In this document: piece after piece, positions 1-64,000 of the stretch
Numbering within the stretch: position 1 is the stretch's first letter
Layout: the number at the start of each line of letters is the position of its first letter
From: Fibrobacter sp.
Lineage (GTDB): Bacteria; Fibrobacterota; Fibrobacteria; Fibrobacterales; Fibrobacteraceae
Length of the DNA: 64,000 nt
Assembly: GCA_017412605.1 (NCBI GenBank)
Contig: JAFPWY010000001.1
Coordinates: forward strand, 62,001-126,000
Direction: 5' to 3'
The notes under the pieces: generated by a model
Databases searched by the model: none
What the model saw: the letters and a program-made list of their open reading frames with translations, nothing else
What the model was told of the DNA's origin: nothing
Position numbers and translations under genes: made by a program

Positions 1-2357
1 TGGTCGATGGTCATGAGCAAGAAGCGGCGTTCGATGTTGCGGAAGTCCGTATCCGGGATAATCCTCGTGAGCTTGTCGTAACGCACCTTGCAGAGGTTGA
101 TCACGTCTTCGAGCACCTGTTCCGGAGTCTTCTTCGTCGCATCTTCAAAGCTCAGGTTGTATTCCATACCGAGCGTGCGCTGCAAGTCGGTATGCAGGCC
201 TTCGAGATTCCAGCTCTCGGGGTAGGTCTTGGCCGGAACATAGGCAGACACCTTGATATCGCAGGCGTCTTCGATGCGGTTCATGATTTCTTCGCGGATG
301 TCTTCGCCGTTCAGGATGCGGCGACGGAGGCCGTAAATCACCTTGCGCTGCTCGTTCATCACGTTATCGTAGTCGAGCAAGTGCTTACGGATATCGAAGC
401 TCTGGCCTTCCACGCGGCGCTGTGCACCACGGATGGAGCGGGAAACGATCGGGTGCGTAATCACTTCGTCTTCGCCCACGCCAAAGCGGCTCATCAAGTT
501 CTTCACGTTGCTGCCGCCGAAGATGCGCATCAGGTTATCGTCGAGGCTGAGGAAGTACTGGCTGGAACCCGGGTCGCCCTGACGGCCGGAACGGCCGCGC
601 AGCTGGTTGTCGATACGGCGGGATTCGTGGCGTTCCGTGCCGAGCACGTGCAAGCCGCCCAGCGCCGTGACTCCGGGGCCAAGAGCGATGTCGGTACCAC
701 GACCGGCCATGTTGGTCGCAATCGTCACCTTGCCTTCGTGACCCGCGTACTGGATGATTTCAGCTTCGCGGCTGTGATTCTTCGCGTTCAAGACTTCGTG
801 CGGGATGCCTTCCTTTTCCAAGAGGCCGTGCAGGTGCTCGGACTTTTCGATGGAAGCCGTACCCACGAGGAGCGGCTGGCCCTTGGCGTGGCGGTCCTTG
901 ATGTCGGCCACGATGGCGCGCCACTTCGCGTCTTCGCTCTTGTACACCATGTCCTGCATGTCCTTGCGGATGCAGGGCTTGTTGGTCGGGATGACCCAGG
1001 TGTTCATGTTGTAAATCTTGATGAATTCCGTCGCTTCGGTTTCGGCCGTACCGGTCATACCCGAAAGCTTCTTGTACATGCGGAAGTAGTTCTGGAACGT
1101 GATGGTCGCAAGCGTCTGGTTCTCGCGGCGGATAGGCACGTTCTCCTTGGCTTCGATGGCCTGGTGCATACCGTTAGAGTAGCGGCGGCCTTCCATGAGA
1201 CGGCCCGTGTTCTCGTCGACGATGACGATTTCGCCGTCGCGCACGATGTAGTCCACGTCCTTCTCGTACAGGTACCAGGCACGCAGCGAGTTGTCAAAGA
1301 AGTGGACCCAGTCGGCATGTTCGCCGTACAGGTTCGTAATGCCCATCATCTCCTGGATGTGGTTCACACCCTTCTCGGTCAACTGGATGTTCTTGTCCTT
1401 CTCGTCCACGGAGAAGTCCTTGTTCTTCACGAGCTTCTTCGATATCTCGTTCGCCTTCGCATACTTCTCGGTCGCGTCTTCGGCCGGGCCGCTGATGATA
1501 AGCGGAGTACGCGCTTCGTCGATAAGGATGGAGTCCACTTCGTCGACAATGCAGAAGTTGAGTTCGCGCTGCACCAGCTGGCTCGGTTCCACGGCCATGT
1601 TGTCGCGCAAGTAGTCGAAGCCGAACTCGTTGTTGGTACCGTAGGTCACGTCGCTGTTGTAGCTTTCGCGGCGCTGTTCGGAATCAAGACCGTTCACGAT
1701 GAGGCCCACCGTGAGTCCGAGGAACTTATACACGAGGCCCATCTGCTTCGCGTCACGGCCGGCGAGGTAGTCGTTCACCGTCACCACGTGTACACCGTGG
1801 CCTCCGAGGCCGTTCAAATAAACCGGGAGAGCAGCGGCAAGCGTCTTACCTTCACCGGTGGCCATTTCGGCGATGGCACCTTCGTGGAGCACGAGGCCAC
1901 CGATCATCTGCACGTCGAACGGCATCATGCGGAACGGCTTCACCGAATCCGGATAGAGTTCGCGGACCTTCGCATACACGGCGGCCGGCATGTAGACTTC
2001 CCATTCGTTCTTGCCAGCGGCAAGTTCAGCCTTGGCGGCATCGGTGTACTGCTGCAAGTCACCGAGCTTGCTGAAATCAAAATTGTTTTCGGGCTTAAAG
2101 ATGTTGAAAATACCCAGACGGCGGTCGCAAGCTTCTTGGCAAACTGCGAAGGCTTCGACCTTGATGTCTTCGAGCGTGGCCCCGTTCTTGAGCTTTTCGC
2201 GGAACTCGGCGCTCTTTGCGGCGAGGGCGGCGTCATCCAAAGACTCCAGGGACTTGCGGACCTCGTGGATCTTGGCGATGACCGGGCGAAGTTTCTTCAC
2301 CTTGCGTTCATGTGGGGTACCAAATGCCTTGTGGAGGATGGTATCGATAAGACTCAT
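1..2357 (-). CDS. secA: SecA preprotein translocase ATPase (3' end outside window)
   Basis: ATPase motor that drives unfolded preproteins through SecYEG at the inner membrane. The first 785 residues are visible, from MSLIDTILHKAFGTPHERK; the C-terminus, including any zinc-binding tail, lies left of the window. Motor landmarks in order are ATGEGKT (Walker A), HVVTVNDYLA, YGTNNEFGFDYLRDNM, the DEVDSILIDEARTPL region, and in the second nucleotide-binding fold TNMAGRGTDI and LRGRAGRQGDPGS. These are diagnostic of SecA. The ATG at 2355-2357 follows an AAGGAT ribosome site. A 726-codon frame open on the opposite strand is a by-product of strong G/C third-position bias. The next gene on this strand, the FISUMP lipoprotein, ends 160 bp upstream, so secA probably has its own promoter. 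Confidence 0.97.
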   Translation of the reverse strand, partial: MSLIDTILHKAFGTPHERKVKKLRPVIAKIHEVRKSLESLDDAALAAKSAEFREKLKNGATLEDIKVEAFAVCQEACDRRLGIFNIFKPENNFDFSKLGDLQQYTDAAKAELAAGKNEWEVYMPAAVYAKVRELYPDSVKPFRMMPFDVQMIGGLVLHEGAIAEMATGEGKTLAAALPVYLNGLGGHGVHVVTVNDYLAGRDAKQMGLVYKFLGLTVGLIVNGLDSEQRRESYNSDVTYGTNNEFGFDYLRDNMAVEPSQLVQRELNFCIVDEVDSILIDEARTPLIISGPAEDATEKYAKANEISKKLVKNKDFSVDEKDKNIQLTEKGVNHIQEMMGITNLYGEHADWVHFFDNSLRAWYLYEKDVDYIVRDGEIVIVDENTGRLMEGRRYSNGMHQAIEAKENVPIRRENQTLATITFQNYFRMYKKLSGMTGTAETEATEFIKIYNMNTWVIPTNKPCIRKDMQDMVYKSEDAKWRAIVADIKDRHAKGQPLLVGTASIEKSEHLHGLLEKEGIPHEVLNAKNHSREAEIIQYAGHEGKVTIATNMAGRGTDIALGPGVTALGGLHVLGTERHESRRIDNQLRGRSGRQGDPGSSQYFLSLDDNLMRIFGGSNVKNLMSRFGVGEDEVITHPIVSRSIRGAQRRVEGQSFDIRKHLLDYDNVMNEQRKVIYGLRRRILNGEDIREEIMNRIEDACDIKVSAYVPAKTYPESWNLEGLHTDLQRTLGMEYNLSFEDATKKTPEQVLEDVINLCKVRYDKLTRIIPDTDFRNIERRFLLMTID

Positions 2358-2519
2358 AGTAATCCTTTATAATAGCCGAGGGAAAACCCGCGGACTTGGC
2401 GTAGCAAAATTACGGGCTAAATTTAGCAAAAACTATGCCACCCCATAGGACGTTTTACTATGAAACAAGGGAATAATTAGGGATTATTTGAAACAAATGG
2501 ATTTGGGCGTAGGAGGACC

Positions 2520-3707
2520 CTATTTTTTTATGCAACGAACGGAAATTGCATATTGTGGTCCATGGTACTTAAGATCCCTAAGTGTATCTTCGTCATCATA
2601 AATCGTTTTTGTTTTTATTTCATCAGAATACAATGAATTATCAACAGGATATACGAGCATTGAAGTTCTTTTGTAGGTATCAGTAACATCGTTAAATCCA
2701 TTAAATATAGTATAATAGCCAGCTAAAGTAGCTGAGAATCCAGATTCATTCGAATGTTCCATATTTTCGCCCCACATAGAATTATCATCCAATTTCATTT
2801 TTTTTCCTGCAACAGAAGCCCCCCCTAAATATTCAATCAATACATTCCAATGAGTCAGTGTTGGAACTATCCACCCATCCGGACATATAACTCGTCCATC
2901 GCCAATAGGATCAATAAGAACTTCTCTTGTATACAATCTTCCATGGATAGAGCAATCACCTTCATTAAAGGTTCCCGTTGTACCGCCTCCGCAAACAGTA
3001 TTCCCCCCATATTTCGTCCCCACCGTATCATCCGGCAGATAATCAATATTTTGAGCCATCCATACTTGAGTGCCGATGGTTACAGTTTTGTATATGTGGT
3101 TATCTCGTAAATCCGTCAATGTATTGTTTTTCGCGTCATATATGCTCATTAGTGCAGACGAACTTGAAACACTTGAAGAACTCATCTCCGAAGACGATGA
3201 TTCGACTGGATTCAGGCTAGAAGAACTTTCTTCTGACGAAGATGTATTTTCTATCGGCCCAGGGTTCTCGGAACTGCTACTTGAATTTTGAGTAACAATG
3301 CCAGAAGAACTGCTCTCCGACGAAGACGACCCTTCGGCAGGCTCAGGGTTCTTAACGCTGCTACTCGACGATCCATTGTCTTTACGAGGATTCGAGGACG
3401 AGGAAGAAATCTTTTTACTGCTACTAGTCTCCACTTTGCCCGAACTTGAGGATTTTTCGTCCTTGGCGCTGCTAGATGATTTCTTGTCATTGCGAGGAGC
3501 CGAAGACGAAGAAGCAATCTTTTTATTGCTAGACGAAGACGCATCGGCCTTTTCGCTGCTGGAGATTGCTTCGTCCTTTTCACTCGACGAAGATACTTCG
3601 GTCTCGATTCCGGTTTCCTCGTTTTTCGAGGGGCCACTGGAGCTGTCATCGCCACAAGACGCCAACAGGCAAATCGCACTCAATGGAATCAACAACCGTT
3701 TCAACAT
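2520..3707 (-). CDS. FISUMP-domain lipoprotein with Ser-rich linker
   Basis: Predicted outer-membrane or surface lipoprotein. The start MLKRLLIPLSAICLLASC gives a type II signal peptide with lipobox LASC. GGGAGAA lies 6 nt before this ATG, so I prefer it over the GTG at 3722 and the ATG at 3713. Residues ~20-185 are a low-complexity Ser/Glu/Lys linker built from repeated SSSS blocks, a hallmark of Fibrobacter surface proteins. The rest is the FISUMP domain (TIGR02145 type): DNHIYKTVTIGTQVWMAQNI, then GRLYTREV, CPDGWIVPT and a C-terminal SVRCIKK. The function of FISUMP proteins is unknown; attachment to fibre or cell-surface structure is inference. GC content is clearly lower in the domain than in neighbouring secA. 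Confidence 0.88.
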   Translation of the reverse strand: MLKRLLIPLSAICLLASCGDDSSSGPSKNEETGIETEVSSSSEKDEAISSSEKADASSSSNKKIASSSSAPRNDKKSSSSAKDEKSSSSGKVETSSSKKISSSSSNPRKDNGSSSSSVKNPEPAEGSSSSESSSSGIVTQNSSSSSENPGPIENTSSSEESSSSLNPVESSSSEMSSSSVSSSSALMSIYDAKNNTLTDLRDNHIYKTVTIGTQVWMAQNIDYLPDDTVGTKYGGNTVCGGGTTGTFNEGDCSIHGRLYTREVLIDPIGDGRVICPDGWIVPTLTHWNVLIEYLGGASVAGKKMKLDDNSMWGENMEHSNESGFSATLAGYYTIFNGFNDVTDTYKRTSMLVYPVDNSLYSDEIKTKTIYDDEDTLRDLKYHGPQYAISVRCIKK

Positions 3708-3753
3708 GAACATTTCTCCCACTTCTTCACGTCCTCATCTGTCCAATATATAC

Positions 3754-3779
3754 AAAAAATCCCGCGGAAACCCACGGGA
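3754..3779 (-). terminator. Rho-independent terminator after the patatin gene
   Basis: Read on the minus strand, a TCCCGTGG...CCGCGGGA hairpin with one mismatch is followed directly by a run of six T. It begins about 30 bp after the patatin stop codon and would end that transcript before the FISUMP gene. Confidence 0.75.
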
Positions 3780-3809
3780 CTAAGAGAGAGATAATTTTTC
3801 AGAATGCGA

Positions 3810-4712
3810 CTACATTGTCGATTTCACGAACTTGAGAACTTTCTGCTTGACGGAGTCGTAGTACTTGTCCCAAATATTGGAAACTTCCTTCGTCTTCTTC
3901 AAGTTGTCCATTTCGTAGGCGCTTTCGACTTCCGGTGCGCAGCGGAAGATATTTTCCTTGCCGATATTGGCGCAAGCCTCGAAATAGTTGGAATTTCCGG
4001 TACGGGCAACCCACTCGTCCATGATGTAGGTGAGCCAGCCGAGGGCATTCTTCTTTTTCGGTGCGCTATTCGGGTGAATCATGCCCGTATTGAAGGCGAG
4101 AATCTTGAACCCTTCATCCACAATAGCCTTGCAATCCTTCTTATCCGGCTTGCACGGATTCTTGATACCCGATTCCAAAGTCATAATGGGATCGTTTGCC
4201 CACATGCCACCATCGCAGAAAATCTTGCCATCGAGATTCAGCGTATCGAAATAGGTCGGAGCGGAGCAGCTGGAGAGGATGGCGTAGGCGCGGTCCATCC
4301 AGTTGTCTTCACGGTTCCACACCTTCTCAACGCTTGCACCGTTCATGTATGTGGTGGGGATGAAAATGGGCTTCTCGAAATCGTTCATCTTGCCCGGAAA
4401 ATACTTATACAGCAGTTTTTTCAGGTTGGCACTGTCGTAACGGTAGTAGTTCGATGCGAGTTCAGGAACCAACGTGCCCTTTCTTTTCGTGAAAATGGCC
4501 GCCAAGTTGTCATTATACATATTGTACAGTTCATCAGCCGACAATCCAGCACACAGACCAGAAGCAATGATGGAACCTGTAGACGTACCGGCGAAAGCTG
4601 CACTGACATCGCCAAGTTTTTCTACGCCAAGATCCTTTTCGAGTCTACGCATGAACTGGAGAGGGCCGATACCCAAGGCACCGCCACCCGAGACAGAGAT
4701 AACTAGTTTCAT
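3810..4712 (-). CDS. Patatin-like phospholipase
   Basis: Predicted cytoplasmic serine acyl hydrolase of the patatin family, 300 aa. The oxyanion-hole motif GGGALGIGPL is at residues 9-18, the nucleophile elbow GTSTG (Ser-45 region) at about 43-47, and the Asp of the catalytic dyad sits in CDGGMWANDP near residue 167. All parts needed for activity are present. There is no signal peptide. Members hydrolyse phospholipids or other acyl esters, and some are defence effectors in CBASS systems; no cyclase gene is nearby, so a housekeeping lipase role is the default reading. The gene is monocistronic, with a terminator downstream and a 510-bp non-coding region upstream. Confidence 0.9.
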   Translation of the reverse strand: MKLVISVSGGGALGIGPLQFMRRLEKDLGVEKLGDVSAAFAGTSTGSIIASGLCAGLSADELYNMYNDNLAAIFTKRKGTLVPELASNYYRYDSANLKKLLYKYFPGKMNDFEKPIFIPTTYMNGASVEKVWNREDNWMDRAYAILSSCSAPTYFDTLNLDGKIFCDGGMWANDPIMTLESGIKNPCKPDKKDCKAIVDEGFKILAFNTGMIHPNSAPKKKNALGWLTYIMDEWVARTGNSNYFEACANIGKENIFRCAPEVESAYEMDNLKKTKEVSNIWDKYYDSVKQKVLKFVKSTM

Positions 4713-5226
4713 TTTTACCTTCCTTTATATGGATTCTTCGCTACAAAATAAACTAATTTTTTCAACGGATGTTATATTTTTTGTAAATTTTTATTACATT
4801 TTCAAACCACGAAAATCCCATTTTTTCGCATAATTTTTCAGGTCATGTGTTGATAAGTTGTTGATTAGCAAACTCCATGCAACAGCGCTCAATTTTCAAA
4901 CTTCACATAATATCCACAAACCGGCACTTCTCTGTTCAACGCCCAGCAGGGAGAAAACCTGTCCGGATTTCGCTTTTTCCTAGTGAAATTAAAGGCTTTT
5001 TTGGCGTTTTTTCCTAAAAGTTTCACGTGAAACATTGAAACTTTGTCTTAATTCGACTTAGCGGTTGTTAATAAAAAACCTGGTTTTATCCAAAATCTAT
5101 CCACTAATGAACATGGCTCCATATACTGGAGCCATGATATGGTTTATAGAATGTTTACAAATCTATCCACATAAACGGGATAGGAACTGACCGATTGGAG
5201 CAGGTCAAGCCCGGCCGAACAAGCTC
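4713..5226. other. 514-bp AT-rich intergenic region, candidate replication origin
   Basis: No credible gene. It holds several 9-mers one mismatch from the DnaA box TTATCCACA: TGTTGATAA (4848-4856, inverted), ATATCCACA (4910-4918), TTATCCAAA (5086-5094) and CTATCCACA (5163-5171). A weaker CTATCCACT lies at 5097-5105. There is a parS at 5019-5034 and a perfect hairpin, CATGGCTCCA (5112-5121) with its complement (5127-5136) around a 5-nt loop. The sequence is strongly AT-rich, especially 4740-4840. The combination of DnaA-like boxes, AT-rich tract and parS suits oriC, but dnaA itself is not in the window. The hairpin is not followed by a T-run, so it is unlikely to be a terminator. Confidence 0.45.
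5019..5034. promoter_or_regulatory. parS site 1
   Basis: AGTTTCACGTGAAACA matches the near-universal chromosomal parS consensus TGTTTCACGTGAAACA at 15 of 16 positions. It is intergenic, inside the candidate origin. Confidence 0.9.
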
Positions 5227-5625
5227 TTAGAACTTGATGACGCGGGGTGCTTCCGTGAAACTGTAGAACGTGGCGGTCGCATCCTTGAAGTAGAGCGTCT
5301 CGGTGTTGTCGTCGTCGGGGGAGTACATCGACTTGAGTTCGGGGTAGTGCTCGAGCATGTCGACCTTCGGTTCGCGGCGGTCGTCGCGGACGAGGGTGCC
5401 GGCCAGGCGGAGCCACTTGTTGCCTTCCTTGTTCATGGCGCAGATTTCGACCTTGCCGTTTTTCTGGATCTGCTTGGAGCAGTCCTTGGACTTGCCGGTC
5501 TGGATGTAGAGCTTGCCCTCGAAAATGTTGGCGGTTCCGAAGGGGCGGACGCGCGGCTGGTCACCGTCGACTGTCGCGAGGAAATAGGCCCCGCAATCCT
5601 TGAGAAATTTTACGACTTCTTCCAT
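5227..5625 (-). CDS. Pyridoxamine 5'-phosphate oxidase family protein (FMN split-barrel)
   Basis: Cytoplasmic 132-aa protein with a split-barrel flavin-binding fold. MEEVVKFLKDCGAYFLATVD followed by RVRPFGTANIFEGKLYIQTG and VEICAMNKEGNKWLRLAGTL is the typical order of small NimC-like or COG5015-type members. Such proteins bind FMN or F420 and act as reductases, or are of unknown substrate; the specific reaction cannot be read from sequence. The ATG at 5623-5625 follows a short AAGGAAC ribosome site. The gene stands alone between the candidate origin and a small minus-strand operon. Confidence 0.82.
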   Translation of the reverse strand: MEEVVKFLKDCGAYFLATVDGDQPRVRPFGTANIFEGKLYIQTGKSKDCSKQIQKNGKVEICAMNKEGNKWLRLAGTLVRDDRREPKVDMLEHYPELKSMYSPDDDNTETLYFKDATATFYSFTEAPRVIKF

Positions 5626-5679
5626 AAGATGTTCCTTTTTTTGAAAAACTTCAATACTTGTCCGCTAAAATATAAATTA

Positions 5680-6231
5680 TTATACCCACATACCAATGCC
5701 TACCGGCAAGTTAAACAAGATATGGAAATAAGGACTCTTCATCCGTACCAGATAGCCCACCCTGACATTGAACATGTCGATGATTGTCCCGATACAGAGC
5801 GAAAAGCCGTAATCAAAGCCAGTCTCGTTAATGTAGCCCAGTTCTGGACCTAGGGAAAACTTGAACGAGATGCCCCTTTCGTAGAAATATAGGATATTTG
5901 GCTGCAGCAAGAAGTTGAACCCGTCCGCATAAAAAGCATGCGTCCCAATAGTCCACAACCAAATGTGACTTGGTATAAAACTGGAATCATCACTTTTAAT
6001 GTATATATAATTCCAATCACCAAAAATCCAATCTGCTCCAAAAGCGAAACCTGTGCCGCCTCCCAGGTACATATTCCAAGGAACCAATTCCCGAAAGAAA
6101 GTTTTTCCAGAGTTCTGCTGCACCCTAGCGGAATCCTGCGCTACATTGGGGGCCTGTTCCTCGTTGGCAAATGAGATGCCCGCCATCACGAGTACCATTA
6201 GAAAGGGTAAAAATAAACGATAAAACTTCAT
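5680..6231 (-). CDS. Exported protein of unknown function, paralogue of the gene at 6754
   Basis: 183-aa protein starting MKFYRLFLPFLMVLVMAGIS, a clear Sec signal peptide cut near SFA-NEE. The mature part is rich in aromatic beta-type segments, for example WNMYLGGGTGFAFGADWIFG, LGPELGYINETGFDYG and a final aromatic-rich strand, which suggests a small beta-barrel or lipocalin-like periplasmic/outer-membrane protein. It aligns end to end with the product of 6754-7317 (shared GGG..F..G.DW.FGD, PEIGY/PELGY and GYLV), so the two arose by duplication. The start is 5 nt after the macro-domain stop codon, so translation is probably coupled. I do not recognise the family. Confidence 0.7.
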   Translation of the reverse strand: MKFYRLFLPFLMVLVMAGISFANEEQAPNVAQDSARVQQNSGKTFFRELVPWNMYLGGGTGFAFGADWIFGDWNYIYIKSDDSSFIPSHIWLWTIGTHAFYADGFNFLLQPNILYFYERGISFKFSLGPELGYINETGFDYGFSLCIGTIIDMFNVRVGYLVRMKSPYFHILFNLPVGIGMWV

Positions 6232-6236
6232 TTTTT

Positions 6237-6743
6237 TCAAGACGCTTTCGCCGTCACTTCTCGATAAATCCTCGCCATATCCGCAGAGAAACAACAGAAG
6301 ATGACTTTCTTGACTTTTTGCACCGGGAAGTTCCGGACTGTCCTCACGGCAATCTCGGTAGCCTCCTCCCAGGGGTAGCCGTACACGCCGGTCGAGATGG
6401 CGGGGAAGGCGACCGTCTCGCAGCCGTTCTCTTCGGCAAGTGCAAGACAGCTTTTGTAGCAGGATTCCAGGAGAGCCGGTTCGCCGTGCTGACCGTCACG
6501 ATAAACCGGTCCCGGAGTGTGGATAACGAACTTCGCCGGGAGTCTAAAACCCGGAGTAATTTTGGCCTTACCTGTCTCGCAACCGTTCAGGGGGATGCAC
6601 GCCCTCAGCAAATCAGAGCCCGCCGCCCGTTGAATCGCACCGTCGACACCGCCACCACCCAGCAGAGAACAGTTCGCCGCATTCACGATGGCATCCACCG
6701 CAAGCTTCGTGATGTCTCCCTGGACAACTTCTATCTCTATCAT
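6237..6743 (-). CDS. Macro-domain protein, probable O-acetyl-ADP-ribose deacetylase
   Basis: Compact 168-aa cytoplasmic macrodomain. [19 protein letters not shown] and [15 protein letters not shown] form the ADP-ribose pocket, with the catalytic-type Asn/Asp in NAANC and [22 protein letters not shown] is the distal-ribose loop. This is the YmdB/MacroD type, which hydrolyses O-acetyl-ADP-ribose or removes ADP-ribose from proteins. GGAGG sits 4 nt before the ATG. The gene lies between two paralogous exported-protein genes with gaps of only 10 and 5 nt, so all three are probably one transcript. No ADP-ribosyltransferase is visible nearby, so its partner is unknown. Confidence 0.93.
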
Positions 6744-6753
6744 AAAACCTCCA

Positions 6754-7317
6754 TCATGTCCAAATTCTGAGCCCCGAAGGGATATTGAGTATAATATTCA
6801 TATAGGTTCTTTCTGACTTTACCAAATACCCTATTTCAAAATTCAAAATATCAATGAATGTGCCTACACGAGCTGAGCCACCATATTCAAAACCATTCTT
6901 TATCTTGTAACCTATTTCCGGACCTACCGAAACTTTAAATAAACCTAAAAGAGGAATTCCTACATATAAATATTGTATTGTAGGCTGTAAATAAATACCA
7001 TAACTAGAAGTCCAAAGTACCTGAGTTCGAAGAGACCAGACCCATAATTGTTTCGAGGAACCCTTCCGTTCGGAAGACGAATCATCGAGAAAAGAATCAT
7101 AAAGAAAGCTATAATCACCAAACACCCAGTCAACTCCTGCAATAAAAGCATTCCCACCTCCGATAAATGCACTCCAAGGAATCAACGCAAATCCAGATTC
7201 GTACGTGTCATCTCTCATTTTTTCCTCTTCTTCCGACTCATCCGCAAATGAGGCAGATGCCATCAGCAACACAACGAGGTATGGAAGAATACAGCGGTAA
7301 GGTTTCACGTGAAACAT
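6754..7317 (-). CDS. Exported protein of unknown function; parS overlaps its start
   Basis: 187-aa paralogue of the 5680-6231 product. The N-terminus [20 protein letters not shown] is a signal peptide ending near ASFA-DES. The mature part repeats the pattern of its paralogue: [39 protein letters not shown] and a C-terminal hydrophobic strand. The chosen ATG (7315-7317) is fused to a parS palindrome, so MFHVK is simply the translation of parS. A TTG at 7330-7332 with GGTGG upstream is an alternative start, which would leave parS inside the signal peptide. The gene follows the thioesterase gene by about 20 bp. Function unknown. Confidence 0.68.
7301..7316. promoter_or_regulatory. parS site 2, overlapping a start codon
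   Basis: GGTTTCACGTGAAACA, 15 of 16 to consensus. It spans the first codons of the minus-strand gene 6754-7317, where ATG TTT CAC GTG AAA encodes MFHVK. Confidence 0.9.
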
Positions 7318-7337
7318 GATAGCGCTCGACAACCCAC

Positions 7338-8129
7338 CTACGGTTTGAATTGTCCAAGACGCAATGCCAGAGGCATCCCCTCGATAGGTTCACGTGAGGC
7401 CCTCTTCTCGAATTCCAAGATTACCTGGCAGACTGGGGAACCATCCCTTTCCAGACTGTAGCCGAAACAGTTATCTTCCAGTCCGTATTCATGACACTTC
7501 AAAACATCCCCGACAAAACATTCCTGCATGAACTTCACCCGGATTCTCCGCACAGCATCTTCGAAACCGGAACTCTCCATATGGCAGGCCACCGCCAAGT
7601 CCAGGTACGTCCTGTTGTTCATGTGGTGGTTAAAGTCGATATCGTTCATGCCCACGCGATGCTCGAGTGTGTTCATCAATTTTTCAGATGCCTGCCATTC
7701 GAACTTCCGGTGTTCACCGGCGGCAAGTTCCTCGATGAGGTCAACCTTACCATCAAGGATCCTGGTATCGGCAGGGCGCTTCCTGTTCTTGTCCAAGACA
7801 ATCCAGCAACAGTTCCCCCTGGCAAAGACCCGGCCACCGTAACTCATGGTGAAGTCGCAATAAATCTTTATCCTGGACTTTTCCGAAATCCAGAGTTCAA
7901 CATCGAAGCTTTCGGACCATGGGGGGAGTTCTCCATCGATCCGCATATCTATTTCGGAAATGATCCAGTACAAACCCTGAGCCCGGATATCGAAAGCGGC
8001 AAGAAACCGGCTACCCAGATAACGGGCGAAACTGTCCTCGTAATATGCCAGGGCAGCCATCGGCAACATCCGATAATCCAGGTCCATATCGCGACCGGCC
8101 ACCATATAGCTATGTGAAAACTTTTGCAT
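7338..8129 (-). CDS. Acyl-ACP thioesterase (FatA/FatB-like double hotdog)
   Basis: 263-aa cytoplasmic protein from MQKFSHSYMVAGRDMDLDYR. Two hotdog halves are visible: DIRAQGLYWIISEIDMRIDG with the W/F-rich first half, and a second half carrying DIDFNHHMNNRTYLD. The Asn/His arrangement corresponds to the catalytic N-x-H motif of plant and bacterial acyl-ACP thioesterases (PF01643). It would release free fatty acids from acyl carrier protein. I take the ATG at 8127-8129, with GGG 8 nt upstream; an earlier ATG at 8154-8156 is possible. It heads a minus-strand group running through the two paralogous exported proteins and the macro-domain gene. Confidence 0.85.
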   Translation of the reverse strand: MQKFSHSYMVAGRDMDLDYRMLPMAALAYYEDSFARYLGSRFLAAFDIRAQGLYWIISEIDMRIDGELPPWSESFDVELWISEKSRIKIYCDFTMSYGGRVFARGNCCWIVLDKNRKRPADTRILDGKVDLIEELAAGEHRKFEWQASEKLMNTLEHRVGMNDIDFNHHMNNRTYLDLAVACHMESSGFEDAVRRIRVKFMQECFVGDVLKCHEYGLEDNCFGYSLERDGSPVCQVILEFEKRASREPIEGMPLALRLGQFKP

Positions 8130-8196
8130 AAAAATACCCTGCCCATAATTTAACATTTTTTAGGGAGACAACAAACAAATTATCTATATTGATGAT

Positions 8197-8517
8197 ATGA
8201 AATATCGTATTCTCATACCTATTATATTACTTGTTTTTGATCTGCCGTTCGCGCAACTCTTGCCCCAGAAGTCGGAAGACCCTTCCACAAAAATTGACCG
8301 TGCCCTGATATTCAAGGTAGACTATAATGATGATGTGGAGGCGCCAGCCGACACTTCCAAGACCATCGATCAGCCGGCACGCAGCACGAAGAAGAGCAAC
8401 CTGGGAAGCAGTCTACTATTTATAAATACGCTATGCGCAACGGGAATGGTCCTTTCAGTTATCCTTGACGGGAGCGGATCCGGCTGCTTCGTGATACCCA
8501 GCAAGAAACTGAAGTAA
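8197..8517 (+). CDS. Small exported hypothetical protein
   Basis: 106 aa. MKYRILIPIILLVFDLPFAQ is a Sec signal peptide. A short acidic mature part (KVDYNDDVEAPADTS) is followed by a second hydrophobic stretch, LLFINTLCATGMVLSVILDG, so the protein is probably membrane attached through its C-terminal half. It is the first plus-strand gene after the switch of coding direction at 8130-8196, and is followed 15 bp later by the VOC gene. I recognise no family. Confidence 0.6.
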   Translation: MKYRILIPIILLVFDLPFAQLLPQKSEDPSTKIDRALIFKVDYNDDVEAPADTSKTIDQPARSTKKSNLGSSLLFINTLCATGMVLSVILDGSGSGCFVIPSKKLK

Positions 8518-8532
8518 TAATGTTAGGCACCC

Positions 8533-8940
8533 ATGAAGATCGAACACGTAGCCATCTGGGCCAATGACATCGACAAGGTCTGTGAATTCTACCGGAAGTA
8601 TTTCGGCGGGGCAGTCCAACCCCTTTATCACAATCCGGCAAAACAATTCACGAGCCGGTTCGTCACCTTCGAAAGTGGTACCCGCCTCGAAGTCATGCAC
8701 CGTCCCGACATACCCCCAACGTTTCACGTGGAACATTCGGAACATCTCGGTTTTGCCCATCTTTGCTTTTCCGTCGGATCCAAAGAAGATGTGGACCAGC
8801 TGACCCAAAAAATGTCCAACGACGGAATCCTGGTCGTGGGGCAACCCCGGACTACCGGTGACGGGTATTATGAAAGTGTCGTCCTCGACCCCGAAGGAAA
8901 CCGGGTAGAGGTATCAGCATCGAGCAACGTGCCTCAATAA
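8533..8940 (+). CDS. VOC (glyoxalase / bleomycin-resistance) family protein
   Basis: 135-aa single VOC domain: MKIEHVAIWANDIDKVCEFY (first beta-alpha-beta unit, His-5 as metal ligand), LEVMHRPD (Glu ligand), LGFAHLCFSVGS (second unit His) and YYESVVLDPEGNRVEVSAS (closing Glu). All four canonical metal positions are occupied, so an active metalloenzyme such as a glyoxalase-like lyase or dioxygenase is possible, but the substrate cannot be told. An internal parS (8720-8735) is translated as FHVEH, just before the second metal-ligand unit. Confidence 0.9.
   Translation: MKIEHVAIWANDIDKVCEFYRKYFGGAVQPLYHNPAKQFTSRFVTFESGTRLEVMHRPDIPPTFHVEHSEHLGFAHLCFSVGSKEDVDQLTQKMSNDGILVVGQPRTTGDGYYESVVLDPEGNRVEVSASSNVPQ
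8720..8735. promoter_or_regulatory. parS site 3, inside the VOC coding sequence
   Basis: CGTTTCACGTGGAACA, 14 of 16 to consensus, with the central CACGTG intact. It is translated in frame as TFHVEH. Confidence 0.8.
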
Positions 8941-8949
8941 AAAGAGACA

Positions 8950-8965
8950 TGTTCCACGTGAAACA
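8950..8965. promoter_or_regulatory. parS site 4
   Basis: TGTTCCACGTGAAACA, 15 of 16 to consensus. It is intergenic, ending 20 nt before the next start codon, so ParB binding there could affect the downstream promoter. Confidence 0.9.
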
Positions 8966-8985
8966 TCATTACTATATTTCCAGCC

Positions 8986-9762
8986 ATGAAAAAAATCATC
9001 CTTACTTTTGCCCTGACTCTCTTCTCCCTAGCTTCCGCAAACTGCATCAAGACCATATTCGATTTCGAGAGATCTGAGTACCTTATGTACGATAAAGATT
9101 ACGACGGTTTCGTCCTGGATAGCATGTACGTGGACAAGGGTACTGCCGACAACAGAGGCGAACGAATCTACATCATGAAGAACTTCTATAAAGACGGACT
9201 TCTCGACAGTGTACACGAAGGCGACTATCGGGAAGGGAAATGGGAATACCGCGATACAAAGTACAACGGGAATATCAATGTCACCCACGAAGGAAATGTC
9301 TGGACAATAGAAGGAACAGCGAACGGACAGGAGATAAAAGAAATCGTCTACTTTGACGGGGATTCACTTGCCGCAACCACAACCGACGAGGACGGTGAGT
9401 ATACCAGCATCTACGTCTTGAAAAACGATACCCTGTTCAGGTCTTCCGAAGACCAGATCATCGTCATGGACGAAACGGACACAAACACCTGCTACCAGAA
9501 AGAATATTACGAAGGCACCTGGACGGCATGGGACCGATTCGAAACATCTGTCCAGGACGGGATGATTATCGTCAGCAAAACCTATATGGAAGAAGGACTG
9601 GATCACAAGGTCATGATATATTATATGGTTCCGCGCAATGGTGCTTCCTCCACATCAATCCATCGCAAAATCCGTCCGGCAATCATTCTCGAAAAGGTTA
9701 AAAAATTTGACCTTCTCGGACGCCCCGCCAAGAGCGAACATATTATAAAAGTGAACAGGTAA
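8986..9762 (+). CDS. Exported protein with DLLGR C-terminal tail (tandem paralogue A)
   Basis: 258 aa with signal peptide MKKIILTFALTLFSLASANC. The mature N-terminus carries LMYDKDYDGFVLDSMYVDKG, matched in the next gene by MYDEDYNGYVLDSLYTDKG, and both end in FDLLGRPAKSEHIIKV plus a basic pair. Between these lie repeated beta-strand-like segments such as VYFDGDSLAATTTDEDGE. The DLLGR tail resembles the start of type A T9SS sorting domains (DLxGR...GxY), but it is short and lacks the usual Gly-x-Tyr, so secretion by that route is only a possibility. Function unknown. parS site 4 lies just upstream. Confidence 0.72.
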   Translation: MKKIILTFALTLFSLASANCIKTIFDFERSEYLMYDKDYDGFVLDSMYVDKGTADNRGERIYIMKNFYKDGLLDSVHEGDYREGKWEYRDTKYNGNINVTHEGNVWTIEGTANGQEIKEIVYFDGDSLAATTTDEDGEYTSIYVLKNDTLFRSSEDQIIVMDETDTNTCYQKEYYEGTWTAWDRFETSVQDGMIIVSKTYMEEGLDHKVMIYYMVPRNGASSTSIHRKIRPAIILEKVKKFDLLGRPAKSEHIIKVNR

Positions 9763-9768
9763 AGATTA

Positions 9769-10560
9769 ATGAGAAGAGCATTAATTATACTTGGACTAAT
9801 GGCATTGAATTCATTCGCTTTCGATTGCCTGCGGACTACATTTGATCTTTTCGTCGCAAGCCAATACAACATGTACGACGAAGATTACAATGGATATGTT
9901 CTTGATAGCCTTTATACTGACAAAGGCGAAGGGCAATCCTTATCCATTAAATATTACAGGACCGGCAACCACCTGGATAGTACCATAGAATATAACGTCA
10001 CTCCGGATACAACTACGCAGCGCGTGATTGTCTACAACGAAACCGTAAAAGTCGATAAAGAAGAAAACTCCAAGACTGTCCATTTTTATAAAGACGGGGA
10101 AGAATATCAAAAGATCGAATTCTATTTCAAAGACGATTCTCTATATTACAGAACATTAAATATTCAAGGCAAAATAGAAAACCTGTATGAAGAATATTCA
10201 ATCTATATCGTCAACGACACCATCTTCGAAAACGAGGGAAGTCCTATAACTGTCCATGATTCCGAAAATGAAAACAGATGTTCCGTCAACCACCAAATGC
10301 AGGCGGCAACCTCCTGGACAACCTTGATGACCTACGAATACGAAACAAGGGGAGATACCCTCATCCAAACAAATCATAATCCTGCGAATAATCAAAGCGT
10401 CAACGGTACCAAAGAATTCTATGTTCCAGTCGACCTGTTGCAAACCACTCCCATTATTTCTAAGAAAATTTACCCAGTTGCGGACTGGAAAAATTCCAAG
10501 CAATTTGACCTCCTCGGCCGCCCCGCCAAGAGCGAACATATTATAAAAGTGGGCCGATAA
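9769..10560 (+). CDS. Exported protein with DLLGR C-terminal tail (tandem paralogue B)
   Basis: 263 aa, starting 7 bp after paralogue A, so the two are co-transcribed. The signal peptide is MRRALIILGLMALNSFAFDC. It shares with its neighbour the post-signal motif LRTTFDLF...MYDEDY and the C-terminus FDLLGRPAKSEHIIKVGR. The last ~45 nt of the two genes are almost identical at DNA level, while the middles have diverged, which suggests either constraint or gene conversion on the tail. The stop codon abuts parS site 5. Function unknown. Confidence 0.72.
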   Translation: MRRALIILGLMALNSFAFDCLRTTFDLFVASQYNMYDEDYNGYVLDSLYTDKGEGQSLSIKYYRTGNHLDSTIEYNVTPDTTTQRVIVYNETVKVDKEENSKTVHFYKDGEEYQKIEFYFKDDSLYYRTLNIQGKIENLYEEYSIYIVNDTIFENEGSPITVHDSENENRCSVNHQMQAATSWTTLMTYEYETRGDTLIQTNHNPANNQSVNGTKEFYVPVDLLQTTPIISKKIYPVADWKNSKQFDLLGRPAKSEHIIKVGR

Positions 10561-10576
10561 AGTTTCACGTGAAACA
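10561..10576. promoter_or_regulatory. parS site 5
   Basis: AGTTTCACGTGAAACA, identical to site 1, beginning at the base after the stop codon of the upstream gene. Confidence 0.9.
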
Positions 10577-10762
10577 AAGTTGGGCCTATTTTTCACTGTC
10601 GGCGGTGTTGATAGATAAATCACAAGATTCAACATTTTTTCAACATTTACTAAAATATTATCCACAAATATTTTTAAAATTTTCGGTCTGCCGGATTTCC
10701 GGCGGCCTTTTTGTTAGTAAGATATTCTAAATTAGGGAACGTTACGTCAGATATTCACAAGA
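10577..10762. other. AT-rich intergenic stretch with a perfect DnaA box
   Basis: No gene. TTATCCACA, an exact DnaA-box consensus, is at 10658-10666, with TGTTGATAG at 10606-10614 as a weaker inverted copy. A GCCGG-ATTT-CCGGC hairpin (10690-10703) followed by GGCC and five T (10708-10712) could terminate transcription from the paralogue pair. This stretch lies between two parS sites and is a second origin candidate or a DnaA-controlled promoter for rsmG-parAB. Confidence 0.5.
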
Positions 10763-10778
10763 CGTTTCACGTGGAACA
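10763..10778. promoter_or_regulatory. parS site 6, over the rsmG ribosome site
   Basis: CGTTTCACGTGGAACA, identical to site 3. Its GTGGAA occupies the ribosome-binding position 6-12 nt before the rsmG ATG, so ParB bound here could repress the rsmG-parA-parB operon. Confidence 0.88.
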
Positions 10779-10784
10779 TACTTA

Positions 10785-11561
10785 ATGAGACCATCGGAAG
10801 ATACCAGGCAACAGGAAATATTCTGTCAATTTTTGTCAGAGAATGGCGTACAGCTGTCCAAGGAGACAACTGAGCGACTCTACCTGTATGCCGATTTGGT
10901 GGTAGAGACCAAGCAGTTCGGCAACCTGATTTCGCCGAAGGATTCCGAAAAAATTCTCAGCCGCCACATCGCAGACTCGCTGGTTCCCTATATATATATA
11001 GACGAAAGACGAAAGACGAAAGACGAAAGAGGCGAGTGCAATGAAACCGTCCACGAGTTCATTGCCGAGCCGAACAGTCTTGGCGCAAGGCGCAAAGACG
11101 AAGGAACTAAGGAATCTCTTTCGTCTATCGTCTACCAGCGAAGCGATCTTTCGTCTAAAACCTGGGCTGATATGGGTGCGGGCGCGGGCTGCCCGGTTTT
11201 CCCGCTCGCCATCGTGATGCCCGAAATCCAGTTTTACGCGGTCGAACCCCGCAACATGCGCGTGCAGTTCATGAACTACGCCAAGGAAAAGCTCCAACTC
11301 CAGAACCTGACCGTAGTGGGCAAACGCTTCGAGACCTCCGGCCTTTCGGACCTGGACTTTATCAGCTGCCGCGCCCTCTCGACTTTCGAAAACGACTGGG
11401 AACGTGCCCAACCCGGACTCAAGAAGGGCGGAATGTTCCTCACTCTAAAAAGTTTCAACAATATCGTTCACTTGGAAAACGACCCGGCGGTACACATATA
11501 TAAATATGCTCTGCCCCAGGAAGAACAAGTTTACGCCTTAGTCACTCGAGGTAACGAATGA
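10785..11561 (+). CDS. rsmG: 16S rRNA m7G527 methyltransferase RsmG with a repeat-derived insertion
   Basis: Methylates N7 of G527 in 16S rRNA. SAM-fold landmarks are SRHIADSLVPY (residues ~65-75), the glycine-rich loop ADMGAGAGCPVFPL (~129-142), FYAVEPRNMRVQFM, and FISCRALSTFE with the conserved RA. The family usually has about 205-240 residues; this one has 258 because roughly 53 residues (from DERRKTKDERGE to about SSK) sit between the first helix bundle and the glycine loop. That segment is coded by heptanucleotide repeats (11001-11158). The frame stays open, so the protein may fold with a surface loop. It is the first gene of rsmG-parA-parB and overlaps parA by 4 nt. Confidence 0.93.
   Translation: MRPSEDTRQQEIFCQFLSENGVQLSKETTERLYLYADLVVETKQFGNLISPKDSEKILSRHIADSLVPYIYIDERRKTKDERGECNETVHEFIAEPNSLGARRKDEGTKESLSSIVYQRSDLSSKTWADMGAGAGCPVFPLAIVMPEIQFYAVEPRNMRVQFMNYAKEKLQLQNLTVVGKRFETSGLSDLDFISCRALSTFENDWERAQPGLKKGGMFLTLKSFNNIVHLENDPAVHIYKYALPQEEQVYALVTRGNE
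11001..11158. repeat. Heptanucleotide repeat insertion within rsmG
   Basis: Opens with four exact copies of GACGAAA (11001-11028), continues with heptads such as GGCGCAA twice (11082-11095), and ends with inverted heptads in CTTTCGTCTATCGTCT (11118-11133) and CTTTCGTCT (11148-11156). The left and right parts are complementary, so the segment can fold back. It interrupts a conserved gene in frame. Confidence 0.85.
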
Positions 11562-12343
11562 GTAAAGTAATAGCAATCTGTAACCAGAAGGGCGGTGTGG
11601 GCAAGACCACGACGGCCGTGAACCTGGCCGCAAGTTTTGCCGCTCTCGAAAAGAAGACACTCCTTATCGACATGGACCCGCAGGGCAACGCTTCCCAGGG
11701 TCTCGGTTTCAACGAGGCGCAGGACGAAGATATCCACGAAGTCCTCAACTTGGCCGGTAACCCCGACAACCTCAGCTACGAAACCATCAAGCCGGCAATT
11801 CTCGACACGCCTCTGGATTTCCTGAAGCTCATCCCGTCCGGACCGGACTTGGCCGTGATGGAAATCGAGCTCGTGAACGCCATGAGCCGTGAACGCCGTC
11901 TCGAAAGAGTTATCAACATCCTCAAGCAGGCATTCGAGTTCATCATCATCGACGCACCCCCGAGCCTGAACCTCCTCACGCTCAACGTGCTGACCGCCGC
12001 CACGAGCGTGCTCATCCCGGTGCAGTGCGAATACTACGCCCTGCAGGGTATGACCGAGCTTTTCAAGACAATCCGCGAAGTGCAGAAAAACCTAAATGGC
12101 GACCTCAAGATCGAGGGAACGCTGCTCACCATGTACGACGCCCGCCTGAGTCTCTGCAAGCAGGTCGCCGAAGAAGTCCGCGAAAACCTTTCCGATACGG
12201 TGTTCCAGTCGGTCATCCCGCGCAACGTCAAGTTGAGCGAGGCCCCGTCCCACGGCAAGCCCGTCATCTTGTACGACGTGCAGAGCAGCGGCTCGCAGGC
12301 CTACATGAAACTCGCCGAAGAGATCCTGAACAAGGAAAAATAA
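11558..12343 (+). CDS. parA: Chromosome-partitioning ATPase ParA (Soj)
   Basis: 261-aa deviant-Walker ATPase that moves ParB-parS complexes after replication. Residues ~8-17 are NQKGGVGKTT, with the signature lysine, followed by LLIDMDPQGNASQGLG (Walker A') and FIIIDAPPSLNLLTLN (Walker B). There is no N-terminal HTH, as in chromosomal Soj rather than plasmid ParA. The start overlaps the rsmG stop codon (ATGA), so the two are translationally coupled. The six parS sites upstream complete a ParABS system. Confidence 0.97.
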   Translation: MSKVIAICNQKGGVGKTTTAVNLAASFAALEKKTLLIDMDPQGNASQGLGFNEAQDEDIHEVLNLAGNPDNLSYETIKPAILDTPLDFLKLIPSGPDLAVMEIELVNAMSRERRLERVINILKQAFEFIIIDAPPSLNLLTLNVLTAATSVLIPVQCEYYALQGMTELFKTIREVQKNLNGDLKIEGTLLTMYDARLSLCKQVAEEVRENLSDTVFQSVIPRNVKLSEAPSHGKPVILYDVQSSGSQAYMKLAEEILNKEK

Positions 12344-12406
12344 ATTATACCATCGGCACCGAAATCGCAACAAACAGATTTTATATATTAATCAAGGATT
12401 TTAACA

Positions 12407-13396
12407 ATGGGAAAAAAGTCTCTTGCTCTCGGCCGCGGCCTCTCCGACATTCTCAAGGACCATTCCTTGAACAGTGGAACCATACCCACTGAAGCTCCCG
12501 CGCCGGCCCAGGAAAACGAAAAGGACAGGATTGTTGAAATCGATGTCAACCTCATCGACCCGAACCCGTTCCAGCCACGCAAATTTTTCAACGACGACGA
12601 GCTCGTGGAACTCGCCGAGACCATCGAGCAGCACGGCCTGATCCAGCCGATTGTCGTCCGCAAGGTCGGCGACCGTTACCAGATTATCAGCGGTGAACGC
12701 CGTACCCGCGCAACAAAGCTTGCCGGACTTCCGGTCATCAAGGCGCAGGTTTACGAAAATCTCGAAGACAAGACGATGGCCGAATGGGCCCTCATCGAGA
12801 ACATCCAGCGCGTGGACCTGAACCCGGTCGAAGTTTCAAGGTCTTATCAACAGTTGATCGATAATCACGGCTATACTCACGAAGATTTGGCCAAGATTGT
12901 TGGTAAGTCCCGCTCCGCCATCACGAACTCGCTGCGTCTCCTGAAGCTTCCGGAACAAGTGCTCACTTGGATAGTAGAAGGCAAGCTGAACAGCGGTGCC
13001 GCCCGAGCCCTCTGCAGCGACAAGGTCGAATATCCCGAAAGCCTCGCCAAGAGGATTATCGACGAAGGCCTGAACGTCCGCCAGATCGAGGCCGTCATCC
13101 GCGGGGAAGATATTAACCCGACGAGAGAAGAGAAGGAAGAGGCCCAAGAGGAAACCCCGGCAGTCGATACGGCCGCCATCGATTCCTCGACAAGTTCGAC
13201 GATTCCGGCCGTAAAGAAGCCGAAGCCGGAACTGAGCGCCGACCTCAAGAATTTCGAGTCCAGACTCGAAGGCTATTTCGGTACCAAGGTCGAACTCAAC
13301 CCGAGCGCATCCGACCAGGCCAAGGGTACCATCGTCATCAGTTACTACTCCATGGACGACTTGACTCGTATCCAGGAACTTTTGGAGAACCGCTAA
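12407..13396 (+). CDS. parB: Chromosome-partitioning protein ParB (Spo0J)
   Basis: 329-aa CTP-dependent DNA clamp that loads at parS. In order: the N-terminal ParA-contact motif GRGLSDILKD (residues ~8-17); the ParB/Srx CTPase domain with IDPNPFQPRKFFNDDELVEL, HGLIQPIVVRK and SGERRTRATKLAGL, then ENIQRVDLNPVE; the HTH region EDLAKIVGKSRSAITNSLRL; an acidic linker ~235-270; and a C-terminal dimerisation domain. The usual GERRxRA motif is present as GERRTRA. An AAGGATT ribosome site precedes the ATG. A 63-bp gap separates it from parA. Confidence 0.97.
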   Translation: MGKKSLALGRGLSDILKDHSLNSGTIPTEAPAPAQENEKDRIVEIDVNLIDPNPFQPRKFFNDDELVELAETIEQHGLIQPIVVRKVGDRYQIISGERRTRATKLAGLPVIKAQVYENLEDKTMAEWALIENIQRVDLNPVEVSRSYQQLIDNHGYTHEDLAKIVGKSRSAITNSLRLLKLPEQVLTWIVEGKLNSGAARALCSDKVEYPESLAKRIIDEGLNVRQIEAVIRGEDINPTREEKEEAQEETPAVDTAAIDSSTSSTIPAVKKPKPELSADLKNFESRLEGYFGTKVELNPSASDQAKGTIVISYYSMDDLTRIQELLENR

Positions 13397-13399
13397 ATC

Positions 13400-14215
13400 G
13401 TGAAATTCCTGAAGCTAAAGTTCAAGTCGTACACCATCCAGGTCATCCCGGATGATTCCCGCCAGATAAAGCAGTATCATGTCACGGCGAAAATGCTTGC
13501 CGCGATCCGTATTGCGCTGGTGGTAATTATCGTATTTTCGCTCGTGTTCATATTCCATATCGGCAAGATGACCGCGAAAATTGCCCGTTACGAAACCCTG
13601 AAAAAGACGGATGCCCAGCTCGTGAAGGTGAACGCCAACTACGAGGAAGTGCTGACGCACCTGGATTCCCTCTGGATTTTCGAAGAAAGGATACAGAATA
13701 TCCTCGAGACGTTCCTGGAAAACGATTCCAACAAGATCAACAGCCTTATCGACAAGAGCAAGTTCACGCATACCCCGCCCGAGAAGATCGAGGTCGACTT
13801 TGAAGGCCTGCATGGCTGGAAAAGTTTCGAGGAAAGGCAGAGAATCGAGAGACTCCCGAATATTTTGCCTGTAGTCGGCATGATCAGCAAAACGTTCAAC
13901 GAAGAGACTGGACATAACGGCACCGACTTCGCGGCAAAGGCCGGAAACCCGGTTTTTGCCACCGGAACGGGTACAGTTGAGTTTGCCGCCGAAAAAGGTG
14001 AGCTCGGTAATACTATAATTGTTAATCACGGGAACGGTTACGTAACTAGCTATTCCCACCTTAAGGATATGAGGACACGCAAAGGGCGCCAGGTCAAGAA
14101 GGGCGATATCATCGGTACCATCGGTAACACTGGCAATGCATCTGGACCGCATCTTCATTACACCATCACGAAGGACGGAGTTCCCCAAAATCCCGAATCC
14201 TTCTTTAACTACTAG
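13400..14215 (+). CDS. Membrane-anchored M23 (LytM) peptidoglycan endopeptidase
   Basis: 271 aa. One N-terminal transmembrane helix (IALVVIIVFSLVFIF, residues ~36-55) and a coiled-coil-like stalk lead to a periplasmic LytM domain. Zinc ligands are visible: GHNGTDFAA (HxxxD) and the HLH of SGPHLHYTI, so the enzyme looks catalytically competent. It cuts peptide cross-links in peptidoglycan. The GTG start is 3 nt after the parB stop, with GGAG upstream. Its position between parB and a bactofilin gene suggests that cell-wall remodelling is coordinated with cytoskeletal scaffolding; M23-bactofilin pairs occur in other phyla. Confidence 0.9.
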   Translation: MKFLKLKFKSYTIQVIPDDSRQIKQYHVTAKMLAAIRIALVVIIVFSLVFIFHIGKMTAKIARYETLKKTDAQLVKVNANYEEVLTHLDSLWIFEERIQNILETFLENDSNKINSLIDKSKFTHTPPEKIEVDFEGLHGWKSFEERQRIERLPNILPVVGMISKTFNEETGHNGTDFAAKAGNPVFATGTGTVEFAAEKGELGNTIIVNHGNGYVTSYSHLKDMRTRKGRQVKKGDIIGTIGNTGNASGPHLHYTITKDGVPQNPESFFNY

Positions 14216-14223
14216 GAGAAAAC

Positions 14224-14625
14224 ATGCCTAATAAAGAACAAGAAATCACGCAGATTGGTAACAGCATCACCATCAAGGGTGATATCCTCGGCAAGAGCGA
14301 CGTCCGCGTTGCCGGCAACGTCCAGGGCAGCGTCAATATCGAAGGCGACCTCGTCGTGGAACGCACGGGCCGTATCGAAGGCGAAATCAAGGTGACTTCC
14401 TCTGTCATCGCCGGTACCGTCAAGGGCAATATCGACTGCACCGGAAAGCTCGTTCTCGAAAACTCCTCCAAGTTCGTGGGCAACATCAAGACCAAGCAGC
14501 TCATCATCCAGGAAGGTGCCATTTTCCAGGGCAACTGCAACATGGGTTCCAATGAGATTCCTGCCGCCAAGGAAGCTTCTGCCCCCGCAGCGAACGGCAA
14601 GGAAAAAGTTCAACAGCCTTTCTAA
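14224..14625 (+). CDS. Bactofilin (polymer-forming cytoskeletal protein)
   Basis: 133-aa bactofilin (DUF583/CcmA type). The central right-handed beta-helix is seen as alternating hydrophobic rungs: NSITIKGDILGKSDVRVAG, SVNIEGDLVVERTGRIEGEI and GNIDCTGKLVLENSSKFVG, with short disordered ends. Bactofilins polymerise without nucleotide at the inner membrane and organise wall synthesis. In Myxococcus, bactofilin filaments also position ParABS, so its place as last gene of rsmG-parA-parB-M23-bactofilin fits a role in anchoring the segregation machinery. AGGAG lies 5 nt before the ATG. Confidence 0.93.
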   Translation: MPNKEQEITQIGNSITIKGDILGKSDVRVAGNVQGSVNIEGDLVVERTGRIEGEIKVTSSVIAGTVKGNIDCTGKLVLENSSKFVGNIKTKQLIIQEGAIFQGNCNMGSNEIPAAKEASAPAANGKEKVQQPF

Positions 14626-14947
14626 TATCTTCTATCTATTTATATAAATAGAAGTAGTATTGATGGTGTTGATTGTGGATAGAAAATTCGGGTTTTCGAG
14701 ATATACGCTTGAAGATCATAGAGATATGAAACGAAAGTGTGATGTAGATTACATTGAAAACTCGAATTCTATTCACGACTTTCAACATGGATAGATGTTG
14801 AAGTTCAATCTTTGACAGCAATTCACAAAGAAAGCACAAAAACACGTTGAGAACTGGCATAGCCGGTCAAAGCACATTTGCAAAAGAGATACATAAGCAA
14901 AATAATACAAGGCCCATAGCGCTGTATTATCTATATTCTTTACACGT
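14626..14947. other. 322-bp AT-rich structured intergenic region
   Basis: No gene seen. It contains a perfect TTCAACAT / ATGTTGAA hairpin (14781-14788, 14795-14802), a longer imperfect inverted repeat (ATAGAAAATTCGGGTTTTC at 14680-14698 against about 14756-14772), and TGTGGATAG, an inverted DnaA-like 9-mer, at 14674-14682. It could hold the operon's 3' end, the promoter of the phosphoesterase gene or an unannotated RNA. Confidence 0.45.
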
Positions 14948-15694
14948 ATGATTTCGAAAGTCATCAGGATAGGCCAAGTATCCGATATTCACATCGGAGA
15001 GGATGAAGGTTTTGTACAGGGCATAGACGTCCGTGCAAACTTTGAGTCCGCCTTGAAGTCAAAGTCCATGAAGGACATTGACTTGCTTGTGCTGTCCGGC
15101 GATCTGGCTAACGAGGACGGGGAAGAAGGCGCCTACAAGTACGTGGCTGACCTGCTCAAGGATTACCCTGTTCCCTTGTGCGTGATTCCAGGAAACCACG
15201 ACCGCCTCGATGTCATGCAAAAGTATTTCGATCTAGAGGGCAAGGTCAGGAACGGAAAGTGCTACTACCGTTACGACATTTGCGGACGTACACTGCTCTT
15301 CTTGGATAGCGGGTGCGGTACAGTTTCCAAGGACCAGCTGGACTGGTTGAAGGTCGAAGCGGCCAAGGTGAACGACGAGGTGCTGCTGTTCATGCATCAT
15401 CCGCCATGCTTGTGCAACCACAGGTTCATGGACTTGAAGTACGCGCTCAAGAACATCGACGAAGTTCAAGAAACGTTGTCTTCAATAAAGAATATCAAGC
15501 ATATCTTTACTGGCCACTATCATTTTAATTTTCACCTGCAGCTTCCGTCGCAGCAGGAGGTGCATGTCGCGCCTTCTACGCAAATGCAGATTGACCCGCA
15601 GGCTCCCATTTTCAACTTGATGAGTTCCGCTCCGGGCTGGCAAGTGATTGAATGGGGAGAAAATTTTGTAGAAACTGGTGTTTATTTCAACTAA
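14948..15694 (+). CDS. Calcineurin-like metallophosphoesterase (CpdA-like)
   Basis: 248-aa cytoplasmic dinuclear-metal phosphoesterase. The five family motifs are all there: QVSDIHIG (D-x-H), LLVLSGDLANEDG (GD), CVIPGNHDR (GNHD), LLFMHHPPC and FTGHYHFNF (GHxH). Its size and motif spacing are like CpdA-type cyclic-nucleotide phosphodiesterases, but substrate assignment is uncertain in this family. It is followed by a tRNA gene. Confidence 0.88.
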   Translation: MISKVIRIGQVSDIHIGEDEGFVQGIDVRANFESALKSKSMKDIDLLVLSGDLANEDGEEGAYKYVADLLKDYPVPLCVIPGNHDRLDVMQKYFDLEGKVRNGKCYYRYDICGRTLLFLDSGCGTVSKDQLDWLKVEAAKVNDEVLLFMHHPPCLCNHRFMDLKYALKNIDEVQETLSSIKNIKHIFTGHYHFNFHLQLPSQQEVHVAPSTQMQIDPQAPIFNLMSSAPGWQVIEWGENFVETGVYFN

Positions 15695-15738
15695 CCCCTT
15701 GAAATATTCAACTATTTAACTAAATTTGGGGAAAAATT

Positions 15739-15811
15739 GGCGGCTTAGCTCAGTTGGTAGAGCGTCGGAATCATAATCCGCAGGTCTGTGGTTCGAGCCC
15801 ACAAGCCGCTA
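15739..15811 (+). tRNA. tRNA with CAU anticodon (Met elongator, or Ile2)
   Basis: A cloverleaf can be drawn: acceptor GGCGGCT pairing with AGCCGCT, D arm GCTCAGTTGGTAGAGC, anticodon loop ATCATAA with anticodon CAT, and T loop TTCGAGC. The initiator tRNA's G-C-rich anticodon stem and C1-A72 mismatch are absent, so this is elongator tRNA-Met or the lysidine-modified tRNA-Ile. CCA is not encoded. Confidence 0.92.
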
Positions 15812-15834
15812 TTATCTAAGAAGAAGAGGCGCGT

Positions 15835-16263
15835 ATGTCAAAACGAATTCTTGTAATCTCGATCTTGATGCTCGCCTCTTTTTTTGTGTCCTGTTCTAAG
15901 GACCAGGACCAGCGCCAGTCGCAGCAGCAGGCTGTCGTGACTGCTCCCAAGGTCGAAGCGATAGTCAAGGTCGAACCTTTCAATGCTCCCGCCTCGCCGG
16001 TCATTAGCGAAGACAAGGCCAAGATGTACGTGAAGGCAAGCGCTGCCCTCCTCGAACTCGGAGTAAGCTGGACGGACCGCATTGAAAAGGCGCAGGACAA
16101 CGAGAAGGTCCAGATTCTCAATGCCTACAACGTTGCACGTGATCAGCTCTGTGCTCGCGTCGGCCTCGCCGGCATTGCCGAATACAACTGGCTCACCGAA
16201 GTTGCCCTCAAGGAAGAAGGCAACAAGGCCACGTTCGAAGCCGCTGGCATGAAGATCCAGTAA
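15835..16263 (+). CDS. Small lipoprotein of unknown function
   Basis: 142 aa. The signal peptide MSKRILVISILMLASFFVSC ends in a lipobox (FVSC) followed by a Gln-rich linker (KDQDQRQSQQQ). The rest is predicted helical: VKASAALLELGVSWTDRIEK and AYNVARDQLCARVGLAGIAE. No known domain is recognised. The gene begins 23 bp after the tRNA, with GAAGAGG as ribosome site, and may be transcribed with it. A strong terminator follows. Confidence 0.75.
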   Translation: MSKRILVISILMLASFFVSCSKDQDQRQSQQQAVVTAPKVEAIVKVEPFNAPASPVISEDKAKMYVKASAALLELGVSWTDRIEKAQDNEKVQILNAYNVARDQLCARVGLAGIAEYNWLTEVALKEEGNKATFEAAGMKIQ

Positions 16264-16289
16264 GGCGAACCTGAATTTCTTTTTTGACG

Positions 16290-16316
16290 CCGTGCCTTTG
16301 GCACGGTTTCTTTTTT
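16290..16316 (+). terminator. Rho-independent terminator
   Basis: CCGTGCC-TTT-GGCACGG perfect stem (16290-16306) followed by TTTCTTTTTT, closing the tRNA-lipoprotein unit. Confidence 0.93.
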
Positions 16317-16403
16317 GCTCGTGTTCGTGTTGGCAAAATGCGTTTGACATTTTTTGTCGTCCCGCTGAAATTATATTTTGGAAGTGAAAGAAGAGGTTGA
16401 TGA

Positions 16404-17633
16404 ATGAAGTTTCTGCATTTGGCAGATTTGCATATAGGCAAGCGCGTTTGCGAGCACAGCATGCTCGGCGACCAGGTGCATATCCTTGGCGAGGTGCTCA
16501 AGGTGGTCGATGCCGAAAAGCCAGATGCCGTGCTGATTGCGGGCGACGTGTACGACAAGCCGGTGCCGGGTGCCGAGGCAGTCGCCGTGCTCGACGATTT
16601 TTTGGTGAAGCTTTCTAGGACGGGTGTAAAGGTGTTTGTCGTGAGTGGAAACCACGACTCGGCAGAGCGCATCGCGTTCGGTGCGCGGCTCATGCAAGGC
16701 ACGGGCGTGTATATGTCGCCCGTGTACAGCGGCGCCTTCGAGCCGGTCACGCTGCAAGACGTGTCCGGCGAGGTCGACGTGTGGATGCTGCCCTTTGTTC
16801 GGCCTGCGATGGTCAGGGCCTGCCTTGAAAGCGACGAGGAGCGCGACGCGGTGAAGGATTATACATCGGCCGTGAAGGCGGCTCTTGCGCAAATGAAGTT
16901 TACCGAAGGACGGAGGAACGTGCTCGTGGCGCACCAGTTCGTGACAGGTGCCGAGACGAGTGACTCCGAAGAATGCGTGGGCGGCCTCGAAAACGTGGAC
17001 GCCTCGGTGTTTGAAAAATTTGACTACGTGGCGCTCGGCCACATACACAAGCCGCAGAATGTGCTGAAGGATGGTGACGGCACGGTACGCGCACGCTACT
17101 CGGGCACGCCGCTCAAGTATTCGCTTTCGGAAGCAGCGCACAAGAAGTCCGTGACCGTCGTGGAACTGGGTTCGGCCGGGAATGCGGGCGTCGCTGTCGC
17201 TGGCGACTTGTTTGCGGATAGCGGAATGCATGCGGCCTTGCAGCTGCGCGAGGTTCCGCTTGTGCCGCTGCACGACGTGCGCAAGATTCACGGAACGTTT
17301 GCAGAACTTGTGTCGCCGGAATTCCGTAACGGGCAAGTTGCCGCGGGGATGAGCCTCGAGGACTACGTCTACATAGAACTCACCGACGAAAACGACATTC
17401 CCGATGCGGCCCAGAAACTGCGCGGTATCTACCCGAACTTGATGATGCTCGCCTACGACAACGAGCGCACCCGTAACCAGAAGATTACCGTCGATGTCGA
17501 GAAGGTCGAGAAAAAATCTCCGATGCAATTGTTCAGCGAGTTCTTCGGCGAGATGAACGGCCGAGAGATGAACGGTGAAGAAAGTGAGTTTGTACAAAGT
17601 ATCATCGACGGAATCTGGGAGGGCGAAAGATGA
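16404..17633 (+). CDS. sbcD: Exonuclease SbcCD subunit D (Mre11-type nuclease)
   Basis: 409-aa Mn-dependent nuclease of the SbcCD complex, which cleaves DNA hairpins and protein-blocked ends. Phosphoesterase motifs are in order: HLADLHIGKR, LIAGDVYDK, VVSGNHDSAERI, VLVAHQF and VALGHIHKPQ. The C-terminal part (~290-409) is the capping domain that contacts SbcC. The start follows AAGAGG. The last 4 nt overlap sbcC. A hairpin nuclease is notable in a genome rich in fold-back repeat arrays. Confidence 0.97.
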   Translation: MKFLHLADLHIGKRVCEHSMLGDQVHILGEVLKVVDAEKPDAVLIAGDVYDKPVPGAEAVAVLDDFLVKLSRTGVKVFVVSGNHDSAERIAFGARLMQGTGVYMSPVYSGAFEPVTLQDVSGEVDVWMLPFVRPAMVRACLESDEERDAVKDYTSAVKAALAQMKFTEGRRNVLVAHQFVTGAETSDSEECVGGLENVDASVFEKFDYVALGHIHKPQNVLKDGDGTVRARYSGTPLKYSLSEAAHKKSVTVVELGSAGNAGVAVAGDLFADSGMHAALQLREVPLVPLHDVRKIHGTFAELVSPEFRNGQVAAGMSLEDYVYIELTDENDIPDAAQKLRGIYPNLMMLAYDNERTRNQKITVDVEKVEKKSPMQLFSEFFGEMNGREMNGEESEFVQSIIDGIWEGER

Positions 17634-20437
17634 GGCCGACCCGGTTGATTATTTCTGCATTCGGTCCTTATGCGGACCGCACCGTCATTGATCTGGACAA
17701 ACTCGGCAAGAGCGGGCTTTACCTGATTGCCGGCGATACCGGTGCCGGCAAGACGACGATTTTCGATGCGATTACGTATGCCCTTTTCGGCCGCGCGAGC
17801 GGTGACAGCCGCGACGATTCAAAACTCTTCCGCTGCCTGAACGCAAAGCCCGAGACAAGAACCGAAGTCGACCTGACTTTCGAATATGCGGGAAAGGAAT
17901 ATCGCATCGTTCGCAATCCCGAGTATATGCGCCCGAAGGCCCGTGGCGACGGCATGACTAAAGAAGCCGCCTCGGTCACGTTCTTCTATCCGGATGCAAG
18001 CGGAAAGCAGGGACCGTCGAGCCGCCCGGTGAGCAAGGAAAAAGATGTTGCGGCGGCAGTGCAGGACATTGTCGGTATCGACCGCGACCAGTTCACGCAA
18101 ATCGCGATGATCGCGCAAGGCGATTTCTTGAACTTGTTGCTTGCCACGACAGACGAACGCAAGAAGATCTTCCGCAAGATTTTCAAGACAGACAAGTTCA
18201 GCGCGCTGCAGGACGAACTCAAGAGGCGTGCATCGGAAATCGAGAAGCAGTGCAGCGATAGCGAAAATGCGGCGTGCACGATGGTGGCGCAGTTGCAGTG
18301 TAGCGAGGAATCGGCGCAAGCGCAGAACCTGGAGCAGGCGAAGAATTTGGCCGCAGCAAGGCAGGTCGCCGACTGGCAGGGCGTTTGCAGCACTGCGGAA
18401 TCGGTAATTGCAGAAGATGCGGAAGCGCAAGAAAAAATGAAGGAGGAATTCTCCGGATTTGAAAACCGCCTTGCCGCGATGGACAAGGAATTGGGGCAGG
18501 CGCAGAATATCGAAAGGACCCGCAGCGCACTCAAGAAGGCTACGGAAGATCTTGAAAAAATTTTGCCGACCTTGGCTCCGTTGAAAGAGGCGAAGGTTGC
18601 GGCAGAAGCCAAGCAGCCGGAACGCGACCGCTTGCAGGAACGCATCACGACGCTCAGGAATTCGCTGCCGGATTATGACCAGCTGGAATCGCGCCGTGCC
18701 GATATCTTGAAAAAGGAAAACGGAGCCAATGGTCTTGTCGCGGATTTGGAAAAAAATCGCAAGGCTGTAGAAGCTCTCAAGGCAACGATTGCGACGCTTG
18801 ATGAGGAATTAGCATCGCTAGGCGATGCAGGTTCCAAGAAGCAGGAACTGATTGCGCAGCTGGACAAGCTTAAGACAAGGCAAGATGACCTGCTGAAGGT
18901 AGGCAAGAGCGTCAAGGAATTGACTGCAATACGCGATGCGTTTGAAAAGGCGAAGCAGGCCTACGTTGTAGCCGACGAAGATTACCAAAAGAAGAATGCG
19001 GAATACGAGGCGATGAATCGGGCCTTCCTGAACGAACAGGCGGGAATCATTGCCGAGACCTTGGTAGAAAACGAACCTTGCCCGGTTTGTGGTTCTACGG
19101 ATCATCCGCACAAAGCTTGCAAATCGGTAGAGGCGCCGAGCCAGGCCGAATTGGAGCAGTTCAAAAAATTGGCTTCCGAGGCGGAAGCGGTACGCAGTAC
19201 CAAGAGTGCAGAGGCTGCGCAAGCGAAGGGCGCCTACGACGAAAAGCAGGCTAGTGTCGATACGCTAGTGCACGAACTTTTTGGCGAGTGCAGCTTGGAA
19301 AATGCCCGCGAGCGCGGCAATACGGAATATGCCGAAAACCGCGACAAGATGGCGACGCTGACTCAGGCTGTATCCAGGGAAGAAGAGCGCGAAAAGCGCA
19401 AGGCATTCCTCGAAAAGAACATTCCGGAAAAGCGCCGGGAACTGGATAGTTTGCAGGCTGCCGCGACAGAACTTGAAAAACAGATTTCGGGCCTCAAGGC
19501 CGATATGGAATCGGGCAAGGCCGCGGTAGAGGAACTTTCGAAAAAGCTTTCGTTTGCAAGCAAGGCCGATGCCGAAAAGCAGATTGCTGAAACACAGCAG
19601 CAGCTCGATAGCTCCAAGCGTGAACTTGAAAAAGCGACAAATGCATTTGCCGAATGCGAAAAGCAGGTAAACGAGCTGAATGCAAGCAAGGGTACGCTGG
19701 CGTCGCAGTTGGAGGGCGCTCCGGAATACGACTTGGCTGCGTTGCAGGCAAAGCGCGACGAGGTCGCTGCTGTTCGCGGTGTGCTTGTACAGCGGCTGAA
19801 CAGCGTTACGGCACGGCAATCGCAGAACAAAAATGCGCTTTCGCAAATCCGCAAGACGGTGGATTCGCTGGGCGAGCAACTCCGCAGGCGCGGCTGGATA
19901 AGGAACCTCTCGGCCACGGCGAACGGCGGGCTTTCGGGCACAAGCAAGGTGATGCTCGAGACCTACGTGCAGGCTTCCTATTTCGACCGCATCGTGAGCC
20001 GGGCGAATGTCCGCTTCAGGATTCTTTCGAACGGGCAGTACGAACTGGTGCGCCGCGTGGAAGCCACGAACAACAGGAGCCAAAGCGGGCTCGACCTGAA
20101 CGTGCTCGACCATGCGAGCGGACGCCAGCGCGAGGTGAAAACGCTGAGTGGCGGCGAGAGCTTCTTGGCGTCGCTGTCGCTTGCGCTTGGCCTCGCCGAC
20201 GAGGTACAGAGCTCGGCGGGTGGCATCCAGCTCGACACGATGTTCGTGGACGAGGGCTTCGGCTCGCTCGACGACGAAAGCTTAAGGCTCGCCATCAATA
20301 CGCTGCAGACGCTCGCAGGCGAAAATCGCCTAGTGGGAATCATCAGTCACGTGAGCGAACTCGAAGGAAAAATCGAAAAGATTGTCCGCGTGAAAAAGGA
20401 CGAGAACAGAATCAGTCGCGTGACTATCGAGGTATAA
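17630..20437 (+). CDS. sbcC: Exonuclease SbcCD subunit C (SMC-like ATPase)
   Basis: 935-aa Rad50-type ATPase. Walker A GDTGAGKTTIFDAITYALFG lies near residues 34-53 and QGDFLNLLLA shortly after. Long coiled coils flank a zinc hook (CPVCGSTDHP at ~484-493). The signature LSGGESFLASLSLALGLADE, Walker B MFVDEGFGSLD and the H-loop IISHVSEL close the second ATPase half. All functional parts are intact. Translation is coupled to sbcD through an ATGA overlap. Confidence 0.97.
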   Translation: MRPTRLIISAFGPYADRTVIDLDKLGKSGLYLIAGDTGAGKTTIFDAITYALFGRASGDSRDDSKLFRCLNAKPETRTEVDLTFEYAGKEYRIVRNPEYMRPKARGDGMTKEAASVTFFYPDASGKQGPSSRPVSKEKDVAAAVQDIVGIDRDQFTQIAMIAQGDFLNLLLATTDERKKIFRKIFKTDKFSALQDELKRRASEIEKQCSDSENAACTMVAQLQCSEESAQAQNLEQAKNLAAARQVADWQGVCSTAESVIAEDAEAQEKMKEEFSGFENRLAAMDKELGQAQNIERTRSALKKATEDLEKILPTLAPLKEAKVAAEAKQPERDRLQERITTLRNSLPDYDQLESRRADILKKENGANGLVADLEKNRKAVEALKATIATLDEELASLGDAGSKKQELIAQLDKLKTRQDDLLKVGKSVKELTAIRDAFEKAKQAYVVADEDYQKKNAEYEAMNRAFLNEQAGIIAETLVENEPCPVCGSTDHPHKACKSVEAPSQAELEQFKKLASEAEAVRSTKSAEAAQAKGAYDEKQASVDTLVHELFGECSLENARERGNTEYAENRDKMATLTQAVSREEEREKRKAFLEKNIPEKRRELDSLQAAATELEKQISGLKADMESGKAAVEELSKKLSFASKADAEKQIAETQQQLDSSKRELEKATNAFAECEKQVNELNASKGTLASQLEGAPEYDLAALQAKRDEVAAVRGVLVQRLNSVTARQSQNKNALSQIRKTVDSLGEQLRRRGWIRNLSATANGGLSGTSKVMLETYVQASYFDRIVSRANVRFRILSNGQYELVRRVEATNNRSQSGLDLNVLDHASGRQREVKTLSGGESFLASLSLALGLADEVQSSAGGIQLDTMFVDEGFGSLDDESLRLAINTLQTLAGENRLVGIISHVSELEGKIEKIVRVKKDENRISRVTIEV

Positions 20438-20442
20438 AAAAT

Positions 20443-20468
20443 GGCCCCTTGAAGGGGCCGTTCTTTTA
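20443..20468 (+). terminator. Terminator between convergent genes
   Basis: Perfect GGCCCCTT / AAGGGGCC stem (20443-20459) followed by TTCTTTT, just after the sbcC stop. An A-run on the other side makes it usable in both directions. Confidence 0.9.
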
Positions 20469-20480
20469 AGATGAAGTTTT

Positions 20481-21938
20481 TTACGGAATGTCGTTGGGCA
20501 TGATGCCGAACTTGCGGACTTCATCCAGCAAGATGATCTCGGCGTCTCCGGACTTTTGGGCCTCGGCCGTGACTTCTTCCGTGAATGTTTCTATGGCTGC
20601 TTCGTTTGCGTCCTGGAAAGTGGCGTCCTTGTTGTTGAGCAGCGTCGTTTCGACTACGTCAAGGTATTTGCCGTCCCTTTCGGAATACCAGCCGACAAAC
20701 ATGTGGTCGGGGATGACAATGAGCGCAGCCTGGAACCCGATGGCTTCCAGAACCGATGCGAAGAGCAACGAGAACTCGTTACAGACAGCATGCTTTGAAC
20801 GCAGTATCTCGATGGGGTAGTTTATCTTCTGGCCGACAGAGCCTGCCCCGTCGTTTTCGACATACTTGATGTTGCGTTTTTTCAGGACGTCGAACACCGC
20901 TTCCACCACACGCGCCGAGCTTTCGGCTATTGTCTCGTCGTCGCTGTATTTTTGGTAGACCTTGAGCGTTCCGCCGGGGAGCTTCTTGGCGACTTCGTCC
21001 AGGATGGTGCTGATGGAGTCCATGTTTGGCGTGACCCAGACCCCGTACCACCAGTGGCGATTCTCGACGCCCTTGTACTCGCCGCCGTTAATTTGCATGG
21101 GATGGACGGTCGTGGGTTTGGATTCCGAGAAGAAGAGGATTTCGCGGTCGTTCTCGAGAGCGTAGGCGCGGATCTGGATTTGCTCCTGCTTGGGTGCGTT
21201 GAGGGCGAGCAGGTAATCCTTGTCGAACTTCAGCGAGGCGCCGAGGGTTACGGAGGTGTCGGGGTTCACGAATTCCGTCGACACGCTCGTGTCGGTGACG
21301 CCCTCTATCCAGGTCTTAAGAGCGATCTTTTTCCAGCGGCAGGGAACGCTGCTCTTTTTTTCGCAGGTGTTGCGTACCGTTATGCCGACCGGCACAGGAA
21401 GCGGTTCTCCCTTCGAGCCCTTGAAGTCCTTGTACATGAGCGAGTACTGGTTCGCGAACGCTCCGTAAATGTCGTCCTTGGAAATCAGCACGGCAGCGTC
21501 GAGCGTCCGGATGGCGTGCTGCGTATAGATATCGTTGTAGATACTGTCGTAGAGCACCTTGTAGAGCGAATCGTAGTCGGCATCCTTCAGGCTGTCGACA
21601 AGCGCTTCGCGTATGGAGTCCATCCAGTCTTCGGAGTAGGTGTTGTCGAAGAGGATATTGTAGATCGTGTCCACGTAGGGCTCGGCATAGAGGCTGTCCC
21701 AAAGGGTCTTCGTGACTTCCGAGCGTATGGCATCGGCGAGGGAGTCGACATCGACTTTCTTGGTATCCTTGGTGACCTTCGTGCGTATGGCCTTGGCGAG
21801 AGAGTCGACATTGACTTCCTCGGCGTCCTTGCCGGCAACGCCGTCTGCACCGTCTTCGCCGGAACAGGCCGTAAAGGAGAACGTGAAGGCTGCCCAGGCA
21901 GCAAGCATAATGGATAAGAGTCTGGAACGCGATAACAT
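20481..21938 (-). CDS. Lipoprotein with transglutaminase-like domain
   Basis: 485-aa exported lipoprotein: MLSRSRLLSIMLAAWAAF signal, lipobox FTAC, then GEDGADGVAGKDAEE. GGAG 7 nt before the ATG at 21936-21938 fixes this start. Residues ~40-140 hold degenerate repeats around VDSLAKAIRTKVTKDTKK and DSLYKVLYDSIYNDIYT. The C-terminal third carries a papain-like transglutaminase core: SKHAVCNEFSLLFASVLEAI (Cys), IPDHMFVGWY (His) and GKYLDVVETT (Asp), so it may be a peptidase or amide-crosslinking enzyme acting at the cell surface. The middle is beta-rich. It is the only recognisable enzyme of this type here; the substrate is unknown. Confidence 0.75.
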   Translation of the reverse strand: MLSRSRLLSIMLAAWAAFTFSFTACSGEDGADGVAGKDAEEVNVDSLAKAIRTKVTKDTKKVDVDSLADAIRSEVTKTLWDSLYAEPYVDTIYNILFDNTYSEDWMDSIREALVDSLKDADYDSLYKVLYDSIYNDIYTQHAIRTLDAAVLISKDDIYGAFANQYSLMYKDFKGSKGEPLPVPVGITVRNTCEKKSSVPCRWKKIALKTWIEGVTDTSVSTEFVNPDTSVTLGASLKFDKDYLLALNAPKQEQIQIRAYALENDREILFFSESKPTTVHPMQINGGEYKGVENRHWWYGVWVTPNMDSISTILDEVAKKLPGGTLKVYQKYSDDETIAESSARVVEAVFDVLKKRNIKYVENDGAGSVGQKINYPIEILRSKHAVCNEFSLLFASVLEAIGFQAALIVIPDHMFVGWYSERDGKYLDVVETTLLNNKDATFQDANEAAIETFTEEVTAEAQKSGDAEIILLDEVRKFGIMPNDIP

Positions 21939-21974
21939 GATGGCTCTCCTTTCTTTATGGGGACTCGGCATCGG

Positions 21975-23195
21975 CTATGAGCCTTTCCGCCTGTTGATGA
22001 CCTTGTTATAAACTTCTATCTGGCGCTTGATGATGCCGTTCCATTCGAAGCATTCGGCGATGCGCCTGCGGGCGCCTTCGAGCAGGCTCACGACAAGTGC
22101 GCGGTCGCTGGCGAGGCGCTTGAATGCGTTGGCCAGTGCCTCGGGGTCCTTCTCGGGAACGAGTATGCCGGAATCGCCGTCCACGACGACGTCGGGGATT
22201 CCGCCCACGTTGCTCGCGACAACCGGCAGCCCGAGTTCCATTGCCTCGATGAGCACGACGCCGAGGCCCTCGGTGTCGCCCTTGTGGTCGACGATCGCAG
22301 GCAGGACAAATACGTTCGCGGTGCGGTATTCGTGCGCGAGGTCTTCCGGAGAGAGCTTGCCCGTGAACACGATGTGCGGGTACTGCAAGGCTTGCTGCTT
22401 GAGCTTTTCGGTGAGGTCGCCCACGCCAACGATGCGGATTTCGAACTTGTCGGCGGGAAGGAATTTTGCGGAGTCGATGAGGTAGCAGATGCCCTTGCGC
22501 TCGATATGCCGACCGACAAAGAGAATCTTGAACTTGCCGTCGACCGGATGCGGAACGACACTCTCGTTCCTTGCACCTTGAGTCTCGAGCCCCGAGTCTC
22601 CTTTCTCGTCTAAAGTCGTCCCGTACGGGCTCCATTCGACGTCTACGTTGCGGATGGCCTTGATCTTGCCCGCGGTAAAGCTAGAGTTCGCGAATATGGC
22701 CCGCGCCTGCCCGATAGCGAATTTCAGCAGCGGCTTCACCCATTTCTTCTTGCGGATGAGCAGGAGTTCCGCTCCGTGGAAGTTCAGCACCAGCGGGATG
22801 CGCAGGAGCTTGGATGCGCCGAGAGCGATATAGGCGTGCGGGAACGGCCAGTGGGCGTGGATAACGTCTGGCTTCCACTTGCGGCAGATGGAAAGGCACT
22901 TGAAGAACCCGCTGATGATGTAGGGAATGGCGAGGAGCTGCAGCCAGGGCTTGCTTGCCATCTTGGAGGGGGCGCCCTCCTCGTGCGTAAGGATTTCCCA
23001 GCTAGCGGGCGCGTAGCGGAAACGGTTCACGCGCGTGCCGTCGATTTCGTGACTCTTGAGCCCCTTGTATGCCGGGGCGAGTACCTGGATTTCGACGCCG
23101 GCCTGCTTGAGGTGCGCGACGGAGGTACGGAGCCAGGGGACTTCGGCGTCTTCCTGGAACCGGGGGTAAACGGAACCGATGACCAGAACTTTCAT
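21975..23195 (-). CDS. GT4 family glycosyltransferase with repeat-derived insertion
   Basis: 406-aa GT-B glycosyltransferase from MKVLVIGSVYPRFQEDAE. The N-domain has RTSVAHLKQAGVEIQVLAP and HAHWPFPHAYIAL; the C-domain begins GKFKILFVGRHIERKGICYL and has the EX7E donor site EGLGVVLIEAMELGLPVVAS. It probably builds exopolysaccharide, glycan or glycolipid. Between the domains, after SPYGTT, about 23 residues (DEKGDSGLETQGARNESVVP) are encoded by heptad repeats and have no place in the family. ATGA overlap with the upstream gene at 23192-23195 shows coupling. Confidence 0.88.
   Translation of the reverse strand: MKVLVIGSVYPRFQEDAEVPWLRTSVAHLKQAGVEIQVLAPAYKGLKSHEIDGTRVNRFRYAPASWEILTHEEGAPSKMASKPWLQLLAIPYIISGFFKCLSICRKWKPDVIHAHWPFPHAYIALGASKLLRIPLVLNFHGAELLLIRKKKWVKPLLKFAIGQARAIFANSSFTAGKIKAIRNVDVEWSPYGTTLDEKGDSGLETQGARNESVVPHPVDGKFKILFVGRHIERKGICYLIDSAKFLPADKFEIRIVGVGDLTEKLKQQALQYPHIVFTGKLSPEDLAHEYRTANVFVLPAIVDHKGDTEGLGVVLIEAMELGLPVVASNVGGIPDVVVDGDSGILVPEKDPEALANAFKRLASDRALVVSLLEGARRRIAECFEWNGIIKRQIEVYNKVINRRKGS
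22563..22611. repeat. Heptanucleotide repeat array within the glycosyltransferase gene
   Basis: Seven consecutive 7-mers on the plus strand: CTCGTTC, CTTGCAC, CTTGAGT, CTCGAGC, CCCGAGT, CTCCTTT, CTCGTCT. The words and period match the intergenic arrays (compare 31765-31869). It lies between the two Rossmann domains of the encoded enzyme, in frame. Confidence 0.75.
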
Positions 23196-23653
23196 GTGCT
23201 TGCTGCTGCCGCCTTTTGCTGCATGTCCTGGATGCAGGCGGGATAGACAATGGGGGTCACCAGGGTCGAAAGGATGCTCGACACATGGGGGAAGTTGTTT
23301 ATGTTGGCGGTCTGCTCGATACGGCCCTTGACGCGCATCCAGCCTTCCGCCTTGGAATCGAGGAGTAGCATGCCCAGCCCGGCCTCGTTTTCCAGGAATC
23401 CGATGATATCGCATCCCCTGTTGTTCTTGGCCAGGGCTTCCAGGAATATTTCCCAGAACTTGCTGTTGTCTTCTTCGTTACCGAGCTTCTTGGCTATCTG
23501 TTCAAAGTTGAACTCGAGGTACACGAACGAGGTCTTGTCCTCGTCGCTGCGGATAATTTCCTCCTGGCAACGCCGTTCAAATAATTCCTTTGTGTATATG
23601 GAAATATTGAACCGGTGTTTTCCAATCAAATTGAAGAGCTGTTCCTTCATCAT
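23192..23653 (-). CDS. Small protein resembling a degenerate GGDEF/nucleotide-cyclase fold
   Basis: 153 aa, MMKEQLFNLIGKHRFNISIY. The segment TSFVYLEFNFEQIAKKLGNE, then WEIFLEALAKNNRGCDIIGF and GLGMLLLDSKAEGW resembles the core of a diguanylate cyclase domain (R-x-x-D-hydrophobic, then a hydrophobic strand), but there is no GG(D/E)EF motif, so it would be catalytically dead. It overlaps the glycosyltransferase by 4 nt, suggesting a regulatory or assembly partner in glycan synthesis. The cyclase resemblance is by eye and could be wrong. Confidence 0.45.
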   Translation of the reverse strand: MMKEQLFNLIGKHRFNISIYTKELFERRCQEEIIRSDEDKTSFVYLEFNFEQIAKKLGNEEDNSKFWEIFLEALAKNNRGCDIIGFLENEAGLGMLLLDSKAEGWMRVKGRIEQTANINNFPHVSSILSTLVTPIVYPACIQDMQQKAAAAST

Positions 23654-23681
23654 CGATTGGAATTTAGTCTATTTTTTGGGT

Positions 23682-25562
23682 ATGCAGAGATTGATCAAGT
23701 TAAAAAAAGTGCTGAAGAACAGTGTTTTGGCTTCGGCGGTGGAGGGATTCAAGTCCCTGAAGGTGTCCATGGGCAAGTACCGCCCGCTTTCACCTGCCGA
23801 AATCGAGTTTCTCGAGAAGAACGGCAACCATTGTGAAGACTGGTCGAAGGTCTTGGTGGAACCGGCGTTCGTCCCGAACCGCATCTACCGTTCGGTGTTC
23901 ATGGGCGATGTCTACCTGCCTGCATTCTTTGGTACTCTGCTTTTGCCTGGGGATGTCTCGTTCCCGACGGGCATATACGATAGTCTCGTGCATAACAGTA
24001 TTATCGAGAACGCGCTCGTGTACAAGGTCGCGACACTCAGCAACGCGCTCGTGCGCCGCGGCGCCGTCGTCCAGAACGTGGGCGCACTTGTCGGCAACGG
24101 CAAGATCAACTACATGATGGGGACAGGCATTTCCGTGGGCAACGAGATGGGCGGCCGCATGGTGTACGTGTTCCCCGAGATTACGACGGACTTGGTGGAT
24201 GTGCAGCTTTTCCATAAGGCCGATTCTGCGACCGAAGAGGCTTTCAAGGAACAGCTGATGGCCTACCGCGACGAGTGCGTCATGCCCTATGCCATCGTGG
24301 GCAAGGGTGCCGTCGTGAGCAATACGAATATCGTGCGCAACAGCTGGATAGGCGAGCACGCCCGTGTCGAGGGTGCCGCCAAGGTACGCAATTCCATCAT
24401 CATGAGTTCGCTTGAACGTTCCACGCACGTCTACGATTCCGTGATTCTAGAGAACTCCAACCTGCAGATGGGCGTGAGCGTCCATACCGGTGCCGAGATA
24501 CAGAGGTCGGTGCTCATGGAACGCTGCAAGGTAGGGAGCAAGGCCATCGTCAAGTCTTCCATCGTGGCGCCGTGCTGCCATATCGAGGAAGCCGAGGTGA
24601 ACTGCTCCTACGTGGGGCCGATGACGCAGATGCACCACCATTCGCTGCTAATTGCTGCCCTGTGGCCGGAAGGTTGCGGCAACCTGGGCTATGGCGCGAA
24701 CGTCGGCAGCAACCACACGGGTCGCATGCCCGACCAGGAAATCATGCCGGGACAGGGCATGTTCTTTGGGCTCGGCGTGAACATCAAGTTTCCCGCCAAC
24801 TATCGCGAGTCGCCTTTTACCTTGGTCGCAAGCGGCGTGACGACGTTGCCGCAGCGGCTCAAGTTCCCGTTCTCGCTCATCCGTCCCGGCGACCCGCAGC
24901 TGATGGGCGTGCCCGCTCGCTTGAACGAGATTATCCCCGCGTGGAACTACGCGAAGAACGCCTACGCGATGGACCGCAACGCTTACAAGTACGCCCAGAG
25001 GGGCAAGGGGGCTGTGGCTCCGTCGTTCTATAACATGTATAGCGCCGAGACCGCCCGCTGCGTGTTCGATGCCTATGAACGCCTGCAGGGTGTCACTGTG
25101 CGCGACCTTTATACCAAGCGCGAAATTGACGGACTCGGCGAGAACTTCATGCGCGAAAGCGTTCGCCAAGATGCCCTGCGCGCCTATGCGGAATACCTGG
25201 AACGCTACGTGCTCGACATGCTGATATCGCTCGTGGAAAACGACGGCTCGCTTGCCTCGCAGGCCCCGCGTGAACTCCGCCGCCTGGTCGCTGGCGACGT
25301 GAACCGCGACATCATGCGTGTCGTGCCGCTGCCCGAGACGTTCGATGAGCTGGTCAAGCGCTTCCGTACCCTTGAGAAGGACTGGTTCGACCGTGTGGGT
25401 CACGGGCTCGACCGCGACAGCGCACGAGGCCGTGAGATATTCGACGACTACGACGATGCGCATCCGGTGGATGCGGCCTTCGTGGAGTGGGAGAAGACGC
25501 GCTTCGAGGAATCCATCCGCCGCCTGAATGCCGTGGCCAAGATGGTGAAGCCGGAAGGGTAG
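23682..25562 (+). CDS. DUF4954-like left-handed beta-helix protein
   Basis: 626-aa cytoplasmic protein. Residues ~90-420 show hexapeptide-type rungs: GAVVQNVGALVGNGKINYMM, GKGAVVSNTNIVRNSWIGEH, VEGAAKVRNSIIMSS and GVSVHTGAEIQRSVLMERCK, the pattern of acyl- or nucleotidyl-sugar-modifying LbH proteins. YVGPMTQMHHHSLLIAALWP and GCGNLGYGANVGSNHTGRMP agree with my recollection of DUF4954. The C-terminal ~200 residues are helical. The start is the ATG at 23682, since upstream in-frame sequence overlaps the divergent gene. The reaction is unknown. Confidence 0.62.
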   Translation: MQRLIKLKKVLKNSVLASAVEGFKSLKVSMGKYRPLSPAEIEFLEKNGNHCEDWSKVLVEPAFVPNRIYRSVFMGDVYLPAFFGTLLLPGDVSFPTGIYDSLVHNSIIENALVYKVATLSNALVRRGAVVQNVGALVGNGKINYMMGTGISVGNEMGGRMVYVFPEITTDLVDVQLFHKADSATEEAFKEQLMAYRDECVMPYAIVGKGAVVSNTNIVRNSWIGEHARVEGAAKVRNSIIMSSLERSTHVYDSVILENSNLQMGVSVHTGAEIQRSVLMERCKVGSKAIVKSSIVAPCCHIEEAEVNCSYVGPMTQMHHHSLLIAALWPEGCGNLGYGANVGSNHTGRMPDQEIMPGQGMFFGLGVNIKFPANYRESPFTLVASGVTTLPQRLKFPFSLIRPGDPQLMGVPARLNEIIPAWNYAKNAYAMDRNAYKYAQRGKGAVAPSFYNMYSAETARCVFDAYERLQGVTVRDLYTKREIDGLGENFMRESVRQDALRAYAEYLERYVLDMLISLVENDGSLASQAPRELRRLVAGDVNRDIMRVVPLPETFDELVKRFRTLEKDWFDRVGHGLDRDSARGREIFDDYDDAHPVDAAFVEWEKTRFEESIRRLNAVAKMVKPEG

Positions 25563-25569
25563 CGCTCCG

Positions 25570-26127
25570 GTGGAACAGGTATTGCTCTACATATTGCTCG
25601 GTGTCGAAGTCGTGCTGCGCATTGTGCTCGAAGTGCGCGAACGCAGGCTGACCCAGGTTCGCGGCGGCGTGTTCGCGTTCCTTCGCATTGTGCCGCTTCT
25701 AAACGACATCGTGCCGCTGCCCGAGATGCGCAAGGCGCCCGCCGCGTCCGCTTTTGTCGAGAAGCACGAAGAGGGGCACAAGAGTTTACATCACGGCATC
25801 CTGCGCAGCGTCACGAAGATTATCTTCCTCATTGTTGCGGTATGGTTCTTGGCAGCGATGCTGACCCGTTTCGGCTTCTCGATTTACGAGTCGGTGCTGT
25901 GGCTGCACCTGGCGGCGATTCCCTTCCGTGCGATATTCCATCTGTACTGCTGGAACCAGGAATACGAAGCCGATGCGTATGCAATGAAGCAGCTGGGCAA
26001 GGCCAAGACCAAGGAAGCCATGCGCGAACTTGCGCTTTGCGAAATTCCCTACACCAAGCTGTTCGCCGTCATATACCGCGAACACCCGACTGCGACGCTT
26101 CGCCAGCGCCACCTTCTTGGGAAATAA
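25570..26127 (+). CDS. Membrane M48-like metallopeptidase
   Basis: 185 aa with a GTG start 7 nt after the previous stop. HEEGH at residues ~66-70 is an HExxH zinc motif, and NQEYEADAYAMKQLGK supplies the third ligand in the M48 ExxAD context. TTP-like membrane helices are LLYILLGVEVVLRIVL near the N-terminus and IIFLIVAVWFLAAM at ~90-105. REHPTATLRQRHLL matches the usual M48 tail. Probable inner-membrane protease. It is much shorter than HtpX or Ste24, so it may be a minimal member. Confidence 0.68.
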   Translation: MEQVLLYILLGVEVVLRIVLEVRERRLTQVRGGVFAFLRIVPLLNDIVPLPEMRKAPAASAFVEKHEEGHKSLHHGILRSVTKIIFLIVAVWFLAAMLTRFGFSIYESVLWLHLAAIPFRAIFHLYCWNQEYEADAYAMKQLGKAKTKEAMRELALCEIPYTKLFAVIYREHPTATLRQRHLLGK

Positions 26128-26173
26128 AAAGTACAAATAAAGTAATCTATTCCCTGCGGGAGTCAGGGAAAGC

Positions 26174-26497
26174 CTAGATGTCTTTTCCGCTGCGGGCGAG
26201 GAACGCAAGCGTAATGAAGGCGCCCCCGACAAGCCCGATAAGCGGGAGGTCCGCCTGGTTCTGCAGGAACATCTTGAGGAGCCTGACCAGCTGCGACGAA
26301 AGAAACGCATAGCCTGCGCTGCACAGCACGACGAACAGAGCGAACCGTCCGAGGTACGGGATGCTCCGCGTAATCTTCTTGAAGTAGTTGTTGATGTATG
26401 CGCCGTAGATCATCAGCACGGTTGCCACGAGACCCACCGAGATGGAGTCCATGTGGACGCGCAGGAAATTTGCGAACTGGTGAATGTAGGGCTGCAT
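26174..26497 (-). CDS. Small inner-membrane protein, DUF3392-like
   Basis: 107 aa with three predicted membrane segments: ISVGLVATVLMIYGAYINNY, LGRFALFVVLCSAGYAFLS and LPLIGLVGGAFITLAFLA, ending in a charged tail. The pattern VATVLMIYGAYIN and the lengths fit DUF3392. No function is known. It converges with the M48 gene; a TTCCCTG / CAGGGAA hairpin at 26150-26170 lies between the two ends. Confidence 0.6.
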   Translation of the reverse strand: MQPYIHQFANFLRVHMDSISVGLVATVLMIYGAYINNYFKKITRSIPYLGRFALFVVLCSAGYAFLSSQLVRLLKMFLQNQADLPLIGLVGGAFITLAFLARSGKDI

Positions 26498-26547
26498 ATA
26501 CCGAATATATAAAAAACGCTCCCATGCATTCTTTTTATTATTGGCGT

Positions 26548-27537
26548 ATGTTCAGGTCCATCGCCGTTATCCTTGTCTTGCTAATCCTGTGCGGTTGCGC
26601 GGCAACTAAGCAAGTGGGCTATTCGTCAAAGGATGCGACCCGCGGGCTTGTCTATATAAACAACAAGCAGGGTGCTACGGCCGTCTATATCGATGGCGAG
26701 TTTGTGGGGAGCACACCGATGAATGTCTCCCTTGTGCAGGGCGAGCACCACATTACCATGAATTACGGCGGAAAGATCGTTTTGGACACGACTTTCACTG
26801 TCACGGACGACTTTGAAAGGAACGGCAATGCGATTATGATGGGTGGAGCCGTCACGGGATTCATCACCATCCTTTTAGTTCCGTTCCCCGTAAATATGCT
26901 TGCGTCCACGGTTCCGGTTATTCTCGCGGGCGTGTCGGCGCGGATAAATACAGACATGATTGTCGTCAGTTCGCGGGAAGGTATCGATGCGACCGCCAAG
27001 CCTTTGCCCAGTGCCCCGGATACGCTCCCGGCGCCTGCCACAGCTGCTGCGGTTGCCCCAGTCGCCACTACGAATCAGGACGGCATGAACATGTACGCCA
27101 TTGATACGGACAAGTACACATTTTTGATGGAAAGGCGCGGCGAGAAGATTTCGAAATTTGTGTCGGCGGGTTCCATCTGCTATGAAGCGTCAAACGATCT
27201 GGTGTGGATGAACCATGCGCAAAGTCAGCAATCGGTTGTTCTCGCCAGTGACGAGTTTTTCCCGTGCGAAATAGATTCGCTTCCTTATCCGAGCCCATTG
27301 CTGTCTTCGCTTAAATGGGTGGGTGGCGTGACAGCTATCTGGGGAGTTATAGGCGCTGTTGCGGGTGGCGAAATGAAGTCGACAATTGCGGGTTTAGGCG
27401 TGGGCTTGGCCCTTTTTGGATTACCGACCTACCTTATCGCTCACAAAGTTACCGAATCCCAGAATCAGCGTACCTGCAGGCTCTTGAGGAGTCAGGAGCA
27501 GGTGAGGGAATGGTACAGGCAGTATCCTTGCCATTAG
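26548..27537 (+). CDS. PEGA-domain lipoprotein
   Basis: 329 aa. MFRSIAVILVLLILCGCAAT is a type II signal peptide with lipobox LCGC; an ATG at 26524 is an alternative. Residues ~30-90 are a PEGA domain: GLVYINNKQGATAVYIDGEF and GSTPMNVSLVQGEHHITM. Two Gly-rich membrane stretches follow, AIMMGGAVTGFITILLVPFP and a later GGVTAIWGVIGAVAGG, separated by a Pro/Ala linker. Probably cell-envelope associated. It converges on and overlaps the next gene by 4 nt. Confidence 0.75.
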   Translation: MFRSIAVILVLLILCGCAATKQVGYSSKDATRGLVYINNKQGATAVYIDGEFVGSTPMNVSLVQGEHHITMNYGGKIVLDTTFTVTDDFERNGNAIMMGGAVTGFITILLVPFPVNMLASTVPVILAGVSARINTDMIVVSSREGIDATAKPLPSAPDTLPAPATAAAVAPVATTNQDGMNMYAIDTDKYTFLMERRGEKISKFVSAGSICYEASNDLVWMNHAQSQQSVVLASDEFFPCEIDSLPYPSPLLSSLKWVGGVTAIWGVIGAVAGGEMKSTIAGLGVGLALFGLPTYLIAHKVTESQNQRTCRLLRSQEQVREWYRQYPCH

Positions 27538-28373
27538 AAAACGAATCCGATACCCGTGTCAAAGAACCAGTAGTGCCCGGTGAAGGCTTTCCCGAGATAG
27601 ACTGTGGTCCCTGCCGAAATCTGCACGTGTTTTGCAATCAGGTACGACGCTCCGAAATATTGCGAGATGATGTAGGGAAAATCGAAGGATATGTCGCGAT
27701 TCTGAATTTCGTCGTCCCACCAGGGCCTGTAAAGGAACGGCGCGTAGGAGAGGGCAAATTCCTTTATCGGGAACAGGTTTAAAAATCCGCCGAATCCCCC
27801 GTGGAACTTGGTTTCATGGCATTTATTGCAGTCAAGCTCTCCATAATCATCCATGTCCCCTGCCAACGTTCCTTCTACCGATATCCACTGGCCTTTTGCA
27901 GAAAAGTTGTTCATGCTCAAGTTTAGGTAAGCCGTTATGCCTGCTTCGACAAACCGCGAATTGATTCCGGCGGATGCGCGAATAAAGGGAAACGGATCGA
28001 GTCCGAATCCGAGTCCCCACATGGAAATCCGGTTCTTGCTGAAGTAGTCGAATGCTCCCGTAACCGGGAATCGCAAAAGCCGGTATGCGATATTTGCGTC
28101 GCTCTTTTCCAGTTTGTATCCGCCGCCGCCCGTGTTCGCCTCTTCGTTCGTGAGTCCGTGGAGTTGCCACGTTTCCTTGTCGAACTTGCGGATTTGTACG
28201 CTTGCGCGCTTGACACTTGACTTTTCGTCCATCGAGAACGCTGCCCCTGTATAGGGGGCCGGAGCGTAGACATCGAATGTGCCTTCCGTGATGCTCGCCT
28301 TCGACCAGCTGCATCCGCAGAGATTTATAAAGATGCAGGCGGCTATCGCGTATATGGCGAGAGTGAATCTCAT
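27534..28373 (-). CDS. Lipoprotein, probably outer-membrane beta-rich
   Basis: 279 aa. MRFTLAIYAIAACIFINLCG with lipobox LCGC-S. The remainder is rich in amphipathic strands with aromatic ends (RISMWGLGFGLDPFPFIRAS, ISQYFGASYLIAKHVQISAG) and finishes YWFFDTGIGFVF, resembling an outer-membrane barrel C-terminus. A single CNKCHE (CxxCH) matches a haem c attachment motif but is isolated. It overlaps ttcA upstream by 4 nt (ATGA), so the two are co-expressed despite unrelated functions. Confidence 0.68.
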   Translation of the reverse strand: MRFTLAIYAIAACIFINLCGCSWSKASITEGTFDVYAPAPYTGAAFSMDEKSSVKRASVQIRKFDKETWQLHGLTNEEANTGGGGYKLEKSDANIAYRLLRFPVTGAFDYFSKNRISMWGLGFGLDPFPFIRASAGINSRFVEAGITAYLNLSMNNFSAKGQWISVEGTLAGDMDDYGELDCNKCHETKFHGGFGGFLNLFPIKEFALSYAPFLYRPWWDDEIQNRDISFDFPYIISQYFGASYLIAKHVQISAGTTVYLGKAFTGHYWFFDTGIGFVF

Positions 28374-29092
28374 AGCAGATAATCCATGCGGATGTTCCGC
28401 ATGCTTTCGAACAAGTTAGCCTTCAGCGTGGAGTTACCCTTGGTGAGGCTCTTGATTTCTTCGCGGATGCTCTTGCGGTGGGAGGCCTTCGAGAACTCGC
28501 AGGTACACGTGAACTTGCGGATATCGGCATCCTCGGCGTATTCGATGATTTCGCTTTCTTCGCAGTAGCACAGCGGGCGGATGATGCTGCACGGATATTT
28601 TTCGTAGGGCACCATCGGCGGCATGCCGCTGAACTCGCCCTTGTACAGCATGTTCATCAAAAGCGTTTCCACGATGTCGTCCATGTGGTGGCCGAGCGCA
28701 ATCTTGTTGTAGCCGTTCTCGCGGGCGAACTTGATGAGCTCGGTGCGGCGCTGCGTGCTGCACCAGTAGCAGTTGAGCTTGCGGCCTTCCTTGAGCCGGC
28801 CTTCCACGGCCACGTCCTTGAAGTAGAATGGAATCTGCGGGTACTGCTCTGCCATGCGCTGCAAGAATTCGCGCGGGGCCTTGTCGGCAAAGTCGCTCTG
28901 GATGTGGATGGCCCCTATTTCGCAGTTGGGCAGAAACTTGCCCATGCGGCTTGCCAGTTCCATCAGCAGCACGCTGGAATCCTTGCCGCCGCTCACCGCG
29001 ACGAGCACCTTGTCACCGTCCTCGATCAACTTGAAATCGTGGAGCGCCTTGGTAATCTTCTTGCTGATACGTTTACGAATTGCTGATGACAT
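28370..29092 (-). CDS. ttcA: tRNA 2-thiocytidine(32) synthetase TtcA
   Basis: 240-aa PP-loop ATPase. VAVSGGKDSSVLLMEL is the PP-loop, CYWCS the CxxC that binds the 4Fe-4S cluster, and LGHHMDDIVETLLMNMLY the family helix. The C-terminus TCTCEFSKASHRKSIREEIK closes the fold. It thiolates C32 in certain tRNAs. The start ATG has TTAC/ATAAG upstream and no strong ribosome site. The gene is upstream of the lipoprotein in a two-gene unit; a heptad array separates it from dnaN. Confidence 0.85.
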   Translation of the reverse strand: MSSAIRKRISKKITKALHDFKLIEDGDKVLVAVSGGKDSSVLLMELASRMGKFLPNCEIGAIHIQSDFADKAPREFLQRMAEQYPQIPFYFKDVAVEGRLKEGRKLNCYWCSTQRRTELIKFARENGYNKIALGHHMDDIVETLLMNMLYKGEFSGMPPMVPYEKYPCSIIRPLCYCEESEIIEYAEDADIRKFTCTCEFSKASHRKSIREEIKSLTKGNSTLKANLFESMRNIRMDYLL

Positions 29093-29100
29093 AAGTAATA

Positions 29101-29210
29101 TAAGCTATGAGGTGTGAGGTCGCTCCCTTCGGTCGCTTTGAGGTATGAGGTTTCAGATATTTATACTCATCGCTCATAGCTCACGGCTCATTGCTCGCGC
29201 CTCGCTCCTT
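29101..29210. repeat. Intergenic heptad array with opposed arms
   Basis: The left part holds CTATGAGG, TGTGAGG and TATGAGG words around a TCGCTCCCTTCGGTCGCT core. The right part holds six in-phase heptads (29164-29205): TACTCAT, CGCTCAT, AGCTCAC, GGCTCAT, TGCTCGC, GCCTCGC. Left TGAGG words complement right CTCAT words, so the array can fold back. Confidence 0.85.
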
Positions 29211-29241
29211 AAACAAAACGGGCCCGCTTTCGCGAGGCCCG
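29211..29241 (-). terminator. Terminator of dnaN
   Basis: On the minus strand, CGGGCC-TCGC-GAAA-GCG-GGCCCG stem followed by TTTTGTTT, 22 bp after the dnaN stop. Confidence 0.92.
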
Positions 29242-29263
29242 ATTAGTTTATTCTTTATCCTTG

Positions 29264-30385
29264 TTAGTCCTCGACAAGGCGGAGCGGCATGAGCAGGAAG
29301 CTGAATCCCATGTTCTCGCCGACCGGCTCGATGACACAGGCGCCGATGGGAGCGTTCATCTTCATCACGATTTCTTCGCTCTTGCTTAAACCGAGGATTT
29401 CGGACAGGTACTGGCCGTTGAACCCGATGCAGAAGCTGCCTTCACCGTTGTGCGTCACGGCGAGTGCTTCGCGGGAATCGCCGCCGACATCCGGGTCGGT
29501 TGCGCTGAGTTCGAGGTTGTTGCCGTCCATCTGCAGGCGGATCTGGCGCGTACGGGCGTTGGCCATGGAGATGACGCTGCGGATCTTGTTCTGGAGCTCC
29601 ATCGTGTTGGCCTGCATGGTACGTTCGAAGTTCTGCGGAATCACGGCGCGGTAGTTAGGATACGGACCTTCGTACAGCTTGGAGATGACCTGCGTGGAAT
29701 CCGTGTTGAACAGGATGTGCGTCGCAGAGGTGCGGACCTCGATGTTCGCATCGCTCTTCGCGATGTGGAGGATGTGCTGCATGACCTTCTTCGGGATGAT
29801 CACGCCGTTCTCGAGGTTGGCGCCTTCCTGGTCGATGCTGGCGCGGCCCAGGCGGTGACCGTCGGTGGCGACCATGGAAATCTTTCCGTCCTTGGCTTCC
29901 AGATAGACGCCGTTCAGGTTGAGGCGCGTGGAGTCGGTGGAGGTCGCGAACAATGTCTTTTCGGCGAGGAACGCGAGTTCGCTTGCGGCGAGGTTCAGGG
30001 TTTCGCCGTTTTCGATTTCGGGGAACGGCGGGAAGTCGCTTGCGTCAAAACCGGTAATGGAGGCCTTGCCCTTTTCGCTCCACTGGATCTTGGCCAGGTA
30101 GTCCTGCACGTCGAGGCTGATTGTCGTGATGCTCGGGTCGACCAGGTTGTTGATGAGGTCGGAGAACTTGCGTGCGTTGATGACGACCGCGCCATCCCGT
30201 TCGCCCTGCACTTCGACCTTGACCCTGATGCCGAGGTCGAGGTCGGTCGCGCTGACTTCGAGGAAGTTGCCTTCGAGGCGCAGCGAGAAGTTGTTGAGTA
30301 CCTGGATGGTGGACTTGTTCGGAACGGCGGTAATGGCCGATTTCAGAACATTCTGAAGGACGGTTTTGTCAATAGAAAACTTCAT
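29264..30385 (-). CDS. dnaN: DNA polymerase III sliding clamp (beta subunit)
   Basis: 373-aa processivity clamp. The N-terminus MKFSIDKTVLQNVLKSAITA and the three repeated clamp folds are evident; GDGAVVINARKFSDLINNL-type and VATDGHRLGRASI are classic DnaN signatures, and the C-terminal LLMPLRLVED matches the usual LPxRL end. GAGGTG lies before the ATG. The clamp gene is not beside dnaA here; instead it follows a tiny membrane-protein gene by 3 nt. It ends in a strong terminator. Confidence 0.96.
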   Translation of the reverse strand: MKFSIDKTVLQNVLKSAITAVPNKSTIQVLNNFSLRLEGNFLEVSATDLDLGIRVKVEVQGERDGAVVINARKFSDLINNLVDPSITTISLDVQDYLAKIQWSEKGKASITGFDASDFPPFPEIENGETLNLAASELAFLAEKTLFATSTDSTRLNLNGVYLEAKDGKISMVATDGHRLGRASIDQEGANLENGVIIPKKVMQHILHIAKSDANIEVRTSATHILFNTDSTQVISKLYEGPYPNYRAVIPQNFERTMQANTMELQNKIRSVISMANARTRQIRLQMDGNNLELSATDPDVGGDSREALAVTHNGEGSFCIGFNGQYLSEILGLSKSEEIVMKMNAPIGACVIEPVGENMGFSFLLMPLRLVED

Positions 30386-30388
30386 GGA

Positions 30389-30541
30389 TTATGCACCTCT
30401 CTGAATAAGCATCGTTCCAACAAAGAATACTACCGCGATAACTGCGAGCAGGACAATGACCCGCTTGTCGAGAGCGTTGGACTTCTTGGGGACAAAATTC
30501 TTGGCATTTTGCTTTGCACGCCTGCGTTCACTACGACTCAT
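30389..30541 (-). CDS. 50-aa single-pass membrane protein upstream of dnaN
   Basis: Short gene: MSRSERRRAKQNAKNFVPKK, then a linker and the hydrophobic segment VIVLLAVIAVVFFVGTML before the end QRGA. The N-terminal half is strongly basic, so the protein should be a type II membrane anchor with a positively charged cytoplasmic tail. GGAG lies 8 nt before the ATG, and its stop is 3 nt before the dnaN start, with the dnaN ribosome site inside its last codons, so the pair is an operon. No family is recognised. The clean ribosome site, basic/hydrophobic layout and coupling support it as a real gene. Confidence 0.72.
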   Translation of the reverse strand: MSRSERRRAKQNAKNFVPKKSNALDKRVIVLLAVIAVVFFVGTMLIQRGA

Positions 30542-30604
30542 AGGGAATCTCCATTGTTTTATGTCCAAAAATCTACTATTTTAGAGAGCGGTGAGGAAAA
30601 AAGC

Positions 30605-30856
30605 ATGCACAAAATCCCTCTAAATATGCTGAAAAACAAGGCCAAGTCTTATGCCGACATGGTGCGTAATCGTGTCGACGTTACGGGCGAGGAGGCCAAG
30701 CTGGCTGCCGACTACCGCAAACTGGGCGAAAAGGTGTACCATGCCGTGCTGGGCGACCTTGTGTCGGTCATGAAGAGCGATCCGGCCGTCGTGGAATTGG
30801 TGGGCTCCATCGAGGAACGCCTGAGGAAACTCAGAGAACTGAAGGGTATCCGGTAG
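30605..30856 (+). CDS. Small helical hypothetical protein
   Basis: 83 aa, MHKIPLNMLKNKAKSYADMV to LRKLRELKGIR. Almost entirely helical and charged, no signal or membrane segment: DVTGEEAKLAADYRKLGEKV then MKSDPAVVELVGSIEERLRK. GAGG 9 nt before the ATG sets the start. It ends 3 nt before the M23 peptidase GTG, so the two are co-translated and may work together. No family recognised; the size is like small coiled-coil adaptors. Confidence 0.75.
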   Translation: MHKIPLNMLKNKAKSYADMVRNRVDVTGEEAKLAADYRKLGEKVYHAVLGDLVSVMKSDPAVVELVGSIEERLRKLRELKGIR

Positions 30857-30859
30857 GCC

Positions 30860-31696
30860 GTGAAGAAAATCGAAGTACATGTCTTTTCCAAGGATACCTC
30901 GGGCAGCAGACACTACAAGTTCCCGGTGTGGAAGGTTCTCGTGGGTGTGGTTGCCTGCATTGTCGCTGTCCTGGGCTTTATCCTGTTTTCCCCTGCGCAG
31001 ATTATTGACCGCCTCTCCGACGGGAACGTGGTCGATGTTTACAAGCAAAATTCCTTTATAAAGAAGCAGATCAAGCAAATCCGCGAGAAGGTGGACGAGT
31101 CCATCCTCAAGGCAGAGGAGGCGCGAATCCTGCGTGACAGCACGGTGGTGCTGAGCGGCATGGGATTTTCGCTGGAGAATGCAGGGTCCGACGACGAGAT
31201 GGCCCCGATGGCGAAGGACCGCAAGAGCGTCCTCGAGATTGAGCGTACCATGCGCAAGGCCGTGAAGCTTCTGGAAGCGGATTCGGCGCGTGCGGCGAAC
31301 ATTCCGGTACTGCATCCCATCAAGAATTCCCCGACGGTCAAGAACCGCTTCGAGATGATTTTCGACCAGTTCACACAGCAGAACCTGCCTCACCGCGGCA
31401 TCGACTTTGTCGCGGCCGAAGGCGACACCGTGTTCGCTCCGGGCGGCGGGATTGTCGCCGAGGTCCGTTCACATCGCGGGTTCGGGCTCACGATGAAGAT
31501 TGAGCACACGAAGCGCATACGGACGTTCTATGCCCACCTGGGGTCTGCACTGGTGAAGCCGGGGCAGAGGGTTTCCCGCGGCGACCCGATCGCGCTTATC
31601 GCCGAGAGCGGCCGCGAGTCCAGTGTCGGACTGCATTACGAAGTGCGCGTTGACGGCACTCCGGTGAATCCGGAAAACTTTTTTATAACAAAGTAA
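30860..31696 (+). CDS. Membrane-anchored M23 peptidoglycan endopeptidase (second copy)
   Basis: 278 aa, GTG start. A transmembrane helix (WKVLVGVVACIVAVLGFILF at ~29-48), a coiled-coil stalk (IKKQIKQIREKVDESILKAE) and a LytM domain with HRGIDFVAAEGDTVFAPGGG and the final GLHYEV. The HxxxD and HxH zinc ligands are present, so it should be an active cross-link hydrolase. It shares the layout of the enzyme at 13400-14215, but has a small helical partner upstream in place of a bactofilin downstream. Confidence 0.9.
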   Translation: MKKIEVHVFSKDTSGSRHYKFPVWKVLVGVVACIVAVLGFILFSPAQIIDRLSDGNVVDVYKQNSFIKKQIKQIREKVDESILKAEEARILRDSTVVLSGMGFSLENAGSDDEMAPMAKDRKSVLEIERTMRKAVKLLEADSARAANIPVLHPIKNSPTVKNRFEMIFDQFTQQNLPHRGIDFVAAEGDTVFAPGGGIVAEVRSHRGFGLTMKIEHTKRIRTFYAHLGSALVKPGQRVSRGDPIALIAESGRESSVGLHYEVRVDGTPVNPENFFITK

Positions 31697-31700
31697 CGTA

Positions 31701-31870
31701 ACCTCCGGGCCTCGCGCCTGGAACTTTATATCTCACAATTCACGGCACGCACCCCGCGCCCGGAGCCTCGCACCTCACAGCTCACCGCTCATAGCTCACC
31801 GCTCACTGCTCGTCCCCCGAGCCTGGAGCCTCGAGCCTCTTTTCTCTAGTCTCTAGCCCCTATTCTCTAA
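31701..31870. repeat. Intergenic heptad array, longest in the window
   Basis: Fifteen consecutive in-phase heptads can be read from 31765 to 31869: GCCTCGC, ACCTCAC, AGCTCAC, CGCTCAT, AGCTCAC, CGCTCAC, TGCTCGT, CCCCCGA, GCCTGGA, GCCTCGA, GCCTCTT, TTCTCTA, GTCTCTA, GCCCCTA, TTCTCTA. Most fit NNCTCNN. The first 60 bp hold looser words (ACCTCCGGGCCTCGCGCCTGG). Confidence 0.9.
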
Positions 31871-31879
31871 ATAATATCC

Positions 31880-32028
31880 TTTCGTCTTATTATATTTAAA
31901 GTCCCTAGGTCCGTTGGAGCGGGCGGGCGGTACTTTCCGTCAAGAACCTTCTCGGGCTCGGAGGATCTCCATACTTTTGGTCATCCTCTTAGGGTGCTAT
32001 CAAGTTTTGCTTACTTTTAGGAGTTTTA
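31880..32028 (+). promoter_or_regulatory. Probable structured leader of the RNase G gene
   Basis: About 150 nt without a gene. A TATATT near 31890 could be a -10. A G-rich segment (GGAGCGGGCGGGCGG) and a GAGGAT...ATCCTC stem precede TTTTAGGAG at the ribosome site of rng. RNase E/G leaders in other bacteria mediate autoregulation by the enzyme; that role here is inference. Confidence 0.4.
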
Positions 32029-33564
32029 ATGGCAAATAAGTGTAAGCGCGGAATTTTGATTAGCAAGACACCTTACGAGAAGCGTATCGCCATCATGGAA
32101 GATGGCGAACTTGTAGAGCTAGTTGTTGAAGGTGTCTCGTCTAATCGAGTTCTGGGCAATATATATAAAGGCGTAGTCCAGAAGGTGCTCCCCGCACTCA
32201 AGGCTGCGTTCATCGATATCGGCCTCGAGAAGGCTGGCTTCCTGCACCAGGACGATGCCATGGACAGGAACGAACTCCTCCGCCGCGAATATGGCGACGA
32301 CGATGACGAGGATGGCGTTTCCAAGGACATTTCCATCGACGAACTGCTCAAGGAAGGTCAGGAAATCATGGTCCAGGTTGTGAAGGAACCGATCAGCACC
32401 AAGGGTGCCCGTCTGACGACGCACCTGAGCTTTGCTGGCCGTTTCCTCGTTTGCATGCCCGGCACCAACTTCATCGGCGTCTCGAAGCGCGAACGCGATC
32501 CGGCCAAGCGCCGCGAGTTCAAGAAGGTGGTCCGCCGCCTCAAGGGCCGCGACGTGGGCTACATCGTCCGCACCAACGGCTTGAACGAGTCCGAGTTCGA
32601 GATCAACAAGCAGATGCGCGAGCTCGAGAGCAAGTGGGAACAGACGAAGTACAACTTCGAGACCATGCCCGCCGAGACTTGCATCTACGAGGAGTCCGAC
32701 TCCATCGAGCAGACCGTCCGCGAATACTTCGGTGACAACACGGACTACGTGTACATCGATAACCGCGACGAGTACTTCGCCCTCCGCGAGTACCTCAAGG
32801 TGCTCTCGCCGGACAAGCTCGACAAGGTGAAGCTCTGGAGCAGCAGCGAAAGCCTGTTCGAGTACTTCAAGATCGAGAACGACTATGCGCGCTCCCTGCA
32901 GCGCCAGGTCCCGCTGCCGCGCGGTGGTAACCTCGTGATCGAGCAGACCGAAGCCCTCGTGTCCATCGACGTGAACACCGGACCGAAGGTGCACGGCAAG
33001 GACCAGAGCAAGATCATCCTCGAAACGAACATCGACGCCTGCCACGAAATCGCGAAGCAGCTCCGTCTGCGTGACGTGGGCGGCCTCATCATCATCGACT
33101 TCATCGACATGGAGACCGATGCCGACCGCGAGGCCGTGTACCAGGAATTCCGCAAGGCTATCCGCCGCGACAAGGCGCCTATCAGCCCGGCCCCCATCAG
33201 CCAGTTCGGCCTCATGGAAGTCACCCGCAAGCGCGTCCGCGTGAACCTGATGACCGAGAAGACGGAACGCTGCCCGGTGTGCAACGGTGGTGGACGTATC
33301 GCCACGCTGGAATCCACGCTCGGCATGATCGACCGCTGGATGGCCCGCGCGAAGGCCAAGGGCAAGCTGCGCGAGGTAACGCTCGTGGTGAGCCCCGCCG
33401 TCGTCGACGTGCTCTGCCGCGACCTCAACCGCATGTTCAACTACCTGGAATACAAGCACAACATGAAGATCTCCCTCGTGGAAGACGAAAGTGCGCACGT
33501 GAACCAGTTCTGGATGTACGACAAGAACAACGAGGACATCACGGATCAGTACAACTTCGTGTAG
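32029..33564 (+). CDS. rng: Ribonuclease G/E family endoribonuclease
   Basis: 511-aa RNase G-length protein without the long scaffold tail of RNase E. An S1-like domain (RVLGNIYKGVVQKVLPALKA, AAFIDIGLEKAGFLHQDDAM) is interrupted by a very acidic loop (GDDDDEDG). The catalytic DNase-I-like core contains LVSIDVNTGPKVHG and GGLIIIDFIDMETDADREAV, with the two Mg-binding Asp residues. The Zn-link CPVCNGGGRI follows. It cleaves single-stranded AU-rich RNA in mRNA turnover and 16S 5' maturation. AGGAG precedes the ATG. Confidence 0.95.
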   Translation: MANKCKRGILISKTPYEKRIAIMEDGELVELVVEGVSSNRVLGNIYKGVVQKVLPALKAAFIDIGLEKAGFLHQDDAMDRNELLRREYGDDDDEDGVSKDISIDELLKEGQEIMVQVVKEPISTKGARLTTHLSFAGRFLVCMPGTNFIGVSKRERDPAKRREFKKVVRRLKGRDVGYIVRTNGLNESEFEINKQMRELESKWEQTKYNFETMPAETCIYEESDSIEQTVREYFGDNTDYVYIDNRDEYFALREYLKVLSPDKLDKVKLWSSSESLFEYFKIENDYARSLQRQVPLPRGGNLVIEQTEALVSIDVNTGPKVHGKDQSKIILETNIDACHEIAKQLRLRDVGGLIIIDFIDMETDADREAVYQEFRKAIRRDKAPISPAPISQFGLMEVTRKRVRVNLMTEKTERCPVCNGGGRIATLESTLGMIDRWMARAKAKGKLREVTLVVSPAVVDVLCRDLNRMFNYLEYKHNMKISLVEDESAHVNQFWMYDKNNEDITDQYNFV

Positions 33565-33593
33565 TTGTCGCGGTTACAAGTTAGTTTATAAGT

Positions 33594-33621
33594 AAGGCCG
33601 GACTTCGTGTCCGGCCTTTTC
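33594..33621 (+). terminator. Terminator of rng
   Basis: Perfect AAGGCCGGAC-TTCGT-GTCCGGCCTT stem followed by T residues, 30 bp after the rng stop. Confidence 0.95.
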
Positions 33622-33660
33622 TGTATCTAGGCGCCTGCTTCGTAGGCTAGCCGTAGTGCA

Positions 33661-33692
33661 AAAAAGAAACGCCCCGCAGAAGCGAGGCGTTG
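33661..33692 (-). terminator. Terminator of the fibro-slime gene
   Basis: On the minus strand, AACGCC-TCGC-TTCT-GCGG-GGCGTT stem with a TTTCTTTTTT tract, about 20 bp after the stop of the gene at 33711. Confidence 0.9.
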
Positions 33693-33710
33693 TTTATCAT
33701 GTAGAGAAAC

Positions 33711-36700
33711 TTACTTGATATTCAGGTCGAGCGCGTTGATCTTTCCGCGGCGGACGCCCCAGAGCATGTCGCGGGTCATCTCGGAAATGGTCTTGCTTCC
33801 GGCCTTTACGGTGATTTCGATACGGGCGATGTAGACGCCGGTCGCGACCAGGCGGCCATCGGTTGCCCTCATGTTCCAGGCGAGGAACAGGTTGCCGCCG
33901 TTGCTCAGGCAGTCGCCGTTGTAGATTGTGTCGGCGCAGGCGATGCTGCCGGATTCGCCGTTCACGTAATGGCCGAGGCTCGAGAAGTAGCTCGTCTTGT
34001 AGTGGAGCGTGATGTTGTCCTTGCTCATGACCTTCACGGTGCCGTTCTTGACGCCGGCGAAGTTGGACGAGGTGAGCGCGCCTTCCTTGATGGCGTTCAC
34101 GGTAGATTCGCTCAAGCCGTATTCCTTCTTCGCTTCCTTGACGGACATCTGGCCGGATTCAATCTGGCGGAGAATGTCGACGGTGAGCTTGCCCTTGTCG
34201 ATATCGGCGACGACGGCGGCATTTTCGTTGGCCGCGAGCTGCGCCATGTCGAATCCGATCAAGTGGCCCTGTACGCCGTATTCGTCCACGATTTCCTTCA
34301 CGTCCTTCGTCATGTCGGTGATGAGCGTGGGCACGGTCGCTTCCTTGCTCGTCACGATGGCGACGGTCTTTTCGTTATCACCGTTGACGCCTGCGACCGG
34401 AGCGCTAGACAGTTGGACTTCCTGGTCACCGGTGATACGGACCCACGGGTTCTGCTTGTGGGGCGAGGTGCCGGACAGGTCGAAGGCCACTTCGGTACCC
34501 GTGACATAAAGCGGAGCGTCGCCGGGGACGAGGCGGATGGAGTCACCCACGGCCGGGACCACGTCGTTCAGGCCGCCGTTGAAGGGCATCTTCCAGATGT
34601 TCGGTTTCACTCTTCTCACGGACATCGGGGTAATAGGATCCTTCAGTACACCGACGCGCCAGCACTTGTACAGGAAGAGTCTCTGGAAGTAATCCTTGCT
34701 GCTGTCGGCGATGCCTTCGCTGAAGGTGATGACCAGGTTCGTGTTGTGGTCGGTAATCTCGACTTCGGCAGAGGTGATGATCGGGTTCACGCGGTCGATG
34801 ATGTCGCCGGTAATCGGGAACACCGACTTGCCGCCATTGTCGGAGAACGTGAACCAGGTCTCGATCATGCCGTTATAAAGCGTGTCGCTGGAACCCGTGA
34901 ACACGGTGTTGCCGAAACCGCCCTCAGCCGTGAGGATGAGCGTGGAGTCGTGCATGATGTACTTGGTAAGCACGGGGAACTGTTCGCCGAAGGTGAACTG
35001 CAGCGAGTCGATCTTGCTCTTGCCGGTGAGTTCCTTCGTGTACTTGACAAAGAGGCTGTCTGCGCGTCCGTCGCCGTCACGGTCATACATGATGGCGTAT
35101 TCGACAAGCGGTACGGGCGGGAGCTTGAGGTTGATGTTTGTCCAGGCTGCGGTGTTCGAGGTAGCGGCGCCCCTGACCATCAAGGTGGCGTTCACGACTT
35201 CACCCTTACCGATGATGTAGAAGGTGGCCTTGCCTGCGTTGAGCGTGACGGAGGAAATCGGGTTGCCTGCCGAGTCGACGACGGTCATCAGGGAGTCGGT
35301 CGAGTTGATGTAGAGGACATCGTTGTATTCGGCACCCCATTCTTCTTCGTACTGTACGTTGACCTGGTACTTCTGGTAGGCCCATTCGCCGAGCGGGGTC
35401 ACCTGGCTGTTCAGGTTGCCGCCCAGGATTTTCCACTTGCTGTCGGCGAAGACCACGGTCGGGAGTGCGTAGGCATCGACTTCGAACCAGACTTCGTCAC
35501 CCTGGGTCGGATCGCTCTGGAGGGTGAAGCGCATGCAGTACTGACCCGGAGAAAGGGCGCGGGCTTCCTTGATGGCGTCGACGTTCACCTTGAAGCCGGA
35601 CATATCCTTGTTGATGATGATGCCGCCGTACCAGGTGCCTGCGGAGTCGAGGTACACGCCTTCGGCCGGGAGGTTACCGCCGCTCAGGTTGAAGTTGGAG
35701 GCCGCTCTGGAGGTATCCTTATCCTGCATGGTGTTGGAGAAGTCGCAGGAAAGCTGCTCTTCGCGGACAATCTGCCAGATTTCGTAATTGAGGTTGCGTT
35801 CGTCCGTGGAGAGGTTGTTCAGGAGCAGGCTCGCTTCCGTCTGGAGGTCGATGGAGGTGAGCATCTTGAAGTTGGATTCGTAAATGTGGCGTTCAGCATA
35901 GAAAATGTGGAACGGGTAGGTCACACCGGGAGTGAGGCCTAGGGTGTCAAGGTCGACTGCACCTTCTTCTTGTGCGTGCTGACCACCGATATCCACGACG
36001 AGGCGGTTGTTGATGAACACCCACACGTCGTCATCGCCGAAGAACGAGAAGTACTGACCGGGAACATATTCGAACTGGGCCTGGATTTTCATGGTGAAGC
36101 CGAAATTGTGCCTGCCGCCCCTGGTTCCCTGTCCGTTCAGGTTGTCGTAGAAGGGGTTTTTGACTGTTTCAGCTGGGTCTAGGTACTGGAAATCGTCAAG
36201 CAGGAAAAGTCCGCCTGCGGGGCTGTTCTTGTCTCTCTGTCCGAGCCACATGCCGTTTTCGTCCATTTCGAGTTCGATTTCGCGGCAAGTCGCGTTCGTG
36301 TACTCCTTGCCCGCAGCATCGTGCGCCACCACCTGCGGCAGGAACCAGCTGTTGATATGTTCGGTCAGCTGGCAGCTTTCGGGGAACACGGCGGCACGAA
36401 CCGGGACTCCGTTCGGGCCGAGAACGGGTTCGACCATGCCGGCGGTACGGCGACCGCAGCCACCGGAACCAAAGTCATTGCTAGTGGCGTAGAGGGGGCC
36501 GAGGGTTGGGTCCTGGTCCTTGGCGCCGTTGCCGTAGGTAATCGTAGTCGTGGAGTCCCTGTTGGTCCTTGTGCTGACACCGCCGTCACCCTTGTCGCCG
36601 TGATACCAGTCGAACACCATGACGGGGAGTTTCTTTGTGCAGACGCCCAGGGAGCCGGTGGGGAAATCACTGTAGAGGGTGGGTGTACCATTCGGGTACG

Positions 36701-37169
36701 GGACCGGCTTGATCCAGACGGTCGTCGCGCCGGTGGCGAGGATGCTGTCCAGCGAGATGGGGTCGCTGTTGTTGATACCTTCCGCACCGTAGGCCGTTCC
36801 GCCCAGGGTCTGGGTGAAGTAAATCTGCGCGCTCTGGCCTTCGCCGGGGGCGGGGACTTTGGACTCGAACCATCCGCAGTAGTTCTTGACGAGCTTCATC
36901 GAGTCGGTGGCGTTGCCTGCGTGCATGATAGCCGAGGAGTTGGTCCACGGGGTCATGAAACGGATGCTTATGGTGCTAGAGGTCTGACGGCCGCCATTGC
37001 CACCGGGGCGAGTACCCGGTTCAGTGGCTTCTTCGCCGGCATCATCGCGCGGATTGGCCGCCGGATCTTCGGTGGTCTGTTCGTTATTACGTCCTGGTCC
37101 GAATTGCGCGGAGGCCATGGAACACAGCCCTAAGCATAGGGCAATACCGAATAGAAGTTTGTTCTTCAT
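33711..37169 (-). CDS. Fibro-slime domain surface protein
   Basis: 1152-aa exported protein. MKNKLLFGIALCLGLCSMAS is a Sec signal, followed by a disordered Gly/Glu/Thr-rich stretch. Residues ~280-440 form the fibro-slime (TIGR02148) domain: FGFTMKIQAQFEYVPGQYFS, FFGDDDVWVFINNRLVVDIG and HIFYAERHIYESNFKM. Beta-sandwich repeats follow, and the C-terminus (RATDGRLVATGVYIARIEIT) looks like a FlgD-type Ig fold used as a secretion or anchoring tail. In F. succinogenes, fibro-slime proteins are surface components implicated in cellulose binding. Monocistronic with its own terminator. Confidence 0.92.
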   Translation of the reverse strand: MKNKLLFGIALCLGLCSMASAQFGPGRNNEQTTEDPAANPRDDAGEEATEPGTRPGGNGGRQTSSTISIRFMTPWTNSSAIMHAGNATDSMKLVKNYCGWFESKVPAPGEGQSAQIYFTQTLGGTAYGAEGINNSDPISLDSILATGATTVWIKPVPYPNGTPTLYSDFPTGSLGVCTKKLPVMVFDWYHGDKGDGGVSTRTNRDSTTTITYGNGAKDQDPTLGPLYATSNDFGSGGCGRRTAGMVEPVLGPNGVPVRAAVFPESCQLTEHINSWFLPQVVAHDAAGKEYTNATCREIELEMDENGMWLGQRDKNSPAGGLFLLDDFQYLDPAETVKNPFYDNLNGQGTRGGRHNFGFTMKIQAQFEYVPGQYFSFFGDDDVWVFINNRLVVDIGGQHAQEEGAVDLDTLGLTPGVTYPFHIFYAERHIYESNFKMLTSIDLQTEASLLLNNLSTDERNLNYEIWQIVREEQLSCDFSNTMQDKDTSRAASNFNLSGGNLPAEGVYLDSAGTWYGGIIINKDMSGFKVNVDAIKEARALSPGQYCMRFTLQSDPTQGDEVWFEVDAYALPTVVFADSKWKILGGNLNSQVTPLGEWAYQKYQVNVQYEEEWGAEYNDVLYINSTDSLMTVVDSAGNPISSVTLNAGKATFYIIGKGEVVNATLMVRGAATSNTAAWTNINLKLPPVPLVEYAIMYDRDGDGRADSLFVKYTKELTGKSKIDSLQFTFGEQFPVLTKYIMHDSTLILTAEGGFGNTVFTGSSDTLYNGMIETWFTFSDNGGKSVFPITGDIIDRVNPIITSAEVEITDHNTNLVITFSEGIADSSKDYFQRLFLYKCWRVGVLKDPITPMSVRRVKPNIWKMPFNGGLNDVVPAVGDSIRLVPGDAPLYVTGTEVAFDLSGTSPHKQNPWVRITGDQEVQLSSAPVAGVNGDNEKTVAIVTSKEATVPTLITDMTKDVKEIVDEYGVQGHLIGFDMAQLAANENAAVVADIDKGKLTVDILRQIESGQMSVKEAKKEYGLSESTVNAIKEGALTSSNFAGVKNGTVKVMSKDNITLHYKTSYFSSLGHYVNGESGSIACADTIYNGDCLSNGGNLFLAWNMRATDGRLVATGVYIARIEITVKAGSKTISEMTRDMLWGVRRGKINALDLNIK

Positions 37170-37482
37170 TATTGCGCTCCTAGAATCCCACCCTGTGGGG
37201 CGACTAAATGCGTTGATAAATTATTAACCCAAATACAATTACATATTAAATATATACTCAAGAAATGCTCAAGTCAAGCAAACAAAAAGTAGCCTAAGGC
37301 AAAACTTGTTGAGAACTCCTCAAGGCTGGAACGAAATTACCCGAAAAAAATTGAAAAACGGGGTGGACCTCCTGGAGGGGTCGGAAAAAGGGCGTTTTTT
37401 GTTGAAGATGTTCACACGATTTTGCCCATTTTTCGCTACTTTTTCGGTTATAAGGAACAGTTTTCCAAAAATGGAGTTGAAA
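37170..37482. other. Divergent intergenic region between fibro-slime gene and pta
   Basis: 313 bp without a gene. AT-rich 37205-37290, likely to carry the divergent promoters. An imperfect G/C-rich stem at 37369-37386 (GACCTCC...GGGGTC) lies in the likely pta leader. No clear -35/-10 pair could be assigned. Confidence 0.4.
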
Positions 37483-38883
37483 ATGAATCGAATTTATCTA
37501 GTCGCGACGGCCGCATCCAGCATGGCCGCCAAGGTCCAAGAAGTCAAGGACGCCGCCGCCCAGGCCGGTCTGGTGGTAGGTTCCTACAATCCGCTTTCCC
37601 TCGTGTCCGCTTCCGATGCCGCTGCCGAGATCAAGGCCGGCAGGACAGCCACCCTCATGGAGAAGATTTGTGCCGACTTCCTGCAGCAGGAATTCGACTC
37701 CGTGGACGCCGTCGTGGTGGAAGGCGCCACCGGCATGAGCGACGTGGTCGCCCAGAGCTTCAATGACTCCCTCGCGACCGCGCTCGACGCGAAGATTTAT
37801 TCCGACAGCGAAGACGCCGACCTGTTCTGCCCGTGCCGCCTGCTCAAGTGCGGGAAGTGCCTCGCCGCCGACTTGGCCGCAGAACCCGCCGAAAGGAAGA
37901 CCAGCCAGGCCATGTTCCGCGCCGGGCTGCTCCTCAAGGCCTCCAAGGCCAAGAAGCGCATCGTTCTCCCCGAAGGCAGCGAACCGCGTACCGTCCAGGC
38001 CGCGAAGCTCGTGATCGACCGTAAGATTGCCGTGCCGGTGCTCATCGGCAAGAAGGACGAAATCTTCGCCGTCGCCAAGGAACAGGGCGTGCAGCTCCCG
38101 GCCGACATCGAAATTATTGAACCCTCCGCCCAGCTCGCCGAGAAGTACGTCCCGACCCTCGTGGAACTCCGCAAGTCGAAGGGCATGACCGAAGACCAGG
38201 CCCGCGCGGCCCTCGCCGACAACGTGATGTTGGGTACCATGATGCTCAAGATGGGCGAAGTGGACGGCCTCGTCTCTGGTGCTATCCACTCTACCGCCGA
38301 CACGCTCCGTCCGGCCCTGCAGGTCATCAAGTGCGCCCCGGGCGTGAAGTCCGTGAGCTCCGTGTTCTTCATGTGCATGCCCGGCAAGACCTACATTTAC
38401 GGCGACTGCGCCATCAACCTGAACCCGACCGCCGAGGAACTTGCGGGAATCGCCATGCAGTGCGACGACACGGCCAAGGCCTTCGGCCTGCCGAGTCGCG
38501 TGGCCATGCTCAGCTACAGCACCATGAACAGCGGCAAGGGCCCCGATGCCGACCTCGTCCGCGAGGCCACCAAGCTCGTGAAGGAAGCCCGCCCCGAGAT
38601 GCTCGTGGACGGCCCGCTCCAGTACGACGCGGCGACCGTGCCCAGTGTCGGGTCCCTGAAGGCCCCCGGCAGCACCGTCGCCGGCAAGGCGACCGTATTC
38701 GTTTTCCCGAGCCTTTCTGCCGGTAACATTGGCTACAAGGCCGTGCAGCGCTCCGCTCGCGGCACCATCGCCATTGGCCCGATGCTCCAGGGTCTCGCCA
38801 AGCCCGTGAACGACCTCTCCCGTGGCGCATTGGTGGAAGACATCGTCTACACGATCGCGCTCACCGCCGTGCAGGCCGGGTAA
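37483..38883 (+). CDS. pta: Phosphate acetyltransferase
   Basis: 466-aa enzyme converting acetyl-CoA and phosphate to acetyl phosphate, the route to acetate, a main Fibrobacter product. The C-terminal ~330 residues are the PTA_PTB catalytic domain: [46 protein letters not shown]-type [12 protein letters not shown] and [19 protein letters not shown]. The first ~130 residues are a short P-loop-less DRTGG-like domain, [20 protein letters not shown] having a CxC..CxxC cluster that may bind metal. GGAG 6 nt before the ATG at 37483 selects this start. Strong codon bias suggests high expression. acka is not adjacent. Confidence 0.93.
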
Positions 38884-38929
38884 GCAAAAGCCGCCATTTC
38901 AGGCAAAATCAAGGAATTTGTAAAAAAGT

Positions 38930-38954
38930 CCGGATAAAGTTCCGGGCTTTTTTT
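38930..38954 (+). terminator. Terminator of pta
   Basis: CCGGA-loop-TCCGG stem followed by GCTTTTTTT, about 50 bp after the pta stop. Confidence 0.85.
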
Positions 38955-38992
38955 GTGTGCAATAGGAATTTTTCTCAAATTTAATTTTTTTA

Positions 38993-39019
38993 TTGACAAC
39001 GTTTCTTTGATGATATAAT
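38993..39019 (+). promoter_or_regulatory. Sigma-70-type promoter for the 1567-aa surface protein
   Basis: TTGACA (38993-38998) and TATAAT (39014-39019) are both consensus, with a 15-bp spacer that is shorter than the usual 17. It lies 67 bp before the GTG start, in the right place for a 5' leader. Confidence 0.6.
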
Positions 39020-39085
39020 TTTATTACAAAGTGTTTTTACAGCAGGCGGTTTCTAGAGGCTGCCGAAGTCCTAAGGAGTAGAAAA

Positions 39086-42000
39086 GTGAAAACAAAACCG
39101 GGAATCTGGGGTGCAATCCTGTTTTTAGCATTTGCCGCAATGATGGCAACAAACGCATGGGCAAATATAGTGGAGTTGCAAAAAAACAGTAATGGTGTTT
39201 ATTATATCAACATGCCTAAATCTGGTGTAGATACACTTAACATTCCTGCGAATGTAACTACTTTTAAGGTGTATGATGATGGAGGTGGATTGTGGCCGTT
39301 TTCTTCCGATTGTGATGGTCATCTTGTGATAATTGCTCCCGAAGACAGGTTGCTTCGTTTCTCCGGAAATCTATTTGGTACCTATATAGAAAATTCTCGT
39401 CGCTATGCAGTGGGCGCATTGATTATTTGGGATGGAATCCGTGTAGATGATTCCGATGAAGGTGTAGAAGATTTATTTTGGAAAATTGGGGACGACATAA
39501 TTCCAAATACTCTTAGCTCAGGTAATTCTTTAACGTTCCATTTTTGGCAATATAATTCAAGACATACTTCTACAGGCATAGATGTTTCCGTAACGTTGGT
39601 TGATGCCAATGCTCCACATGAGATAATCGTTGAAGATGTTTCTGGCGGAAGTGTTGTTTGTAATCAAACCGAAGCTAATACAGGAGCCTCAGTCACTTTG
39701 ACTGCAGTTGCTGATGATGGCTATGTTTTGGATCATATTGAAATCATCGATGAGCGGCGCCATGTCGTTGAAATGATTGGAGGGACGTGGCTTACCGGGA
39801 ATGAAGCGACATTTACTATGCCTAATGCAGCAGTGACAATAACCCCTAAATTTGTTTCAGAAGACGAAGGTCCTCACTATATTTATTCTGGAGATGAAAT
39901 GGGCAGATTTATTATTCCAGAAGGAATAAAGTCATTCGTCATCGAACCCCTTGTTTTGTCGTCCGAAGGAAACATCGTAACTCTTGTACTAACGGCTCCC
40001 GATGGATATCTTATAAGAATAGATAACACCAATACTTTTCATAGTTTTTGGTTTGCTTATGAAGGAGACGTAGCTGACTATGGGGGTGATGTTCTTACTC
40101 CAATTAATGGTTATGCCAGTATAGGAAATACCATGACCATTATTAATTACGAATCAAGGACCGAAGCTGAAGAAGATATTTTGCCACTTCATATTAGCAT
40201 TGTTGAAGCGAATGTGGCACACTCCATTTATACGCAAGAATCCGATTGCGGAAGTGTTGTTAGTAATTTGGAATCGGCTATGGCGGGAACGACAGTAACG
40301 CTGACGGCGACGCCTAATGAAGGCTGTATGTTGGCCGGTATTAAGGTGTTCGATGTAAAGGGAGAACCTGATGAGGCTTATGGATATCCCTTTGGCTTTA
40401 TTAATGTGACAGGTGGTGCTTGGTATACAAATAATGAAGGATCATTTAAGATGCCGTATGGCGATGTCGTCGTTATTCCATATTTTATCCCCATCGCGAA
40501 CACGGCTGAAGAAAATCTCTTCATTGCTATCCCGGAAAAAGATACGGTCAATGTGGAACTCTCTGCAGGAGTATCCTCATTAAAGGTTTATGATTATCGT
40601 GGTCCAGAGAATGTATATGGGAATAACAACGATGGTTATCTTATTCTGACTGCTCCTGAAGGATATAAGCTCCATATTACCGAAGCAAAAGTTGAAACCA
40701 TTGATGAATCAAGTTATTTATCAGTACGCGATGGTTCTGGAGCCGATGCTCAAGAAATTTTAAAGATGTGGGGAATGGAGTTTGAAAGGGAAGGAAATGA
40801 ACCTTTGTTGCCTTTGGCTAGTTCGGGACGGACTTTAACCTTTCATTTTAAATCGGACGATCGAGATATAAGGTTTAAACCAGATTATGATTGGGGCTGG
40901 CCTCAAGAGCTTATGGGCGTTGAGCTAATGGTAGAAGTTTATGATCCGAATAAGCGACTTAATATAGATGTGATTGATGTTTCTGAAGGAAGTATCGTAA
41001 GCGATTTGACAAGTGCAGCCGCAGGGGAAATGGTTACTGTGTCTGCAACGCCCAATAATGGATATATCTTCCAAGGCATCGTTATTTATGATTCATATAC
41101 AGGAAATGAATTGATTCGAATAAGAGATGGTGCTTGGTATAACAATTCAGTAAAGTTTGCAATGCCTAGCCGAGATATTGCTATTTATCCGATTTTTGAA
41201 AGAACAAAGGAAGTGGAAATTGCCATTCCTCGAAAGGATACAATTAAAGCGAACATTCCAGATGCGATAAAAAAGATATATGTTCATAATTATGATGGGA
41301 GCTATTCCAACAATAACGATGGCACGCTCACTTTAACGGCTCCTGAGGGTTGCATTTTGTTTACTGAATGGGGATCCATTTCAATATATGATGAAGGTGA
41401 TTCCCTGATTATTTATGATGGATCTAGTGCAAGTGATGATAAACTTGCTGAGATATCAGCCTATGATAGAATTGGGGAATTGCGTAGTACTGGCCGAAGC
41501 TTGACATTCCACTTCAAGTCAGATAGTTACGGAAATTCGTATGGTGCTGAAATTTGGGTGGGCGTTAGTGGTGCGAATGGAACGCATCGTATAGCTTCAG
41601 ACGATATGTGGTCTGGTCATGTTACTTTCAGTAAGAATATGGCTGCGGAGGGTGATACTGTTGTTGTGACTGCAGTTCCTGACGATGATTATGTTCTTAG
41701 TAATGTCTGGGCAAAATGGTATGATCAATATGATAATGAATATCCAATTGATATAATAGGAGGGACATGGTATAATAACGAGGCGAAATTCGTAATGCCT
41801 GCGGGGGATGTTGAAGTATCTGCTAACTTTAGTGGTCTGGAGAATACTTTTTATATCTATATCCCAGAATCAGATGCTCTTAAAGCCGACATTCCGGAAG
41901 GGATGAAGCGAATAACTGTTTATAATAAGGAATATGGGGATTATGGGAATTACTTCAATAATAGTAACGGTTCCCTCACATTGGTTGCTCCCGAAGGGCA

Positions 42001-43789
42001 TAAATTATTTGTTGATGATATAAGTTTTGCTATCGCGGATGAAGGCGATTCTCTGGTCATTTTCGATGGCGCTGATACAAATCAGGTACGGCTTGCGAAA
42101 ATATCGCTTGGCGATGAAGTAGGAGAAATCCGCAGTACAGGTCAAAGCCTTACGTTCCAGTTCAAGTCTAATGACGAGGGAACTGCCGGTGGTGTCTACA
42201 TTGATGTTGGTGTTGTTAATGTAAGTGGAAAATTCCGTATATCTCTGCCTGATTGCAATAATGGCAGTATAACTGTCGATAAGAAATCCGCTTTAGAGGG
42301 CGATACCGTTACTATAACCGCTAATCCAAAAGAAGGCTATTTGCTGAGTGATCTTGAAGCATCTTGGTATGATTCAGAGAGCGGATACCATTATATTGAT
42401 GTATCAGGTGGTACATGGTATAATAACGATGCAAAATTTGTGATGCCTGCAGGAGATGTTGAAATATATGCTTATTTTGACAAGCCGGAAAATAGTAGCT
42501 TTTATGTCGCAATTCCGCAAAATGATACACTCAGGCTTGATATTCCAGAAGGGATGAAATATATTCAATGTGGTCCTGACAGTAAAGAAAATGAAGATGA
42601 GGATTGGGTGTATTACAACAACAGTAACGGGATTGTTGTGCTAACCGCTCCGGAAGGATATGCACTTTATGTGAACGGGTACAACGATTTAGCTGATGTT
42701 GGAGATTCCTTGGTTATTTACGATGGGACTGACGTAAGTGCAAATAAACTTGCTAAAATATCGGCTGGTGATGATATTCGAAGTGTAGTTAGTTCCGGTC
42801 GTAGCCTGACTTTCCGCTTTAAGTCTAATGCTAGTGGAAATAGTTATGGTCCGGAATTATACTTGTCGATCGTGAAAAAATCCGGTTCCGCTGCTGTTGC
42901 GATTTGCGAAATGGATGGCATCAAGGTGGCCCGTATCGATGGCTTGTATAACGGCAAGGATACGGTGAATATCGAGGAAGATATCGAAGTGAGTTATGTT
43001 GAATTTGTCCGTGATTTTGCGGTGACGGCGAACGATTCGGGCAAGTATTCCACGATTGTTTTCCCGTTTGACTTCAATGCCTCGAGTGTCAGCGGTTTGG
43101 ATGATATCCTTGAATTCTCGCAGATGACCGAAGAAAACGGCAAGTTGCAGGTTGAGATGAACAGGGTTTGGTGCCGTGCCGATGTGGATCCCGATAGGGA
43201 TTGCAGTTCTTACGAAGGGAATATCAAGGCGAATACGCCCTACATGCTGAAAATGACGGATGAGACGCTTTTCTTTAATGGTTCAAATTATACTATCAAG
43301 AGGACCGAGCCGGCAGTGGCCACGTCGGGCGACTGGCAGTTCATTGGAACCTATGCATACAAGAAATGGGAAAAGGGCGACACAGACTTGGGTAGCGTCT
43401 ACGGCTTTGCCGCGACAGCCTCGAACGGTGTCGAAGTCGGGCAGTTTGTCAAGGCGGGTTCCGGCGCCTATATCCGTCCGATGCGTGCCTACCTGAAGTA
43501 CAGCACTTCCAATGGGGAACCGAGACCCGCTCCGGCTGGCCATGTGTCCGTGTGGCGTGACCGTAGCAACGAGCTCCCGGAAGAAATCGAAGTCGTGGTT
43601 GTCGAGGGCAAGGGCCGTGCCAGTATCGAATCGGGTGAATCCGGTAGCGAAAAGAAGACGACCGTCATCGGCCGCATCAACACGCGCACTGGCGAATTCA
43701 CGCCTGTTACCCGCACTTACGACCTCAAGGGCCGCAGCCTGAACGCAAAGCCCAAGGCAAAGGGCGTGTACGTAGAGAAAAAGCGGTAA
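39086..43789 (+). CDS. Giant modular surface protein: CUB-like and InlB-B-repeat modules
   Basis: 1567 aa with GTG start after AAGGAG. Signal peptide IWGAILFLAFAAMMATNAWA. Six CUB-like units (recognisable by LTAPEGY-type turns and the SLTFHFKS strand) alternate with five B-repeat units ending GGTWYNNEAKFVMPAGDVEV-like. The last ~300 residues are a different module (STIVFPFDFNASS, GDWQFIGTYAYKKWEKGDTD, GSGAYIRPMRAYLKY) ending YDLKGRSLNAKPKAKGVYV, a T9SS-like tail. The repeat part (39.1-42.9 kb) is clearly AT-richer than the tail, so the gene looks like a fusion of acquired repeats and a native Fibrobacter C-terminus. Probably an adhesin. Confidence 0.85.
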   Translation: MKTKPGIWGAILFLAFAAMMATNAWANIVELQKNSNGVYYINMPKSGVDTLNIPANVTTFKVYDDGGGLWPFSSDCDGHLVIIAPEDRLLRFSGNLFGTYIENSRRYAVGALIIWDGIRVDDSDEGVEDLFWKIGDDIIPNTLSSGNSLTFHFWQYNSRHTSTGIDVSVTLVDANAPHEIIVEDVSGGSVVCNQTEANTGASVTLTAVADDGYVLDHIEIIDERRHVVEMIGGTWLTGNEATFTMPNAAVTITPKFVSEDEGPHYIYSGDEMGRFIIPEGIKSFVIEPLVLSSEGNIVTLVLTAPDGYLIRIDNTNTFHSFWFAYEGDVADYGGDVLTPINGYASIGNTMTIINYESRTEAEEDILPLHISIVEANVAHSIYTQESDCGSVVSNLESAMAGTTVTLTATPNEGCMLAGIKVFDVKGEPDEAYGYPFGFINVTGGAWYTNNEGSFKMPYGDVVVIPYFIPIANTAEENLFIAIPEKDTVNVELSAGVSSLKVYDYRGPENVYGNNNDGYLILTAPEGYKLHITEAKVETIDESSYLSVRDGSGADAQEILKMWGMEFEREGNEPLLPLASSGRTLTFHFKSDDRDIRFKPDYDWGWPQELMGVELMVEVYDPNKRLNIDVIDVSEGSIVSDLTSAAAGEMVTVSATPNNGYIFQGIVIYDSYTGNELIRIRDGAWYNNSVKFAMPSRDIAIYPIFERTKEVEIAIPRKDTIKANIPDAIKKIYVHNYDGSYSNNNDGTLTLTAPEGCILFTEWGSISIYDEGDSLIIYDGSSASDDKLAEISAYDRIGELRSTGRSLTFHFKSDSYGNSYGAEIWVGVSGANGTHRIASDDMWSGHVTFSKNMAAEGDTVVVTAVPDDDYVLSNVWAKWYDQYDNEYPIDIIGGTWYNNEAKFVMPAGDVEVSANFSGLENTFYIYIPESDALKADIPEGMKRITVYNKEYGDYGNYFNNSNGSLTLVAPEGHKLFVDDISFAIADEGDSLVIFDGADTNQVRLAKISLGDEVGEIRSTGQSLTFQFKSNDEGTAGGVYIDVGVVNVSGKFRISLPDCNNGSITVDKKSALEGDTVTITANPKEGYLLSDLEASWYDSESGYHYIDVSGGTWYNNDAKFVMPAGDVEIYAYFDKPENSSFYVAIPQNDTLRLDIPEGMKYIQCGPDSKENEDEDWVYYNNSNGIVVLTAPEGYALYVNGYNDLADVGDSLVIYDGTDVSANKLAKISAGDDIRSVVSSGRSLTFRFKSNASGNSYGPELYLSIVKKSGSAAVAICEMDGIKVARIDGLYNGKDTVNIEEDIEVSYVEFVRDFAVTANDSGKYSTIVFPFDFNASSVSGLDDILEFSQMTEENGKLQVEMNRVWCRADVDPDRDCSSYEGNIKANTPYMLKMTDETLFFNGSNYTIKRTEPAVATSGDWQFIGTYAYKKWEKGDTDLGSVYGFAATASNGVEVGQFVKAGSGAYIRPMRAYLKYSTSNGEPRPAPAGHVSVWRDRSNELPEEIEVVVVEGKGRASIESGESGSEKKTTVIGRINTRTGEFTPVTRTYDLKGRSLNAKPKAKGVYVEKKR

Positions 43790-43881
43790 AAAGCGAACTT
43801 TGTGCCGGTAATGGCGGCTCAAAACCCGCCATAGCCGCGCACTTGTTTATTATTTTTATTTGTGAGTAGAGGAGGCTTTAT

Positions 43882-44031
43882 ATGGAAAACGCTCTTAAGA
43901 ACATGGATTTACAACAAAAGAAGCAGTACACCACCCCCGAGATGAAGGTGGAGGTTTTAAAGCCTCGTTGCAATTTGCTTGAAGCTAGCCTTCCTTCTGA
44001 AATAGGCGTTATCATTAACGAAAATAACTAG
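43882..44031 (+). CDS. 49-aa orphan peptide, precursor-like
   Basis: MENALKNMDLQQKKQYTTPE, then MKVEVLKPRCNLLEASLPSE and GVIINENN. A perfect AGGAGG 7 nt before the ATG argues strongly for translation. YTTPEMKVEVLK...NLLEAS resembles the short peptides with (Y)xxPxxxVxxL...LLxxS found in large numbers in Bacteroidota, some of which look like RiPP or secreted-peptide precursors. No modification enzyme or transporter is next to it. Its stop overlaps the end of the convergent gene by 4 nt. Confidence 0.72.
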   Translation: MENALKNMDLQQKKQYTTPEMKVEVLKPRCNLLEASLPSEIGVIINENN

Positions 44032-44801
44032 TTCTTCGCCTGTTTCTTATCTAGCTTTGCGTTGATTTTCTTCTGGAGTTCCTTGAGCTTCCAGCGTCCG
44101 CGCTTGTCTTCGAGGAAATAGCTTGTGCGGATTCCCCTGGCAAGCCCGCGGTTAATGATGTTGAGTGCGTCGGCGTAGCGCTTCTGGTCGAAGCGCAGTT
44201 CTGCGAGGAAGAAGTAGTTGTACAGATCCTTGGGATCTTGTTCCAGTGCCATCACCAGGTACTTTTCGGCAAGCGCCTTGTCGGGCCACGAAAGGATGAT
44301 GGGGATGTAGGGCAAAAGCTGGTGTGCGCGGCCGAGAACCTGGTAGTTGTTCGCTGCGGTCGCGATGTCGCGGACTCTGGCGGCAACGCCTTCCTTGACG
44401 GAGATGAGCGGACCGCGTTCTGCCCCCCACATCGAAAGCGACGAGGCGTAGATGTGGGCGATTTCCTTGTTCTTCGGGTACTTGGCGTAGGCGGCCTCGG
44501 AGACGTTCTTGAGCGTGTCGAGGCGTGCCGCCCGCTGTTTCTTTTCGAAGGGGACAAACCGGAAGGCATAGTAGAGGCTCCGCACGACGCCCGCCGTTGC
44601 TGCTTCGGCGACCGCTGGGTCTGCCTGGGCGCGCTTGTAGGCGGCAATCATCTTCTTCGCATTCTCTGCATCCGCCCTGTCTTCGACAGAGCGTTCCGCT
44701 CTCGCTGCATAGCAGGAATCGGCAAAACGAAGATCCTCGTTTGCCATGGCGACTCCTGTGCAGAGAACAATCAGTGAAAGAAGATGGGTGCGGACTTTCA
44801 T
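44028..44801 (-). CDS. Periplasmic TPR protein (TRAP T-component-like)
   Basis: 257 aa. Signal peptide MKVRTHLLSLIVLCTGVAMA. The rest is helical with TPR-like units: AEKYLVMALEQDPKDLYNYF and LAELRFDQKRYADALNIINR. SLSMWGAERGPLISVKEGVA recalls TatT/T-component proteins, but no TRAP transporter genes are nearby. It follows a 47-aa gene by 7 nt. Function is probably protein scaffolding in the periplasm. Confidence 0.7.
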   Translation of the reverse strand: MKVRTHLLSLIVLCTGVAMANEDLRFADSCYAARAERSVEDRADAENAKKMIAAYKRAQADPAVAEAATAGVVRSLYYAFRFVPFEKKQRAARLDTLKNVSEAAYAKYPKNKEIAHIYASSLSMWGAERGPLISVKEGVAARVRDIATAANNYQVLGRAHQLLPYIPIILSWPDKALAEKYLVMALEQDPKDLYNYFFLAELRFDQKRYADALNIINRGLARGIRTSYFLEDKRGRWKLKELQKKINAKLDKKQAKN

Positions 44802-44808
44802 TTGCGGG

Positions 44809-44952
44809 CTAGACCTTCCAGTTCTGCAGAATGTGGTTGACTCCCGCGAGGGTTTTCTTTTCCTCTTCGAGTCCGTGGAATGTCTTGAACAGGTTCTTCC
44901 TGTACTCCATGAGTGCCGTGCGGATGAGAATGCGTTCTTCTTTTTTCAGCAT
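44809..44952 (-). CDS. 47-aa helical hypothetical protein
   Basis: MLKKEERILIRTALMEYRKN, then LFKTFHGLEEEKKTLAGVNH and ILQNWKV. Highly charged and helical, no signal. It sits 7 nt before the TPR gene, which points to a shared transcript, but its own ribosome site is weak (TTGTCTTT before ATG). Codon use is like the neighbours. Uncertain as a gene. Confidence 0.5.
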   Translation of the reverse strand: MLKKEERILIRTALMEYRKNLFKTFHGLEEEKKTLAGVNHILQNWKV

Positions 44953-44986
44953 AAAGACAACTTAGTAAAACATTTGGAAAACGTGG

Positions 44987-46330
44987 TTACTTCTTGCGGC
45001 GTTTGCCCGTGAAATAGTCCTGTTGGCGGGTGGCGCCGAGCACGGCGTGCCAGAGCGCTCCGTTGGGGTCTATCTTGCGGCGTTCGCTCACGGCGTATTC
45101 TATGGGCACGTGCGAGAACGTGCCGTTCATGCTGCCGACGACCATGTCGGTCTTGCCCGCCATGGCGGCGTGTACGGCGTTTTCGGCGAGCTGGTAGCAG
45201 AAGATGGCGTCGGTTCCCTTGGCGGGGATGCTGCGCACGGTATAGCTCGGGTCGAAGTACTTGATGTTGATTTCCTTGCCCACCTTGTCGAAGTGTTCCT
45301 TGATTTTGAGGGTCAGGAATTCACCGATGTCCTTCTTGAGGATGTTGCCGCTTGCGTCGCGGCGTTCTTCCTGGCCGTCGAACAGGTGCTGGCCCGCACC
45401 TTCGGCGACGGCGAGCACGGCGTGCGTCTTGCCGCAGTCGTAGCGGTTCTCGAGCGCCTTGAAGAGCCCGTTTTCGCCTTCGAGCGTGAAGGGCACTTCG
45501 GGGACGAGGCAGAAGTTCACGACGGTGGTTGCAAGTGCCGCGTAGGCGGCGATAAATCCGGAGTCGCGGCCCATGAGCTTCACGAGGCCGAGCCCGTTGA
45601 AGGCGCCGTTCGCCTCGTTGTGGGCGCTCGTGATGACGTTGGTCGCGCTGAGCACGGCGGTCTCGAAACCGAACGTGCGGTCGATGAGGTTAAGGTCGTT
45701 GTCGATGGTCTTCGGGATGCCGATGACCGAGATGGGCTGCTTGCGCTTCTTGACTTCCTGCGCGATGGCGTGTGCGCCGCGGAGCGTGCCGTCACCGCCG
45801 ATGCAGAACAACACGTTGATGTTCAGGCGCATCAGGGTGTCGACCATGACGGAGGGTTCCTGGTTGCCGCGGGAACTGCCGAGGATGGTGCCGCCGTCGT
45901 CCTGGATGGCGTCGACCACGTCGGGGTTAAGCATGATGGGCGGGTAGCCGTAGGAAGGGTTGAGTCCGCGGTAGCCGTAGGGGATGCCGAAGATGTTACG
46001 GACGCCGTAGTCGAACCAGAGCACGGTCACGAGGCTCTTGATAACGTTGTTCAAACCCGGGCAGAGTCCGCCGCAGGTCACGATGCCGGCGCGAGTCCAT
46101 GCCGGGTCGTGGAAAATGGTCTCGCGCGGGCCGGCGGTCTCGAGCGAGGGGACGTCGATGCCCTTCTTGTAGAATGCCTGCAGCTTTTTCGTGTCGGCCG
46201 TGAGCGCGACGCGTTCCGTGTCGGAGACGAACGGGACGCCGCTCATGGGCGACTTCAGTGTTCCCTGTCCGACGGATTCGATAGAGAGATCGTACTTTTC
46301 CGGGTTCTGCAGAATGTCTTCCTGTGTCAT
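44987..46330 (-). CDS. 6-phosphofructokinase (long, PfkA-superfamily)
   Basis: 447 aa; AAGGAT 8 nt before the ATG at 46328-46330 defines the start. Key motifs: GLCPGLNNVIKSLV, FCIGGDGTLRGAHA, IGIPKTIDNDLN, MGRDSGFIA and a later YTVRSIPAKGTDAIFC. Gly in GGDGT is the ATP-type residue, while Lys in PKTIDND is the PPi-type residue; this pairing occurs in long ATP-dependent enzymes such as the trypanosomal one. So ATP is the more likely donor, but PPi cannot be excluded. It phosphorylates fructose 6-phosphate in glycolysis. Monocistronic. Confidence 0.9.
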   Translation of the reverse strand: MTQEDILQNPEKYDLSIESVGQGTLKSPMSGVPFVSDTERVALTADTKKLQAFYKKGIDVPSLETAGPRETIFHDPAWTRAGIVTCGGLCPGLNNVIKSLVTVLWFDYGVRNIFGIPYGYRGLNPSYGYPPIMLNPDVVDAIQDDGGTILGSSRGNQEPSVMVDTLMRLNINVLFCIGGDGTLRGAHAIAQEVKKRKQPISVIGIPKTIDNDLNLIDRTFGFETAVLSATNVITSAHNEANGAFNGLGLVKLMGRDSGFIAAYAALATTVVNFCLVPEVPFTLEGENGLFKALENRYDCGKTHAVLAVAEGAGQHLFDGQEERRDASGNILKKDIGEFLTLKIKEHFDKVGKEINIKYFDPSYTVRSIPAKGTDAIFCYQLAENAVHAAMAGKTDMVVGSMNGTFSHVPIEYAVSERRKIDPNGALWHAVLGATRQQDYFTGKRRKK

Positions 46331-46451
46331 GCGAATATCCTTTGGCTTGTACAAGCCGGGCGCCAAAAACGCCGTACTGAAAATACAAATTTTTTGGCAG
46401 GCGTGTGTCGCCATGCCAGTGAAACTTTTTTGTTACGGGAACTGCAATGCC

Positions 46452-48254
46452 CTAGATGGACAAGGGCGGGAAGTGAATCTTCGTGCGCAGGCCGGGATTC
46501 GCGTTCTCGAGCTCGATTTTCATGTTGGTGAGCGTGCAGAGCTTCTTCACCATCGAAAGGCCGATACCCGTGCCGCTCGTCTGGCGTGTCATCTCGTTTT
46601 CGACGCGGTAGAATTCCTGGAACACCTTCGTCATTTCGGCCTGCGGGATGCCCGGGCCGTAGTCGCGCACGGCGAGGTATAGGTCGGTGTCCTTGAGGCG
46701 CAGCTCGATGTTGATCATCTTGTAGTCCGCGTTCTTCGAGAACTTGAGCGAGTTGTCCACGAGGTTCATCAGTATCTGCATGATGGCGTCGCGGTCCATC
46801 ATCAGCGTGATGTCCTTGACGTCGGTATCGGAAGACACGGTGAGCTCGAAGCCCTGCTTCTCGACGTTCTTGCTGTAGGTCGCGACAAAGTCGTCGAGCA
46901 CGCCCTTCGGCCGGTCGCGGCGCAGTTGCACGTTCCAGCGGTTGCCGTCGAGCTTGGAGAGGTTCAGCACGTTCTGGATGAGTCGCGTGAGTCGTTCGGT
47001 TTCGCTCGCGATCTGGTTGTAGTACTTCTGGCGTTTCTCTTCGTTGGCCACCCAGGAGTTCTGCAGAAGTTCCGCGTACATGCGGATGGCGGTGAGCGGG
47101 GTCTTCAGTTCGTGACTCACCGCGGAGACGAAATCCTGGCGTTTGGATGCGAGAGCGAGCTGGCTCTGCGTGAGCTTGTAGATGCAGATGAGACCGCCGC
47201 CCAGTACGACGAGCATGGCGATGCCGAGGAACAGGAGGATGCTGCTACCGGGAGCGCTTTCCTTCTGCGTGACATACATGTTCAGGGTGATGTTTGCAAG
47301 CGGCGAGGGCAGCGGCGATGTCAGCAGCAACGTGGAGGACTTGTACCTGTCGCCGTAGGCGAGGAGCGTCCTGTTCTGGTTCATGAATTCGATAGCCAGG
47401 TTCTGTTCCTGCGGGTAGAACTTGATCTCGTTCGAGACGAGGCTCATGAGGTAGGTGCGCAGTTCCACGATGAAGCCCTGCACGAAGATTTCGGTGCCGC
47501 GCTTCACGTTTCGGTAGAAGATGATGTGCGTGTTGTCGAACGTCGCCTGGAAAGGCTCGATTTCCACTTCCATCACGTGCGTCGTGTCGATATTGGTGCG
47601 CAAGAGGCCGAAGGCGTCCATCTTGGCCGATTCCACGTTGAACGCGAACGATTCCTTTTCGGAAGTTTGTTCAAAACGCTTTTCTCTCTTGAGCTGTGCC
47701 TTTTTCTGGCCCTTGCTGTTGAGCCCGAGGTCCTGCTTGTAAATCTGGTCGAGCACGGATTCGATGGAATCGCGGGGTTGCGGCTTGATGTTGTTGATTT
47801 CGCCAATCCTGAAGTTCTGCTTCATGAGGATGGTCTGGAGCTTGTAGAGCACCGCCTCGCGCTTGTTGCGGTCGGCCATCGGGATTTTCTCGAGGACGCC
47901 ATCGGGGAGGATGGGGGTGCGCAGCGTGCCGTCGGGGTCCATCTGGAAATGTCCGACGATCCCCTTGAAGTGGCTCCGGAGGGGGAAGTTGGCCAGCTCG
48001 GAAAGCGTAATCTCTTCGCCGCCGATAACGGGCACGGCGCGGATGAAGCGGTACTCGGAATAGGACCGCTGGTCCTCGATCGTCATGTCATCGACAAAAC
48101 GCTGGTTCAGCATCTGCAGAACCAGGAAGGCGTGTTCCTTGTAGGCGTATTGCGCGTTAAGCTGCAACTGCGAATACGAATGGGTCAAAAGGATAATGAC
48201 CGGTATCGCAATTGCAACGAATATCGCAACGAATATTAGGTGGATTTTTCGCAT
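46452..48254 (-). CDS. Sensor histidine kinase
   Basis: 600 aa. TM1 IHLIFVAIFVAIAIPVIILL (~4-23), a ~310-residue periplasmic sensor region of unknown ligand, TM2 ILLFLGIAMLVVLGGGLICI (~345-364), then HisKA with FVSAVSHELKTPLTAIRMYA (phospho-accepting His near 380) and HATPase_c with QILMNLVDNSLKFSKNA, VRDYGPGIPQAEM and TSGTGIGLSMVKKL. It overlaps the response-regulator gene by 19 nt, so the two form one transcript. Confidence 0.95.
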   Translation of the reverse strand: MRKIHLIFVAIFVAIAIPVIILLTHSYSQLQLNAQYAYKEHAFLVLQMLNQRFVDDMTIEDQRSYSEYRFIRAVPVIGGEEITLSELANFPLRSHFKGIVGHFQMDPDGTLRTPILPDGVLEKIPMADRNKREAVLYKLQTILMKQNFRIGEINNIKPQPRDSIESVLDQIYKQDLGLNSKGQKKAQLKREKRFEQTSEKESFAFNVESAKMDAFGLLRTNIDTTHVMEVEIEPFQATFDNTHIIFYRNVKRGTEIFVQGFIVELRTYLMSLVSNEIKFYPQEQNLAIEFMNQNRTLLAYGDRYKSSTLLLTSPLPSPLANITLNMYVTQKESAPGSSILLFLGIAMLVVLGGGLICIYKLTQSQLALASKRQDFVSAVSHELKTPLTAIRMYAELLQNSWVANEEKRQKYYNQIASETERLTRLIQNVLNLSKLDGNRWNVQLRRDRPKGVLDDFVATYSKNVEKQGFELTVSSDTDVKDITLMMDRDAIMQILMNLVDNSLKFSKNADYKMINIELRLKDTDLYLAVRDYGPGIPQAEMTKVFQEFYRVENEMTRQTSGTGIGLSMVKKLCTLTNMKIELENANPGLRTKIHFPPLSI

Positions 48255-48964
48255 TCAGGCGTAGAGCGCATCTGGTAGCCCTCGCCGCGGAACGTGACGA
48301 GCAGTTTCGGGTGGGAGGGATCGTCTTCGATTTTCTTGCGGAGTTTGGTAATGTGGATGTCCACGGTACGCGTGTCGACGGACTCGGCGTTCTCGTAGCC
48401 CCAGACCTTCTTGAGAAGTTCGGCGCGGGGAACGGCGTGGTCGCGGTTGTTCCACAGGTATTCGAGGATTTCGATTTCCTTGCGGGTGAACGCGAGTTCT
48501 TCGGTGCCGCGGGTGCCGGTGTATTCGCGGAAGTTCACGCGGAGGTTGCCGGCGACGAGCTTGCCCTCGTTTTCCATGGTCTGGCGGCTGCGGCGCAGCA
48601 CGGCCTCGATTCGGGCGAGGAGCATCGGCACGGAGAAGGGCTTCGGCACGTAGTCATCGGCGCCGTACTTGAGGCCGTTGATGATATCCTCGTCGGCGTT
48701 CTTTGCAGAAAGGATGATGATCGGGAGGCTCTTGTCCTTTTCGCGGATCTTGTCGCAGACGGTGAAACCGTCCATACCCGGGAGCATGAGGTCAAGGAGG
48801 ACAAGTCCGTACTGTCCGGTCAGGGCCTCGTTGAGGCCGCTTTCACCGTCGGCCACGTGCTTGACGCTGTAGCCGTTCAGTTCGCAAAGGTCCACTAGAC
48901 CTTCGGCGATTGCAATTTCGTCTTCGATAATGAGAATATTCGTGCTGCTCGTGTTCTGTGTCAT
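48236..48964 (-). CDS. OmpR/PhoB-family response regulator
   Basis: 242 aa. The receiver domain has the acidic pair in ILIIEDE, the phospho-Asp in VLLDLMLPGMDG (~57), and the Lys of GADDYVPKPFSVPML. The C-terminal winged helix is complete: EELAFTRKEIEILEYLWNNR, SVDTRTVDIHITKLRKKI and TFRGEGYQM. It is transcribed first, followed by the kinase. Target genes are not evident; the outer-membrane protein gene at 49001 upstream of it on the same strand is a candidate. Confidence 0.96.
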   Translation of the reverse strand: MTQNTSSTNILIIEDEIAIAEGLVDLCELNGYSVKHVADGESGLNEALTGQYGLVLLDLMLPGMDGFTVCDKIREKDKSLPIIILSAKNADEDIINGLKYGADDYVPKPFSVPMLLARIEAVLRRSRQTMENEGKLVAGNLRVNFREYTGTRGTEELAFTRKEIEILEYLWNNRDHAVPRAELLKKVWGYENAESVDTRTVDIHITKLRKKIEDDPSHPKLLVTFRGEGYQMRSTPECEKST

Positions 48965-49000
48965 TTTTTTTCCTTTATTGTGACCTCAGTGCTAGAAAGT

Positions 49001-49810
49001 CTAAATAGCTAGGCCGCCGCCGACTTCAAGAGTCATGTGTCCGGCATCGATTTCCTTCGGGTATTCGCCGCCGAAGTAGTACTTGAAGTTACAGTAGGCG
49101 GCAATGGGGATGATAGGAAGTTTCAGGCGGAAGCCGACGAGGGCATGGCCGCCGATACTCGTTTTTACGCTCTCCTTCGCGGCCTTTTCCTGGACGCGCT
49201 TCTTGAGGGCTTCACCGGCTTCCTGGAGTTTTTCTTGCTGCTGCTTGATTTCTTCCGGAGTTGCTCCTCCCTGTGCGGCCTGCGTAATCATAGCCGCAAT
49301 AGTCGGGTCGTCAACCAAGTCGGAAACGTAGGCCTGGTTCAGCACGAAGCTGTTCGCGAAGACCGTGAGACCGCCGCCGATGTAGGGGCGGATAATGGGA
49401 AGCGATGTAATCGGGTAGGTGATGGAAAGGTCGCCGTTCATGGTCACGAATTTCGGGTTGGCCTTGCCGTACGGGGTACCGCCCAGTTCAATTTCGAGAG
49501 GGATTTCCGATTCGGTGCCGGAAGACGGGTTCATAACGTAGAGGCTTGCGTCATAGGAGCCGAACTGGATGTTGAAGGTACCTTCGATGTCGATAATCGG
49601 GAGCAGGTCGATCCAAAGCTTGAAACCGAGGCCCTGCATCATCTCGTCGAAGCCTTCGTGGCTGAAATTGATGTTCTCGGCCACCTTGGCCTTGGGGCCG
49701 GCCTTCATTTTTGTGCCAAAACCGGGTGCATAATGGGCACCAACGCCAATGATTGCGAACGACTGCGTCGCAAGAAGTGCTGCCGCGGCGGCGATAATTT
49801 TAAAGTTCAT
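49001..49810 (-). CDS. Outer-membrane beta-barrel-like protein
   Basis: 269 aa. Signal MNFKIIAAAAALLATQSFAI. Alternating amphipathic strands (GVGAHYAPGFGTKMKAG, NGDLSITYPITSLPIIRPYI, HALVGFRLKLPIIPIAAYCN, GGHMTLEVGGGLAI-type end) indicate a small barrel or porin-like protein. A helical insertion (TPEEIKQQQEKLQEAGEALK) is unusual. No named family is clear. It is the next gene upstream of the two-component system. Confidence 0.72.
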   Translation of the reverse strand: MNFKIIAAAAALLATQSFAIIGVGAHYAPGFGTKMKAGPKAKVAENINFSHEGFDEMMQGLGFKLWIDLLPIIDIEGTFNIQFGSYDASLYVMNPSSGTESEIPLEIELGGTPYGKANPKFVTMNGDLSITYPITSLPIIRPYIGGGLTVFANSFVLNQAYVSDLVDDPTIAAMITQAAQGGATPEEIKQQQEKLQEAGEALKKRVQEKAAKESVKTSIGGHALVGFRLKLPIIPIAAYCNFKYYFGGEYPKEIDAGHMTLEVGGGLAI

Positions 49811-50180
49811 ATTGCGCTCCTGATAAAATTTTTCCGTTCTTTGGATTAAAAATAAAGAAAAATTGTCGGCTGGAACACAGGCCGGGTTAAAAATACCTCT
49901 TTTTTTGTGGAATGTTGCTTAACAGCAAGTTTTTTTTGAAAAAATGCGGGAGGGGACCACGCTCAGAGTTGCGAAGGCCGCCCGGTCCCCTCCCTGCACC
50001 CTCCCCTTCCCCGGCCGACGCTTTATTCTCTAGACGTTAAGTATAGTTCTCAATGACTATAATGCTATCCCGCAAAAGTCTAGGGAATGCTTTGCTGGTA
50101 ATGCTATACAGCATTTTTTTGTTTTTTTATGCGGGAGGGGACCACGCTTGGGGTGGCGGGGGTCGCCTGGTCGGTGCGTT
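49811..50180. other. 370-bp intergenic region with repeats
   Basis: No gene. ATGCGGGAGGGGACCACGCT occurs twice (49944-49963, 50129-50148), each after a T-rich run. GGGAGGGGACC (49948-49958) is exactly inverted at 49984-49994. An AATGCT-ATAC-AGCATT stem with five T (50100-50120) looks like a terminator on the plus strand, with TATAAT at 50058, so a very short plus-strand RNA is conceivable. Confidence 0.5.
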
Positions 50181-51587
50181 CTACCGTATGGAGGGGACGA
50201 TGAGGAAGACTTTTTGCCCCTTGGCGACGTTCAGCTTGTCGAATTCGAACAGTTCGACGGTTTCGCCGGCGGAGCCGTTTGCCGTGACGACGACCTTGTG
50301 GGTGCCGACGGAAACGGGGATGCGCGTCATGTGCAGGGAATGCGGCATGAAAAGCCCCACGCGGAGGTCGGCCTGCTCAATCTGGCTTTGCGCCACGTCG
50401 GTGCCGATGCTCGTGAGGAGGTTCAGCAGGATATTGTCCGTCTTCATGGCCTGCTTGGCTTTTTGTGCCGCGATGGTGCGCAAAATGACACGTACGGCCG
50501 TGCGGGTAACCGTCGAGGACTTCTCGTCTTCCATGTTCTGCTTGAGTTCCTCGTCCACGGCCATCACCTTTTCGGGACGGATTCGCGGGGAACCGTCCAG
50601 CGAGACCTCGAAATGGTCCACCCTGTTCCTCAGTTTCCTTATCTCGGGCAGCGAAAACCCGATGTGGAAGGATTCGCCGGTACCGGCGCCTGCGACCGGC
50701 GGGGCCACCAGCGTGAAGGTGCTCAGCCTGCCCGTCTCGCCGTCTTTGTAGGTGAGGTTCATGACGCCGCCGCTGATGAACGTGCCCGACATGTAAAGCT
50801 CGCCCAGAATGGGGCTGTGTCCGGCGTACCCGATGACGATGATTTCCTGGCCTTCGTTTCGGATGGCGGATGCCTTGGGCGTAATTCCGGGTATCGGTGT
50901 GCCGAGGGACTTCAGGTCGTCACCACGGTCGGCGTGGACGAGGCCCTCGGTGACGAATTCGAGCACTTCGTTGGGCAGCTTGAGCTTGCCTTCCTTGTAG
51001 GCCTTGACGGTATTGATGTAGGCGATGGCAGCATCGTCCGACGAGCCGTCGAGCTCGTAGACCATGGCCGAGAGGTAGCGCAGCAGGCCGTTGTCGTTGA
51101 CCTTCTTCTGGTCCTTCTGGTAAAGGGCGTTCATCGCTATCTGGGAGCGCCTGACTTCTACCATTGCGCCGTCGATGTCCATCATGGCGAGGTAGTTGAG
51201 TATCTGGAACTCGTACATGAGCAACAGCTCGAAGGGCCTTGCTCTATAGGGGCGCGTGTTGTCGTTGGTGACAATAGCTGCGGCCTCGTTCGTTACCGAT
51301 TTCGTATAAAGGTCTTCGTAGATTTGCTCCGCCTTGGCGAAGTTTGCCGCGCTTTCCTTGAAATTGCGCTTGTAGTGGTTGAGGCAGCCGAGGTCGAAGT
51401 AGTAGAGGAACTCGCTGTTCGACCCGTACAGGTCGTCCTGGTCCTTCTTCATCTTCTCGATGGTCGCGTCGATGCCCTTCTTTTCGAGGGGTTGCGCAAG
51501 CTCCTCGTAGCGGGTCATGGACTTGTTCGCACAGCCCGCAAGGAGTGACAACGAGAATGCCAGAAAGATAAGTCGCTTTATGGACAT
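50181..51587 (-). CDS. COG3014-type lipoprotein
   Basis: 468 aa; MSIKRLIFLAFSLSLLAGC is the type II signal. ATG at 51585-51587 has AGGGT upstream. The N-terminal ~150 residues are helical (TPR-like): FLYYFDLGCLNHYKRNFKES and FELLLMYEFQILNYLAMMDI. The C-terminal part is beta-rich. This arrangement matches the uncharacterised COG3014 lipoproteins that occur next to LpoB-type proteins. Likely envelope assembly or peptidoglycan-related; not proven. Confidence 0.7.
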   Translation of the reverse strand: MSIKRLIFLAFSLSLLAGCANKSMTRYEELAQPLEKKGIDATIEKMKKDQDDLYGSNSEFLYYFDLGCLNHYKRNFKESAANFAKAEQIYEDLYTKSVTNEAAAIVTNDNTRPYRARPFELLLMYEFQILNYLAMMDIDGAMVEVRRSQIAMNALYQKDQKKVNDNGLLRYLSAMVYELDGSSDDAAIAYINTVKAYKEGKLKLPNEVLEFVTEGLVHADRGDDLKSLGTPIPGITPKASAIRNEGQEIIVIGYAGHSPILGELYMSGTFISGGVMNLTYKDGETGRLSTFTLVAPPVAGAGTGESFHIGFSLPEIRKLRNRVDHFEVSLDGSPRIRPEKVMAVDEELKQNMEDEKSSTVTRTAVRVILRTIAAQKAKQAMKTDNILLNLLTSIGTDVAQSQIEQADLRVGLFMPHSLHMTRIPVSVGTHKVVVTANGSAGETVELFEFDKLNVAKGQKVFLIVPSIR

Positions 51588-51620
51588 GACGACCCTAATC
51601 ACCAACCACTCACTACGGGA

Positions 51621-52229
51621 TTACAGTTTTACGCCGTTCTTGGAGATGAACTTCTTGATCTTCTTGTCGCCGATCCAGACCTTGCGGTGGCTCTGGATGT
51701 CGGTGAGTTCGAGGTCAACCTGGTAGTACACCACCTGGTCGCCGCCTTCCTGGTCGACGATGGAGGTGATGGTGCCCGTGAGCATGAGGTCGGCGCCGAT
51801 TTCCTGACCGGCCTGCTTCTGGGTGTCGGCTGTGGCGTTGCCGGCCTGGCTGGCGAGTTCGTTGCGGAGTTCTGCACGTTCCTGGGCGTTAGCGACGAAG
51901 TCGACGCGGCCGGAGTTGATGAGCGTGCGTTCCATGTCCTTGATGAAGGTTTCGATGTTGATGTGCTCGTGGCTCTTGTTCGATACCTTGCCGATGACGA
52001 CCGTCGGGACGGTGCCACCCTTGTTCTGGATCATGTTGTCGTACCAGGGACGGCCCAGGCAGTCGTTGATCATTTCCTCGGCGACGAGGCGGGAATCGGT
52101 GTCGTTCCAGGCGCCGGAAAGGTCCGTTACGGAATTCGTGTCGATGCGGGTGACCTTCTTGCCGCTGTCGCTGCAGCCGACAAACAAGGCGATGGACGCG
52201 CACAGGCAGATTTTGAGCAATTTGGACAT
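51621..52229 (-). CDS. LpoB-like penicillin-binding-protein activator lipoprotein
   Basis: 202 aa. MSKLLKICLCASIALFVGC lipobox. NDTDSRLVAEEMINDCLGRP, TVVIGKVSNKSHEHINIETF and IGADLMLTGTITSIVDQEGG follow the LpoB/CsgG-like fold (family PF13036). In enterobacteria LpoB is an outer-membrane activator of PBP1b; that role in Fibrobacter is inference. It lies 33 bp upstream of the COG3014 gene, and the two likely act together. Confidence 0.85.
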   Translation of the reverse strand: MSKLLKICLCASIALFVGCSDSGKKVTRIDTNSVTDLSGAWNDTDSRLVAEEMINDCLGRPWYDNMIQNKGGTVPTVVIGKVSNKSHEHINIETFIKDMERTLINSGRVDFVANAQERAELRNELASQAGNATADTQKQAGQEIGADLMLTGTITSIVDQEGGDQVVYYQVDLELTDIQSHRKVWIGDKKIKKFISKNGVKL

Positions 52230-52263
52230 GTTTTTCTCCTGGTTAAATTTCCGGTTTTAAATA

Positions 52264-52300
52264 TAAAAAAAGAGAGCCTCCAATGGAGGCTCCAGTCTTT
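52264..52300. terminator. Bidirectional terminator
   Basis: GAGCCTCCA-A-TGGAGGCTC (52274-52292) flanked by AAAAAAA on one side and AGTCTTTTTT on the other. It separates the PEGA gene from lpoB, so lpoB has its own promoter. Confidence 0.92.
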
Positions 52301-52321
52301 TTTAGCCGATAAGCGGCAAGA

Positions 52322-52861
52322 TTACTTTTTCTTCTTGCTGCCGGTCGTGGCGTCGAGTTCGATTTCGATGGTTTCTTCGCCCTTGACGGTCACGAGGGTT
52401 TCGGCAGACTTGCGGTTGCTGCATTCTGCACGGACCACGTGGTCACCGGCATCCAGGTTGTGGATGGTGAGCGGAGCACCGTCGGTCTTGTCGGAGTTTT
52501 CACCATCGACGAAGATGAGGCACTTGCCCGGCTTGGTCGTCACCTTGATGTGGCCCTTAGGAATCTTGGTACCGTAGTCGAAGGTGTTGCGCTTGTCGTT
52601 GCCCGGCCAAACGTTCACGCGCTGGTTCACGAGCTCGTAGCCCTGGTCGATGACGACGAGAGTCTGGCGGCCCGACTTGACGGCGCGGTTCTCGATGGGG
52701 CTGTTGCCCAGGAGTTCACCACCGAGGTAGACTTCGCTGTTAGGCGGGTTGGTGATGATGGTGATGGTAGCGGCCTTGCCACGAGGAGGTGGATCTTCGT
52801 CGGCGACGGCTGCGGTTACAAGGAAAGCCACCATAAGGGCAAAAATGTACAGTTTCTTCAT
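52322..52861 (-). CDS. Exported two-PEGA-domain protein
   Basis: 179 aa. Signal MKKLYIFALMVAFLVTAAVA. Two PEGA domains: ITIITNPPNSEVYLGGELLG / NSPIENRAVKSGRQTLVVID and HIKVTTKPGKCLIFVDGENS / APLTIHNLDAGDHVVRAEC. The C-terminus is Lys-rich (TGSKKKK). PEGA domains are surface or wall-associated modules of unclear biochemical role. AGGAG precedes the ATG. Located upstream of lpoB and COG3014. Confidence 0.85.
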   Translation of the reverse strand: MKKLYIFALMVAFLVTAAVADEDPPPRGKAATITIITNPPNSEVYLGGELLGNSPIENRAVKSGRQTLVVIDQGYELVNQRVNVWPGNDKRNTFDYGTKIPKGHIKVTTKPGKCLIFVDGENSDKTDGAPLTIHNLDAGDHVVRAECSNRKSAETLVTVKGEETIEIELDATTGSKKKK

Positions 52862-52969
52862 GGATTGCTCCTGTTTGTTTGTTCTTAAAATACAAAGTTT
52901 TCTACGAATTTATATTTTTTTTTTGCAAAAGTTTGGTAACTATAAGGAAAAAATGGGGAAATAGCAATG

Positions 52970-53380
52970 AGCTATGAGCGGTGAGCCGTGAGGAGAGAGG
53001 TATTTTTTTTCGTTTTACTACTCATCGCTGACTGCTCAGAGGGGCTTTAGCCCCGACCTCACAGCTCATTATCACGCACTTCGTGCGTCAATATAAGACG
53101 GCGAAGCCGTGATATTTCTCCCTAGTCCCTAGATCCTAACCCCTAGATTCTCTGGCGGAGATTGCTTCAGGACTTCGTCCTTCGCAATGACAAATCCAGC
53201 ATCCCTCATAACCCCTAACCCCTAGATCCTAGATCCTAGCCTCTAAACCTTTATACCTCCTAACTGACGGAGATTGCTTCAGGACTTCGTCCTTCGCAAT
53301 GACAAATTCAGCATCCCTCATAACCCCTAGCCCCTAGATCCTAGATCCTAGATCCTAGCCTCTAATTACTAATTACTATC
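52970..53380. repeat. Compound repeat region: opposed heptad arms, mini-hairpins, tandem REP-like units
   Basis: Starts with TGAGCGG, TGAGCCG, TGAGGAG words and later their complements. Then mini-hairpins ACGCAC-TTC-GTGCGT and ACGGC-GAA-GCCGT. Two near-identical units at 53156-53246 and 53268-53365 each contain a palindrome (ATTGC..AGGAC-TTC-GTCCT..GCAAT) followed by heptads of the type CCCCTAG, ATCCTAG. The first has two ATCCTAG copies, the second three. This explains the whole 530-bp gap; no gene is seen. Confidence 0.9.
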
Positions 53381-53389
53381 TTCCATACT

Positions 53390-55081
53390 ATGAAGGCCCT
53401 TTACCAAAAAATTCGCGCTTTAAACGGAAAAAATTATGGTCTGTACAAGTCCCTCGCCGAAAAATCGTGGGATTTTGGTGACTTTGTTCTAGAATTCCTG
53501 CATGTTCAGGGCGACCCGTTTGCCCCTGCGTCCAGGGTGCTCTTGAAGACAAGTTTGCAAAAGCTCGGGTATGCCCCTGTTTGGGGGAGCAATTTTGAAC
53601 GGCGCCTTGCGCTTTCGGATTTCCTGTTACGCCGACTGAGCGCGGTTGTGCAGGAGCATTTCCCCGAGAAAAATGCGCCCGTGGCCATCGAGAATCCGGG
53701 ACCCGAGATGCTGGTGCGGAACTCCCTGTGGATCGATAACGGCGATTTGCGCGTCTGCTTGCAGGTTCGCCTTCCGGGAGAGGGCCGCAAGATAGAATCG
53801 GAGGCTGCGGCCGAAATTTTGACGATGGTGCTGCCCGACCTCGTGTCGGCGAGCCTGTATAATGATTCGTCGCGGGCGGCGCAACTGGAAGCGCATTACG
53901 GCGTGCTCGCCGACCGCGTCGAGATCCTTGCGGAACTCGACAAACGCAGGCTTTGCGCGTTTGTGCCCGACGGGGCGGTTCTGCCGCGGGCTTCGGGCCT
54001 GAGCGAGGCCCCGCTCAAGGACGCGGTGCCGTTCGTGGCGCCGCCGGAAATGGCGGTGACACTTGAAATTTGTGGCCGCGAAATTCGCGGCATGGGCATC
54101 CCCAGGGGAGTCACCGTCATTACGGGCGGTGCCTTCCACGGAAAGTCGACGCTGCTGCAAGCGCTCACGCGCTCGGTATTCCCGCATGTGCCGGGTGACG
54201 GCCGCGAGGGAATCGTCGTGGACGAAACCGCCCTGCGCGTCGGCGTCGAGGACGGGCGCAGTGTGCGCGCTACCGACCTCTCGATATTCGTGCGCGACCT
54301 TCCGGGTGGCGTGAGCACCAAGGATTTTACCACGCTTTCGGCATCGGGCTCCACGAGCGAGGCCGCGAACCTGCTCGAAGCCATCGAGGCGGGCTCGCGG
54401 ACGTTCCTCATCGACGAGGATTCCTCGGCGGTGAACTTCCTCATCCGCGACATCCGCGTCCGCAAGCTCCTGGGCGACGACCGCGAACCCCTGATACCGC
54501 TGACCGACCGCATCCGCGCCATTGCGCAGGCGGGTTACAGCTTTATCTTGGTGGCGGGCGCCTGCGGCGACTACCTCGACCTCGCGGACAACATTATTAT
54601 AATGGCGAACTACAAGGCCGAATGCGCCAAGTCCACTAAACCGGTGGAATCCGCCGAAGTGGGTTCTTCCGAAGCAAGTTTCGCGCCGCCCGCGCCCCGC
54701 GCCTTCGCCGACTACATGCAGCCCCTGCAAAAATCCGTGCGCCCCGCCTCTGCCGTGGAACGCCAGGTCAAGGTGAAGCTTGCCGGAGATTCCCTGCTGC
54801 AAATCGGCTTCCTTGTATCAGACACCTCGCGCCTCAACACGCTGGTGGATAAGTCGCAGCGCTTGGGTGCCGGTTTTTTGCTTTTGAACCTGTTGCAGAA
54901 CGCGGCGAGCAACGCCGACAGCATGGCAAGCGATTCTGTGTCGGCTGCTTCAAGCAAGCTGTGCGAAAGCATCCGCAACGTCGGGTTCCGCAACCTGCCA
55001 CAGGGCCTGAGCCGTGAAATGAGCCTGCCGCGAGAAGTGGACATCGCCTGCGTTGCCTTCCGCCTCCGCGAAGGCCGCTAA
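53390..55081 (+). CDS. ABC-class ATPase (COG3044)
   Basis: 563-aa soluble ATPase. Walker A is in VTVITGGAFHGKSTLLQALT (~247-266), preceded by the N-terminal domain typical of this family (NGKNYGLYKSLAEKSWDFGD). Also TLSASGSTSEAANLLEAIEA as the signature-like segment, TFLIDEDSSAVNFLIRD (Walker B plus Asp) and FILVAGACGDYLDLADNIII. Members such as trypanosome MRB1590 bind RNA; the bacterial role is not known. Starts straight after the repeat region. Confidence 0.85.
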   Translation: MKALYQKIRALNGKNYGLYKSLAEKSWDFGDFVLEFLHVQGDPFAPASRVLLKTSLQKLGYAPVWGSNFERRLALSDFLLRRLSAVVQEHFPEKNAPVAIENPGPEMLVRNSLWIDNGDLRVCLQVRLPGEGRKIESEAAAEILTMVLPDLVSASLYNDSSRAAQLEAHYGVLADRVEILAELDKRRLCAFVPDGAVLPRASGLSEAPLKDAVPFVAPPEMAVTLEICGREIRGMGIPRGVTVITGGAFHGKSTLLQALTRSVFPHVPGDGREGIVVDETALRVGVEDGRSVRATDLSIFVRDLPGGVSTKDFTTLSASGSTSEAANLLEAIEAGSRTFLIDEDSSAVNFLIRDIRVRKLLGDDREPLIPLTDRIRAIAQAGYSFILVAGACGDYLDLADNIIIMANYKAECAKSTKPVESAEVGSSEASFAPPAPRAFADYMQPLQKSVRPASAVERQVKVKLAGDSLLQIGFLVSDTSRLNTLVDKSQRLGAGFLLLNLLQNAASNADSMASDSVSAASSKLCESIRNVGFRNLPQGLSREMSLPREVDIACVAFRLREGR

Positions 55082-55147
55082 ATACATTTTTAGAAGAAAT
55101 CTAAATTTTAGAATAAATTCATTTTACCCCTTAAGGGCATTTTCCGT

Positions 55148-55681
55148 TTATTCTAATTTGCTGCTTTCTTTTTTCCGTTTTCTGATAATTTCCAACTGTT
55201 CTTCGGTGCAGAAACCGGAGATGTAAATGGGCTCTTTGCCTGATATGGTTTGTTTTGATGAATCAGTATTGAGATAGTAATTCCACAAAACATATTGCTG
55301 CGTGTTGAACATTCTCTTTACAAATGCAGAATCCTTAGAAAAATAATGAAAAGACATGGATTCAAGGTTAATGGGAATTTGTTTTGTAATTGTTTTTTCT
55401 CCAAGATTTGCAATGCCGTCAGACAGATATATGTACGGACTTAATACAGAATCGGCATTTTGTACTTTGGCAACAACTGACTCACCAATTTTATGACCGC
55501 TATAGGTAATGGAATCTGTCATTTTTTTTGTTAATGCATAACAGGAAAGAGTAATGTTGCTTTTTTGTGGGGTATTAGATAAACTTTTATGTGCACAAAA
55601 ACGTGCTGATACAGAAACGCTTTGTGCATTTGCACAAAGGCAAACAAAGGCAAGAAAAAGAAATAAGTGTTTACAAGTCAT
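55148..55681 (-). CDS. Exported AT-rich protein with FCTEEQLE tail (short form)
   Basis: 177 aa. Signal MTCKHLFLFLAFVCLCANAQ. The body has no recognised domain (HKIGESVVAKVQNADSVLSP, MFNTQQYVLWNYYLN). The C-terminus YISGFCTEEQLEIIRKRKKE is shared almost exactly with the gene upstream, and the corresponding ~65 nt are near identical. The low GC and the absence of homology elsewhere suggest lineage-specific or transferred genes. It is next to its partner (24 bp gap). Confidence 0.72.
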   Translation of the reverse strand: MTCKHLFLFLAFVCLCANAQSVSVSARFCAHKSLSNTPQKSNITLSCYALTKKMTDSITYSGHKIGESVVAKVQNADSVLSPYIYLSDGIANLGEKTITKQIPINLESMSFHYFSKDSAFVKRMFNTQQYVLWNYYLNTDSSKQTISGKEPIYISGFCTEEQLEIIRKRKKESSKLE

Positions 55682-55705
55682 TTTTATCCATTAATCATAT
55701 TGCAT

Positions 55706-56740
55706 TTAGTTGCTGCTTTCTTTTTTCCGTTTCCTAATCATTTCCAGCTGTTCTTCGGTGCAGAAACCGGAGATGTAGAATCTTGCGGAGCCGGAAGCGT
55801 TTAACCGAACATAACTTGAATCATAATCGACATTCCATTCTATGTTAAAGTAATGTCCAAATAGGCTGTCTGTTTCAAGTTCTTGTTTTTTTGAGAACCA
55901 TAAAATTTTTTCATAAGATTCATAAACCATTTTCTCTGAATAATGGTTCGGCATACACCTTGCCGGTTTTGCCTTGTCAAATACCGAATTCTTAATCATC
56001 GATATAGGACCTGAAAAGAAGTAATCATAATCCGGAAGTATGGAATGACGATAATCATACGAGCATTGGGAATACGAAAACAAATACGGTTTATTCGACT
56101 TATACTTCTCCAAAACCCAATAATCCGTTTTGTCATCGTCCTCTGTGAAGCAATATTCACCAAACACTTCTTCTGAGGAAGAAATGTTTTTTTTATCAAG
56201 TTCTTCAATATTTTGAAATTCTGAACATTCTCCAGTAATTACCGCTGTAAAATTGGAAGAAAGTTTTATTTTGCTATTATAAAGCTGAGCAAACCACTGG
56301 CCTTTTATCTTTTTCCCATAATAATTTTTCAACGACTCTTTCGCATTTTCCAAGAAATAACCCAAATAGGAATTCCCTTTTACCAACTCTGTCTTTAATG
56401 GTTCGACCTTCCTCTTTTTTGGGAAATTCGCTGAAAAACAGGAATGTCCTCCCTTTCGCATAAACAACTCGAAATCATCTTCTTTTGTGGATTGCGGAGC
56501 ATCAAGAAGATAATTGTATTCCCAAGAAGTGCAACCTCCATCAAGTGAATCTGGAATGTTCCATTTTTTATTTTTTGGAATTTCAATATTTTTCGTTAAA
56601 ACAAGTTCATACTTGTTAACATCCAGAATATTTGCGCAAAAATCCGCGATAGACGTATCTCTTTTGTTTTCTGAAGGGAATGCAATCCCATAATATAAAA
56701 ACAAAGAAATTCCAAAATATTTTAAGCAATAGTTAATCAA
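55706..56740 (-). CDS. Exported AT-rich protein with FCTEEQLE tail (long form)
   Basis: 344 aa, apparent TTG start at 56738-56740 because no ATG precedes the signal-like CLKYFGISLFLYYGIAFPSE. Many Ser, Lys and Asn; CTSWEYNYLLDAPQST and GGHSCFSANFPKKRKVE are typical stretches. Cysteines are paired through the sequence and could be disulphide-linked. It ends FYISGFCTEEQLEMIRKRKK. No family recognised. GC content is well below the genome average. Confidence 0.68.
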   Translation of the reverse strand: MINYCLKYFGISLFLYYGIAFPSENKRDTSIADFCANILDVNKYELVLTKNIEIPKNKKWNIPDSLDGGCTSWEYNYLLDAPQSTKEDDFELFMRKGGHSCFSANFPKKRKVEPLKTELVKGNSYLGYFLENAKESLKNYYGKKIKGQWFAQLYNSKIKLSSNFTAVITGECSEFQNIEELDKKNISSSEEVFGEYCFTEDDDKTDYWVLEKYKSNKPYLFSYSQCSYDYRHSILPDYDYFFSGPISMIKNSVFDKAKPARCMPNHYSEKMVYESYEKILWFSKKQELETDSLFGHYFNIEWNVDYDSSYVRLNASGSARFYISGFCTEEQLEMIRKRKKESSN

Positions 56741-56941
56741 AATAAGACGTATAGCCTTTTCATGGGACTGTTTTAAGAATATAAATTGATAGTTTGTATG
56801 TCAATAGGATGTATGTAAGAAAGACAATGCTTAACGCTATATTGCAGTCAATTTGGTGCTTGTTCTTGATAAAAAATGACCATTTAAATTCTTTTTTTGT
56901 ATCTTGTCAATAGAACATCCTGACCAACTGGAGAATTTATC

Positions 56942-57502
56942 ATGCGCAAAAATCTCGGAGTCAAGACTTACCTTTACCCGCAGCCGACGCTCGTCATCGC
57001 GACATACAACGAAGACGGCACCCCGAACGCGATGGTGGCCGCTTGGGGCAGCGTCAGCGATACGAACCAGATTGCTATCTACGTAGCCAAGAGCCACAAG
57101 ACCATGCCGAACATCCTTGCCCGCAAGGCCTTCACCGTGAGCATGGCGACGGCGAAGAACATCAAGGCTATTGACTACCTGGGTGTCACCAGCGGCAACA
57201 AGGTCGCGGACAAGTTTGCAAAGTCGGGCCTCACCGCCGTCAAGAGCGAAAACGTGGATGCCCCGCTGATTGCCGAACTCCCGCTCGCGCTGGAATGCAA
57301 GATGGTGAGCTACGACGACGAATCCGAACTTTTGCTCGGCGAAATCGTGAACGTGACCGCCGACGAATCCGTGCTGGACAGCGACGGCAAGCTCTCCGTC
57401 GAAAAGCTTGCGCCGGTGTGCTACGACACCGCAGGGCACGGCTACTATGTGATGGAACGCCGAGTCGGCAACGCCTTCAGCGACGGGAAAGAAATTAAAT
57501 AG
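56942..57502 (+). CDS. Flavin reductase family protein
   Basis: 186-aa FMN-binding split barrel. QPTLVIATYNEDGTPNAMVA, AAWGSVSDTNQIAIYVAKSH and TMPNILARKAFTVSMATAKN match the flavin reductase-like/FlaRed family; LVTSGNKVADKF-type loops follow. Reduces flavin with NAD(P)H or binds flavin. ATG after GGAG. Followed immediately by a heptad array. Confidence 0.88.
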   Translation: MRKNLGVKTYLYPQPTLVIATYNEDGTPNAMVAAWGSVSDTNQIAIYVAKSHKTMPNILARKAFTVSMATAKNIKAIDYLGVTSGNKVADKFAKSGLTAVKSENVDAPLIAELPLALECKMVSYDDESELLLGEIVNVTADESVLDSDGKLSVEKLAPVCYDTAGHGYYVMERRVGNAFSDGKEIK

Positions 57503-57601
57503 CGGTGAGCAATGAGCGGTGAGCAGTGAGCAATGAGAGATGAATCTACTCATAGCTCAGGGCTCAATGCTCATAGCTCATACCTGACACCTCATCGCTG
57601 A
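57501..57601. repeat. Intergenic heptad array with two opposed arms
   Basis: Left arm about six heptads TGAGCAA, TGAGCGG, TGAGCAG, TGAGCAA, TGAGAGA, TGAATCT; right arm ACTCATA, GCTCAGG, GCTCAAT, GCTCATA, GCTCATA, CCTGACA, CCTCATC. Arms are roughly reverse complements, so RNA or single-stranded DNA could form a long imperfect hairpin between the two genes. Confidence 0.9.
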
Positions 57602-57614
57602 AACGGAGTATCCT

Positions 57615-58259
57615 ATGAAAAACCTTTCTCTTGTCTGTATATTCTCGACATTGTTCTTTTTTGCTGCCTGCGCCGACAGCAATTCCAGTAGCGTCTCGAC
57701 TGATGTGAACGCTGGGACTTCGCCGGCATCGAGCGAGACAGTTTCGTCAAGTGAAGCCGTATCGTCTGCGGGTACAGTTGACCCGTCTTCTGCGGCACCC
57801 GAAAGCTCTGCAGTGCTTGAATCCAGCAGTTCCACCACGGTAGCTGTTCCCGCCGACACCGTCTGGAACAAGGCTTACCTGACCTGGTACATTTCTTGGC
57901 CGGACCCCGGCAGCGAGGAGTGCGTCAAGTACAACGGTTGCGAATGGGCGGGCTACTTTGCGGGCATCGAAGGCCAGCAAACCGAGCAGTGGGTCAGCGA
58001 GCACAACATCATCTCTATCCACGAGAAAGACTGGGACAAGTACAGAGGCAAAACTTTCAGGCTGCGCCAGAATGACAAGTCCATCGATGCCGTTGTTTAC
58101 GACAAGTGCGCCGACAGCGACTGCGAAGGATGTTGCACCCAGAACGCAGGTAACCTCGGATTCCTCATTGACGTCGAAAGCTATACATGCGAACGCCTCA
58201 CCGGATCCAAGGAAGGCTGCGACGGCGTGGTGGAATGGACCTGCCTCGACTGCGAATAA
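57615..58259 (+). CDS. Lipoprotein with Cys-rich DPBB/expansin-like domain
   Basis: 214 aa. MKNLSLVCIFSTLFFFAAC lipobox, a Ser/Ala/Val linker (residues ~20-75, SSSEAVSSAGTVDPSSAAPE), and a ~130-residue Cys-rich domain: CVKYNGCEWAGYFAGIEGQQ, FRLRQNDKSIDAVVYDKCAD, CEGCCTQNAGNLGFLID. The VxDKCxxxxCxxCC...D pattern resembles double-psi beta-barrels of expansins and related plant-wall-loosening proteins. In a cellulolytic bacterium a wall-loosening role is attractive but is inference. Confidence 0.68.
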   Translation: MKNLSLVCIFSTLFFFAACADSNSSSVSTDVNAGTSPASSETVSSSEAVSSAGTVDPSSAAPESSAVLESSSSTTVAVPADTVWNKAYLTWYISWPDPGSEECVKYNGCEWAGYFAGIEGQQTEQWVSEHNIISIHEKDWDKYRGKTFRLRQNDKSIDAVVYDKCADSDCEGCCTQNAGNLGFLIDVESYTCERLTGSKEGCDGVVEWTCLDCE

Positions 58260-58271
58260 ATTTGTAGAGCC

Positions 58272-59171
58272 ATGAAGGTCCAAGTCCTCATAGACAACAT
58301 CGAAGGCTTTGTTACAGGCACACAATTTGCCGCCCGTCCCGATACAGCTAGCTCCGATGCTGTTGGACAATCGCGCACCCGCAAACTCTTCGGCGAGTGG
58401 GGACTTTCTGTGTATGTGGAGTTTGAGGGCAAGCGCTACCTCTTGGATACCGGCGCATCGCACCTGTTTGCAAAAAACGCAGGCGTCATGGGGGTGGACC
58501 TCACGAAGGTGGACATCGGCATCTTGAGCCACGCCCATTACGACCACGCGAACGGCATGGCCAGATTCTTCGCGCTCAACAAGACGGCGCCTTTTTACCT
58601 GCGCAAGGGAACTGCCGAGAACTGCTACCATGCACACAAACTATTCGGGCGCCTGACCTACCATGAATATATCGGAATCCATAAAGGATGGCTCAAGCGT
58701 TTTGCCGACCGCATCCGTTATGCCGAAGGCGACATGCAGATCGCTCCGAACGTCTACCTGGTGCCGCACAAGACCGCAGGGCTCGACCGCATTGGCGAAC
58801 GGGCCCACCTGAGCGTCAAGGAAAACGGCACGTACCGCTACGACAGTTTTGACCACGAACAAAGCCTGGTCTTTGACACACCGCAGGGACTCTTCATCAT
58901 GAACAGCTGCAGCCATGCCGGTGCGGATAACATTGTGAAAGAAATCGAGGCGACCTTCCCCGGCAAGAAAATCTACGCGATGCTAGGCGGCTTCCACCTT
59001 TTCCGTTACAAGGACGAAGTCGTGCGCGCCTTCGCAGAAAGGCTGCGCGAACTGGATGTGCAGAGGATTTACACCGGGCACTGTACCGGCGACCGCGCCT
59101 ACGCCATATTGCACGAAGTCCTGGGCGACCGCGTGCAGCAAATGCGCTGCGGGATGGTGATTTCTGTGTAA
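58272..59171 (+). CDS. MBL-fold metallo-hydrolase (COG1237-type)
   Basis: 299 aa. The metal motif is ILSHAHYDHANG (HxHxDH), with later MNSCSHAGADNI and IYTGHCTGDRAY supplying remaining His. N-terminal MKVQVLIDNIEGF... and LSVYVEFEGKRYLLDTGASH are characteristic of the COG1237 group. Substrate not determined; relatives include dihydropteroate-synthase-linked MBL proteins. It lies 12 bp after the lipoprotein gene. Confidence 0.88.
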   Translation: MKVQVLIDNIEGFVTGTQFAARPDTASSDAVGQSRTRKLFGEWGLSVYVEFEGKRYLLDTGASHLFAKNAGVMGVDLTKVDIGILSHAHYDHANGMARFFALNKTAPFYLRKGTAENCYHAHKLFGRLTYHEYIGIHKGWLKRFADRIRYAEGDMQIAPNVYLVPHKTAGLDRIGERAHLSVKENGTYRYDSFDHEQSLVFDTPQGLFIMNSCSHAGADNIVKEIEATFPGKKIYAMLGGFHLFRYKDEVVRAFAERLRELDVQRIYTGHCTGDRAYAILHEVLGDRVQQMRCGMVISV

Positions 59172-59246
59172 TTGGCGAAATTTCGTACCCTCATTTTTCA
59201 TCTTGCAATAACTTCTCGAACAGTGGGCGATACACTGCGATATCTT

Positions 59247-59573
59247 CTAGCTGCATGATGGTCGTGATCTTATTGCCCGCATCTTTGGAGGATGCACCGC
59301 ATGTATCTGTGTCTTTCCACAAATTGCGCCGTGTTGAGTGGTTGTCAAGTATTCCTTGACAACCACTTTTGGGTCTAATTCACCTTCTTTGAAAATCCTT
59401 GCGATATGCAGGCTGATATTCTGCTTTGTGGCATGGAAAAGTTCCGCCATCTGCGCCTGCGTGAGCCAGACGGTCTCGTTTTCGACCCGGACTTCGATGT
59501 GGAATTCCCCACCCTCCGGCTGGTAAACGACTATCTCGTTCTTGTCGGCTCTGGCCGCAACATCTTTCTCCAT
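59247..59573 (-). pseudogene. RhuM-family remnant (N-terminal part only)
   Basis: From MEKDVAARADKNEIVVYQPE with AAGGAG 6 nt upstream. IEVRVENETVWLTQAQMAEL, FHATKQNISLHIARIFKEGE and VVVKEYLTTTQHG are the N-terminal DNA-binding half of RhuM/Fic-like virulence proteins. After ICGKTQ the similarity stops; the reading frame runs into random residues, so it is truncated or frameshifted. Neighbouring 22-bp direct repeats suggest deletion or insertion. Not likely to be functional. Confidence 0.7.
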
Positions 59574-59645
59574 TTTTGGCTCCTTTTGCATAAAAAAAGG
59601 ACCGTCCCGCATTGCGCGGAAACGATCCTTAATACCACCTTTTCT

Positions 59646-59919
59646 GGTGCTAGGGGTAATATACAAAGATTTAGGATGTCAGGGCAATCGGTGCCTTTGG
59701 TATAGATATTTCGTTAAAAATGCCACGAAATTGACGATGTTTCCTGTGTAAATGGCGAAATCTTGCTAAAAACGGGGATTTTTTGTCTAAAATCGCAAAT
59801 TGCGATTTTAGAAAATTTTTTGGATATCGCAAGTTGCGACTTCCATTTTGATTGTTATTTCCTACGCTTCGGCTTTCTGCCGTGGCAATCGTATGCGACT
59901 TTGGGTTCGCAAACCTTGC
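59646..59919. other. Non-coding region with perfect 12-bp palindrome
   Basis: CTAAAATCGCAA (59787-59798) and its complement (59800-59811) form a 25-nt hairpin followed by AAAATTTTTT, terminator-like. On the minus strand the same sequence can be read as FLKSQFAILD, resembling the ORF6N 'LRSQ.A.LE' motif, so it may be a decayed ORF6N gene fragment. No intact gene. Confidence 0.5.
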
Positions 59920-60354
59920 TCAAGGCGAGTGTCCGGGCATGTAGCTGGAATGCTCCAGCTCTATGGCGTTGCGCAACACGCCCTCTAGGTAATCGTTGGT
60001 CGACTTCTTCTCGCTCGCAGCCAGCTTGCGCACCGTCTCTTGCAAGTCATAAGGCACCTGGACGGTCATGCTTTTCATCGGGGTGACGAGGAGTTCTCCG
60101 CCGACAGCCTCTGCCATTTTCTGCAGCTGCTTGTAGGAGGGATTCGTTTTCAGCGATGCGATGCGCGAGATGGCGCTCTGCGTCGTGCCCATCTTCTCGG
60201 CGATGTCCTGCTGAGTCAAACTCAGGGAATCCTTCAAGAAGTCGAAATCCGTCAGGAACGCCGACAGCGCCTCGTACATTTTCACGTACGCAGCCAACTT
60301 TTTGTCACCCTTTTCAAGGGAGTCCATGAAATCCAGGACTTGGGTCTTTTTCAT
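59920..60354 (-). CDS. XRE-family HTH regulator (antitoxin-like)
   Basis: 144 aa. HTH core DSLSLTQQDIAEKMGTTQSA, ISRIASLKTNPSYKQLQKMA at ~44-85. A C-terminal region (MTVQVPYDLQETVRKLAAS and NDYLEGVLRNAIELEHSS) resembles ribbon-helix-helix or Phd-like dimerisation. It is 9 nt downstream of a perfect 24-bp palindrome and of the ORF6N gene, so it probably regulates itself and perhaps that gene. Confidence 0.88.
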   Translation of the reverse strand: MKKTQVLDFMDSLEKGDKKLAAYVKMYEALSAFLTDFDFLKDSLSLTQQDIAEKMGTTQSAISRIASLKTNPSYKQLQKMAEAVGGELLVTPMKSMTVQVPYDLQETVRKLAASEKKSTNDYLEGVLRNAIELEHSSYMPGHSP

Positions 60355-60362
60355 AGTATTAG

Positions 60363-60386
60363 TAATATAGCATATATGCTATATTA
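60363..60386. promoter_or_regulatory. 24-bp perfect palindrome, likely HTH operator
   Basis: Half-site TAATATAGCATA (60363-60374) with its exact reverse complement (60375-60386). It sits between the ORF6N stop and the HTH start, where a -10-like TATAAT/TATATT element would be. Probable binding site of the HTH protein, autoregulation. Confidence 0.75.
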
Positions 60387-60388
60387 AG

Positions 60389-61366
60389 TCAAGAGATGCT
60401 TTGGCTATTCTCGGATTTTTTCAACACTTCCTCCAGTGTGAATTCTTCCTTGGTGAAGAAGAACGTGTTCTTGCCGAGATCCTTGAGCGATGCGCCGAAA
60501 TGGTAGGCAGTATCGTCAATGAATAAGAAGCGGTCATGTACACCGTAGCTTGGCAGGATTTCAAGTGGACAGTCGGCGTACTGCGCATTGTATGTAGCCA
60601 GGTCTACCTCGAAGACCTTGCTCTTGTCGTAAGTGTAGATTGTCACCGACACGCCCTCGGCGCGCTTGAGCATCATCGAGAGCACCTTCTCGTCTACGTA
60701 GCGGTCCACAAGGACAATTCGCTTCTTCGCTTGGCGAATTAAACCGCATACGAACACATAGGCATCGAATTCCTGGTTGTTGTAGAACAATCCCTTCGAC
60801 TTGAGCTCGCCGCGATCCATCGCCTCGAAGACTTCGTCCAGTTTACGGTCGTGATCGAGAAGTTTGGCTTTTTGGTCTAAAACCTCTGTTTCTATGTTAG
60901 AAAGGCGGTGAACCAGACCCCCGTTTTGCATCAGGATTTGCCGTGCCGCAACAAAAGCTCGCATGATGGCAATGTTCACTCTGATGGCCGTTTCGCTTTT
61001 CAGAACAGACGATAGCATCGCGACACCTTGCTCGGTGAATACGAAGGATCGGTATTTCGAGTGTTTTCCCTTCAAATTGGGCGAATCCGCCTCTAAGATC
61101 GCATTTTGCGACCTTAGAGCCTTGGTTTCTTCCATAGTCAGTTGAATGCAAAAATCTTCGGGGAATCGCTCTATATTGCGTTTGACTTGCTCGTTAATGC
61201 GCCTAGTTTCCACTCCGTAGAGTGTTGCCAAATCGCGGTCGAGCAGGACCTGCTTGCCGCGGATAACCTGGATCAATTTGTCGACACTTGACTCTGCAAG
61301 CGGATGGATTGTTGCGCTTTCGGCGGATTTGGCATCGGTGGCGACGCCATTGGCAGTGCTGTACAT
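60389..61366 (-). CDS. ORF6N-domain protein with PLD-like C-terminal domain
   Basis: 325 aa from MYSTANGVATDAKSAESATI; AAGGAG 6 nt before this ATG excludes the longer start. ORF6N (KilA-N related) DNA-binding domain at ~40-120: VIRGKQVLLDRDLATLYGVE, RRINEQVKRNIERFPEDFCI, KGKHSKYRSFVFTEQGVAML. The C-terminal half (RIVLVDRYVDEKVLSMMLKR, YGVHDRFLFIDDTAYHFGAS) resembles a phospholipase-D/nuclease-like half-domain, with HDRF...D in place of HKD. Found in mobile and defence contexts; function unknown. Confidence 0.85.
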   Translation of the reverse strand: MYSTANGVATDAKSAESATIHPLAESSVDKLIQVIRGKQVLLDRDLATLYGVETRRINEQVKRNIERFPEDFCIQLTMEETKALRSQNAILEADSPNLKGKHSKYRSFVFTEQGVAMLSSVLKSETAIRVNIAIMRAFVAARQILMQNGGLVHRLSNIETEVLDQKAKLLDHDRKLDEVFEAMDRGELKSKGLFYNNQEFDAYVFVCGLIRQAKKRIVLVDRYVDEKVLSMMLKRAEGVSVTIYTYDKSKVFEVDLATYNAQYADCPLEILPSYGVHDRFLFIDDTAYHFGASLKDLGKNTFFFTKEEFTLEEVLKKSENSQSIS

Positions 61367-61827
61367 TCTGTGCTCCTTCCTGCGTACATGCGAATGGGGC
61401 TTAACAGACGGGGACGCAGAATATTTTGTTAAAGGTTCTATCAAAGGCTCTGTCGGGCTAAACTGTACACTTGTGCCCGGCTAGCAAAAAATCCTCAATC
61501 TGTAAGCCCTTCCAAAACTGTTTTTCGGCTGCATGACCGATGTTTTTAGGCTATTTCGGCCGGTTCCGACTTCGCAGCGTTTCCGTAGCCGTACAGAATG
61601 ACTGGACAGAGCCAAAGGGGCATTTTCGCAGCATTTTCGCAGTTTCGACCCCAAAGTACGGCCTGGCCCGACAGAGCCAGCTGAAGGGTTGAACGTTTGT
61701 GCACTAAATATAGTTTCAATAATTTCCGTTGTCAATAGGCCCGGGCGATTTTTCGGAAATAGGAGTGTAAGCTTTCCCATAGTCAAAAGAATGCGCTGGC
61801 AGACCTGTTTGGCTGCAGTCATTCTTT
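61367..61827. other. 461-bp region without a gene, possible small mobile element
   Basis: GGCTCTGTCGGGC (61446-61458) and its exact inverted copy (61666-61678) frame 233 bp with no coding potential. A further CAGAGCC lies near 61607. The AT/GC make-up inside is mixed. No target-site duplication seen. A 113-codon open frame here shows no family features and is not annotated. Confidence 0.45.
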
Positions 61828-62625
61828 CTAGCTATTGTTGGAATAGTAAAGGTCGTATTTCATTACGACCCTATACAATTGGCCGTTCCTGACAAAAGTC
61901 ATGTCCCACGTGTCGCCAATTTTGGAAGCATTCCTTATTTCGAGCAGGTCCTTTGTGGTGTAAATATCCCTGCCGTTGATTTGGGTGATAATGTCCCCGG
62001 GGAAGAGGTTTGCGTAAAAAGCGACGGTGTTTTCGTACACGACAGTTATGCGGCAGCCAGTGTTTTGCCTGAATACCTGACGATCTAGTTGGGTCAGATT
62101 CGTTGCGGAAAAGCCCGGCGCGTATTGCATCCGGTATTCTGGGGGAATAGGAATGAAAAAGTAGGCGGAATAATGATATATATCGATTTCGTATGAATGG
62201 ACTGAATAGGTCGTGGTTGTATATGTACTAGTATAGCCGTAGGGAGAGGCGTACGAATGGAAGTTCGTGTGCGGGCGAGAATAAATGCCGCGCTCTGTAT
62301 TGATGAGCCTTTCATTCCAAACGGCGATTTTCGCTCTTTGCATTGTACAGATTTCACGAATCTTTTTTTCTGCTATTGGAGTATATAGCTGTTCTCCGGT
62401 AAAACCGGTCTCGCCGATACACCAGTACCAGCGAGATGTGATTTCTCTGAACTTTGCGTCCATATCGGAAGCGTACATTATCGTAGGGGTTTCGTTTTGT
62501 TTTAAAAATGCTTCTTGTGGAAGCCGATCGAGTTGGTACCACGAAATAAACGTGGCATCGTAACCGGTTATCGCGCATCCCGTGAAAATAATGGCAAAAA
62601 GGCTGATTAAAACAATGTTCTTCAT
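61828..62625 (-). CDS. Lipoprotein with C-terminal PDZ domain
   Basis: 265 aa. MKNIVLISLFAIIFTGCAIT (lipobox FTGC). A central Tyr/Thr/Ser-rich region (SYASPYGYTSTYTTTTYSVH) follows. Residues ~190-260 fit PDZ: CRITVVYENTVAFYANLFPG, DIITQINGRDIYTTKDLLEI. It has no protease domain, so it is likely an adaptor or substrate-binding lipoprotein. Monocistronic. Confidence 0.75.
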   Translation of the reverse strand: MKNIVLISLFAIIFTGCAITGYDATFISWYQLDRLPQEAFLKQNETPTIMYASDMDAKFREITSRWYWCIGETGFTGEQLYTPIAEKKIREICTMQRAKIAVWNERLINTERGIYSRPHTNFHSYASPYGYTSTYTTTTYSVHSYEIDIYHYSAYFFIPIPPEYRMQYAPGFSATNLTQLDRQVFRQNTGCRITVVYENTVAFYANLFPGDIITQINGRDIYTTKDLLEIRNASKIGDTWDMTFVRNGQLYRVVMKYDLYYSNNS

Positions 62626-62801
62626 GTGACTTACCCCGAAAAAATGCTATTGGAAAAATATATTACTTTCTTTCGATATGATTGTGCCTGAGAAATTCTT
62701 TTTTCAAAATGATGTTATAAATCACAGCCTGTCATCTTGGAACATAAATGCCCAAGTATATTTTTTTCTTAAGACAAAAGGTGTCGGGGGGAATAAAAAA
62801 A

Positions 62802-63932
62802 TTAGTGCGATTTTATGTAATCGGCAGTCTTTTCCATGTTTGGATAAATTGAGGCCTTGTTTATTGCCAATATGTCTAATTGCTTTAAGATTAGCTCTTT
62901 GTTTTCCGACTTAATCACAAATCTTGTTTTTGCAATGCGAGCTTTTATCTTTTTTTCTGCTTCTTCCAAATTAGAAGAAAGGCCACTTAACAAAAATGCC
63001 CCTTGTTGATTTGTAATTCTTGGATTTGCTCTGTTTGGCTGGATAAATAACGGAGATAAAATATCCCCAGGTTCTATGCGACGTTGAAAAGCAGGTTTTT
63101 CCGAACAAATTTCTAGGTATAGTTTTTCAAGATAGGGATGATTGGTTGAATTATCGTATACTTGGTTTTTAAGTTTCTTTGTTTCTTCTACTATTAGTTC
63201 TTGTTCAAATTTTTTCAAATGTGGAAGGCAAGATAAAATTAAGGCTTTGTCAGAATCTCCGTAAGACATTGTTCCCTTGACAACGGGGAAAATAGTGATT
63301 CGACCATCGTTTTCTTTCGTTTCACATGCAAAATATAATGCTCCTAAAGGATTGGATGTTATATCTAACAATCTTGTTGAACATCCATAATGTTGCATTT
63401 TCACCAGTTTATCCAAAAATGAAAGATTCTCAAACTCATTAGGGCAACGAACTTGTATTTCATGATAAAAATATGATTCCCTTAAATAAGTATGGTCATC
63501 TCTCATGATATTGGGCCTGTAATTCCATTCTTTATTTGATTCACCACGATAGTAATATTGAATGAAAGACCTTCCAGAGCTAATTAAATTTTTTTCTTTT
63601 TTTACCTTCTCAAGGTAAGAATTAATTTTAGCATTTAATTTTTCTTTTGCTTCTTTTTTTATGTGTGTCAGTTGAGACAAAAATTTTTTGTATATAGACT
63701 CTAGCTCATTTGTTGTACAATTAAATCTCTCCTTATAATCACAAAGATCTACTAAGTTATTGAGTTCATTTAAAATCCAAGATGAGTAATATGGATCTGA
63801 TTTATCCCATTCTTGCTCAAAAAATTTATCAACAACTTCCTTGTATAACTGGCATCCAGAAGTAAATTCGTATATCTTATGTATGAAGGATTCTACGGAG
63901 TCAATTTCAATGTCATTATATTCGTTAACCAT
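62802..63932 (-). CDS. FRG-domain protein
   Basis: 376 aa, AT-rich. FRG domain (PF08867) core: YYRGESNKEWNYRPNIMRDD and MQHYGCSTRLLDITSNPLGA with LYFAC, then FRG end QQGAFLLSGL. The N-terminal ~120 residues are helical coiled (FLSQLTHIKKEAKEKLNAKI). FRG proteins are frequent in phage-defence and mobile islands; their biochemical function is not established. Low GC and its place at the right edge suggest acquired DNA that continues past the window. Confidence 0.85.
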   Translation of the reverse strand: MVNEYNDIEIDSVESFIHKIYEFTSGCQLYKEVVDKFFEQEWDKSDPYYSSWILNELNNLVDLCDYKERFNCTTNELESIYKKFLSQLTHIKKEAKEKLNAKINSYLEKVKKEKNLISSGRSFIQYYYRGESNKEWNYRPNIMRDDHTYLRESYFYHEIQVRCPNEFENLSFLDKLVKMQHYGCSTRLLDITSNPLGALYFACETKENDGRITIFPVVKGTMSYGDSDKALILSCLPHLKKFEQELIVEETKKLKNQVYDNSTNHPYLEKLYLEICSEKPAFQRRIEPGDILSPLFIQPNRANPRITNQQGAFLLSGLSSNLEEAEKKIKARIAKTRFVIKSENKELILKQLDILAINKASIYPNMEKTADYIKSH

Positions 63933-64000
63933 TTTTTTTCCTTTTTTCTATATAAAATAAAAAAATCTATTTCAAATTTGGAGGAGGTTCTATTGTTATA

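Follow-up and report, generated by a model that had tools for sequence, protein, structure and literature searches.

What are the seven-base repeats that fill several gaps between genes in this stretch of a Fibrobacter genome, and how did they come to lie there? The window, by which we mean the whole 64-kb stretch analysed (G000:C2:62001-126000, from the host genome G000 of 3.53 Mb), had been described in an initial annotation as carrying arrays of a clear seven-base period in the gaps 29101-29210, 31701-31870, 52970-53380 and 57501-57601. Self-match at lag 7, computed over the entire window in 105-nt windows, reaches 0.69 at 31694-31895, 0.62 at 53263-53413 and 0.60 at 57478-57611; all three strong places are gaps named in that annotation, and among periods 2-30 only 14 and 21 peak besides 7, at the same places. 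The arrays at 31701-31870 and 57501-57601 stand as described. The other two gaps, also said to be filled with heptads, do contain them, but 29101-29210 is weaker, a hairpin flanked by two short arms (TRF gives the unit CTCATAG at 29166-29196), and 52970-53380 mixes heptad blocks with palindromes instead of forming a solid array. Read along the sequence, the arrays of the window are blocks of GCTCANN (or its complement), CCTAGNN, CCTCGNR and TCGTCTY interspersed with small palindromes, and the heptads claimed at 31765-31869 are real, their word switching from GCTCANN to CCTCGNR to CTAGNNY. An array within a gene is equally real, lying in frame in an rsmG-like ORF that we take to encode a 16S rRNA methyltransferase. 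The parts are the following (where a line names no other evidence, the feature was read from the letters themselves):

10984..11050, + strand: in-frame AGACGAA heptad array in the rsmG-like ORF 10785-11561 (TRF 11000-11030, 100% match; the frame is open both here and in G079, whose insert is a different one).
29101..29215, no strand: class-A unit with left G-rich arms (TGAGNNN), hairpin GGTCGCTCCCTTCGGTCGC and right C-rich arm (NNGCTCA); inverted repeat 29103-29118/29166-29181.
31694..31895, + strand: heptad array, C-rich on the + strand, with the 0.69 lag-7 match; starts just 3' of the stop of ORF 30860-31696.
Within 31694..31895, + strand: serial word blocks GCTCANN (about 31768-31811), CCTCGNR (about 31818-31839) and CTAGNNY (about 31843-31869); TRF rows 31774-31811, 31818-31839 and 31843-31869.
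52965..53040, no strand: class-A unit, left arm of five AGCNNTG heptads, right arm ACTCATC GCTGACT GCTCAGA (RNA fold z -4.8, 52960-53090).
53041..53054, no strand: hairpin GGGGCTTTAGCCCC, one stem type of the module CTCARAG-stem-loop-CGACCTC (from comparison of the module family).
53074..53110, no strand: two mini-hairpins, ACGCAC-TTC-GTGCGT (53074-53088) and ACGGC-GAA-GCCGT (53098-53110); both modules recur in orthologous gaps.
53120..53149, + strand: class-B heptads, CCTAGNN type.
53156..53192, no strand: palindromic module CGGAGATTGCTTCAGGACTTCGTCCTTCGCAATGACA, copy 1; relatives carry a two-sided GGACTTCGTCC/GGGCTTCGCCC change.
53209..53249, + strand: class-B heptad block with the words CCCTAAC/CCTAGAT (TRF 53209-53239; core triplet CCTAG at G000:C2:115221).
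53268..53304, no strand: palindromic module, copy 2.
53322..53378, + strand: class-B heptads, then CTAATTA heptads, the last of them about 12 nt upstream of the ATG at 53390 (lag-7 peak 53263-53413; TRF 53325-53358 and 53362-53378).
57501..57604, no strand: class-A unit of six G-rich heptads directly after the stop codon 57500-57502, a short loop and eight C-rich heptads (RNA fold z -6.3; the gaps of five relatives are shorter).

Both palindrome copies (53156-53192 and 53268-53304) contain the words GATTGC...GCAATGAC. Beside the array at 31694..31895, the Rfam family RF02983 (Fibrobacter-1 RNA) matches 31893-31994 on the + strand with 88.9 bits; it begins about 20 nt past the heptad array and precedes ORF 32029-33564. 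The RF02983 region is matched across the genus, several relatives having a second, weaker match close by.

The observation of period-7 arrays is confirmed and genome-wide, and a chance origin is excluded by reversed-pattern and block-shuffle controls. The enrichment that the initial annotation had proposed to look for is present: the pattern GCTCANNGCTCANNGCTCA, with at most one mismatch, matches the host genome 308 times against 0 for the same pattern read backwards, and exact GCTCA core triplets number 145. A contiguous 360-kb sample holds 14 period-7 clusters (70 nt, 60% match) where block shuffles hold none; with 50-nt windows there are 24, against 0-2 at other periods below 14 outside multiples of 3, and period 7 is the only short period outside these multiples to be clearly enriched. 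For four cores, word pairs at lag 7 number 141, 68, 46 and 24, and lags 5, 6, 8, 9, 10 and 12 give 0-14. The recurrence of the same words in many gaps, as claimed, is supported. The arrays are dispersed and mainly between genes (27 of 34 in the G000 samples); they occur in all kinds of gap and also in frame within genes.

The unit combines an exact period with a degenerate sequence, again as first described. We analysed 24 class-A arrays of 4-12 heptads from 464 kb and pooled their 110 interior heptads, a core-versus-variable test per array (9 of 66 below p 0.05) having been replaced because each array has too few heptads. Positions 1-5 of the interior heptads are G (92%), C (100%), T (99%), C (98%) and A (99%), position 6 is T (49%) or C (45%) and position 7 T, C or A. 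Position 1 departs from the core 9 times and positions 2-5 0-2 times each, and positions 6-7 are near-free; visible core variation is capped here, since array detection started from GCTCA seeds and tolerated no more than one core mismatch in each heptad added, but middle heptads free of this constraint, with 2 deviations in 175 core cells, are consistent with the same fixity. The C strand of class-A arrays is poor in G. Neighbouring heptads are no more alike than random draws from the array or than distant units (7 identical adjacent heptads vs 8.1 expected). Simple slippage was rejected because neighbours are not alike. As the annotation had stated, the arrays are no ordinary microsatellites; nor are they CRISPRs, which have identical repeats of at least 23 nt, unique spacers and cas genes, whereas the unit here is 7 nt without spacers. 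Two heptads apart, identity is in weak excess (13 vs 7.0, p = 0.013), and one relative (G079) carries a run of GCTCGTTGCTCATT x4, a recent 14-nt expansion. Since likeness exceeds chance at lag 2 and not between adjacent heptads, duplications of 14 nt do take place without being the dominant event. Stretches of at least two identical heptads that recur at different loci (43 vs 27.8 expected) suggest some copying between arrays.

These figures bear on two readings. The one that we consider most likely, and favour tentatively, is that the dispersed degenerate heptamer family is non-essential filler DNA that turns over fast and has no obligate function; the 14-nt expansions and the heptad runs identical between loci speak for it. 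Neutral slippage, however, would be expected to make neighbours alike and to allow drift at every one of the seven positions, whereas adjacent heptads are no more alike than random ones and changes are concentrated at two heptad positions. A fixed core followed by nearly free YH positions, with no similarity between neighbours, would fit a trans-acting writer, that is, an enzyme with an RNA or protein template adding heptads to DNA 3' ends, with about five bases specified and two loose, so that the dialect of a genome would be its template. We regard this as unlikely; in its favour, bacterial reverse transcriptases making tandem-repeat DNA exist (DRT10, PMC12632851).

Which words are used depends on the genome. 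The sampled members of the genus have period-7 arrays too, with other favoured words: exact CTACTNN triplets number 203 in G076, 197 in G118 and 185 in G098 and 4 in the host, ACTAANN triplets 110 in G076, 54 in G067 and 1 in the host, and CCTAGNN triplets 57 in G066, 32 in the host and 0 in most genomes. Exact GCTCA triplets occur in 30 of 168 genomes of the phylum, with a range of 0-145 in one genus. As counts differ genome by genome, the word is largely a property of the genome and not of the locus. At the 52966 locus, the left arm of the class-A unit has five heptads common to four species (the same number in G079, G110 and G118), with changes mostly at the variable positions, and G119 has another word there with unchanged polarity. 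Genome-level dialects, and another word at the same place and polarity, are what a species-specific template would produce, and one word class at scores of loci, swapped in sister species, asks for a trans-acting agent and sits poorly with mere turnover. The variable pair argues the other way in several classes: GCTCA is followed by nearly free positions (C or T, then A, C or T), but CTACT almost solely by GT, TC or GC and CCTAG mostly by CC or AT, alike in several species, as if ready-made words had been shuffled and not written. Reversed-word controls give almost no matches in all but a few genomes; one of these few, G088 of the same genus, has high counts (e.g. 41 and 26 for reversed CTACT), which is another heptad dialect.

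The arrays are also oriented with respect to genes. Among 127 intergenic arrays, those lying in the left half of their gap are G-rich on the + strand in 51 cases vs 11 and those lying in the right half C-rich in 49 vs 16 (Fisher p 5e-11, an optimistic value because genes were called with our own hexamer ORF caller and the relatives are not independent). The direction is consistent across all array-rich samples, 96 of 122 arrays obey the rule once identical sequences are removed, and it appears in convergent (21:2), divergent (30:3) and co-directional (49:22) gaps. A composition artefact was rejected, as gaps without arrays have no skew (182 vs 240) and gaps with arrays do (59 vs 11). The median distance from an array to the nearest coding sequence is 3 nt. 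Reading away from the gene, one finds the G-rich strand in 68:10 arrays closer than 30 nt, in 19:8 of those 30-100 nt away and in 9:8 of those more than 100 nt away. Class-A arms at most 120 nt apart are always convergent, with the order TGAG...CTCA and the G-rich strand inward (23:0); neighbouring runs in Fibrobacter show the G-to-C order in 23:1. In co-directional gaps, the C-rich strand is sense 18 times and antisense 15 times. A strand-specific RNA role, such as a simple rut or leader, was rejected on these last counts, and its border-oriented version was kept.

This border-oriented version would make the arrays functional insulators, stopping antisense or read-through transcription at gene borders or protecting mRNA ends: the C-rich, G-poor arm would leave transcripts that enter a gene from outside unstructured, with regularly spaced YC as a good putative Rho loading site, and paired arms would form hairpins. 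The border polarity in convergent and divergent gaps, strongest below 30 nt, and the G-poor C strand favour such a role, which we nevertheless consider improbable. Against it, some words (ACTAATA) have no YC and the left and right arms are often of different words and so cannot pair. The polarity weighs differently on the other readings. Its confinement to the neighbourhood of coding sequences and the lack of a fixed strand relative to transcription fit fast-turnover filler, yet the 23:0 convergence of class-A arms is more regular than a tolerance filter would give. For templated addition, inward G-rich arms could be the product of joining two extended 3' ends, by analogy with head-to-head telomere fusions, and the G-to-C run order (23:1 in Fibrobacter, 15:2 in other phyla with the seed arrays masked) agrees with this; the fading of polarity with distance from genes does not. 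Ku was absent from all 80 genus genomes searched, so Ku-dependent end joining cannot supply the fusion, and Ku-dependent fusion of extended ends was rejected. Turnover accounts poorly for a core that stays fixed beside loose positions, for the dialects and for an arm order without exceptions, and for this reason we keep a trans-acting writer as a serious rival. The broader form of this idea, in which a trans-acting process writes heptamer words into gene borders, G-rich strand inward and two bases unspecified, with a species-specific template giving the dialect, is in our judgement distinctly unlikely.

Small hairpins accompany the arms. The module CTCARAG-stem-loop-CGACCTC occurs beside arms with about eight different stems and loops that are often GAA, GTA, GCA or TTC. 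When five versions are aligned, every stem cell is paired and both sides change at 3 of 5 pairs, a covariation score reached by 0 of 500 shuffles, the alignment being of only five distinct rows picked for equal length. The relatives' version of the longer palindrome, with GGGCTTCGCCC replacing GGACTTCGTCC, is likewise a two-sided change that keeps the stem. As RNA, 57500-57610 (z -6.3) and 52960-53090 (z -4.8) fold strongly, and two other folded arrays of the window have no significant fold (29100, z -1.4; 31740, z -1.8); the covarying stems and strong folds favour insulation and the unfolded arrays count against it. The palindromes also raise the prospect of non-autonomous mobile elements of REP/MITE type, which a transposase, Y1 (RAYT) or another, would mobilise and whose end repeats would be the heptad arms. 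REP/BIME elements with RAYT transposases are similarly small paired intergenic palindromes near gene ends; here, GTAG lies beside one hairpin type and modules are gained and lost at orthologous places. The Fibrobacter units differ, however, in having heptad arms with ends that vary in word class and length, no target-site duplication was seen, and PF01797 has 0 matches in the array-rich host (27 of 80 relatives have one). RAYT mobility was rejected because the host genome has no PF01797, and the mobile-element reading, weakened by this, appears to us very doubtful.

Comparison of orthologous gaps in G071, G079, G080, G110, G118 and G119, whose flanks are about 82-97% identical, shows the same kinds of module in other combinations. 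Identical lengths in relatives, which would have spoken against the initial annotation, are not found: the gap at 57500 measures 82, 89, 89, 89 and 103 nt in five relatives, in steps of 7 and 14, and 167 in the host, where the gene end is different. Genes are affected as well. The rsmG-like gene of G079 has another insert at the same place as the in-frame heptads of the host, and a gene that we presume to be siroheme-synthase-like (G000:C1:130584-131501, L056) has variable in-frame inserts at two places, and at each of them the repeat mosaic differs among four species. Rickettsia palindromic elements are likewise repeats tolerated in frame within coding genes; the Fibrobacter inserts differ in being heptad arrays or mosaics that change between species at the same codon position. 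At the place of a further host array (G000:C1:126078), G079:C69 47467-48903 has no array but a gene of about 1.2 kb, which by our own reading resembles a B12-binding radical SAM protein.

The arrays comprise a few word classes with a nearly fixed core and 1-3 variable positions, flush with coding sequences, mostly intergenic and occasionally in frame; in the main class, the arms are turned towards each other so that their G-rich strands point inward, and covarying mini-hairpins often lie between these arms or next to them; dialects are genome-wide, and orthologous gaps hold different module sets and lengths that sometimes differ by exactly 7 or 14 nt. Convergent polarity, arm-side hairpins, species dialects and module turnover had escaped the initial annotation, whose overall interpretation is partly supported. 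For fast-turnover filler, the module turnover at orthologous places, the 7- and 14-nt steps, the presence of arrays in every kind of gap and in frame, with an insert differing per species, and similar arrays in genomes of other phyla are all favourable; such free sequence exchange among relatives is not expected of a conserved insulating function. In the turnover model, arrays would grow and shrink in a 7-nt register by slippage or unequal exchange, heptads would be duplicated and shuffled, and whole modules may spread as copies to other loci, with hairpin-aided template switching as the probable route. Selection would act as a filter at gene borders only, orientation being set by what the gene tolerates: the stop-rich G strand after a gene and the G-poor, unstructured strand before a start codon. 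With dozens of sequenced Fibrobacter species carrying arrays at the same places with different words, creation, spread and direction are directly testable, and the genus is well suited to studying how seven-base repeats arise in bacteria and whether they have any effect.

No report of such arrays in Fibrobacter was found in the open-licence literature searched, in line with the annotation's statement. The STRRs of heterocystous cyanobacteria, which it had named as the nearest analogue, are near-perfect repeats of few words; the analogy is fair, as tandem heptanucleotides are dispersed in both, but Fibrobacter copies are heterogeneous and a closer precedent exists. PMC4679880 and PMC4692102 both cite reports that heptamers are the most frequent of the long simple repeats in many bacterial genomes, and PMC4692102 also cites Calothrix, with three repeated heptanucleotides. 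Like the Fibrobacter arrays, the TAACTGA repeats of Beggiatoaceae, cyanobacteria and Bacteroidetes (PMC4679880) are intergenic heptamer direct repeats at many loci. They differ in that a single fixed word is used; in the Beggiatoaceae genome examined there, each set has 2-6 copies, most sets lie ahead of start codons in one orientation, and an inverted repeat occurs in 1 of 170 sets. The precedent is the heterogeneous arrays of Xanthomonas and Nostoc (GGGAATC / GGGGA(C/T)T, degenerate unit (GGGANTN)n; PMC4692102): two Xanthomonas genomes hold 186 and 183 GGGAATC arrays, mostly intergenic, with 70-75 convergent pairs and the G-rich strand downstream-coding or upstream-non-coding, and no role was identified. 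The exact 7-nt period, heterogeneous unit, dispersed and mainly intergenic location, G-rich strand outward from the ORF and convergent pairs all recur in Fibrobacter; as the grammar matches, the kind is already known, and we judge the Fibrobacter arrays to be an extreme multi-word form of it. New here are words without G-tracts, several classes per genome, within-genus dialects, distance-dependent polarity, covarying mini-hairpins in palindrome mosaics and turnover between orthologues. The G-quadruplex explanation proposed for Xanthomonas and Nostoc would extend to Fibrobacter through these shared features, but GCTCAYH, CTACTKY and ACTAAYN contain no GGG or longer G run within the unit, whichever strand is read, and most arrays therefore cannot form quadruplexes. 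For most arrays this reading is refuted, and we give it almost no chance; the missing G-tracts remove the explanation of the best-studied case, yet the polarity stays the same.

Beyond the phylum, a scan of 84,980 genomes found at least 117 stretches of four consecutive GCTCAYN heptads in many phyla. Many of these are nearly monomorphic, with period-7 arrays of other words around them, and the genomes reached through GCTCAYN loci have up to 327 core triplets; in G168 and G180 reversed-control counts are comparable or higher, so not every word is special there. The same features are found in an uncultured Fibrobacter contig (L188), which, like the Fibrobacter-1 RNA beside the array, agrees with the genus name Fibrobacter. 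If writing did prove true, a grammar common to Fibrobacterota, Chloroflexi, Acidobacteriota and cyanobacteria would mean a general, unrecognised bacterial DNA-writing activity. With the seed arrays masked, opposite neighbouring runs in other phyla are G-rich then C-rich in 15 of 17 cases, and the cross-phylum polarity rule rests mainly on this pair order, because half-gap polarity is weaker there (32:17, p 0.02).
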